A DNA stretch of 64,000 bases from Branchiostoma floridae (lineage: Eukaryota > Chordata > Leptocardii > Amphioxiformes > Branchiostomatidae): assembly GCF_000003815.2 (NCBI RefSeq), contig NC_049995.1:9699370-9763369 (forward strand), read 5' to 3'. Numbering within the stretch: the stretch's first letter is position 1; each line of letters starts with the position of its first letter. The position numbers and the translations under genes are program-made. The notes beneath the pieces were generated by a model, which saw nothing but the letters and a program-made list of their open reading frames with translations, was not told where the DNA came from and did not search any database. Below are positions 1 to 64,000 of the stretch, one piece after another.

Positions 1-331
1 TGTCTTTTGAATCCAGCTTAACTTAGAAACGTACCAGAAATATTTTACATGACATTGTGCTGTTCTGGTTAGAGTCTGTTGGAAGCTCTGTCTGTTGTGT
101 TTACTAGTATTGTCAAATAATATACTCCACGATCCAATAAAGCCATTCTAGCTTTGTGCAAATCACTTTCAAAGTCACATTTTCGTACTTCTAGCTCTGT
201 ATAGTCAATCAATTCAAATTGTTACAAATGGTATCTGTATTAATATTGTATCACACAATCGATTGACATAAATCAGCTAAAATAGAATACTCTGTGTATA
301 AGTATTAGTGAAAGGGCGTTTTACTATCCAC

Positions 332-932
332 AGCCAAATGTCAGTATTAGCGACGGAATGCCCGTGGATTTCACCCCTACATATTGATGAAATCCACAGC
401 CAACCAAATGTCAATATTAGCGGCAGAATGCCCGTGGATTTCATCACTACATACAGATGAAGTCCACAACCAAATGTCAGTATTAGCGACAGAATGCCCG
501 TGAATTTCATCACTAGATACTGATGAAGTCCACAGCCAAATGTCAGTATTAGCGACAGAATGCCCGTGATTTTCATCACTACATACTGATGAAGTCCACA
601 GCCAAATGTCAGTATTAGCGACGGAATGCCCGTGAATTTCATCACTAGATACTGATGAAGTCCACAGCCAAATGTCAGTATTAGCGACGGAATGCCCGTG
701 GATTTCATCACTACATACTGATGAAGTCTACAGCCAAATGTCAGTATTAGCGACGGAATGCCCGTGGATTTCATCACTACATACTGATGAAGTCCACAGC
801 CAAATGTCAGTATTAGCGACGGAATGCCCGTGGATTTCATCACTACATACTGATGAAGTCCACAGCCAAATGTCAGTATTAGCGGCGGAATGCCCGTGGA
901 TTTCATCACTACATATCGATGAAATCCACAGC
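332..932. repeat. 66-bp minisatellite, about nine units
   Basis: About nine units of 66 bp, each containing AAATGTCAGTATTAGCGAC followed by GGAATGCCCGTGG and an inverted repeat. GTGGATTTCATCA pairs with TGATGAAGTCCAC across an 8-nt loop, so every unit can fold into a hairpin. Because 66 is a multiple of three, long open frames run through the array on both strands; I read these as artefacts of the period, not as genes. Confidence 0.9.
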
Positions 933-1143
933 TGTGGAGTTCATCAATCCACGGTCCTTGGATATACCTCACAGAGATTAACAAAACGAATTACTACTAT
1001 TACAAAACTACTGCCATCAAACTAAAGTCCAAGTGTCAGTTCAAAACGCCGGCGGCCTAAAATATCTAATGCAAAGTTAAATGTCTAATAACTCAGAACT
1101 ACCATTTTTCCAACATGCATTGTTACTATAGCGTCCGTATTCG

Positions 1144-1236
1144 TCAGTCCTTTTCCTTGCAGTTACAATCCTCAAGTCCATATTCATTAGACCTTTTCCT
1201 TGCAGTTACAATCCTCAAGTCCATATTCATTAGTCC
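1144..1236. repeat. 43-bp tandem repeat, just over two units
   Basis: The unit begins AGTCCTTTTCCTTGCAGTTA and continues through CAATCCTCAAGTCCATATTC. It occurs twice in full with a third partial copy, between the large minisatellite and the SR-protein fragment. Confidence 0.8.
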
Positions 1237-1267
1237 TTCTCCTTGCTGATTCACCATATCGGTAGTG

Positions 1268-1800
1268 CTTCATGCAGGCTGAGACTTCACCAGTTTGATC
1301 TTACAACCATAGATTTCAGTCCCGTCAAGCTTACGCCAGGCATTCTCCATGTCTTGGTAGGTGGAAAATTCCACAATCCCCTCATTCCTGTTCTGCTTGT
1401 GCACATCAGCAAAGGTGACTTCTCCAGCTTGCCGCACGTAATCCTTCAAGTCCTGCCAGCTACAGCGACTGGACAAGTTCTTCACAATCAGGCGGTAGTT
1501 AGTGCGGACAGGCGAGCCATATCTTTTCTTGCCCTTCGACCCCTGGCCGCCTCCATGGCCGCGATACCCTGGGCCAAAGCCACGCTGGCTCCCTCCATAC
1601 GATCTGCCACGAGTCGGCACGACCATTGTAGCTGTACTCGCTCGATCTGAATCCACGGCTGCTCCTGTCGCAGTCCCCGTCCCGTCTGTAACCACCGCGT
1701 CCTCCTCCGTCACCATGGCGACCGAATGCTGGTCCGTTATTGGTGGGACTATCCTCCAGTCCCCTGCGGATGTGGGTTCCTGACCGAACTTATGTGTTGG
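1268..1800 (-). pseudogene. Fragment of an SRSF4/5/6-type SR splicing factor (second RRM)
   Basis: On the minus strand an uninterrupted stretch ends at 1270 and encodes the second RRM of an SR protein. The signature SWQDLKD is present, preceded by NLSSRC and followed by [12 protein letters not shown] and a KLDGTEI motif. SRSF4/5/6 proteins use this pseudo-RRM to contact exonic splicing enhancers. Upstream, a Gly/Arg/Asp-rich linker of the kind found between the two RRMs is visible, but in another frame. The first RRM and the RS tail are missing, a stop follows soon after the RRM, and two normally conserved positions near the end (Asn and Arg in the TEINGRKI region) are Tyr and Cys. With no introns seen, I infer a decayed retrocopy or gene fragment. 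Confidence 0.65.
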
Positions 1801-1811
1801 AGCTATCTGTA

Positions 1812-2141
1812 TCAGCTTGGCCGGGTTTGGGATGTCACGTCCGAGGATGACATCTCTAACTTTCGTTCCTTCTTTTTCTCTTCAGCTTCTATCTTCAGTT
1901 TCTCCATCTCTACCTGTCGTTCCTTCCCTCTCTCTTCAGCTTCTAACTTTAACTTTTGCATTTCTCTTTCCTTGGCTCTCTCCTCCCTCTCCAGTGCCTG
2001 CTGCACATACGTTTGCAAAGCCTCCTCCTTCAGGCCTAGTTTCGAACCCGCCTCGATATATTCTTCCATCTTCCCTTTTTTGATGAGTTTACTGATTTGT
2101 TTCGGCCCGTCTGACTGACGTTCTTTTGGTATCATGCACAC
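1812..2141 (-). other. Charged coiled-coil stretch, possibly a gag-like retroelement fossil
   Basis: A minus-strand stretch encodes a Lys/Glu-rich coiled coil with repeats such as EREERAKEREMQKLKLEAEE. Similar segments sit near the N-terminus of gag-like proteins in invertebrate LTR elements. It is short, isolated and without LTRs or a pol region, so at most a small broken fossil. A host-gene fragment is also possible. Confidence 0.3.
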
Positions 2142-2440
2142 ACAAAGAAGATACTTGTTGCCATACTAATTGGCAATCCTTCTAAATAAATAGATAAATA
2201 ATCCGCTGATATCGTCGTCTTTAACAGATTATTTAACTGCTATTCTGCTATGTAGATTACGATCCATCTACCCAAACATACACTATCGTCACTTTCAAAC
2301 CTACCTGAACCGACAGCTACAGTACAAGTCAAATCAGATTTAAAGACATATGGTGATTATTCAAATTATATGCACTTTGGATTTGTATTCATGATGTTGA
2401 AATGTGTTTTTGTTTCAATGCGTATGCGACGTTAAGGATT

Positions 2441-2545
2441 ACTGTAAATGCAGAAATGTTCGCGGTGGATTAATGTTCGCGGTTTTCGCGGTGACCACTT
2501 TATCGCGAACTTAAAACCACCGCGAACATTTTTCTATTACGGTAT
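2441..2545. repeat. Short CGCGAA-rich hairpin repeat
   Basis: AATGTTCGCGGTGG (2455-2468) and CCACCGCGAACATT (2517-2530) are perfect 14-bp inverted copies. Related CGCGAA-containing fragments appear near 5120-5165 and 63120-63190, suggesting a dispersed palindromic element. Confidence 0.6.
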
Positions 2546-4134
2546 TAGACTGCACTCTGCGTAACTAAGGTGGTCCAGGCCATGTTACAGCTATCACTTG
2601 GGGTCGGAGTGAAAATGGGTATAAGTCAGCCATACGCATTTCAAATTGACTCAAATTTGCAGGAGGGTTAGATTGGATGTGTATCGTTGCGTCTAAGTAT
2701 TTTTGGTATTGATATATTGTATTAATTTGTTTGTTTTAATAAATTGATAAAGTCATTTTTGGGGGTAGAAAATGTAGTTTAAAGAACCATTCCTAAAGTT
2801 CAATGCTTGTTTTTTTGTGTGTATAGCTGCTAATACTTACCGTTGAACAGAAACTGGGTGATTCTAATGATACTATGTTTCCTTCTCCTGAAAAATCATT
2901 ATTTGTCTATGTTATTGATGGATATTTTAGGGGAGTTCTTTCCCTTCTGGCTTATATAAAATCTACGGAATCATTTTCCTAGTTTTTTGGCTGTTTTTAG
3001 AGTAGACAAGGACATGGCCGATCATCAAACGTTATTTTGGTCTTTCCTGAAAGGTTACTATAGTCCTTTAAAATGGTTTAAAGTTTGTACTATAAATTTT
3101 ACCTACAGAGGCATGTTCTCCAACCAATCAATCTGACAGCCTAATTACTTAGTTTATTTAGCACCTCCTTGAGAAGCAATTATAAGTAATTGACACTTGC
3201 ATCGGGGCTCAGCTGGTGCTATTGTTATGCGTAGTGTGGTCTGTCAGGTTTGTCTTGCGCTTTTCACCTTACCATACTCCAATGCCCATCCAAAAGTTTT
3301 TTTAAACACAAAATAATGACATGAAAAGACAACTGTAAAATTTACAAAAGTTACATTTCGATTAATGAAGGCCCAGGAATTCCTTTTGTTTCCTTTAGCG
3401 GTCGAAGTACTGTTCATATAGCTGCGCACATAACTAATGATCGAAGGTGAACTGAATGAGTGAATTCTATGTACATGTAGTTAATTTTGGTGATAAAATG
3501 AAGACCTAAAATATCAACATATGTGTGGCTTCTTCATCGATATTTTGCTTCATTCGGTGTCCCGGGGCTGTAGTGAGACCCCAGGAATAGACAAGATCGG
3601 CAGCGCATAGTGTCAAAAAGACTTTACATAGAATGTAGTACATGTATTAGGAAAATTTGGATATGAGTCAATCGGCAATACACATTGTAACTACAGAGTA
3701 GACATTATTACTAGTAATCAGTTTGAGTTGGTCATGTCCATTGTATGATGCAATACAGATAATTTCTGCAACAATTTGAATTGATAAAGGTGATATAGCG
3801 TTTGAAAAAAAGGTACCTTCAATTTGGTTTTTAAAAAGCTACGTTTTTTTCCGATTGTAGAGCATCTACTAAAAGACTCTTCTCAAAAGAATACACATAA
3901 AATATTTCGATTTTGTTATAACTTTATGTGAGCACTATTCATTCATATATTTGTCGTTATACACGCGTACGGCACCGCACATGTCTATCTCGCTATTAAA
4001 GACTGATCGACACCATAGCCGAACGTTTTATAACATTTTGGAGGGCTGATAAGAAGGAATACCATCTAAACCAACGTTTGAATTACAAATGTGCAACAAT
4101 ATTGTGATAAATACTAGTAGTAAAAAAGCAAATA

Positions 4135-4240
4135 GAAAATTACACCAACTCGGTTTCGAACCCGGGTCAAAACAAAGTTCACATGTAGTACTAGTATCAA
4201 ACCCTTACCAACTAAGCCACAAAGACTTGTGCTGGAAGCG
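4135..4240 (-). repeat. tRNA-like unit, SINE head or tRNA pseudogene
   Basis: On the minus strand TGGCTTAGTTGG (4208-4219) resembles an RNA polymerase III A box and GGTTCGAAACC (4152-4162) a B box. The spacing is longer than in a standard tRNA and I could not fold a clean cloverleaf, so a SINE head or decayed tRNA is more likely than a working tRNA. Confidence 0.35.
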
Positions 4241-5449
4241 GGGTAATTCCGATGTACATGTACAAGGTCTGTTGTTTTAGTATTGTTTGTGCTTGATTGG
4301 AGAACAAAAGATCATTGTCCTCCTCTGGCTGGGAAAGTTGTTTTTACCAAAGGAATTAGACAATAATCGGAGCCGATTCGCAGCTGCCTGTCTGGGAATT
4401 TTGTCTTAGAGAAAGAGTTACGTGTAGCTATTTTGTGCGGTTTCAACCAGGTGAAATTAATAAAAGCATCCTTGAAGCATCCGCGACAAATTTTTCCCCA
4501 TCAGTGCAAAAGTTATTCTCTGACTTGAGACAATAACGTCAACTGTCTAGACAATGTGTTCACAAAAGCAACAACTGAAATATCGAGGTTAAAACCCTAA
4601 CCCTTATTTAACCTCCTTGGAAATATTGTGTATTGGATAAGATCAACACAAAAATATCTTTAATACTCGTGTAGGATGATATGCCCAATTGAAACTTTTT
4701 GAGACATTTTTTGGAAGTCTTAGTTTTCACGTACACAGTCAAGGTTATTTTTTATTTATAGACAAATAGTATGAACTATACAATAACCGCAGGTCTGTAC
4801 ATAAGAAAAAATATTGCATGCTTTATTTCTAGTCACAAAACGAACACCTACACATTGACACATACAGCCCTGTCTTGTCCTTTGCTTTGTATTTGCTGGG
4901 CCATCTTGGAAATGGAGTCCGGAGGTAAAGCAATTAACTCACCAGGGGAAATTAGCACGTGATTGGGATGCAAAACTGGGAGGGGAACTACTGCATATTT
5001 ACAAGCACCTAACTCGCACTTGATTCATTACAATATTCAAGTACCTAATCATCATATTTAAATGAGGCATTTGGCAAGACAGGCCTGGGCCACCTTAGTC
5101 GCGCAGAGCAGTCGATGGTGTTACCGCGAAATTAAATCCTTGCGAACTTAAATGCATTTACAGTAATCAAATGAGGGCGCATTTTCAAATCCATAGGAGT
5201 TGCCTATTTTATATATTACTTATATATATATAGCTGCATAGTATTTTACTTATACGTATACGTGTGTGATTGATCGGTCAGTCACTGATATCCGTCTACG
5301 GCTGCATATGTTCACTGTGCTGGACCGTAAACTGTATGTCAATACCTGGTGAATAGAAAGTGCTCATATTTCCACGCTGCTATGCATATGTAATTGCTAG
5401 AATTTAGGCCATGAGCACGTGTGCAATTTCTAGCTGTCTTGTTATGAAT

Positions 5450-5552
5450 GTACCATGTGTCAGTCACTATGTACCATGTGTCAGTCACTATGTACCATGT
5501 GTCAGTCACTATGTACCATGTGTCAGTCACTATGTACCATGTGTCAGTCACC
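5450..5552. repeat. 21-bp tandem repeat, five units
   Basis: GTACCATGTGTCAGTCACTA plus T is repeated five times with essentially no divergence, about 450 bp upstream of the TRIM gene start. Near-identity suggests a young, probably length-variable array. Confidence 0.9.
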
Positions 5553-6000
5553 ACGCACGTAAAAGTCGTACGTCGGCGGGATAAATAGTATTAGTGTTTC
5601 CATAAGTTCTTCTGGTGTCCGCTTTGGAATAGTCATACATGTACCCCTATGGCTAGAAAATTGCTATCTATAATAACTAAGAAAACTGTGTAAGGGAAAC
5701 GTTAGCTTTTGTACGGTTAAGTGGCAACCGCATCATGTGACCAACGCGTAAATAAAGGTAACGTCATTGACATGCTCACCTTGTTTGGGTGAAAGTTCAA
5801 CGTTCAAAGTCCTGCTTCCCCCTACATTTGTTCACCTTAAGTTCTTCCATCATTTGAGTAACAGCTTAAGGTATCAAAGTTTGAATTCGCCGCTTGCCAC
5901 TTCTTTAATTTGTAGTCTTCTTTATCTTTGAACTTGATCAAACATTTTGTTTCTTCTACGTCTTGTTCCGGACTCAGTCAACCATCTCGAAACGTTCAAA

Positions 6001-9000
6001 ATGGCGGAATCAAAACTTCTGAATCGGCTCTCAGAAGATTTTCTCGAGTGTCAGATCTGCCTGCAGCCCTACCGCCGACCAAAGGTACTGTCTTGTCTTC
6101 ATTCCTTCTGTCAGCAGTGTCTTGAAGAGTTTCTTAAGAGACAAACGGTAAAAACTGAGCTGGATTGCCCCACCTGTCGCAGCAAGACTTTACTTCCGGG
6201 TGGCGGGGTCGCGGAACTGAAAGATAATTTCTTTGTGGAAAGTCTGAAGGACACGGTTGGCGTCCACAAGAAGCTGACAGATGAAGCAGAGGTTCTCCTT
6301 TGTGGTAGCTGTGAGACTAAGACTGGGGCGGAGTCTTTCTGTATGGAATGTGGCGACTTTCTTTGTGACGAATGTGCCGCAATACACCGTCGCATGAAAG
6401 TCACAAGGGGTCACAAGATAGTCGGAGTAGAGCAGCTCAAAGCCGACTTTGACAATGTTAGGATCAAGCCTCGTCCCCTGCCACCGTGTAAGATCCACTC
6501 ACAGGAGACTTTGAAATTGTTCTGCATCGATTGTAGCGAGGCTATTTGCCAGATATGCACCGTATTGTCCCACAAAGACCACAAGTACGAGTATTTCACC
6601 GACACAGCCGCCAAGGAAAAAGAAGACATACTTGCTCTTCTTGAGAAAACAAAAAATAAGTTGAGGGATCTTAAGAATGCTGAACAACAAGCGCTCGCAC
6701 AGAAGAACGTGTTTGAGAAACGAGTCAAGGAAACTGCCGAGAAGATCAAAAGCAAAGCAGAGCAAACGATAACGGAGGTAAATCAGCGAGAGGCAGAGTT
6801 ACAGAGTTACGTGACTACATTGAGCAAGGCCCGGAATAAAGAGTTCTCCACGGCTATAGAAGAGATAGAAACGGCGACTGTGGCGTTAGAGAGCGCGGCA
6901 GAGTTCGGACGGAACATCGTGGAACACGGGGCGGAGTTTGACATTATGGCGGTCGGTGCCCAGGTGAGCTATAGACTGAAGAAACTGTTACAGGTAGAGG
7001 CTGCCAACATAATAGAGGAATTACCTAAGAAGACCTACATCGCTTTTAAGGAGGAGGAGACGTCAATTATGGCTAAACCTCGTCTGGGAGAAGTCAAGAC
7101 AAAGAAATTTGAAGGTAAGCTGTGCGTTTTCAAGAGTATGCATTATATATATACATAATCGTCTATTCAACAACATTTTCATTCATAGTACTCAGTCTGC
7201 TGTGCTCAGTGTGGCGTTTGAAATAGACATCGGTATCTTACCGGCATCTAATGTTTTACGTCTATATCCTGCTAGTTACAATTGTCTATTGTGTATAGTT
7301 GTTGTGCATGTAAATTTATCACATGTTGTAAACTCAGCGATATTTAGAGGTGTTCTGCAATGTTAATTTAAAATAAAGGTTGAAGAAAGATTGAAGACGT
7401 GTTGTATTCTCTTTGTAATCTGCATCTTTTGACACATATTAGCTATAAACTATTAATCTTTATCGTGCAAAAAATGACACTTAGATGTACGGCTGGAACT
7501 TTGAACTGATTTGGAAGAGTTAATGTTTCTCTCCTTTTACTCCTTTTATTATATTATTAGACTCTGTCAAGCCTTTTAGCCACTGGATCGCATCAAGAGA
7601 TGTCCATACCCACGGTAAAGACCACGGTCATGTGCCTGAAAATTATGACATCCACTTTGAGCCTAAAGTGTCACAGTTACAGGTAAGATTTTTCACAACA
7701 CTGTTGTGTTGTCTTTGCCCCAGTTATATTTTCGAAATCCTCAATAAATTGTAGCGTAGTCAAGTACAATGTTTTATATACATGTATATCTGCATTTAGG
7801 AATAATGGTATACATGGTTGCTAAACGTACTGCCCTTTTACTATCAAAGGCTCTTAGATAGGTTTATTATTAGATATCAAGTACATGCAGTGCGGTAGGG
7901 ATGTGCCCATTTCAAGATGACACTTTTAAGATGAATACTTACCAGCTTAAACATATTTAGAACCCAAGAAACAGAATCTTAGACAACATACGTCATGTAG
8001 TAACAGAATAGCACGTGAACTTTTTAGCGCGTTTCGTTTTTAACCCATACAAAACAATATGTCTATGGTAACCACTACTCACACATTGTTTTGTCTTTCC
8101 TTGAGGGATTCGGTCAGCTGTTCAAGACCAAGCCACCAGCTGCAGCTTCGAGTGGGTCCGTTTTCGGAAAGGCCTCGCCAGCTAAAGGAGCGGGTTTTAC
8201 ATTCGGTGGTCCAGCCAAGCCGGCAGAATCCTCAGGGTTCGGCTTTGGTGGCCCAAGAATCGGAAGTCGTCCAGCTACTGGTATACGTACAGGATTTAGT
8301 TTCGGGGTTAAGGCAGATGAGACGTCCTTCAATTCTTTATCTCCGTTTTTCAGTCAAGCTGGAAAGCAAATGCCGAGTATCAATGATTTGGCCAAGCAGT
8401 CACTCCTGGGTGCAGAGACGGGTCCGTTAGCAGATGCCCCGAAGCAGACAGCGACAGCCTTCGGTGGACAGGATAGCATGAGCGGTACGGCTTCCCCTAG
8501 CACACTGTTTCGCACTTCAACAATAGATACATCAATGTCGACACTCTCTGTTAAGGAGATGGCTAACCAAGTTGGAGGATTCAAGTTTACCTTTAGTCCT
8601 GAGAAGATCATCCCCGCATCTAAAACAAGTGCCAAAAGCCCACTAAAAAGTCCAACCAAAAGCCCCAACAACGACGACGACTCCAAACTTCCTGAAAGGA
8701 TCGAACTCAAAACCGGAGAAGAGGAGGAGGAACAGCTGTTCAAGTTTCGAGCAAACTTGTTCTGCTGGGATAAAGACTACAACGAGTGGAAAGAGCGAGG
8801 GGTGGGAGAAATCAAGATCCTACGCCACAAGACGACAAACCGTTCCCGTGTGCTGATGAGGCGCGAAAAGGTGCTGACGGTGTGCGCGAACCACGTCATT
8901 AACGGAACCATGTCCCTGCATCCAAGTTCCGGATCCGACCGGTCTTGGGTCTGGACGGCCTTTGACGCAGCAGAAGAGGAACCAAAGGCAGAGCAGTTCG

Positions 9001-9134
9001 CTGTTCGGTTCAAACTCCCTGAAACCGCGGTCGAGTTCAAGACACACTTTGACCAGTGTGTCGAAAAAGCAAAGAGGTATTCTTCCCCAACCAAATCAAG
9101 TCCGGAGAATATCTCTCCCGTCCAAAAACCCTAG
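6001..9134 (+). CDS. TRIM-type RING E3 fused to FG repeats and a Ran-binding domain
   Basis: Three exons, 6001-7114, 7561-7682 and 8106-9134, join at GT-AG sites with matching phases (1, then 0) into 754 aa. I chose the ATG at 6001 (AAAATGG context), 16 residues before the RING. Residues 17-59 hold the RING cysteines (CQIC, CLHSFCQQC, CPTC), about 101-139 a first B-box, about 163-195 a second, and about 205-300 a coiled coil. Exon 2 (372-412) ends in YDIHFEPKVSQLQ, like the lead-in to RanBP2 Ran-binding domains. Exon 3 opens with FxFG-type motifs (VFGK, FTFGG, FGFGG, FSFG) and SP repeats, then a RanBP1/RanBP2-type domain at about 607-737 with WKERGVG and VCANH. RING TRIM proteins are ubiquitin ligases; this domain type binds Ran-GTP at nuclear pores. 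Together they suggest, by inference, a pore- or Ran-targeted ligase. Two adjacent genes wrongly joined is the alternative. Confidence 0.8.
7372..7377 (+). terminator. Possible intronic poly(A) signal of the TRIM gene
   Basis: AATAAA lies in intron 1, 258 bp after the exon 1 donor. Unspliced reading adds about 14 residues and stops at 7158, so a short RING/B-box/coiled-coil isoform without the Ran-binding part could end here. Confidence 0.4.
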
Positions 9135-9455
9135 GACGAAAGATTGACTGTATATTGGGACGGGAGCAAGTCCGAAACTCCGTCCGCAAACTTTCCGTGG
9201 ATCCGTTGGGGAATTCAATGGACCCGGAGCAGTCCAAACATATTGCGAGGAACACTAAGGCCATGTTCATTCAAGAGAACAGTTCGCAGTCAGCTTTTAA
9301 AGTTTCTTAAGGATTGGGCAGTATACTGGCTCCTTATCTCACTGCGCTTGGAACACTGGTGTGTCACTGTGGGGTTCGAAAGAGGCTCAACGAATTTCAG
9401 AGATGAAGAAGAGACTTTAACAGTATTCATTACTGTACACTTTTGTAAGTAGGGA

Positions 9456-9461
9456 AATAAA
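9456..9461 (+). terminator. Poly(A) signal of the TRIM/Ran-binding gene
   Basis: AATAAA about 320 bp after the TAG stop at 9132-9134, in AT-rich sequence, is the first such signal downstream and gives a plausible 3' UTR of 9135 to about 9480. Confidence 0.6.
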
Positions 9462-9479
9462 TTTGAACACCATAATGAT

Positions 9480-11304
9480 TTTCCCTTTTTTTAATCACAT
9501 AATTTTAATAACAAGAAGCAGCAATTTACACCACACTTTCACCATACCAACATTTTTCTAGCTGTTCACCACAATCATTGAACAAATAGCTGATGCATGT
9601 ATTAACTATATATATATATGTAATTTTAGAAAGAAAAATTTCCAGCAAATTGTAAAGACAGGCTACAAGTTTCAAATTTTACAAATAGTACTACAAATGT
9701 TTTGGTATATACGTCAAGATTGTGTCAAATTGACGATGCCTAAGCCAAGACAAATGTAGAAATTAAGCACTTTTATCTGAATGTCTTTCTGTGTTACGAT
9801 GTATTTTACATAGCTGTATATACAGTCTGATTGTTTTTTGTTGTCTTACTACATAATTTTGTGTAATAGAATCATGTGATAGACCAACACCGATATCACT
9901 ATTAACTATGGCGCAAACATACATCTTTAAAGAGGCAATACTTAGTAATATAAGAGACATTTTTCTTGACATTTCAACATGTTCAGCATATCAGATTACT
10001 TCAATAATCTTTTCACTGCAAATTGTCAATAAAACAATCAAATCTATTACAATTCTAGCTTACAAATCTGCAATAGAATATTCTGAGAAGTTTTATTAAA
10101 TCTGACAAATTTCCCTTGAAGCCAGAAAAGCTAATGATATGCTTTAAGTTTATAAATTTCTGCATAGTCAATAGTTAACTATATCTTTAGTTATTATAAT
10201 TTGAAATTTATCCTAAGAATAAATTTTTGGATTTTATCTATAAGATTTACATACACAAAGGCTGATTATCTGTATTCAAATCACAAAACAGATTTTAATA
10301 TTAAATTTTCTTCTATATGTATATTGTAGACTAAGTGTAGGTTTTAATTTAGATTGCTTTGATCTAACTAATTTTCAAAAAGAATAGCAAAGTGTCTCTC
10401 TTTTACCAATAGTTTTGTCATATTCTCAGAGCCTATCCCATAATAGTACTAGTATAGCATCATCGTGCTACCAAATATGGGCAACACATAATCATGTGAC
10501 CCAGAGGTTATGATTTGAACACTGTTGGAAGGGCCACCTTTTTTTACACTAAAAATGATACAGGCAAAAAAATCAGTAAACAGTATAGTGAATATATATT
10601 ATGATTCTGTCTCTAGTCAAAATTACCTACATCAAAATCAACTTCAATCTATTATAATTGTTATTTTTCACAAGAAATTGTCTTATTTTTGGGGTTTGCT
10701 CTCTAGCTTGGAAGAAATATTGAGAGATTGAAACATAATTTTTCTATTTTGTCGCAGTGATTGACTGAGAGTGGTCACTTTGTCATAATGCAACATTCAC
10801 ACGTATACATTCTTTTTTTTATGGAGAGCATTTTGTTTTCGGTTCTAAATTAAATTCTATCCATAGTTGAATCTCCAAAAAAAAACAAGACGGAAATTAA
10901 ACGTTTTGTCCAGGGCTATAGCTAAATATGTATAACTTTTTTCTTACCTGCAAAGCTCATTTATCGAAGATTTTTTGGTGGCACTGTATTGGCTGTCTAA
11001 GAAAAAAAAAATACTAATTTAAAACACTATCATCATGTAATTCCTGGCATAAGTCATAGTATATGTATTTCTTGCTGGACAACAAATTCAAAAACAGTCC
11101 CACTGAAAATAAATGGGCTTTTCAGGAAATAAGAAAGATGACTGCCCTGTCAACCCAACACCCTCCAACAGAATGGTACATTCCATTCTACAGATCTAAA
11201 ATCACAGTAAGATTGGAACAAACCATTCCGGTTTCACATAGAATATGGTAGGATTAAAGTAATGAACTGGCAAGAAAACATTCAATGAATGGTATGTCGC
11301 AGTT
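9480..11304. other. AT-rich stretch between convergent genes, no gene seen
   Basis: Very AT-rich sequence between the 3' ends of the TRIM/Ran-binding gene (+) and TTC39C (-). No coding exon is visible. Part may be TTC39C 3' UTR; a minus-strand AATAAA lies near 10093, but I cannot say it is used. Confidence 0.5.
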
Positions 11305-25714
<14,410 letters not shown>

Positions 25715-25730
25715 AACATACAGTATTGAA

Positions 25731-26069
25731 ATGGGGGACACAAACAAAGACAAAAAACAAAACAACGATATAGCACAATCAACATCAACCAGCAATGATG
25801 ACAGCCTCTCACAAGACCAGAAAGACCGATCCTTTCTCAGAGAACGTTTCTTACACCTTCTTAAGGGTATCCAAGGAAACCGGACACACTTTAAGATGTA
25901 CGAGAAGACGGAAGTCGACGCGACATTCCAACTGTCAGACATTGATGGTCAAAACTTTCTTGTGTCCAATCTTGAAACACCAATGGGGACACAACCACAG
26001 GCCATACTGAGATGTGCTGACATCATTTCCTGTTCTGTGGACTTGGGGACTGGAGAGCACAAAATTTGA
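25731..26069 (+). CDS. GEMIN7: Gemin7, Sm-like subunit of the SMN complex
   Basis: A single coding exon of 112 aa. The start is the ATG at 25731, just after a splice acceptor (TTTTCAG, exon from 25715), so an upstream non-coding exon is expected. Residues from about 36 match the Gemin7 Sm-like fold by recall of the human protein: LRERFLHLLKG, then VDATFQLSDIDGQNFLVSNLETPMG, then QAILRCADIIS, the counterpart of human LLRCSDIIS. Gemin7 pairs with Gemin6 in the SMN complex, which loads Sm proteins onto spliceosomal snRNAs in the cytoplasm. The N-terminus is polar and low-complexity. The last residues, after DIIS, are lineage-specific and come from the first unit of a tandem array that continues into the 3' UTR. 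Confidence 0.9.
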   Translation: MGDTNKDKKQNNDIAQSTSTSNDDSLSQDQKDRSFLRERFLHLLKGIQGNRTHFKMYEKTEVDATFQLSDIDGQNFLVSNLETPMGTQPQAILRCADIISCSVDLGTGEHKI

Positions 26070-26346
26070 TGACGTCATTTCCTGTTCTGTGGACTTAGGG
26101 ACCAGAGAGCTCAAAATTTGATGACATCATCTCATGTTCTGTGAGCTTGGGGACTGGAGAGCTCAAATTTTGATGACATCATTTACTGTTCTGTGGACTT
26201 GGGGACCAGAGAGAGCTCAAATTATGATGACATCATTTCCTGGTCTGTGGACTTTGGGACTAGAGAGCTCAAAATTTGATGACACCATCTCATGTTCTGT
26301 GAGCCTGGCGACTGGAGAGCTCAAATTGTGATGACATCCTTTCCTG
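26019..26346 (+). repeat. About six 52-bp units grown from the GEMIN7 stop region
   Basis: Each unit runs GACATCATTTCCTGTTCTGT through GGACTTGGGG, a GAGAGCTC block and AAAATTTGAT. The first unit is coding (DIISCSVDLG onward) and includes the TGA stop at 26067-26069; later units lie in the 3' UTR. Units have diverged by point changes and small indels. Confidence 0.9.
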
Positions 26347-26546
26347 TTCAAACCTGCAGCTGGGCAACTTAGTTGAGAGCTTAAGATATTTGAATAGTTG
26401 GATGCTTTTGATACGGATACACCTTGAAGTAGAAAGAACATAAGTTAAAAGAATAGAATGACTCGAAAACATTAATGACAGACAAATTAATGACAGATAT
26501 ACAAACTTTTCATAGGTTTAGAAATAATGGACCAATATGTGGTGGC

Positions 26547-26552
26547 AATAAA
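26547..26552 (+). terminator. Poly(A) signal of GEMIN7
   Basis: AATAAA 478 bp after the GEMIN7 stop, just beyond the tandem array. Confidence 0.6.
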
Positions 26553-26674
26553 GTAATTATTGTCCATTTATATATACTTGTTGCAGTTGTGTGTTTTGTG
26601 TTAAATTGTGCCCTATAATTAAAAGGAGTAGGATACGTTTGATCAAGGAGGTTCTTGGTTTTGATATTGCGTAC

Positions 26675-26707
26675 TGACGTCTTATACCGGATTTTTATAA
26701 GACGTCA
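26675..26707. repeat. 12-bp perfect palindrome with CRE-like arms
   Basis: TGACGTCTTATA and TATAAGACGTCA are separated by 9 nt. Each arm carries a TGACGTC core, so this is either a hairpin element or a pair of CREB/ATF-like half sites between GEMIN7 and the NRF-6-like gene. Confidence 0.5.
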
Positions 26708-27603
26708 TTTGCGTCATGTTGGATCATGTGTGTAAGACTTAGGTCACATTTCCGAAACGGCTCCCCGGTCGGGATGTTGGTGGAAAGAAAAAAATAAAAT
26801 TGTTTACCAAGAAATATACACAAATTGTGCTACTGACTACTTTTTTTTTACGTTCTGTGTGTTTCGTTGCCTTTCTTATCATATTTTTCGTTGTGAAAAG
26901 CCACCTGGCCTGGCCATGGGTTGGGAATTGGGACCTATGCATTAGAGGGGTACTAAACACTAGAAGGAGTGTTACTTTCCATTAGATTATGGATCAATAA
27001 ATACATAATCTGACGACTTTTTTGCAGAATTCTACTTATTCTGATTTGTATACGTGTTTCTAAAACAATACGACACTCAATAAACCCATGCAGACCCTCT
27101 CCATGCATCTACTATACGTATCTTAGACACTGCCATTATCTTGAGTATTTCAGCATAAATGAGGGGAGATATATAAGCACACAAACAAGGCCAATTGTTT
27201 TCAATATATAAAAAAAGCATAACAATTGTTTTTCCCTTTATAGTCTCTAAATTGGTTTTGTAATATAACTTTTGTCACACCTTGTCATGCTAAAGACCGA
27301 TATTGCTCTATTACATTAAAAGGGTAACGTTACTTGTCAAGTTTAGAATACTAGTTATATTTACATGCACACAGAACTAGTGGGTACTTTATCGTATAAT
27401 ATAAAGTGTTACACATTTTTAACAGAACTTATATCTATCAAAAATTGCATTCTCATAGAATTCCTTCAAACACATCAACATGTAGCCTGTGTTTACACAA
27501 TCTCTCGCTGGATGGAGTTAATTACATCCTCCCCGATCGTAGAGTCGGCCGCTAGGGGCGCGATTTTAGTCAGGCAAACCAACATGCTGCTGTAATGTAA
27601 TCA

Positions 27604-27829
27604 TCCACCAATAAGATCGCTTGAAAAGATTCAATAAGTATTCAAGCTACATTTACATATCTATGCAACGATTGGCTTCCACGTGATTTCAGCCATACGT
27701 TCCCTTGCACACGGTACATAAAACACCATGGAACAGCTTTTGCTTCGGTTCTCTCAAAAGTGACCATATTTGCTTTATGATATCTCCGTAACAATTCAGT
27801 TGTTGTTGGTGGTGTTTGCCTTTAAAAGC
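27604..27829 (+). promoter_or_regulatory. Likely promoter and 5' UTR of the NRF-6-like gene
   Basis: CCAAT occurs in ACCAATAAG near 27609, its reverse ATTGG near 27671, CACGTG near 27680, and a TATA-like ACATAAAAC near 27717-27725. The last is about 105 bp before the ATG at 27830. The order is reasonable for a core promoter; the start site is inferred. Confidence 0.45.
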
Positions 27830-30800
27830 ATGAAGTTACTGATTGGTATCTGTCTTCTTTTGGTGGCATTTCGAGCGGTAAATGCTCGAAATGTTTGGAG
27901 TCAGCAGATCGAAAACTTCTACCATCTTGTGGGGAAAATTGAAGCCGCTCTGCAAAGAGAAGCGTTGGAAATTTTGAGCAGCTTGGACTTGAAGTGGCAT
28001 GAAGAAATTTGGACCAATGCCAACATGAGTCGGCAGTGTGAGGAGGACATGTTGAAGTTTCGGAAGGATCTGTTTCATCGGGAGAACTACGCTCTACATA
28101 GTAAGTAATGCCTGTAACTCGTACTAAGGTTCTAGAGACCTTCTTTTCGTTTTGTGTTTAACTGAAAATGACAACGGTTGGACTATAATATAAATAGGCA
28201 TGCATTTACATCCAATTTGTGTCTGGTATACATGTTTTTTATTGATGCCGTGGTAATTATAATTTGAATCCCCAGTATCCATATTGGCGTGGTTCTATAA
28301 GCAATGACATATTCATGTGCTTTGCGGGCTTATAAGCTCTTTCGAAGATCTTCACTTCGAGTGTGTGAACAACAGAATATTCTTGGTAGTACATTGTATG
28401 TCAAAGGCCAAGGCCCAACAGACGTAAACAGTCTCGTCTCGGCCATTGTTTTGATTTCCTTAACAATGTCCAGAACGTAAAAGCGCCTGCAAAATGGCGG
28501 AATGTTTACGTTTAGGGGGCCTCCACCTTTGACATATTACCCAGAACTCCTGCCATCCGAACATGCGAAGTGAACTCTGCGACATATATTTAGACAATGG
28601 TCGAACGCGACTGTACACGTCTGAGGGGCATTCAGCTTTGACATATTACCCAGGATTCCTCTCGCCCACACAAGCGCACTGAAATCTGTGAAAGGGTTTA
28701 TTGATAACCATTTCCATCTCACAGTGCTAGACGCCTGTGGAAAACCTCCGAGTGGCATTCTGACTGGCAACCTGAACTGGCCCGGCAGTTACTCCCAGTG
28801 CGTCAAAGTGACCAAAGAAGAGAACAACATCACGTTCGACGGGAAGTACTTCATGGCAAATTTGGTTCTTACCGAAAGCAACAACCAGGTAAGATTTTTG
28901 ACACAGTCCCTTTTTGGTTGAAATGCTTTATTTTTTGTCACGATTATTTTCTGAAATCATAGAAATTGAATGATTATTAAAACTCAGTTGTAGATTCTTG
29001 TAGATGAAGGAATATCCTCGCTCTCACCACATATAAAGATATTTTGCTTCGAGATGCATTTAAACCTGTCTATAGGGGTCACTCAAGGGACTGTCAAAAT
29101 TTGACCGCTATGGGCAGGTGGCCCCTATAGGCAATACAGCCATTTGACCACCGGCAATAAGTGACAAGACAGTCATCTTCCACTGAGATACTGAGTCTTT
29201 ATTGTCATATATACAAGATTAGTTTAATAAGTTTAACTTGATTTGACTTACCTTAATAAGCTTTATGAAACACTGGATACATTTGCATTACTACCACTTC
29301 TACAATACTGTAACTGCTCCTTTATTTCTGTAGAAGAACATTAACAGAGAAGACATTAACTGAATGAAGACCTTTATTGCACATTTTTTATTTATTTTTT
29401 ATTTATTTGAACTTCACCATATGTGTTTACAAAATGGTAGGGAGGCAAAAACAGGTACTTTGTAACCTTTACTAGTTGCCTCCCGTGCAACTAAATTATA
29501 CAATAATAGAAAAATAATCATAATGATAACGAATAATAACAATTGTACAATCAAATAATAATGATTGTGTCAACGACAATAAAAGCAAATATACAATAAT
29601 ATCAAATACAAAGAAATAAATCATAGAAATAATGGTAAGATGAAATATGAAATATCTAGAAAGGTGTACAACTGGGACACTGACAGTGGGTGACCCAAGT
29701 ACATACATGTACGTCGTTGGAGTTAAATCTGTCGTTGGTAAGAGAGAGATAGTGAACTAGGATTGCTTTCTTAAAGGTATTAATTGTAACAACTGGGGAA
29801 AGTTGTAGAGTTCTAATGTTGAGGGGTAAAGCGTTCCAGATGTGAACGATTCTTTGGAAGAAATAGTTTTTAAACGTAGTGGTGAGACCATTTTTGCCCC
29901 ACTGGGCTAAGTACAGGTCACACGGTAAGAACCACATATATGTAACAATGGAAACAATCATACACATCTATATATGTAGATGTGCGTCTAATCTATTCTA
30001 GGACATTCGACTTCCTCTCGCTTCTTGGTAATTGTATAAATGTAGCTAGCTGTATAGTTGGTTAGAGTTGGTTTATCAAAAGCTGTCAGGAATATAAATT
30101 TCTCTTTACTATTCAAGTATCTAAAGTGGGGATATCTACTTAACACATAGTCAAATAAAATGCTCTTATCGCTAACAAAGGACAATCCATAGTAAAATGT
30201 ACTTCATCTTCTACTTTCCCTAAACTAAGTCTCTCTTTTTCTTTAGTAATTAACAATAAGACCCACTTATAGCCTCAAATAAGTTCAATTGCAATAATAG
30301 TCACAATGTACATTGGGTTGGAAGTTTGGAACTGTCCGCGCGTACCCATAATAAGGATTATGCATGAACCATGAATGAAATTTGGACCAGATTTCACATT
30401 CCAGGAGTTTGGAACAATTGTATGACTACAATTTCTTGAAGAATGTGTCCAAGGTCTAGGTTGTCTGCTTGGCCTGAGCCCTCCTCTTATTCCAAGTTTC
30501 ACAGGACACGTCATCTAGGTCGTGGAGGAGTACCAGACCCTCCCCAAAACCCTCCTTCAAACAGAAGTGCTTCATCTTTTGGATACATTCCATGAACATG
30601 GAAAAGTTCTCAAGTCCACCTTCTTCCTCGTCATCGTCCTCCTCATCGTCAGTGTCGCCATCCTTCTCCTTCTCTGCATGGAGCTGCTGCAGGTTGGCTG
30701 AGACTGGTTGGTTCCAGTCCGTCCCAGTGGTGTCACAGGTGGCCAGTCCCCCCACCACGATTTTGTCCACACCGGCGCTTTGCCCGACCATCGTGCTTCG

Positions 30801-33800
30801 TCCAATGTTGTGCCGCTTCTTGAAACTCTCCAGCCACCCGTTGGAAGCTTTGAACTCTGTCACGCCGAGCTCCTTCGCGAACTTCCGCGCGGCTTCCTGT
30901 AGCATGGGCCCTGAACATGTGACGAGTCGGGTTGTGGTGTCGCGGTAGAACTCCCAGCACAGTCGGTTGATTTCCTCATTGCCGGTGTTGCAGGTCCTTC
31001 TCTTCTTGCCGGTCGGGGCGTTGTTCTCGAAGTCCTCAAGATGCTCTTGTTTTCTCTTTACGATACGCTGGATCTGAGTCCGGCCGACACCGAAATCAGC
31101 CGCTAGCTGACGGGACGACTTGCCGTTCTCGGAACGTCGGATGACCTCGATTTTCTGTAGCAACGTCAATGCGTGTCTCTTGGGAGTCGAAGCCTTCGCC
31201 ATCGTACGTCTGAATCAAAACTGACAGACATTTGCTTGGTTCTATTGTCTTTTATACAGTTGGAATTGTCTGAACACAGAAGTCAGCGCCGCCATTTTCC
31301 TTTGTTTCTCAATCAGTCAGCTTTGGTCACCACGCGAGTCACCAGCAACTTTGCCAATCGAATCGACGTGTCGTGTAAATGCCGCTAGTTGTCGGCAAAG
31401 ATTTGACGTTTAATCAATACTGATCACAAGTTCATAATCATTTCTAAGTGTGAAACCGCCACCAACAACTCTCCTTTGTTTATGAAGGCTTGGCTGGACT
31501 TGTCTGCATAATGCAGTGCATGTGCCATTATTCCGAGATGGTCACGACGAAATAAAACTTTCTCTACTAGGATTATTTCTTTGACAAAAATCCAACGTAG
31601 TTACTAGTGTAGCTTCCACATACATTAATTTCATTTAATTAATTTCAATCGTTTTTATACACTGTACTGGTAATTCCATGGAAAGGGATGGTCACTAGAA
31701 TTGAGGGTCTACAGTCCCCAATTGAAACCCGAAATAAACTGGGATGAACCCCTCTTAATTGTATGTCGCGCACGCTGGAATGAAAGCTGCAATGTTATTT
31801 TGTTGTCTCCGTTCAAGATTAGCACATATTTTTGCTCAGTTTTTTTCTCATTTTTTTCTTCCTTTCCAAATACATAAGGTCAGTGACCTGGAACAGACGG
31901 CTGTTACCATGGTAACTGGGAAAGTAGCAGACACCTCGTGGTGTTCGATTACACAATGTAGCAAGTGGCAGGACAGGGTTGGAGAGGCTGGTCACCATAT
32001 ACTAGTACAATGTATATCATTGTCTTTGAGTATCAATTAACAGCTACAGCATTTTGTTAGGCTAGTCCATGTGAAGTTAAACATTAGCATTTGTTTGCAA
32101 ATGCAACATTTTTATTGTTTTTTTTCCAGACCAACATCCCAATGAAACTAGGCCTGTGCGTCCCTAGTTCGTGCACTGAGAATGACGTCATTTTGCAGAT
32201 AGAAAACAGTAAGTAATATGTTGTAATCATGGGATATATCTTATGCTACTCAACGTTTTTACGGAACAAGTATAAAACCGTTTCTTTTTTGTTTGTTTGT
32301 GTATGTGTTTATCAAATTTAAAGCTGCACATAAAATGTATACTTGACGAATGAATTGTATTAAAAGAATGGGGTTTAAGTGAATGGATTGGAAAATGCTT
32401 GCATTATCTATTTTCTTTTTTGTTAACCATTATTCCAGATCTCTTTATCTGTTTGTTTCTGATGATGTGTCAAAACTGTACTGTTGAAATGTTATCCAAA
32501 ATGGATACATGACGTTTAGAGTGAAAGAATGAACCTTGAATCAATAGAATAGGTTTGAAAATGACTTTTTTATTTATTCATTAATCTATGTTTTTTACTT
32601 ACCGTTATTCTAGATCTCTTTGTCTGGTCAATGGTTAATTGGAGAGTCCTAAAAGTTACTGCGTACTTACCGGAAGTCGCACCAATTAATCCATGGACAG
32701 TGGCTGCGATGTAAGAATTTCGTTGCGTTCTTAACCGCGCAGCCTTTCTTTGTGTAATACATGTTGGAGTTAATATAATTTCACCAAGCAGTGACTACAT
32801 TTTAAAGGTAAACACACGTATATCCAAATTTTCGATGGCTATCAGTTCATATTGTTCACGGAGGACCTAGTTCTCGCGAGAGTTGCGAGAACGAGGTCGA
32901 GACTTGCGTGGATCTTCTGCCCCTTACCTCGCCTCCTTATTATTTTTTACGGAATAGGGGTACGTGTGTGTATACCTGTATGAAAATTCTATCAAATGGG
33001 CACATACGTGACTAATAAATCTCTTCAACGATGTCGGAGTTGTTTTGTTTTTTAAATTGATACTTGTTACCAATCGAACGACGTGGTGTTTCTACGTATG
33101 TACGGTTTATGTGTATTTACCAACGGAAACAATTTCTGCGTTGTGATAAAATCTTTTCTGCAGTTTAATCTGTGCGGCAATTTGCATATTGCAACTGGTT
33201 GGTACGACATATGATGTCATGGTTGTACGACATCGGAAAGCAGCCACCGAAAAGGTGCGTTATTGTCGCTTTATGATTAATCAGTGAGTTTTTCTAGACT
33301 AATTAGGTGGTAACAGCCTCAAGTTTTAGTAGTAATTTCGCTCTACTGCATCGCTGTAGAAGCCAGTTAATTGCACAATGGATTAACGCACACTTCTGTT
33401 AACTGCACGGAATCCCAAAATCCCAAAACGGTGTGGTCCAGCTGGATAACTTCGCATAATTGCACCAGCTGGATAATTCTACGAAATTCACTGGCAAACA
33501 GGCCGTGCAATTAAGAGGCTTCTACTGTATATTGAAAACGTTTAGTACATGTAACGCTAGTTCGCCTTTATCTGCGGGTAACCTATAACTGTTGTATGTA
33601 TTTAACCCTATTCAGACCGGGCTTTTTTGGTCATCCCTGGACCGGGGGGGGGGGGGGGCTTTTGAGGCCCTCCACTTCTAAGTCCTCTAACTCTTGAACG
33701 ACGTGCCGTAGGGCCACCAATTTTTTAGGACATGATATCAACACAATATCTGACGAGAATGTGACGTTGGACGTTACGTTGACGTAAGATGACGTAATTA

Positions 33801-36800
33801 TGACGTCATCAATTTGATTACATTGGCCGGACCCATGAAAAAAGGGTATTCTCAGAAAACTTCAAGTTATACTACAAAAATGTAGCAACAAGTGCAGATA
33901 ACAGAATAATAATGTTTATTACGACTTGTATTGCCAATAGCAACATCGATGACGTCATTATGACGTCATAAAATGACGTCATGCACATCTAAGATACGAG
34001 TTAGGCTCCGCCATATTATATCCAACACCTTGAATTTTTTAAACTACTTTTTTTGCAACAAATAATCACAAAGGGGAATGGAAATAGACTAAATTCATTC
34101 ATTTAGATGGTTTTTGATGAAAAAATACCAGGTAGTTACAAGTTTTAAGGGATAATTAGCTTGTTATTCTTGATGTTGCCATACGGTCCGCCATCTTGTT
34201 TTTTGGGCTGATGTCGTCATCAAATTAGCATAATTTATGCATATATAATCATGAAAGATATGCTAAATAATATAAGATTTTATTTATGTAACAAAATAAC
34301 AGTATTATAGCAAATAAATGTGAAAAATACATTGTTAGAACCAAAAATAGTGATTTTTGGCAAAACTGCCTGTCAGCAAACTGTCAGCAAAATATTGAAA
34401 ATTTGTCAAACTTCGTATAATTGTTGCCAACAATATTTTAGGAAAACTTACCAAATTTGGTGGCTTTAGCGTAAGGCGTTCTGGCGTTATAGGACATCGA
34501 AGTTGGCGCGGCCCTCAAAAGACCCCCCCCCCCCCGGTCTGAATAGGGTTACGAACAAGGTATCATTTGGGGACAAAAAATCGACGGGCGGTACAGAATA
34601 CAAACTGCAGAATTTTGGAAATTAAGTGCACTTCAAAAACACCGTCCGTTGACTAGTTCGATATACCTAAACCCCATTTTGTCCATACAACGGATATAGT
34701 TTAACCAGCGGATAATGGCGAAGTCGTGTTACCAACTATACTTAGAGAGCACGGCTAGGGTTGAATTATGTTATCATATTGACAGAGCATCTTAGGGGGT
34801 GGCTACCAGACACCATCGTGCAAAACAACTTGAAAACTGGATATATGAGAAATTCTTGTACACAACGAAAATTAAACTTACTTGCTTATGGTTTCGGTGT
34901 CTATCAGACACCTTCTTTAGAGCTTCTGACTGGGGTCTGCTTCTCGCCGCTATATGTAGCCAATGTAGGTGGCGCGCTTTTGCGACGAGAAGATTATCCC
35001 AAACGTGTCCAAGTTTGTATCCCCCTCGTCCCGATTCATCACTGGGGTTGACTTTCTTTCTGAAAAGCACTACCTACATCGGCTACATATAGGGGCGAGA
35101 AGCAGAACTTCAGTCAGAAGCTCTGAGGAAGGTGTCTCATAGACACCGAAACGTAAGCAAGTAAGTTTGATTTTGGTTGTGTACAAGAATTCTCCTTTAT
35201 CCTATATTCTACCAACCTGATAATATTATTTTCGGAACTTGAAAACTGTTAACTGAACACACGATTTGTGTTGCTTTCATTAGACTCCAGAAGCAATTGC
35301 AAACGGCGCCAAATCACATGAAGTTAGTCCCGGACAAGAAGGTAACGACACACTTTGTAAAAACAACTTGTTTGTATTCGAACAAAGTGAAACAATCGTC
35401 AATAAGACATAGGAATTTTCTTTTACACAACCAGTTTTTCTCACCTGCTGACATTTCGATGTCTGTCAGACATCTTCCTCAGAGCTTCTAACTGGAATTC
35501 TGCTTCTCGCCGCTACATGTAGCCGATGTAGGTGGCGCTTTTGCGGCGTGAAGAACACTATCCCAAACGTGGCTCAGCTTGTCTCGGCTACATATAGCGG
35601 CGAGAAGCAGAACTCGGCTCCGAGGAAGATGTCTGATAGACATCGAAACGTCAGCAGGTGAGAAAAACTGGTTGTGTAAAAGAAAACTCCTATGTCCTAT
35701 GATCTACCAACCTGATGAAATTATTTTCGGAAATCGTCAATAAGGTGTGAACGTAGGAAGAACATATCTGTGATAAGTTTTCCTATGAATCCTAATAAGC
35801 AGCATCACTGTAATGCCTCTATATGCTTACATTATGCACGCCGCTGTGTACATTAGGCTATTATATAATAACGATTCGTTTTGTTATCATGTTGTTGTAG
35901 CGTTTACTGTAGTGCAGGACTATTGGTATTATTTCAGCTTTGTTTTTGTTGTTGCCTTTTTTCAATATGTAAATCCCTAGACTGATTGAAAAAAAGGTAA
36001 ATTTGTTTGTTTTGTCCTGGTTAGATAAATAAAAGGAAAGTGAAAGGTTTTATGGAACTCTTATTAAAAGGGCGAAATCCCCATAGCCCTTTATCAAGCT
36101 ACTCAAACACCAAAATTCTATACCATTAGACTTGTCCAATGGTATTGTGTGCGAGTAAGAAAAAGTACGTCTACTTGTTTTTTATGACCAAGCCATTAAC
36201 ATAATCATAATCTATAATCTCTCTCTATAGTATTGTGTGCGAATAAAGAAAACTGCTCATATCTACAATGATACGTAACATTCAACCTAAGATCTGACTG
36301 GCTATAGGCTATAGATGAAAGATGAAGGTGTAAGAAAGAAGAAGGAAACACGAGCAAAAACAATTTGTTTTTCTGTATCAGGAAAAGCATAACTGCATGG
36401 CATTGTATCATCTTTCAATGTAGGTATTTCATGTCGATTGCTCTTGGCCTTCTCCGTCTATAACAACATCGAGAAGCTTCTCAGTACCAAGCAGTCACCT
36501 GACAGTATCACCTGTCTACACGGCATCCGCTTCCTCAGTCTTACCTGGATCGTCTTGGGACACACCTATTACTTCTCACTCGAATCTGTTGGTAAGTATT
36601 AACGCCATATATAATTTTTCGTTAAGCTGCGGTCCCAAATGCAGCGTAGCTAGGCAGGGATGTAACCTCGAATGGGCACCGAAACGACAAATTTGTCCCG
36701 GTGGACTGCCGGATTCTTAGGGTGTACCTCACGACTTGTATACGGTGTCTATTTGTTGCCGGGGCCCGGGTTCATTTTAAGCCCGACTTAAATTCAACCC

Positions 36801-39800
36801 GGGGCTCTGTCGGGCACCAAAATACCCTGCGAGCCACAGGTGCCCCACAGGCCAACAAAGGATGCACGTTCGAAAGTGAAAAAAAAAAAAAAAACGGCCC
36901 GTGAACTGCCCGGCAAAACCCCACTATATTCCAATTTGGACCGTAGCTTTAACGGGAAATTTACCTGGAACAAAAAACTGTAAAAGATAAAAAATGATCT
37001 AATTATACGTTTTGTAAAGAAGATAGACCAAGGTGTGTTTTATCTTTTTTTATTTGTAAGTAACTAATTTCTTTATTTTCTTTTTTTTTCTAGATAATCC
37101 ATTGGCTGTATTTGAAATAAGCAAAACGTTCACATTTCAAGTTGTTCTTGAGACCATGTTGGCGGTGGACACCTTCTTTCTTGTCAGGCGAGTATAGTTA
37201 TTTCTTCTGTTTGCTAGCACTGTCAAATATGTCCATAGTGACTGCTCAAAGACAAAGAATTTAGCGAAAATGATCACAGTAGGCATGTGGCTTCTTTGGG
37301 AAGCGTTTCATGTGTTAATGTGAATGAAGGAAATAATCTATGCGATACCGCTGAAAAGGGGGTCACAATCGCCAAGTGGTCTTCTTGCAGATGTGATCAC
37401 TAGTTACCGTTTGACTAGGTATATGATTTTTTTTGCTGATGTGTTCTTTGCTGATGTGTTCTTCTATCTCCTCTCTTCTCCTTCTGTCACGCAATACAAC
37501 AGGCAACCACGCAATACTTGTCTATATTCAAATATACTTTTCTTAAAAATGGTCATTTTACTTGCTATTTTATTCCATTGCCATTTTATCAGAAAAAAAT
37601 GAACAAAAACAAATCGAAGTTGTCAAAAACAATTGCGCATGTTCAATTGTAGGCCAAAACGTTTAAAAGAATATGTTTAATCAGGTTAAACCTCGTCTAG
37701 TCTATTTCGAGCCATTAAAACATAATTAACATATGATTATGATATGCATAAATCAACTCATAACACAAATAACAGTTATCATTAATATTTATCTAGCGGG
37801 CTGCTGATGACATACCTCTTGCTCATACGATTGGAGGAGGGCATTGGAGACGGACATTCAATCAAATTTGGGATGCTGTACCTCGTAAGGTACATCAGGT
37901 AAGGTCTCCCTGTTCATGTCGTCATGATTCCTATTCATCATCTCTCTTACATAATCATCATAACCATCATCATCATCACCACAATAATTAGCATCATCAT
38001 CACCATTAGCATCACCATCACTATCGCCACCATTATCATCATCATTATTATCATCATCATCACCATCATCACCATTAGCATCGTCATCGTCATCATCACC
38101 ATCATCACCATTAGCATCATCATCATCACCATCACCATCATTATCATCACCACCATCATCATCACCATCATTATCATCACCACCATCATCACCATTAGCA
38201 TCATTACCACAATCACCATCACCATAATCACCATTGCACCATTGTTATCGTGCCATTGACTATATTTCCCTTTCTTTACGTCCAAGGCTAACTCCTGCAT
38301 TACTGTTTGTGATGATGGTGACGACTTGGATGCTTCCCGAGCTGTTTATGGGACCCCTGTGGCACTCAGGCCAGCCATGGGACACTTTTGAGAGCGGTTG
38401 CTGGGAGAACTGGTGGACGAACATCCTCTACATCAACAACATCGTCCATATTGACCATACCGTAAGGCTGACATTACTTACCATACCGTAAGACAGCAAG
38501 GGATCTGTCTAACCTCCATAAAGGCCTCTTTGGGGGGTCTTGTACTTTTTTTGTGCTAGTATGCTGGGTTTTTTTATTGTAATTTGTTCCAATTAACTAA
38601 ACTGATTTAAAATCGCAACACAGCACATAGTATTGCAGTAAAGGTATATATTGTAGGAATTTAGCAATCAAATAATAAAAACAAAGTTTTGGGTTGTTTT
38701 TCAACATTTTGAGTCGACTCGAGAGTGTCTAGTGGTTCACAGTAATTTTTTTTTACTTAAGTCTGAGAAGATGAACCGAATATGCGTAATATTATGCGTA
38801 AAAATGTCAATCTGAGTGCAGATTTTAGAATTGAAAATATTTGCAGTTAATTTCGATGCGAAAATTCTACAACTCCGACATTTCAAATGGTTCAGGCAAA
38901 GAATCCGCTACGGAGGCTACCGTTTTATGCCTATTCTCCAGTTACACATATTCAAACGGAGACGAGAAAGGATACCCATTTAGTCACGTTTGGGACCCAA
39001 ATCTTCTTGCCGCAGCGCCACCTACTGGCGAGATGTAGGCCCAGTCATTGTTGTCGCAAGAAAGGTACTAGGCGGTCTACCGTAACGTTAGAAGATAGAT
39101 TTCTTTGCAAACCATTATTATTTCTTGTATGTAGTGCATCGGCTGGCCTTGGTAACTTGGCTAACGATATGCAGTTCTTCATCATCGGTGTTCCCATAGT
39201 CTATGTTCTCTACAGGTGAGAGTTTAGTTAGTGTGGCACTCTTAACAGTTTATAAAACAGGAATTGGAAGTTCCTAACCGTAATGATAAATATGTATATG
39301 ACACACTATTGTCACGACAAAAAATAAAGTCATAAACAACCATTAAGTATTTTATCATGTTTGTAAATTACTGTTTTTGTTCATAGCCACGTGCTGATAC
39401 ATCTCTTGCGCATTACGGCGGCCATTTTGAATGTCCGAGGGTCATCCGGGATCATGCACCAAAACGAGGCTACATTTGTTGCATGATCACATTGTTATTA
39501 TGTTATATGAAAGAAAAATGATAACAATATTTTTTTCTGTTGTTCTATAGGTGTTGGTATGCTGGTCTTGCCATAAAACTGCTGCTCCTAGTCGCCAACT
39601 TCGTAGCCACAGCCGTGGTAGTAGCAGAGTATGACGTAAGGGCGGACTTTTTCCTAACAGAGTGAGTGTCCCACAATGGGCTATGTATATCAACCAATCT
39701 GTTGTTCAACCAATCTGCTGTTTAACCAATCTGTTGTTCAACCACCTGTTGTTCCTATGTATATCAACCAATCTGCTTTTTAGCATGAAAGTTCATCGGT

Positions 39801-42800
39801 GTTGGTAGAATACATTATGGAATTTGCTAAACTTTCTTTCCAACACGAATTAATATAAGGACTTACCCTAAATTTATGACCCCCTCCTGCAAAAGTGGCG
39901 TGTTCCTGACATCACTGCTGGAGATAGGGTCATTCTGTGAACGAGGTCGACGGAGTTGACCGAAAATTTAGGGTAAATCCCTATATCAATTCATGTTGGA
40001 AAGAAAGTTTAGCAAATTCCATAACAATCTGCTTTTCCTATGTATATCAACCAATCTGTTGTCACCTTCGCCAAAGGTAACAAGAATGCCTCTAGGGTTG
40101 ACATTTGTAAATTCGAGTTCTTCAGTGTGATGACTGTATCGTGTATGAATAATCACACACTCGTCTTTTACCATATTTTCTGTTCGCCAAGCGTACAGCA
40201 CAGACAAAAGCGGCACGATGATATTTACAAGCACTACTACATCAAGCCATGGTTCGCATCGATCCTTTAGTCGTCTCGCCCAGATAAATGAAGCCCAGCT
40301 GCATGCCGTCTAGAGGGATGCGTGCGGACATCAATTGTGACAAACGGATGATCTTGGTAAGCACGTGGCAGCGGTGTGGGGACAACTTTCTGCTCCGCTA
40401 GATTTTTTTATCTACTCTCTTCTTTGGGTAAGTTCAACTCCATTCGTTTGGAGTTAGGCCGTTAGGGTTAGCTTTAAAGTCATAGTTTTTATCGGGTTAA
40501 AGTTCGAGTAAAGGATAACCTCCACAGTGCGACCCCTTCTCACAAAACCCACTCCGACTTCTATTTGAAAACTACCACAAATCAGGTATACTGCAAGCTC
40601 CCAAGAAGTGCTGGAGCAAATATTCGGCATGGGTAGAAATTTGGCATGACACCGGAACGCATCTGCATTACGTCTTACTCGTATCATGTCATCCCTAATG
40701 TTTACTTGAAACTTGTACCGTACCGTGTACCGTATGTGCTTGAATACTTTCGTCATGTCGGAAAATCAGTAATTAACAAAGTTCTTTGTACAAAACCGAA
40801 GAATTATTGCAGAAGAAGTTTCGGTGAACTCGCCACGCTTGGTATCGTTTTTCTTACACTGCAGTGTGAGGAAGGACTGTTTAGCATTCATTTATCTATT
40901 GTTTCTTCTTCACTCTGCAGCTAGGTGTCGCTTCTGTGTGTGAAAAGTACAACCCTAACGTGACTGAAATTATATCCCAACAGAAAGGCTGCAGACCTGC
41001 TAAAACCCTTTGGCTGTGCACCGCTTGATTCTAACTATGTGTACCCGTTTTTGTAACGCTGTCCAGGGTTTGGTCTCCTTTGGATGGTGCACGGCTATAG
41101 CGAGCGCCCTTGCCGTGGTGTACGGGATGTACGGGGTGTACAACGGGACCGTCCTGTCCTACTCAGCCAACATGGTCTTCATGACTGTTCACCGAACGGT
41201 CTGGGCCATGGCGGTGGGTTGGATGGTAGTCGCCTGTCACCATGGATTTGGAGGTAATGACTTTTTTTGAGACCATTTGAGGATGTTTATTCTATCTAGA
41301 GAGCATTTTGTCTTTAGATAGACATGGATATTCTATGTAAACCAAAGCACACAAATTACCTTCAATTTTTTTCAAGATGAATAGCTGCATGCGGTTGATT
41401 CTTTCATTCATTTAACTATTTGAAATTGTCTTTAATGTACAAAATGCATGGGACATGACCGTGTAATTAAATGTAGCATGTGACTGAAGTCTAAACCCAC
41501 ATTTTGTATTACTCACTTTTGCTCTTTTGCTTTTGCGAAATATGTCTGCTTGGAATGCTTATAAATCAAACCAATCTAGATTAAGACTGCTGTGTATATT
41601 ATGGAAAATAATTAGAAATATATTTTTTTATCACATCAATAACCTTGTGGAACGAATTTCAAAATATTTACATTCTTTTTAACTTCTATCATTTGTACTG
41701 TAGGGATTGTCAACACTGTCCTATCCTGGAACTTTTGGATACCCCTTAGCCGTCTGACGTACTCCGCCTACCTGATACACCCCATCGTGATCTTCCTGAC
41801 CTACCACACTGCCGAGGCTACCCTACATCTAACCACATTGAACATGGTACGATAGTTATCTAACTCTGATGTTACATAACTATAGTTCATTTAAGACTTG
41901 GAATTGTGTATATGTACAAATAATCCTGTTTATATAACATGCGTTGCCAAAATTTACCTTTCTTTTGTGTAATAATAACAATCAATTTGCTTAATATATA
42001 TATTCTTTGATAGCTTTGAGAAAACCACATCATAAAACCACCTCGTTCGATTCGCTCACTCGGTGGATTTATTCGGTGGTTATCGCAAATGACTAGGCCT
42101 TATGGCACCACATAGTATTACATTAACCCTTTATGAACTAACAACATATTAGATAACGTTTACGTCTGCAACGAATATAGATGTAAAATAGTTGCTTGCG
42201 TTGTCGCCAACCATGGACTGTTCGTGTTCGTATTTTTGTGCATAAAGACTGAAGTTTACGTATTGAACGCATTGAAGAGTTGAACGTTGTCAAAATTTCG
42301 GTGAAAAAGGCTGACAGAGTCCAAATTCTTCCAATTCATATCTTTAATTCTAGTCCCCATTAATAATGGCATTTACGAATGTGTTCCTTTTGTGAGTAAA
42401 GACATACGTTTACGTAACAGGGTTCTCCCCAGAATTTTTTAGTATAGTGGAGGGGCTGGCAAAAATAACCCGCACCAACGCGCTGCGCTTTCATGAAAAT
42501 GGGTTCATTTTGCAATGACAGAGGGTGTCAAATACTACAAGTATAATATACTTTTGTTATTCCTTTGTTGTGAAGTGGCAAAACTACTATTGTTTTGATC
42601 ATTGCTCATTCACAAGTTTTTGCAGACAATGCTGACTGGAAAAGTGATGCCACTTGGTACAAAAATCTGTGAATTGTCATTAATCTTAGCAAAACTAACA
42701 AAGAAAATAGGGAAGAAACACACTAAATTTGAAAAATAGACTAAGTATAGTGGAGCTGGCTGAGAGTATAGTGGAGGGCCTCCCTTATTCCACTGTCTGG

Positions 42801-43117
42801 GGAGAACCCTGTGTAACGAACACTTAAAGGATTGAGAGTGAAACCAAATTCACGCTGGACAAGGCTAACAGTCCTACATCTTCCTAGTGTCTGTAACGTT
42901 AAGTTTTAGTTTTCATGAACTTTCACACTTTTTCGTATTTGTTTGCATATAGATTCACTTCTTTCTTGGCCATCTGGTGCTCTCGTATGGACTGTCCGTG
43001 CTAGTATTTGTGTCCGTGGAGCTCCCAACAATGAGTCTGATGAAGATAGCCACTAGCACTGGACACAGTGACCAAACCAACCAACCCCGCTCTTCAGATT
43101 ACAAAAGACTACCATGA
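27830..43117 (+). CDS. NRF-6-type acyltransferase-3 membrane protein, 16 exons
   Basis: Exons: 27830-28100, 28725-28888, 32130-32208, 32614-32710, 33164-33254, 35284-35341, 36424-36591, 37094-37187, 37797-37898, 38287-38461, 39135-39215, 39551-39661, 40204-40356, 41067-41253, 41704-41846, 42953-43117; about 712 aa. The N-terminus is a signal peptide (MKLLIGICLLLVAFRAVNA), then the NRF domain (CGKPPSGILTGNL, LGLCVPSSCTENDV), then a multi-pass acyltransferase-3 domain with GIRFLSLTWIVLGHTY (likely catalytic His), LAVDTFFLVSG, LANDMQFF, VHRTVWAMAVGW and PLSRLTYSAYLIHP. The family (C. elegans NRF-6/NDG-4) acts in lipid or drug transport; the substrate here is unknown. Intron 8 has a GC donor. Exon 11 is 81 nt where flanking phases require 80 (an extra A just before LANDMQF), and exon 13 has a frame change and stop after KPWF. 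Either this copy is newly inactivated or the assembly has errors. Confidence 0.88.
29361..29985 (-). mobile_element. LINE 3' fragment
   Basis: The minus strand encodes a reverse-transcriptase C-terminal tail (FFQRIVHIWNALPLNIRT, INTFKKAIL, CQCPSC) followed by a long A/T-rich 3' UTR. It lies in intron 2 of the NRF-6-like gene. Confidence 0.6.
29988..30240 (-). mobile_element. Second LINE C-terminal fragment
   Basis: The minus-strand reading YPHFRYLNSKEKFIFLTAFD resembles FPNFRYLNTAEKFIFLMQLD of the LINE at 20397-20880, so it is the same family. It directly abuts the LINE piece at 29361-29985. Confidence 0.6.
30456..31202 (-). CDS. CENP-B/Tigger-like DNA-binding protein without DDE domain
   Basis: An intact intronless 248-aa frame. 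The ATG at 31202 has a good context (ACGATGG). Residues about 1-60 are an HTH of the pogo/Psq type (LTLLQKIEVIRRSENG, RQLAADFGVGRTQIQRI). About 80-140 is a CENP-B/Tc5-type second HTH with the hallmark NGWLESFKKRHNI. An acidic tract, DTDDEEDDDEEEGG, follows, then a helical tail. The usual DDE endonuclease domain of Tigger transposases (about 200 aa) is absent. Beyond the stop, the next codons still read TLDTFFKKL, like the normal Tigger C-terminus, so this is an internally deleted Tigger-type gene. CENP-B has a similar plan of paired HTH domains plus acidic region. It sits antisense in intron 2 of the NRF-6-like gene. It may be a domesticated DNA-binding protein or merely a recent deletion derivative. 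Confidence 0.75.
   Translation of the reverse strand: MAKASTPKRHALTLLQKIEVIRRSENGKSSRQLAADFGVGRTQIQRIVKRKQEHLEDFENNAPTGKKRRTCNTGNEEINRLCWEFYRDTTTRLVTCSGPMLQEAARKFAKELGVTEFKASNGWLESFKKRHNIGRSTMVGQSAGVDKIVVGGLATCDTTGTDWNQPVSANLQQLHAEKEKDGDTDDEEDDDEEEGGLENFSMFMECIQKMKHFCLKEGFGEGLVLLHDLDDVSCETWNKRRAQAKQTT
33552..34731. mobile_element. Palindromic TAACG element split by a later insertion
   Basis: The left end TAACGCTAGTTCGCCTTTAT and right end GGATAATGGCGAAGTCGTGTTA-like text match the palindromic elements at 60071-60291 and 61590-61810 (221 bp each). Removing the inner 946-bp element and its TA duplication leaves 232 bp, close to the family length. It lies in intron 5 of the NRF-6-like gene. Confidence 0.7.
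33605..34550. mobile_element. 946-bp TIR element with TA target duplication
   Basis: The termini ACCCTATTCAGACCGGG and CCCGGTCTGAATAGGGT are inverted and flanked by TA on both sides, as for Tc1/mariner-like elements. It has G-rich and C-rich runs just inside each end and several TGACGTCAT-type motifs, but no transposase frame, so it is non-autonomous. Confidence 0.85.
34840..35235 (+). mobile_element. Fold-back retroposon A with 13-bp target duplication
   Basis: AACTTGAAAACTG flanks the element on both sides (34827-34839 and 35236-35248). The interior is a long imperfect palindrome: the left half (GGTTTCGGTGTCTATCAGAC...) is the inverse of the right half (...TAGACACCGAAACGTAAGC). It ends CCAACCTGATAATATTATTT. 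The long duplication points to retroposition rather than cut-and-paste. A hammerhead-like core, CTGAGGA, stem, GAAAC, lies at 35123-35152. Confidence 0.75.
35407..35731 (+). mobile_element. Fold-back retroposon B with 13-bp target duplication
   Basis: AATCGTCAATAAG flanks it (35394-35406 and 35732-35744). Same family, orientation and 3' end as copy A, and again built as an inverted dimer. Copies A and B lie on either side of the 58-nt exon 6 of the NRF-6-like gene. Confidence 0.75.
37936..38246. repeat. ATC/GAT trinucleotide microsatellite
   Basis: About 300 bp of imperfect CAT/CAC/ATT triplets in intron 9 of the NRF-6-like gene, ending about 40 bp before exon 10. Open frames here (poly-Ile or poly-Met) are repeat artefacts. 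Confidence 0.95.
39783..40024. mobile_element. Palindromic hairpin element
   Basis: Arms of nearly 60 bp (39815 onward, and ending 40024) are inverted copies: GGAATTTGCTAAACTTTCTT pairs with AAGAAAGTTTAGCAAATTCC. CAATCTGCTTTT occurs just before the element and again just after it, within a CCAATCTG-rich simple repeat, and may be the target duplication. It lies in intron 12 of the NRF-6-like gene. Confidence 0.7.
42418..42811. mobile_element. MITE with CAGGGTTCTCCCCAGA termini
   Basis: CAGGGTTCTCCCCAGA and its near reverse complement at the right end (TCTGGGGAGAACCCTG), with GTATAGTGGAGG just inside both ends. No coding capacity. It lies in intron 15 of the NRF-6-like gene. Confidence 0.8.
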
Positions 43118-43246
43118 AGATATAAGAAAAAAATATCCAGATTATGCAAATAACTTATGCAAATAACATTTTGTATATTATGCAAATAACTTATGCAAAT
43201 AATATCTTCATCTGCATAATTTATGTTTGGTTATGTACACATTTAG

Positions 43247-43252
43247 AATAAA
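43247..43252 (+). terminator. Poly(A) signal of the NRF-6-like gene
   Basis: AATAAA 130 bp after the TGA stop at 43115-43117. Confidence 0.6.
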
Positions 43253-43420
43253 AAGACATTACTATTAAGATACAGTTAACCGTTGTCCCGCTGAGAATGT
43301 TCTTGGATATTTAACCCCCCGAAGCTGGTTAAATATGATAATCAGATCAGTAAAACGTATTTGATATTTGACCCACATACATGCATCATATGATTATGTG
43401 CATCCCGTAAATATATGCAT

Positions 43421-43783
43421 CCCGTAAATATATAACAGGGGCCGCCCTAAGATGCCCCCTGCCCTAAGATGCCCGGATTTTTTGCTGATCCTGTTATGCA
43501 TAAATACAGCATGTTTGTTGCCACTGACTTTGCGCAGGACAAAATCGGAAGTTATGTTCACGAAAACGTCCTCAATGTTTGCCACTTGTAACTAGGAGGG
43601 TGAAGGGTTCATGAACCATATGAATGCATGCCTTATCCAAGTATGTTCTTTAGATGAATGTGTTAAAAATTCATTGATCAAAACTTGACCGCTCTCTGGC
43701 GACTAGTGATGGAGCGCATTGAGTTCGAGCGCGTAAAAAAGCGGGCATCTTAGGGCGGCCCCCGTTATATATGTATTTACGGG
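43421..43783. mobile_element. TIR element with CCCGTAAATA termini
   Basis: The left end CCCGTAAATATATAAC is followed by GGGGCCGCCCTAAGATGCCC; the right end is the inverse with a small indel, giving arms of about 33 bp. It is 363 bp with no coding. It lies between the NRF-6-like gene and the methyltransferase gene. Confidence 0.78.
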
Positions 43784-44763
43784 TTCAGTAGGACAAGAGT
43801 TTGAAGAGAATTATTCAGAGATTACAAATCTAGAAAAAGTTTGATGATGGGAAATTTGACTTTTGATTTCATTTTTTTTTTCTCAGTTCTGTTTGGTTCC
43901 TATTGCTTTAGTTTGATGGTATGCTAATTTGTTAATGATCGTAAAAGTGACCATATACATAATTTGTTTATGGCCGTGAAAATGATCAAATATATGTAAT
44001 TTGCAAATGACCGTAAAGATTACCATATATAATTTGTGAATGACTGTTAAGATGACCATACATATTTAATTAGTGAATAATCACAAAGCTGATGATATGA
44101 AAAAAAATATTAATAAATAATCACAATGATGATCATTGTTTTGGATGTAACTCCGTTTATTCTCTATTACATTATTTTTTTTTATTTACTACACCATTCC
44201 CAATGCAGGAGTATTTGTGAAAAACCCTAAACATGCATAAGTATATAGGAAATCGTGAACCACTGTCATTATCGCTGGCTTGTTAAGTAGGATGCCTCTA
44301 TGTTTATTGTTCTATATCTGAAATGTTGTCTAGTATCTTATACTTCAACAGTGTGTTCAATTAATTCAATAAAATCAAATTCGTTGCCAATCATAACATA
44401 ACATAACATAAAACTAATGAGAGAGTGTGAAGAAATAATACCTAACTTCTGTAAACAAGCTGTAACAAGCCAATCGGGGAATTTCCGTATAAGTTATACA
44501 TGTAGTGAGTGTAACTGATGCTTAAGATAGAATACGTAGAATTATATAATATACTGTTGAACATCACTATTTTTCTAACATCTACCTATCAGGTAATACA
44601 TGTTCTAGCCTTATCACAAAAGCTTCACATGATATAATAGAATACGGACAATATATAATACGTGTGCATATTTGTATTAATATACTGTTGAACATCACTA
44701 TTTTTCTTACAGCTACCTCTTAGATATTTCCCCTTCTCGGCCTTGTCAAAAGCTTCACAGTTT
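43784..44763. other. Intergenic stretch between convergent genes
   Basis: AT-rich with several short imperfect repeats (ATGACCGTAAA-type near 43920-44060; AATACGGA and CATCACTATTTTTCT repeated near 44540-44740). A minus-strand AATAAA at 44303-44308 could end the methyltransferase transcript. No gene seen. Confidence 0.5.
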
Positions 44764-47700
44764 TCAGCCACTTTTCTTGGCAGTGAACAGTAGGATCCCC
44801 TTAACGTCGGTTATCTTTGACTCTTCCCTCTCCGGAGATGGGTAGAAGAAAGTATTGAAGTCGGAGAAACCTGCGTCTTTGAAGGTCTGCACCACGAATT
44901 CCACTTCAATAGGAAGAAGCTTCGCTTTTACACCTCCTTCAGAAATGAAATATGAAATGTTTTCATATAATAATCACCAGGTGTATTTTGCCAGCCAGTA
45001 GGTGCCCAAATTATGAGTAATGAGGCTGTTAAACATGGTCGAGGCACCTCCTCGAGCACGGAACCCCCGTTTTACATGTACGTCCCTCCTGGAAGACGAT
45101 TTCGTGGAAAGCTCCTTGGTCGACTACAAACTGAGTCACGTTTGGGACGGCATTCTCGCTACTGCAGCGCCACCTACATCGGCTATAAGTAGCAGCAAGA
45201 ATCGTATCCACCCATTCTAACCCTGATTATGGTGTCTGTCAGATGCCTAAATGTTGGAAGAAAGTTCTCCCTGGTTGTGCCTGAAGGACCTTACTATATG
45301 TATAATTGCGAACCTGATGAAGTTATTTACGGAGGAAATGTTTTCGTTGAAGAGGTTTATCCGTCAAGTATAAATACAGTAAGTAGAAAACTGTTCAATC
45401 AGTGTCAGTGACACATTTCAATGCACAAACATATATCTCCAAATTTCGACCTACATGTGTTTGGAAGGAATTTTTATCCCTGTATGTATTGCTTACCGAT
45501 ATTGCAGAAGGTTGCCCCAATGTAAGTCGCAAAGACAATGGTCCCTCCTGGTTTCGAAAGAGTCGATATGTTTGCCACCGCTTTAGCATATGCTGCTCTG
45601 TGTGATAGAAAAATTATATTAAAAATATTTTTGTGTCAACTTATAACAGCCCTAATCAGCGTAAAACACAAGGGTCACAGGCATACGTTGTGCGGCAGCA
45701 GCTTGTTATATTACATTCAGTAAAACCTGTATCATATATGAAACAAATCTTGTACCTGTTACCACAAACGGGGAAAAAGAGTACTGTTTGGACATCTCTA
45801 GTTATGTATCTAAGACCAGTCCTGACAGTTCCTATTTTTACTAGGTGGGCTCTCTGTGTTAAGTTGTTTGCGTGTGTGTGCGTCGGTCTCCGTGTGTGTA
45901 CTTGTGTGTTTGTGTGTGTGTGTGTATGTCGTCTCTCTCTATCTCTCTGTGTCTGTGTATCACTTGCCTATCTGAGTGTGTGTTTTTGTGTGTGTGTATG
46001 TATGTGTTTGGGCGTGTGTGTGTGTGTGTGTGTGTGGAATCTGTGTCTTTGTAACATGTGTCTGTGTATCACTTGTCTATCTGAGTGTGTGCTTGTGTGT
46101 ATGTATGTGTTTGGGCGTATGTGTGTGTGTGGAATCTGTGTCATTGTAACATGTGTCTGTGTCTGTTTTCTGCATTATTCCGCCATGAGTATACTCGAAG
46201 AAGGTATGGATGGATTGTAATGATATGTTTAATATATGTGGATAGTTCTTTGTGAGACAGATGTCAATGTCAAAATTGGGCCTCCTTAGATGCTTCATAT
46301 TTAAAAAAATATCGTTTTTCTTATTGTCAACAGTCAACTTACCTATCTGGGCTGGCAGCCTCTACACAAAAAGCTGAGGTCACCACATCAAATGGTTCAA
46401 AGGTCAGAGGGTAAGTAGGGTTGGGTTGATGCACGTCGCAGTGCACTACCGCCTTGACCGCTTGGCGGAGCTTCTGTTCACGGTCCTCAATCTTTTCACT
46501 GTATAAGAAAAGAAAACTGGTATTACAAGAAAGATATAAACCTTTTGATTATTACATTATCATAAATTGTATTTTCGTCATCAAACTGGTTTAGGTTCAT
46601 CGACTGGTTTTGGTGCTTCTTTTAATCTCCGCTAGACGGAGCTTCTGCTACTGATCCTCAATCTTTAGCTGTGTAAATGTAAGTTCTTTAAGCACAAATT
46701 CTGTGTATAGATCTTATAAAATGCATGTTTGATACACACCTGCTTCCTTCTAGGTCTAGGTAGTATTGGAAGTAAGATGTCCAATCAAAGGCGTTTTTAT
46801 CCTTCTTAAGCCACTTCTCGAGCTCAGTCCTCGCATCCTGCATGATAAAAAACACATTATTTCAGAAAACGTTACAAATTGTTGAAGCTCGTAAAGATGT
46901 CGCATATTGTGACTTAGTGCCTAGAATAGGGACTATAGTACGGTCTCCATCAGAAGTATTGTCTTTCAAAAGTTGGTATTGAATTTTATGCAAACTGTTA
47001 CGGCTAATTCTACAATGATATTTACACCAATATAGAATGTTACGTTTTCGATTGCGCGTCTGTGTTTGTGTGTTTGCGTTTGTGTGAGTGTGTGTGTGTT
47101 TGCGTGTTTGTGTATGTCTGTGTGTGTGTGTGTGCCTGTGTGTTTGTGTGTGTGCGTGTGTGTGCGTGTGTTTGTGTGTGCGTGTGCGTGTGTCTTTGTG
47201 TGTGTGTGTGAGTGTGTGTGTGTTTATGTGTGTTTGTGTATGTGTGTGTGTGTGTATGTGTGTGTGTATATGTCTTTGTGTGTATTTGTGTGCATGTGTT
47301 TGTGTCTGTGTGTGTGTGTCTGTGTGTGTTGTGTATGCATGTGAGTGTGAGTCACAAAGTACACGAGTTACCTTGTCGTAATCGGAACACACGATCTCCG
47401 AGAAGAACTTGCTTGCGCTGATAACCTGGTAAAATGTAGAACCAGATCCGATGTCTATCAGACGACCACTATAGGACCCTGTAAAGTTAAAAGATAAAAG
47501 TAGTCCCATAGACGTTTTAAGGCCGTAGGCAGTGGGTTGTTGTTATCCACTGTGTCTAGAACATTGTATTGCAAGGCAGGGCCTAAGGCCACAGCAGGTA
47601 AATTTTATGGATGACATCCTCTGCAGACTGAAAAAATAGTGCGATAGGGCAAAAAAAACAAGATTAGTGGAAAACAAATGGCTACATTTGAAACAAGCAT

Positions 47701-50700
47701 GGTGTTTATAAAAACACAGGCGACGAAAGGTTACGATGGAATAGTTGTTTGTTTGTTTGTTTGTTTTATTAAGACCTCTGCTGTCAAAGACACCCTTTGT
47801 CTCTGATGTGGACTGTCTGTGCCTTGACAGTATATGAATGAATGAATGAATGACCTTAATTGTACACGGTGCAATGCATGGCAGTAACTATTACACAGAG
47901 TGTGAAATAAAGGTATTGGGTAAGACTGAATATCCTTATTACTATAACAATAAATGCTAGCATAAATTTCGATATCAAATTTCAATCGAGCGGGGATTAT
48001 CATGAGCGTCAGTATATTTTCTAATAACATTGTTAACAAAGCTGTCTCCTATATTTGCCTATTTTTGCGTTGTGCCATTGAAGATACTTTATATTTATAT
48101 ACATTCAAATCTGTCTGTAGCATCTAGTCTCTTAAAATCTGATCTACTTGATTCTATAAATGTTAATAACTTACGACGTAACGTATTATATCTAGAATAA
48201 TCTACAACGAAGTGGAATTCATTTTCATATGGATAAAATGTTGGTTTATTAGGGGATTAATCGCCTCATGGCCGATTGACAATGTCACACTGGTGACCCT
48301 AAGTAGCCCATTGAGAGTCCCAAAGCACAGACTGCCAGACCAGCTGCATGCAGGACATCTGGAGCGGATTTCAGCCCATTCCAGTATACCGTGCCCGTGG
48401 GGACAGCTGTGTCTGTTAAATCATAACACTCGCACCACATGTACAACTGAAACCCGAGCTCAGGGGACAGTGTTAAACAGGTGCCCACTGACAAGCTTAG
48501 TACTGGGAGTTGATGGGGACATCTGTGGAAACGTTCCACTCGCAACACCACCTGTACAACTGGATCCTATGCTTAGGGGACAGTGTTTAAAACAGGTACT
48601 AGTACCCACTGTCACGTTATTGTTGACGCAAATTTTACATCAATGAATGTAAATCTTACATTAGAATCTCAAATAGGCTATGCAGCAAAGAAGTGCAATA
48701 TCAGCATGATCAAGATCCACGCAGACAGAAGGTGGCACTGATTTAAGCTGGTACTGACACGGCTGGGTACATCTAAGGATAAAAACAACTTCAAGTTTCA
48801 AGCGATACAAAACAGAGCGGCCAGGATCACCCTTAGATGCGACAGGTCCGACAGGTCCAGAGACTCTTTACAGTTTACTGCAGATGCTAATGTTAGTGCC
48901 GTTAAACTTGAAAAACATGATCCAGCAGAAAACTTAGTGACTTTTCATGAGTCATGAAAACAAACCATAAGTGTCAATATGTAGACTACTCACAATGCAA
49001 GATCACTGTTATCAGACCAAATCTTCAAAGTCAGAAAATATCCGCTCTCTGAAACCCAGAACAAATTTAAATGCTCAAAACTGAACAATTTCTGCACAGA
49101 ACGTCTAACACATGGAATAGTTTGCTGTAAGGAAATTAGATTTTGTCCCATTGTTCATGGATCTTACGTAGACTTCCTACTTTTTGTGACTCTTTTGAAA
49201 AGTTGCTGTATATGATATTTTCCTGTGGCTGTGTGTTATCTAGATTTGTTCCATGGATATTGATGAATAAAGGATAACAGGAAGAATACAGATGCTATAG
49301 ACATTGTAAAAGCTAATCGTGTCTCCAAATAAATTCATAGGATGTTACCAACATATAGATAGCTGTGTGTCAGTACTGTTATCAATTACCACATGTGCAA
49401 TGATTGATGACCAGATGGACAGACAGCTGGGCGGAGATTTGTGTGGAAAGCAGGGTGGACGTTATTTGTTGGGAGGAAAAGTGGGAGGAGAGAAGGGTGG
49501 ACCTTATTGGGTGTTTACATGTTAGATCAACCCAAAGGCGGAGCACAGAGATAGGGAAGAGCATTCGAGAACTTTTGAGTGAACACAATAGACCCTCCAG
49601 TGATGGGAGCAGACGTACTGGATGGGAGCAGACGTAATCAGGCGTCTAGTCTATCATCGTTCAGGCGATCTTTGGCCGAGTTTTCTTGGGGACAGACGGA
49701 CACAGAACAGCACAAAAGGTGAGTGATCATCATTTTCCAGCTTCATGTATTACGTATCCTTGTCCAAACTATTATGTGGTTGTTTCTAATTGTTCTAGTT
49801 GTCTCGACGAACCTACCCAGGGTTAGCCTGCTTGCTAGACTGTTCTGTTTCTTCAAAATTCTAGAGCTAACTGACAGACCATCTCCTTGGCTGACATGAC
49901 AAGGAATTTTACCACAGACACCCCTAAGTTAGACCAATTAAAAAAAGAAACTGTGCAATGAACACTCTCGCTTACTAGACAGGATAGCATGCTGTTGGGG
50001 GAAAAGTCTTTGTTCCTTTGTTTCCCATGGCCAGCTGCGTAACTTAACACGTGCTAACTCATAAATCACTAGGTCATGGGGGGGGGGGGGCACACCTGCG
50101 ATGCAGATGTTTAGCCGCATGCTAGGGATAGGGCGTACCAAATAATTCTATATGGATGCTATCATAGTGAGCGTTGATTGCAAACAAATTTGTTGTCAAA
50201 ATATAATTTGTCACATTTTCTGGATCTGCGATGCAGATGTTTAGCCGCATGCTAGGGATAGGGCGTACCAAATAATTCTATGGATGCTATCATAGTGAGC
50301 GTTGATTGCAAACGAATTTGTTGTCAAAATATAATTTGTCACATTTTCTGGAGTTACACATTTTCTGGAAATTTTGTGTTATATGTCATTGGATTTGAAT
50401 ATGCAGGGGGTAAGTAAAGACATCAGAGCCCACATTCCCCTCTTTATATGTTGAGTGCGTTAACATGTTTATCTTGAATGTATAGCAATAATTTGATTTT
50501 GAATGAGGGCCACAGCCTTAGAACCATGTGTATGAGTTAGTGAAACATATACAGTCAAAATTATTTTTTCAGTTTTGTTATTTTATGTACATTGACATAT
50601 TTCCTATCATTTCTTTTGCCGCACATGCGTTATGACCTCTGTGAAGGGCTTAAGATAATTTGTTCAATGCCCAACTTGAGTACCGCACGTGTGCTCACGA

Positions 50701-53540
50701 AGATGAAGTCGTAGATATTTGTTACTTGCCTTTGAATTAAACGCCAAGGGGCATCTTTAGCCAAAATATGAGAAGAAGCCATGATGTTTCAAATAAAAAG
50801 TTTGAAAGAAAATCCCTTCGGAAGGTACGCATCCTCAGTACACAATTGTTTCTTTTGCAACTGCATGGGGCTGACCATTACACATGAGATTTTTCATAAA
50901 GAATAAAGAGAGAGATCCGTCAATGACTCATCATGATTTATGAAGAATGTAACATCATTCATTTCGAGAAGTCCGGATAGGAACTGTTAAGAGCAGTACA
51001 GCCCTAGAACAAAACAGAAACGCGGTGTGCTGGGTGATATAGTTTTTCACTGAATATATCACTAACGTTACATGCAGTATCAATCCCAAACCTTTTCTGA
51101 CAACTAATGGATTCAAATGTATTCAATTACTGTAAAGCCAAAGTTGGGAGTAATTCCACATCTTTCTTTTTTCCTCTCACAAGGAATTACAACATATGAA
51201 GGATGGAAAGATGGCCCAACCAGATCCCACAGCTTGTCATGAGAACAAGTTACACAGACGGATGCTGTTCAAACAATTTTCCTGAACAGCGAGGTTTGTT
51301 ACTTCATTGTTCTTATTGCTCATATAGTTTCAGTATCCAAAGTAATAGAGGTAACAGTGGGCAGAATGGTCGGTTAAAAATGGACCTTTAAAGGCACAAG
51401 GGGGCTTAAATGCACAAACATAGGGAGCATTGAAAACTAGAAGTACAAACCTATGAGTGGATGTTGGGTGTTGGTTGATCTGGGCACGTCGTTTTTTCGA
51501 ACCTTTATTTATTGATTTTGAAAAAAAAGACATTTGACAGCTAAGCAATCTAAAGAAACCCATAGGGATTCATACATGTTGACATATTGATCATGGAATA
51601 TGTTTGTGTCCGTCAACTATATCTGACCTGTTCTATATCATTTCTTTCAGCTCTACAAGGCGACAACGACAACAGTCACAAGAAATTAATAGTTGAACTT
51701 GGGCGACAATCAGATTGATAGTAACCGTAGCTTTACAATGCAACACAATCTATCACCTCAACGAAACGGAAGTCAATGCACATGTAGTCAGGCTTGACTC
51801 TATAGTTCCAGGAATTTTGTAAGCATGCAAACAATTTATTATACGGCCAACAGAATTACAAAAGAAATGTTTTGCTTGAATGTATTACCAAGTGTCATTG
51901 TTATAGAAGTAAATCCAAAGTTATAGGAATGACGCATCGTTGCCATTCTCTGCCAGGTTTTTATATTCTCTGTGTTTTGTCTTGAGATATGATAAAAGTA
52001 TATATGATGTGTATGTTGATGAAATAAAAGGTATAGGCAATTGTGTGGATCGTTTGTTTTGGAAATGAGTAGTCTTTAAAATGTGGACAGTCATGGCCTT
52101 TTCTGCTTTCTACAAATATCTTGCAAATAAAAATTGTTTCAAATCAGATTTAATAGATTCAAAATACGACTGTGTTCACAGGTGAAACAAAAAAAACCTA
52201 CTTTAAACATTAAAGCTTTAATATAGTGTTCCTATTTCTCTCAAAGAACACCAAAAGAGCGATTGAGAGTTGTAATATAAATCTTAATTGCCAGAAACAG
52301 AAAAACGTCCTTAATGCATTGATTATGACAATGTTTTTTTGTGCTGAAAGAAGCAAATTGCCCGAAACAATAAATCATGTGACGGTAAAATACCAAGCAA
52401 CAAAGGCCATTTCTGTTCCGACAAAAGACCAAACAGGCAAAGGCTACCTCAAAACGAATTCCCCAGGGAATGCATTCGTGCAATTTTTGGAATATTTTCA
52501 AAGCAATCGTAATACTGTAGAATGCCTCCGCCCCTGAGGCGTCGCCAAAAAAAAATAGGTACCATTAAGTTGTGATGAATGCTGTAACGAGAATTAAAGG
52601 GACAAAACATGGTATCAGAGCCAACAAGGCATTCATTCCTGTATTCAAGACATGAACTGGTGTGGTAAAAGCGACACTAGTGTGGTAGACTGGTATCACC
52701 AACAAAGTTGGTAACCACACCCATGGCATCCATATTGGTGTTACTTTTACAACTATCCAATAAGTTTTATTTCTACAACTACAGTCCTGGGTACCTCGAA
52801 AGTGTTACTTCTACAAATACAATTATTAGGCTAAATCACAACATATTTGCTTATTTTGGTACGTTATCGCCATGTTAACCAACCCTGCAAAAGAAAAAAA
52901 AATCTTGTTTTTTTTTCTGAAATCAGGTGAAAATTAATGGGCGCGCTGATGTCATCCATAAAATTTACTTGCTGTGGCCTAACCCTCATCTTCCAACATT
53001 AGGTACCCTTTTAACACCTGGATGGCCCTTAGAGTGAGGAAAGTGTTTATATTAAGTGTCTTTCCCAAGGGCACGGTGTGTACCCAGTAGTGCTAGGAAT
53101 CTAACCCAAGACCTTTTAACATAATGTTTGCTTAGCCACACGACGCCAAGACATAGGCACGGTCACACATAGGGCCCCGTTAGAAACCGTCTGTGCATTT
53201 ATCTAAAAAGTCGCATGGGGGCGATAGTAACGTTGTAATGTTTTGATTCATTAACAGTTGATGGACGATGTTGTGTAAGTCGTATATCTTGAGCGATTGG
53301 AAGACTCCCCTTAACCAACCAGCTTCCTCTATCAAAATCTAAGGCTGTTTGCATCAAAATGTGCATGTATTACATCCTAGATTTTATGGAAAGACTCTTA
53401 CCGCCACCGAACACATCGTGGAAGAATTCCATGGTTTTCATAGAACCCTCTCCTTCCTCATTATTGATGTCTGCGTCCAAAGTGATGAAAAACTCGTTCA
53501 AGTACTCTCTGCCCCAGGGTACCTTGCCACCCGTAGCCAT
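44764..53540 (-). CDS. NNMT/INMT/PNMT-family N-methyltransferase, six exons
   Basis: Minus-strand exons: 53540-53402, 47478-47372, 46837-46740, 46498-46343, 45597-45497, 44936-44764. All are GT-AG with matching phases; 774 nt, 257 aa, close to human NNMT (264 aa). Motifs in order are the SAM-binding LIDIGSGSTFYQ, the acidic CSDYDK, LEKWLKKDKNAFDW and LDLEGSR, CDVHQPNP, FDVVTSAFCVEAASPDR, LSKPGGTIVFATYIG, and a C-terminal VVQTFKDAGFSDF. These match nicotinamide, indolethylamine and phenylethanolamine methyltransferases, which move a methyl group from S-adenosylmethionine to an amine in the cytosol. Which amine is used cannot be told from sequence. The start in exon 1 (MATGGKVPWGREYLNEFF) is the only ATG in a sensible place. 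Intron 1 is 5.9 kb and holds LINE and SINE pieces; introns 2 and 4 are largely GT repeat. Exon 6 has two in-frame acceptors three bases apart. Confidence 0.9.
45010..45335. mobile_element. Diverged relative of the fold-back retroposons
   Basis: Contains CAGCGCCACCTACATCGGCT and ends with GAACCTGATGAAGTTATTTA, like the 3' ends of the elements at 34840 and 35407. It also carries a CACCTCCTCGAGCACGG block shared with 61305-61330. It lies in intron 5 of the methyltransferase gene. Confidence 0.45.
45868..46167. repeat. GT-rich microsatellite, intron 4 of the methyltransferase
   Basis: About 300 bp of imperfect GT repeats with an internal duplication of a TGTATCACTTG(C/T)CTATCTGA block (about 45957 and 46067). 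Confidence 0.9.
47060..47345. repeat. GT-rich microsatellite, intron 2 of the methyltransferase
   Basis: About 285 bp of GT/TTTGTG repeats, more than half of the 534-bp intron, ending 27 bp from the exon 2 donor. Confidence 0.95.
47579..47625. repeat. SINE tail fragment
   Basis: GGCCACAGCAGGTAAATTTT and the following ATGGATGACATC match the distal part of the SINE at 52930-53148 (in the opposite orientation). No tRNA-like head is present. Confidence 0.45.
47836..48240 (-). mobile_element. LINE 3' end with GAAT tail
   Basis: A minus-strand 3' tail of ATTC repeats, an AAGGTCATTC end as at 20397, and a degraded reverse-transcriptase C-terminal reading farther in (FHFVVDYSRYNTLRRK). It lies in intron 1 of the methyltransferase gene. 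Confidence 0.6.
48250..48640. other. Partly duplicated sequence of unknown origin
   Basis: Two imperfect copies of a block, each with ACCACNTGTACAACTG followed by GGGGACAGTGTT and AACAGGT, lie near 48430-48490 and 48545-48600. No gene recognised. Confidence 0.35.
48730..49275 (+). mobile_element. Decayed LINE C-terminal region
   Basis: Plus-strand readings contain FQAIQNRAARITLRC and then, in other frames, RTSNTWNSL, motifs common near the C-terminus of non-LTR reverse transcriptases. It ends near ATGAATAAAGG at 49260-49275. Confidence 0.5.
49560..52035 (+). ncRNA. Possible spliced transcript antisense to the methyltransferase intron
   Basis: Three consensus-flanked blocks: a donor AAAAG/GTGAGT at 49718, an exon 51184-51293 (acceptor CACAAG, donor GAG/GTTTGT), and an exon from 51651 (acceptor TTTCTTTCAG) with AATAAA at 52023-52028. 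Joining the last two gives only a 53-codon frame from 51203, so a non-coding RNA or small-peptide gene is possible. The 5' limit is a guess. Confidence 0.25.
50096..50353. repeat. 130-bp tandem duplication
   Basis: CTGCGATGCAGATGTTTAGC and the following ~110 bp occur twice, head to tail, nearly identical except for a 2-bp indel and one substitution. The high identity indicates a recent duplication. A run of G lies just upstream at about 50078-50090. Confidence 0.9.
52930..53148 (-). mobile_element. tRNA-derived SINE, minus orientation
   Basis: The minus strand starts with a tRNA-like region (TGGCTAAGCAAAC, then GGGTTAGATTCC) and continues with GTGCCCTTGGGAAA and ACTTTCCTCACT, shared with the SINE at 59360-59862. 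It lies in intron 1 of the methyltransferase gene. Confidence 0.6.
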
Positions 53541-53752
53541 GGTTACCTCCAGTTTCGAGCTTGTATCGTCTGCAGTGAGACTCAGAGGTAGGCGCTGTGT
53601 GAACGTGCTAGTTGGAAGAACAACACCTAGTTTGAGTATACGTAGCAGTTGCGAGCTAGATATTGATAAGGTAACGTGTTTGCTTTGTGACGAACGTTGA
53701 AGTTCCGAGTCTGCCGTTTTTACGCCTCCCTTTAAAAGGGTAAAAATTTTTT

Positions 53753-53772
53753 GGGGGGGGGGGGGGGGGGGG
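53753..53772 (+). repeat. Run of 20 G upstream of the methyltransferase start
   Basis: Twenty consecutive G on the plus strand, about 213 bp upstream of the methyltransferase ATG (C on the coding strand). It may form a G-quadruplex, and the exact length may be a sequencing estimate. Confidence 0.85.
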
Positions 53773-53814
53773 TGATTCCGCTTTTTTCCATATGGGATGG
53801 GAGGGTGGGATATT

Positions 53815-53851
53815 GTCGCATGTGTGTGTGCGAGCCTGCGCGCGTCTGTGT

Positions 53852-53897
<46 letters not shown>

Positions 53898-54035
53898 GTG
53901 TGTGTGTGTGCGCGTGCGTGTGTGTGTGTATGTGTGTGTGTGTATGTGTATGTGTGTGTGTGTGTGTGTGTGCGTGCGTGTGTGTGTGTGCGCGCGTGCG
54001 TGCGTGTGTGTGTGTGCACGTGCGCATGCGTGTGT
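53815..54035. repeat. GT microsatellite upstream of the methyltransferase
   Basis: About 220 bp of (GT)n with CG interruptions, 275-495 bp upstream of the ATG at 53540. Long frames here (His-Thr or Cys-Val repeats) are artefacts. Confidence 0.95.
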
Positions 54036-54647
54036 ACCGGCCAACTCCTTTCCCGGCATACAGGAACTTAGCCCATGTTCAAAATCACGAATCAGTGCTC
54101 CTCCAAAAAATAAGCACCGACGCTTTACAACGTTAGAGCATACCAGAGGACTCGAAACAAGAACCTCTGAGCCAAACACCCCACAGCTACGCTGCGCCGC
54201 GTATCATCTTTACGTTCTTGACACAATGAAACACCGAGTCTTCTCATCTCAGCAAACCTTTAGAAAAAAAGTGCAAAAAATTCCCATAAATGTAACTGTT
54301 ACGTACGCCCCTCCCCCACCCTTTTCATAACGGATAGTGTGTTTCAAACCATTTAAAAGCTAAGTGTAAGATGACGCTCAGTTTGCAACGACTGTGTGGC
54401 GAGAACATGGCTTATCTAAAGGGTCCGTTTTTAGATTTTGTAACAACTACTTTTGGTACTCTCCAAGTAGAGGTTGCATATGTAACTCATGTACTAATTT
54501 TCGTATGTTCCTTTCGAAATCAGCAAGGTAATTGGTGTTCGATGATTGAATGAAGCAGCCATACATGCCAAATTGAAAATTTAATCATACCTGCTTGTCA
54601 ATCAGTAACTCATCGGTAATTTAAGCTCCGTTGTTAGTTAAGTCAAT
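54036..54647. other. Intergenic, nothing recognised
   Basis: Unique-looking sequence with no convincing exon. The CG content is unremarkable. Confidence 0.4.
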
Positions 54648-54836
54648 TACTATTCTAATTGAGGCATGTGAATGCTGCTGACGTGGTTTCGCGTCGTTAA
54701 GAGGCGACACCTGGTCAGGAGCAGCTGTCCACGTGCTCTCATTAACTACCTGTACATCCTCACATGTCCATATATAGAACCTTTAATACGCCTCAGAGCT
54801 TGTATTTTCTATCTGTTGAATCTACGCCGCAGAGGC
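54648..54836. repeat. 190-bp direct repeat, copy 1, TATA-like block
   Basis: Begins CTATTCTAATTGAGGCA and contains GTTTCGCGTCGTTAAGAGGC, CCACGTGCTCTCATTAAC, a TATATAGAACC motif and GCCTCAGAGCTTGTATTTTC. Copy 2 is at 56949-57130. The E-box-like CACGTG followed by a TATA-like motif looks like a mobile or duplicated promoter. I cannot assign the class. Confidence 0.6.
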
Positions 54837-55235
54837 AGGACGTAGGTAGCTCGAGAGCCAGAGTTCGTCATTTTTGCTTACTGCGACCGCCCGCCTCGTC
54901 GGCTCTTTTTCTACCCCTGCTGCCGGCTATAAGCGAGGAACCCAGCCTGCATCTGCGGGCTAGGAACTTCAGGAACGCACTGGAATTTGGTGCTTTGAGC
55001 CTTATATTCGTCAGGTAACATTCGGAAGCGTTAGAAATTCGACCGACTTTTACGGTAATACCCACGTTAGTTTTGCCGTGTGATTTGCCATGTTTGACCT
55101 CACACCGGCCTAAGTTTTGATAGTTGGTTCTCGTTTTTGTGTGTATTTATTTTAATTTTGCGCGGTGAGTGTTAATTTCACAGCCGTGCAGTTATGTTGA
55201 TTCGCTGAAAGAAGTGTTAACATTTATCATTAGTT

Positions 55236-55500
55236 CAGTTTCATATGCTAATTTGGCAAACGGCATACTCGCAGCTGAAGTTTGACACGTTGTCGTGATG
55301 ATTCGTTTTCTGGTATTAGTAGTTTGACATATAATTCTGGCGAATGGTATGCTCGCTGTGGAGGTTCGACATGTGAAGGTGGCGAATGGTTTGCTCGCCA
55401 TGTTACGGTTTGAAATATGAAGTTGGCGAATGGTTTGCTCGTAATATATTACGTTTAGACGCTTTGACATGTAAAGTTGGCGAATGGTATACTCGCAGAG
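55236..55500. repeat. Imperfect tandem repeat with TGGCGAATGGT core
   Basis: The motif TTTGACATGTAAAGTTGGCG plus AATGGTATACTCG recurs about five times at 45-60 bp spacing with substantial divergence. Confidence 0.7.
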
Positions 55501-55892
55501 GATCAACAAGTCCGATCATCAGTGAATTCCCAGACGTACATTTTATGCCGTTCTTCAAGTTCTGCGTTGGCCGCCGCTAGATTTTGCATATCTTTGCTAG
55601 TCTGTTCCTAATTTCTTCAATTCCACGATTACTGAAGATCCATCCTCTCAGTCTTGCTACGGGCACCGGGTTGACCTCTACGTTGGTAGGCCCCTAACCA
55701 GGGGTTGGTGTCTCGTCCTAGGGCTGACCTTGGATGGATCGTCATTTGTAGTTTTGCATAGTGTCCAGTTAAGCTGCATTTCGTTGGTTAAGCAGACCTA
55801 TAGATACGTGGTGAAAACTTTAGCAGTGGATTGCGTTTCTGTTTCGGCAGCTCAGTCTTAATCAAAGGTCAGCCTTGGGAAGGCTCCAACCT

Positions 55893-56337
55893 AGGGCTTG
55901 GTATCGGTACAGCGTACCGGTACAAAACCGATTTTTCTTATTGGACCGGTCCAGAAAAACCGGACCTGAAAAAATTAGGTGGACCGGATGTTGGAACGAT
56001 TAGAAAATTAACAGATTATTTCATCAGGCATTTACACGTTTTGGCGCTTGCAGGTGGAAGAAAATAACAAGAGTGAAGTAGAGCAGAGTTTATAGTAATT
56101 TCTACCAAGTTTTACAGCCAATTGGACAGGTGCAGTTAGAGTTGTAGGATTTTAAAACACCAGTGTGAGTCTATGTATGTGAGTCTAATACTCCACCAAA
56201 CATATTTCTTTGTAGTGAAACGGACCATTGGTATGAGTCATACTGAATCAGGTCCAGGTTCAGGTCCGGACCTGGACCTGATCCTCTGGACCTGAACCGG
56301 ACCTGGACCTGAATTTTCTGTACCGGTACCCAGTCCT
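55893..56337. mobile_element. Palindrome-rich TIR element
   Basis: The left end AGGGCTTGGTATCGGTAC and the inverse of the right end, AGGACTGGGTACCGGTAC, match at 14 of 18 positions or better. The interior is full of short GGTCCAGGT/ACCTGGACC inverted motifs. 445 bp, no coding. Confidence 0.65.
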
Positions 56338-56389
56338 ACTCCAACCTCTTTTTCTGCAAAAGTTCACTGCAGAATTTTGAACAAAATTT

Positions 56390-56480
56390 AGGTATGGGGA
56401 AAAGATTGAGGTTTGGGGAAAGGATTGAGGTTTGGGAACAGGAATGAGGTTTGGGGAAAGGTTTAAGGTTTGGGGAAAGT
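56390..56480. repeat. GAGGTTTGGGGAAAGG minisatellite
   Basis: About five imperfect copies of a 16-19 bp unit, GATTGAGGTTTGGGGAAAG. Confidence 0.75.
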
Positions 56481-56617
56481 TGAAAAATGAAAGGTGTGGA
56501 AGTCAAGTGTTGCTAAGATTCGGAAAGGTTGAAGTGATGATACAAGGCCGAGATGGTGCTCACGGAGGTGGGACCACGGAGGTCTTTTTTTGCCCATACC
56601 TTAACCTTCTTCCGGAG

Positions 56618-56945
56618 CATCTGTATCTGTATCTGTATCTGTGTCTGTATCTATATAGCCGGTATAACTGCCCTTCGGTGTAACACACCAGCTTCGTAGG
56701 CACGCAGCTGGTTATATTACACCGAACAATCCGTCACACCTAACTTTTGCACATTTATCTGCAAGCGTTCTTTAAAGCTATCCAGACGTATAGACAAGAT
56801 ACCCCTACTGTGCTTGGTGATAACAAATTCCACTCGACGATATTTCTGGGAAAATATGAATTTTTAAACACATCAATCCTAGTTTGGTAACTCTGGTACT
56901 TGAAGTCATGGCTGTTTCTTGTTCTTTTTTGAGCTGGTATTAATG
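56618..56945 (-). mobile_element. LINE 3' end, same family as 16318
   Basis: The minus-strand copy of the family at 16318-16627 with a CTGTAT-repeat 3' tail at 56618-56655. It is truncated near the same internal point (AGCTCAAAAAAGAACAAG) as the other copies. Confidence 0.7.
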
Positions 56946-56948
56946 TAC

Positions 56949-57130
56949 TATTCTAATTGAGGCACGTGGATGCTCCTGACCTGGTTTCGCGTCGTTAAGA
57001 GGCGACACCTGGTCTGGAGCATGCAGTCCACGTGCTCTCATTAACCACCTGCACACCCTCACCTGTCCATAGAACCTTTAATACGCCTCAGAGCTTGTAT
57101 TTTCTATCTGTGGAATCTACGCCTCAGAGG
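56949..57130. repeat. 190-bp direct repeat, copy 2
   Basis: Matches 54648-54836 with scattered substitutions and lacks the TATA doublet (CCATAGAACC instead of CCATATATAGAACC). It starts immediately after the LINE 5' end at 56945. Confidence 0.65.
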
Positions 57131-57690
57131 TGGATGGAAAGCTTTAGAGGAGCAAATACATTTTGGCGGAGTTGACTTAAAGGCGGTCTGGTTTTAGGTT
57201 GGAAGGTTGGAGGGTATAAGGAAGGCATGGAAATACAGACGATTGAAGGTGGGAACTAACTTGCAATGTTTAAGGTGTGTAGTTTATGCGGTACTATACG
57301 ACTAAGAAAGTTGGCTAATAACAACAGCAAGCCCTAGGGTAACAGTCTGACACAGTTTGTTTAGCATTTGCCGTTTTTCCCCATTGCCGAGAGATGTGCT
57401 ACACACAAGACGCGAAAGGCGGGTTAAAGTTTGGGGGAAGTAAGCGCTTTAAAACATACCCCCCCCCCCCTAAGCTTTTTCCGATCTCTGTTCGAAGACC
57501 GTTCAGTGACCCTTCGGTTAACACTCCGAACTTTTTGCCCAAAACTTCTTCCGGGGATTCGCCTTTGGTCACGTTGGATAATGTACTGCCCCTGCCAAAT
57601 TTTTCTTCCGGCACCGCTTTGGGGTTTCTAGCAATGACTTTAGGGTTCTTTCTTGAGCTGGTATTAGATTCTCATCAGTCGGAACGTTGA
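57131..57690. other. Intergenic, short poly-C run
   Basis: Contains a C run near 57460-57471 and a small piece of LINE-like text near 57646-57685 (AGCTGGTATTAGATTCTCAT). No gene seen. Confidence 0.4.
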
Positions 57691-58042
57691 GTATCTATCT
57701 GTATCTTTATAGCCGGTATAACCGCCCTTCGGCGTAACACACCAGCTTCTCAGGCACGCGGCGCGGCAGCAGCTTGTTATATTACACTGAACGACCCGTC
57801 GCACCTAACTTTTGCACATCTATCTTCAAGCGTTCTGTGAAACTATCCAGAGAAGATGCCTCTACTGTGCTTGGTGAAAACAAATTCCACTCCACGACAG
57901 TTCTGGGAAAGTACGAATTTTTGAACACATCGATTCTAGTCTGGTAACTCTGGTACTTGAAGTCGTGACTGTTTCTTGTGCTTTTGGGTATGGATATGCG
58001 TATTACTTGCTTGGCGTGGTAATTAAAGCAAAAGTATGACAA
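57691..58042 (-). mobile_element. LINE 3' end, third copy of the family
   Basis: The minus strand encodes HDFKYQSYQTRIDVFKNSYF, FPRTVVEWNLFSPST and LDSFTERL. It begins (3' end) with an ATACAG-type tail. Related to 16318-16627 and 56618-56945. Confidence 0.75.
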
Positions 58043-59359
58043 GATTTGTGGGGGGGGGGGTGGCTCGAACAGTAAAGGGTATATACCCTATCCGAACCCT
58101 TAACTCCACTATACCACTTGGAGCAAAAAAAAAAAAATATCATGCATCAGAATTTTGACGCTCCACAGGTTTAGTAGTTGCCATGGAAGCTAAAGTATCT
58201 TATAAAAAAGTTCTTTTAACTGTAAATGAAAACAAAAAGAGGGAGACTTACTAGAAGTTTCGACCGTACAACACCAGTCCTTGTCAAGAAGTGAATCCAC
58301 CGGGTATATGACGTCACTTTATGCAAATTCCAGGCACGTGATTGGTCAATCATATCTAAGTTGGTACTTTATGAAGAGCTCATGTTTCACCTTTTACCAT
58401 GTTACGTATTTGATTGTTTATGTATGAATAAAAGAGCGGGGAGTGTTTTGAGGGAAAAAAAAACAATTTGAGTGGGTCGTGAGAAATAATTGGTATAATT
58501 TCTCTTGATTATTATTGTATGCCAGCTTCTTTTTCTACAAGGGGCAGTGCGTTTCATTTCATGGGGAAGCTTAGTGAATTTTTCGTCAAAATGATACCCT
58601 ATCACCTGTGAATAGAATGCATTTAAACTTTATTACCTTCGCCAAGAAGGTTATATTTTGGGTAGCGTTTGTATCTATCTATGTTTGTAGAAGACCAGCA
58701 TAACTCAAGAACGCCTGAATGGATTGTATTGATATTCGTTATGTGGGTAGGTCTTGATGAAACCTGAAAACGATTAGATTTTGGGCCCCCTAGCAACCTG
58801 TTGCGGTACTGCAGCGGAACTTCCAGGTTTGATATTTTGAGTTCTGGACATGCTGTGGCTTTGATTTTTGAGTGGTAGACAGTTCTTGATGCCGAGAGTA
58901 AGTGGTATAGGTTTGGGCCCCCTGGCGGCTTGTTTTGGAACTGTAGGGCAGGTTTATTTTTATGTTTAATGATGGCAGGTTGGCCCGCCGATATGGAACA
59001 CTGTGTTGGTTATTACATTTTTTTCGGCAATTTGTTCAGCGACCCACTAACATATTAATATTTATCAGCCAAGTGTTCAATTAATAAACGCGTGATAATA
59101 GCAAAATGGGGTCCATGTGTTTTCCTTGTCCCAATTCTAAGGGAAATATAATATACATGTGTGTTTATATGATGATTTGGTTCCAGATACAACAAGAAAT
59201 CTCGATATATCCTCAGTGAAATGTTTTGACATTTTTTTAGATTTCTTCATGCCATGACCCTAGCCATCACAGGTGTTAGTGATCCTCCCCTTCTCAATCC
59301 CTGCTATCTCCAGGATGGACTGAGCAGGGGAGGATCATTATTTAAACACGGGTGATGAC
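58043..59359. other. Intergenic with a dispersed CCTTCGCCAAGAAGG repeat
   Basis: Near 58640-58960 lies a repeat beginning ACCTTCGCCAAGAAGGTTAT with GCATAACTCAAGAACGCCTG and two GGGCCCCCT blocks. A relative with CAGCATAACTCTGGAACC lies at about 61020-61300. The rest shows no gene. Confidence 0.5.
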
Positions 59360-59862
59360 CAGGGACCGTGTAGCGCAGTGGCAGCATGTTCGGCCCGTGG
59401 CCGAGAGGTTCGAATCTGACTGCCGTGTTCATCTTGTGCCCTTGGGAAATGCGCTTTACACGACTTTCCTCACTTTACTCAGGTGTAAATGAGTACCTAG
59501 CTTCGGCTAGAGCCGTCCCTCGGATAGGACGTTAAATGGAGGTCCCGTGTATAGGGAGCGCCACACCCCATGCACGTTAAAGAACCCCCACATGTGCGAT
59601 AATGCGGTGTGAGATGGAGCAAACCCTTCTGTCTGGAGTTGGTGATTCACTTCAAATCACCCGGACGGGAGGCCTGGCGCATCCTCGTATTGTAATTAGC
59701 CAGCGAAAGGGTATGTCACCCCGTAAGGGGCGATATAACCCCGCCATGTTTGAACATGTGTGTATGGCGGCTTTGAAAAGGTGTCCCTTGACACTTGTTC
59801 CGCCATACCCTACATTGTCATCGTATATGGAGAATCCTAATAAATAAAAAATAAATAAATAG
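59360..59862 (+). mobile_element. tRNA-derived SINE, about 500 bp
   Basis: A tRNA-like head with A box TAGCGCAGTGG (59371-59381) and B box GGTTCGAATCT (59408-59418). A central region (CCCTCGGATAGGACGTTAAA, CACGTTAAAGAACCCCCACA) resembles the conserved core of metazoan SINEs. The tail is (AATA)n at about 59838-59860. Confidence 0.8.
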
Positions 59863-60070
59863 AGCTATGGCATGATCACGTGCATGCAGAAACAGGGCGT
59901 ATATTTGCGGAAGGCTGGTCAGCTGTCTATGGACTATACCACGATACTTTCAGGAAGGGGGGTGTCGGCCTGCAGTAAATGCTGCAGTACATGAAAATAC
60001 GTCTAGAGGGCCAAACATCGTTACTATTCTTAAGCATTTCAATAATTACCCACATATTGTACCTACATAT

Positions 60071-60291
60071 AACGCCGGTTCACCTTTATCCGTGGGGTAA
60101 CTTATATCCGTTATTTTTAAAAACAGAATGTATTTAGGGATGTCTATTCAACGTTGGTTTCAAACTGCAATGTTTTGAAAATATCAATTTTAATTTTAAA
60201 ACAACCGTCCTCCGACTTGATATCCCTGAATACCCTGTTTCTAAAAGCAACGGATATAGGTCAATCACCGAATAAAGGGGAACTAGCGTTA
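60071..60291. mobile_element. 221-bp palindromic TAACG element
   Basis: Begins TAACGCCGGTTCACCTTTAT and ends GGGGAACTAGCGTTA. The two halves are imperfect inverse copies (CTTATATCCGTT against AACGGATATAGG). Same family as 61590-61810 and the split copy at 33552-34731. Confidence 0.75.
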
Positions 60292-61019
60292 TACATCAAA
60301 CGGATCTTGAGTTTTAGGTGCGTACTCGTAAACTCGACCAAAAACAGTACCTCCGTAAAAGGTGAACCTCTTTCCCAGAGGTAACAATATTTTTTTACTG
60401 TTATAGGTAGTTTTTAAACTTATTTATTCTTGAGAAGCTAAAATCGGCCTGCAGGACGCTTTTCATTGAGGTCATGAGGGATGTAATGATCAGATGAAAT
60501 GTAACACATATATATACAGATTCATTACATTGAGTCCTGCTAAATCTATCAACATAACGTTATATGATTACATATACATATGCATGGTACAAAACATTTA
60601 TTAGAGCGAAAAAAACTCAGCGTTCATAGTCATTTCTTTGACTTCAAGAGTTAAGATTTGGAGCCGTACGTGTGTCTGGTGGTAGGTTGTTCCGGACATT
60701 ATATGGACATTTCTCTCTCTAAAAGTGCCTTGGCGAAGATTTGTGCTTTTAGAGTGCTGTTTAGTGTTCTCGAGTGTTAACATGTTAACAACAAAAGTAC
60801 CACTTAGCCCCCGGTGACGACAGTGCTACTAAAGGTGGCAAAAAGTTTAACTAAACAGACCTATGATCCTCAAAGCCTTTAAAATGTGTACAGTCAGAAG
60901 GTTACATGTAGGCTACAGACCATAAAGTATGTGGGTCTGTATGGGGGGACCCAGTAACGTTCCTTCGTTCTAACTCTTGTAGGTCTTGCTTTGGTGGCAC
61001 ATAGGGTAGCAAGCCTCCT
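60292..61019. other. Intergenic, nothing recognised
   Basis: No coding exon, RNA gene or clear repeat seen. Confidence 0.35.
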
Positions 61020-61380
61020 TGTTGTTTCCGTAGCAGGGTATATTTACCTTTATGTAAAATGGAGGTATAGTTTTTGGTGTGTCTGTCTGTGTGTTTGTCT
61101 GTTTGTTTTTCTGCATATTTTTGGTCAGCATAACTCTGGAACCGAAGGGTTTGAGGAGACGAAATTTTGCCCCCTGGTATGTGATCTTCGTACTGGAACA
61201 GAACTTCCATTTTTTGTATCTTTTGACCTGGAAATTGTATGGTCTTGATTTTTTAGTGATATAAGGAAGAACTGATGTATGTTTGGGCCCTCTATCGGTT
61301 TGCTCTGGCACCTCCTCAAACATGTAATCCCCATTTTACGTCCCTTCCGAAGGACAGGTGCAACCCCAACCAAGATGCCT
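61020..61380. repeat. Dispersed repeat related to 58640-58960
   Basis: Contains CAGCATAACTCTGGAACCGA, two GCCCC/GGGCCC blocks and then CACCTCCTCAAACATGTAAT, which also appears in changed form near 45046. Confidence 0.5.
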
Positions 61381-61589
61381 TTTTCAGTATTGAACTGGAT
61401 CCAAGCAGCGCCGAACGGTAGCTAAGGAAAACCGCAAATTTATAAATCCAAATCTAAAATGGCCGGCAACTTTTAACGGTAAATTGTCAAGTATATTCTT
61501 TTGTAAACGCAATCTGGTGTTCGGCTACGCAATACGCAGTATTTACTCAAAGGTATGAACTTCAATTTATGATAATGAGCATGTAGAAT

Positions 61590-61810
61590 TAACACTAGGT
61601 GACTTTTATCTGCAAGGTAACCTATATCCGTTGTTTTAAAAAACACGGTATTTAGGGATGATCAAGTCTAAGGACGGTGGCTTCAAATAGCAATATTTAC
61701 AGTTGCTATTACAGTTTCAAACAATCGTCTGCCAACTTGATAGCCCTAAATACCGTGTTTTAAACACAACGGATATAGGTTACCCGGCGGATAAAGGTTA
61801 AGTAGCGTTA
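61590..61810. mobile_element. 221-bp palindromic TAACG element, second copy
   Basis: Same length and ends as 60071-60291 (TAACACTAGGTGAC at the left, AAGTAGCGTTA at the right), with CCTATATCCGTT and AACGGATATAGG arms. Confidence 0.75.
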
Positions 61811-61969
61811 AACCAACTAATCACCCTTCAAGAATAATCTACTGATGACTCAATACACGTGGATTAGTTAATCTAAAGCCTATAAGATTAACATGGATTA
61901 AGATAGCTCGCTACGCTTGACGGGAAAAGACAAGCAGACCCCTTCAGGTATGTTTACAGCTTACATGTT

Positions 61970-62020
61970 GCATCACGTGACCTGACGTCATCAATCCTGA
62001 CGTACATAACCACACACACA
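61970..62020 (+). promoter_or_regulatory. Cluster of CRE- and E-box-like sites
   Basis: ATCACGTGACC is followed by TGACGTCA and then CTGACGTAC within about 35 bp, roughly 240 bp upstream of the possible first coding exon at 62223. It may be part of that gene's promoter. Confidence 0.4.
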
Positions 62021-62222
62021 CATTCTACCGGGTTGCCACGGGGGATGATTGACAGCTCCCTAGCACGATAAAGGTGACGCGTGTGTCCTGTTGAACCAAC
62101 GGGCGTGCCCGGTACATAATCGAGTCAAACAATCCGGTACAAAGTTCTCTTCTGTCTCTCTCCGTCTCTCTCTTTTTTTCCAGGCTGCGTAGGAACCAGT
62201 CGAGGTTCGTTTTGGAGGAGAT

Positions 62223-62273
62223 ATGAAGTCGATGAACGTTACGGAGTCTACGACCAACATGATGATGGAAGAG
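62223..62273 (+). CDS. Possible first coding exon of a gene leaving the window
   Basis: An exon-like block runs from acceptor TTTTTTTCCAG (exon from 62184) to donor GAAGAG/GTAAAC at 62273. Its only sensible ATG (62223) gives MKSMNVTESTTNMMMEE in phase 0. NVT is a glycosylation sequon and the peptide would suit the outside N-terminus of a membrane protein, but this is too short to name a family. CRE/E-box-like sites lie upstream. No further exon was identified before 64000. Confidence 0.3.
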
Positions 62274-62334
62274 GTAAACAAAATGTTTCATCCTTATACG
62301 ATCTACCCCTTTCATGGTACCGCCCTTGATACAA

Positions 62335-62925
62335 AAAGATTCTTCGCTCTAAAAGTAGTTCTACCACTCTGGTTATATCATCAGAGTCAGCAAAATGGGA
62401 GATATGGCTAAAGTTGTTCTCTATCATTCGAAAAGAATTTATTCATCCCGACTATATTGTAAATGCAACGAATGCAAGAAACAGTAGAACATTACGGTAT
62501 TATTTTTGAGAAAGTCTAACACTTTGAAAACGCAATTCTCCGCTCAAGAATTAGTTCTTCCACTCTTCTTATATAGCCAGACTCAGAAAATGGAAGATAG
62601 GTCTAAAGCCATTCTCTGTTGTTCGAAAAGAATATATTCATCCCGACTATTATAATCGCAGCAAATACCAGAAACATTAGAACTATATTTATCAATTTTT
62701 ACAAAGTCTAACACTTTGAAAATACAGTTCTCCGCTCAACATTTAGTTTTACCACTCTGGTTATATAATCAGACTCGGCAAAATAGAAGATATAGGTCTA
62801 AAGCTGTCTCTATCATTCGAAAATAATATATTTTTCACGGTTATAGTAATAGCAACGAATGCTAGAAACAGAGGAACTCTAGATATTGACTTTAACAAAG
62901 TCTAACTCTTTGAAAATGCAGACTC
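62335..62925. repeat. Three diverged tandem units of about 190 bp
   Basis: TAGTTCTACCACTCTGGTTA, ATCATTCGAAAAGAAT-type and AAAGTCTAACACTTTGAAAA blocks recur in the same order three times. The units differ at many positions, so this is an old array, within the putative intron after 62273. Confidence 0.85.
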
Positions 62926-64000
62926 AGGATTTCAACGTACTATGTTTATACGCTCACAGGGCAACATGCACTAGGTAAACCTTGCACTAGTACGTCACTA
63001 AACGTGTTTAATTGATAAGCAGTCAGTGTGAATTTTTTTAAAGAACTACAGCTGTTTTTTCAATGATATCTGAGACTAAAACTTAGCAAGTTATGCAAAT
63101 GATGTACTGTAGAATAGTAAATATTATCGGCGGTTTTATATTTTTTTCACATTCATCGCTATCTGAATGAAAACGACCGCGAACATTTCACAACTTTACA
63201 GAAACACTCTGCATGAAAGTTTTAATCACGAACTTAAACCAACCACAAACACTCAAACTTTCTTCCAACTGCGAAATTTAATCCCAGCGAACATATACCG
63301 ATTTACAGTAGTTACCATATGGTATTTCTATGTAACTGGCACGATCATGTCAATTGTTTGTTTGAGAGACGTATTTCTTTACACTGCGGGGTTCGAAAGA
63401 ACGGGTTTTCTTACGTTTCGTGTATTTTGTTGTGTTTTAAGTCATACCTTTACGTATTACGCAATATATAAGGTGAGAATATCTAAATCATAGAAAAATG
63501 ATCGAAAATAAAACAACAGTGCCACAGTGAACGAACCCCGCAGTGCCCCACCGGTGCCCCGAGTGCAGTGAGATACCACCTTTAAGATAGGGGCATATTT
63601 TTACCCCTCTATCACCGTAGATGTTTTGGCTTCGCTTCTTTGTTGATGATGTCTATCTTGCTCGCTTGGCATCCAAATACCAGCGCCTTTGGCTTAATAC
63701 TGTAACAGTGCCTCCTTATATGTTATATCAAATACTTTTGAAGGGATCTATAATTACAATTCAGAAATAGTGAAAAATGAAAACAGACACAAAGATCATA
63801 GCGGCCCCTTACGTAGAACGTTGTAGCACGCAGAGACCAAATGTGCAGTGTTACATACAACCACAGTGTAGCGATCATTCGACACTCTCCAAAATGTATA
63901 GCAAAGCGACAAGACTACAAGGACGATAGTTTCTATGCAATTCTCTGCGCCAATCTCTCCAAACAGTCACCAGGTTGGTTCAAACGTGTGCAACTCTGTA
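62926..64000. other. AT-rich end of window, nothing recognised
   Basis: A plus-strand frame at 63167-63493 is open but low-complexity and matches no family I know. A weak CGCGAACATT repeat fragment lies near 63180. No exon can be supported. Confidence 0.4.

Follow-up and report, generated by a model that had tools for sequence, protein, structure and literature searches.

TRIM2 and TRIM3, which carry a RING, two B-boxes and a coiled coil, end in filamin and NHL domains. Another C-terminus is described for zebrafish ftr52, a cloned and spliced cDNA that, according to the excerpted account (PMC3137616), would encode an RBCC-RanBD-CypA protein but for a premature stop in its RING exon; the TRIM parent is a finTRIM, the Ran-binding domain (RanBD) and cyclophilin come from four exons, and its authors suggest that TRIM exons were inserted into a RanBP2-like gene. 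An RBCC followed by a host-protein binding part is also found in TRIMCyp, TRIM-NUP153C and TRIM-Nup358Cyp, which excerpts of PMC3795039 and PMC3930637 present as engineered or cyclophilin-based. Among the literature matches listed (open-licence PMC articles without their supplements), there was no natural TRIM-RanBD fusion besides ftr52, and term look-ups in portions of PMC2575513, PMC4284660, PMC3503706 and PMC9334734 returned nothing on such a fusion; other odd Branchiostoma TRIMs are described there as carrying MATH domains (PMC3503706, in part).

Here, we describe a lancelet locus within a window of 64,000 nucleotides (the whole stretch analysed, C17:9699370-9763369), in which a TRIM RBCC is followed by FG motifs and a RanBD. 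Like ftr52, it combines a TRIM RBCC with a RanBP2-derived C-terminus containing a RanBD. By its sequence, it differs from this precedent in the TRIM parent, which belongs to another family, in the portion acquired from RanBP2 (the FG segment together with the last RanBD, and no cyclophilin behind it) and in its open frame, a comparison that rests on the published description of ftr52 (PMC3137616, in part). It shares a RING, two B-boxes and a predicted coiled coil with TRIM2 and TRIM3, but the product ends in FG-RanBD. With the laboratory fusions, it shares the arrangement of an RBCC with a C-terminal binding part and, with TRIM-NUP153C, an FG-nucleoporin part, whereas here FG motifs and a RanBD lie together in an invertebrate germ line (PMC3795039, PMC3930637, both in part). 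Its FG segment and RanBD are copied, with divergence, from the host's RanBP2/Nup358, but only one RanBD is present, and the IR1-M SUMO-ligase region, the RanBP2 zinc fingers and the cyclophilin are missing.

Gene Structure and Domain Composition

The gene lies on the plus strand and consists of three exons (6001-7114, 7561-7682 and 8106-9134), which join to 2265 nt, i.e., 754 codons and a stop, with zero internal stops. Both donors are GT (AAG/GTAAGC after exon 1, CAG/GTAAGA after exon 2), and both acceptors are AG (TTATTAG/AC before exon 2, CCTTGAG/GG before exon 3). Exon 1 (1114 nt) contains the start codon and the TRIM RBCC module in 371 codons plus 1 base and ends in phase 1; since exon 3 begins in phase 0, skipping of exon 2 would break the frame. 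The stop-free runs in the locus reach 406 and 368 aa, compared to a maximum of 199 aa in 300 simulated stretches of 5.5 kb, which excludes that these frames are open by chance. An AATAAA lies 3′ of the stop codon on the same strand (9456-9461). Judged from these features, a TRIM-FG-RanBD protein is very probably produced from one spliced gene, and the argument for one gene is independent of any gene predictor.

The product has the elements of a TRIM/RBCC protein, with a C3HC4 RING finger (6049-6177, aa 17-59; Pfam and a complete C3HC4 pattern), B-box 1 (6298-6420, aa 100-140; best Pfam stretch and a complete ligand pattern), B-box 2 (6481-6588, aa 161-196; best Pfam stretch, ligands at 163-194) and, behind the B-boxes, a predicted coiled-coil helix (6595-6927, aa 199-309). 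The coiled coil is predicted from the alignment of residues 157-329 to a TRIM3 chain in a PDB sequence search and from a single-sequence model, which gives a helix at 199-309 with a pLDDT of about 90 only at ~211-260 (mean 49, remainder poor). The FG segment (8106-8687, aa 413-606) contains seven FG motifs, three of which are FxFG (FTFG, FGFG and FSFG); this count was reached in 44 of 20,000 shuffles, and so the FG motifs exceed what composition gives. The RanBD (8703-9065, aa 612-732) is of the RanBP1/RanBP2 type and nearly full-length, covering positions 1-121 of the 122 in the Pfam Ran_BP1 model (E 4.3e-47), with WKERG at 640 and CANH at 672; modelled alone, this stretch came out poorly (mean pLDDT 44). 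The nearest PDB sequences are TRIM3 and TRIM2 for the RBCC and RanBP2 for the RanBD, which is 49-54% identical to three aligned Nup358 RanBDs. Pfam detected no RanBP2 zinc finger, IR1-M, cyclophilin or further RanBD in the product, and NCBIfam gave a single RING match, below its cut-off. An earlier note, made from the letters of the window, had described three exons with splice sites and compatible phases, the domain order RING, two B-boxes, coiled coil, FG and RanBD, and FxFG-like motifs with a canonical RanBD (WKERG, VCANH). The reconstructed 754-aa reading, Pfam, the PDB sequences and the motif patterns bear this out, and the domain search that the note had proposed returned the RING, both B-boxes and Ran_BP1 in Pfam.

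Elsewhere in the window, tblastn with both halves gave no other convincing match (best other E 0.69), and Rfam and ARAGORN found no matches. The other features seen are a 66-bp repeat in nine copies (327-932), open as a 237-aa minus-strand frame with no Pfam match; an RRM exon (1270-1881, minus strand; RRM_1 E 1.2e-13), which by eye is similar to a second RRM as in SR splicing factors; a 21-bp repeat with five perfect copies (5448-5551), about 450 bp upstream of the ATG of the fusion; an Iml2/TTC39 family frame (19485-20273, minus strand; E 2.4e-41); and a CENP-B/Tc5-type DNA-binding frame like that of a pogo/Tigger transposase (30456-31214, minus strand).

Origin of the Two Halves

We searched the genome (513,431,437 bases in 431 contigs) with the RBCC exon and obtained 110 scored matches from 499 candidates, the exon itself included. 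Eleven full-length open copies, ten on C12 and one on C356, are 75-79% identical to exon 1, and three more close copies are incomplete, two of which enter masked stretches (L029, L030) while L028, on C16, is broken by a stop. They form a multicopy family of single-exon RBCC genes (C12:19186159-19293711, also C12:18951088, C356 and C16), and by sequence the front half is the TRIM RBCC exon of this C12-clustered family. All eight RING ligands are identical in the 11 full-length paralogues, and the last B-box 1 ligand (138) falls in a gap in one of them (L027). A phase-1 GGTAA donor at the position of the exon 1 end is readable in 11/11 of these copies, suggesting that the donor is old. In a protein tree, the fusion RBCC falls outside the 11 paralogues, with weak support (59).

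Downstream of two C12 copies, the reading frames are rich in glycine, and so the C-terminus of the C17 member differs from that of those two; for the remaining copies, about 1.5 kb of downstream sequence was inspected, and an SH3-domain frame was seen behind one (L026). The ALK/LTK glycine-rich domain was considered for the glycine-rich frames, but no match passed a cut-off in Pfam or the PDB sequence search, so that we leave them unnamed, and two pieces of them searched in the window gave no convincing match (best E 0.30).

When the genome was searched for Ran_BP1, all 13 candidates were scored and 12 matches were obtained, six within the RanBP2 gene on C12, one in the C17 fusion, one on C6 and two each on C11 and C7; none overlaps a place of the TRIM-family paralogues. 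The C6 match is an intronless RanBP1-like open frame (L013:4527-5174, minus strand) that pairs with the C11 RanBP1-like gene (support 97) and faces what by eye is a LINE-endonuclease-like frame, and may be a RanBP1 retrocopy. In the C12 RanBP2 gene, IR1-M and RanBP2 zinc fingers accompany several RanBDs. Exon 3, with the FG segment, the RanBD and the stop codon, is the homologue of the last-RanBD exon of this gene (exon B), with 75% base identity across 1054 columns and 265 of 338 aligned residues identical; 113 of 133 residues are shared between the fusion RanBD and the last RanBD of RanBP2, and the two pair in a small RanBD tree (support 77). Exon 2 corresponds to RanBP2 exon A, the start of the preceding split RanBD, with a RanBD lead-in ending in DIHFEP; its acceptor, donor and start phase agree with those of exon A. 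The lead-in match by letters was reached by 68 of 100,000 shuffles in a test made post hoc, and exon 2 had no PDB match at E up to 10.

The resemblance extends into intron 1 (7115-7560), and the TRIM/RanBP2 junction lies within this intron. Over the final ~60-100 bases, intron 1 is similar to the RanBP2 intron that precedes exon A (77% at 7499-7541), and the score of the last 100 was equalled by none of 2000 shuffles. The resemblance is weak for the ends of intron 2 (score reached in 85 and 116 of 2000 shuffles, compared to 360 of 2000 for an unmatched control stretch) and borderline for the 200 bases 3′ of the stop codon (22 of 2000). Relative to RanBP2, intron 2 (7683-8105) is without three exons, which supply the rest of the split RanBD there, two zinc fingers heading exon B are missing, and 16 residues, including the DIHFEP lead-in ahead of the last RanBD, have been lost. 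By these comparisons, exons 2 and 3 are an intron-retaining partial copy of exons A and B of the same genome's RanBP2. Given the intron between the two exons and the RanBP2-like intron sequence ahead of exon 2, we reject a retrocopy origin. A transposon-borne origin was also considered, and a repeat search of 4501-11500 recognised no terminal repeats; it gave only imperfect inverted repeats no longer than 25 nt and the 21-bp tandem repeat that precedes the ATG. In summary, the sequence supports a join that arose within an intron, in matching phase 1, between a TRIM RBCC exon and a genomic copy of RanBP2 A/B. This upholds the TRIM-to-RanBP2 join proposed in the earlier note, relatives of both parts being found in the same genome.

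Constraint on Both Halves

Pairwise dN/dS was obtained by Nei-Gojobori counting. Exon 3 compared to RanBP2 gave a dS of 0.754 and a dN of 0.132 (ratio 0.175), with ratios of 0.172 for the FG part and 0.157 for the RanBD. The RBCC compared to the 11 paralogues gave a dS of 0.44-0.57 and a dN of 0.116-0.136 (ratio 0.21-0.28), and the median ratio was 0.27 for the 55 pairs of paralogues among themselves. The branches of the other copies could account for most of the distance. In both halves, the total dN is below the expectation for a neutral fusion branch alone, taken as half of dS; assuming similar branch lengths, this speaks for a functional protein in each half. These comparisons support that both halves stayed open and constrained. 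The dS values of the two halves are unequal (0.44-0.57 versus 0.75), so the join may not date from the time of the duplication.

Proposed Function

As stated in excerpts of PMC4866044, FG repeats offer low-affinity sites to receptors of the importin-beta family, and the Ran-GTP of receptor complexes that exit the nucleus is bound by RanBDs. In the tests excerpted from PMC3930637, an N-terminal Nup358 part with one RanBD and three FG repeats was sufficient. Steering of the protein to pores or to Ran-GTP complexes by these domains, as the earlier note proposed, is plausible, and the RING would then act as a ligase aimed by the FG segment and the RanBD at Ran-GTP/transport-receptor complexes. One RanBD and seven FG motifs would thereby be placed behind a ubiquitin-ligase module, which would replace the SUMO-ligase context of RanBP2. 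The RanBP2 SUMO-ligase activity mentioned in the earlier note is not carried over, IR1-M being present in the C12 RanBP2 and absent from the fusion. The retention of the RanBD and the FG motifs behind this module favours a ligase directed at Ran-GTP/receptor complexes; taken alone, we consider such a role evenly balanced, and the whole account, a TRIM-FG-RanBD gene from a TRIM/RanBP2 join with this putative activity, moderately probable. The binding through FG motifs is expected to be weak, since, of six receptors tried with a RanBP2 fragment, Crm1 alone bound it stably, and two FG patches were needed (PMC4866044, in part). The loss of the 16-residue RanBD lead-in may also count against the proposal.

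The chief rival assumes the same structure with a different substrate. By analogy with TRIMCyp and its cyclophilin A, the RanBP2-derived tail would act as bait, attracting capsids or effectors of agents that exploit the pore, and the RBCC would cage and ubiquitinate them. Such a decoy restriction factor would have precedents in TRIM-NUP153C, which restricts HIV-1 through its FG motifs (PMC3795039, in part), and in the antiviral TRIM-Nup358Cyp, which restricts HIV-1 (PMC3930637, in part). The origin of the RBCC from a multicopy family and the RBCC-RanBD-CypA order of ftr52 (PMC3137616, in part) also fit a decoy. However, cyclophilin, the capsid-binding part of TRIMCyp and TRIM-Nup358Cyp, is absent from the fusion, and the low dN/dS of both halves gives no sign of accelerated evolution, although pairwise averages can hide selected sites. 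We consider a decoy possible but rather unlikely.

Lower still we place a competitive regulator, a dimeric binder of Ran-GTP/receptor complexes that would compete with RanBP1 and RanBP2 and use its RING for oligomerisation or self-ubiquitination. The nearly complete RanBD and the predicted coiled coil would suit it, and certain TRIM RINGs are without ligase activity (PMC11992055, in part), but this RING and those of the 11 paralogues retain all eight ligands, which makes this role distinctly unlikely compared to a RING ligase acting on Ran-GTP/receptor complexes.

One Gene or Two

The locus could also be read as a pair of adjacent genes, the first encoding only the TRIM part and terminating in intron 1, the second RanBP1-like and starting in exon 3. 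The exon 1 frame, read on into intron 1, meets a stop at 7158, an AATAAA follows at 7372-7377 (plus strand) as a possible transcript end, and the first in-frame ATG of exon 3, at 8370, opens a frame of 254 aa. Moreover, many lancelet gene models are erroneous fusions of neighbouring genes according to the excerpted text of PMC4967905, which calls for caution over a one-gene call. Against two genes, exon 2 retains the RanBP2 splice sites, frame and phase and has no in-frame ATG in a frame scan, and it requires an upstream donor in phase 1; exon 1 has such a donor, and the paralogues have kept theirs. In addition, the FG part upstream of the ATG at 8370 lies inside a constrained FG stretch (the ratio of 0.172 being that of the whole FG part). 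Two genes are thus very unlikely. Transcription of exons 2-3 from a promoter of their own, which the earlier note had named as the case against the fusion, is made unlikely by the nature of exon 2, a former internal RanBP2 exon with no start codon and in need of a donor. On a reading as one gene, the AATAAA and the stop at 7158 may give an additional TRIM-only form.

An assembly chimera of C12 and C17 pieces, to which the location of the closest relatives of both parts mainly on C12 could point, is barely credible, as the halves differ from these relatives by ~17-25% of bases, too much for either to be a misplaced piece of C12, RanBP2-like sequence already begins inside intron 1, and the only run of at least 10 Ns in the window (23068-23383) lies outside the gene.

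A Probable Second TRIM-RanBD Gene and Its Implications

On C7 (L015:1685-5624, i.e., C7:14069685-14073624, plus strand), the RanBD pieces given by the Ran_BP1 search are preceded by a RING in the same orientation, in what seems from its sequence to be a second TRIM-RanBD gene. It can be read in eight GT-AG exons, one of them 23 bp, with an open 595-aa reading; this model is one of 612 open splice-site combinations, ranked by site consensus, and its exact borders are tentative. The product contains a RING, a helical-looking region unnamed by any profile and a complete C-terminal Ran_BP1 (E 7.9e-30), with a B-box match (17.4 bits) below the Pfam cut-off of 24.1. Its RanBD best matches residues 2925-3045 of the human RanBP2 chain (3224 aa), which we take to be the last RanBD. 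In this order of parts, it is like the C17 fusion, but its RBCC is spread over several exons, whereas that of C17 lies in one, and the 595-aa reading contains no FxFG. The two proteins are 23% identical in the RBCC (282 columns) and 41% in the RanBD (51/125), and the C7 gene is not among the 110 RBCC-exon matches in the genome. We regard it either as an independent fusion or as an ancient relative. The earlier note had offered no precedent for a TRIM with this type of C-terminus; ftr52 is in print (PMC3137616, in part), and the same genome seemingly holds the C7 gene.

Taken with ftr52, the two lancelet genes raise the possibility that TRIM ligases repeatedly captured RanBP2-type RanBD modules in chordates, giving a class of E3 that patrols Ran-GTP/receptor traffic at the pore, probably as decoys or guards, an idea that we put forward only tentatively. 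The C17 gene is an open natural TRIM reading with nucleoporin FG and Ran-binding parts, whose junction and relatives are visible in one genome, and together the C17 gene, the C7 gene and ftr52 make a repeated uptake of RanBP2 modules by TRIM proteins for nuclear transport testable. Such an uptake would parallel that of cyclophilin A by TRIM proteins against capsids, and the C17 gene would be a natural counterpart to the engineered TRIM-nucleoporin fusions of virology.
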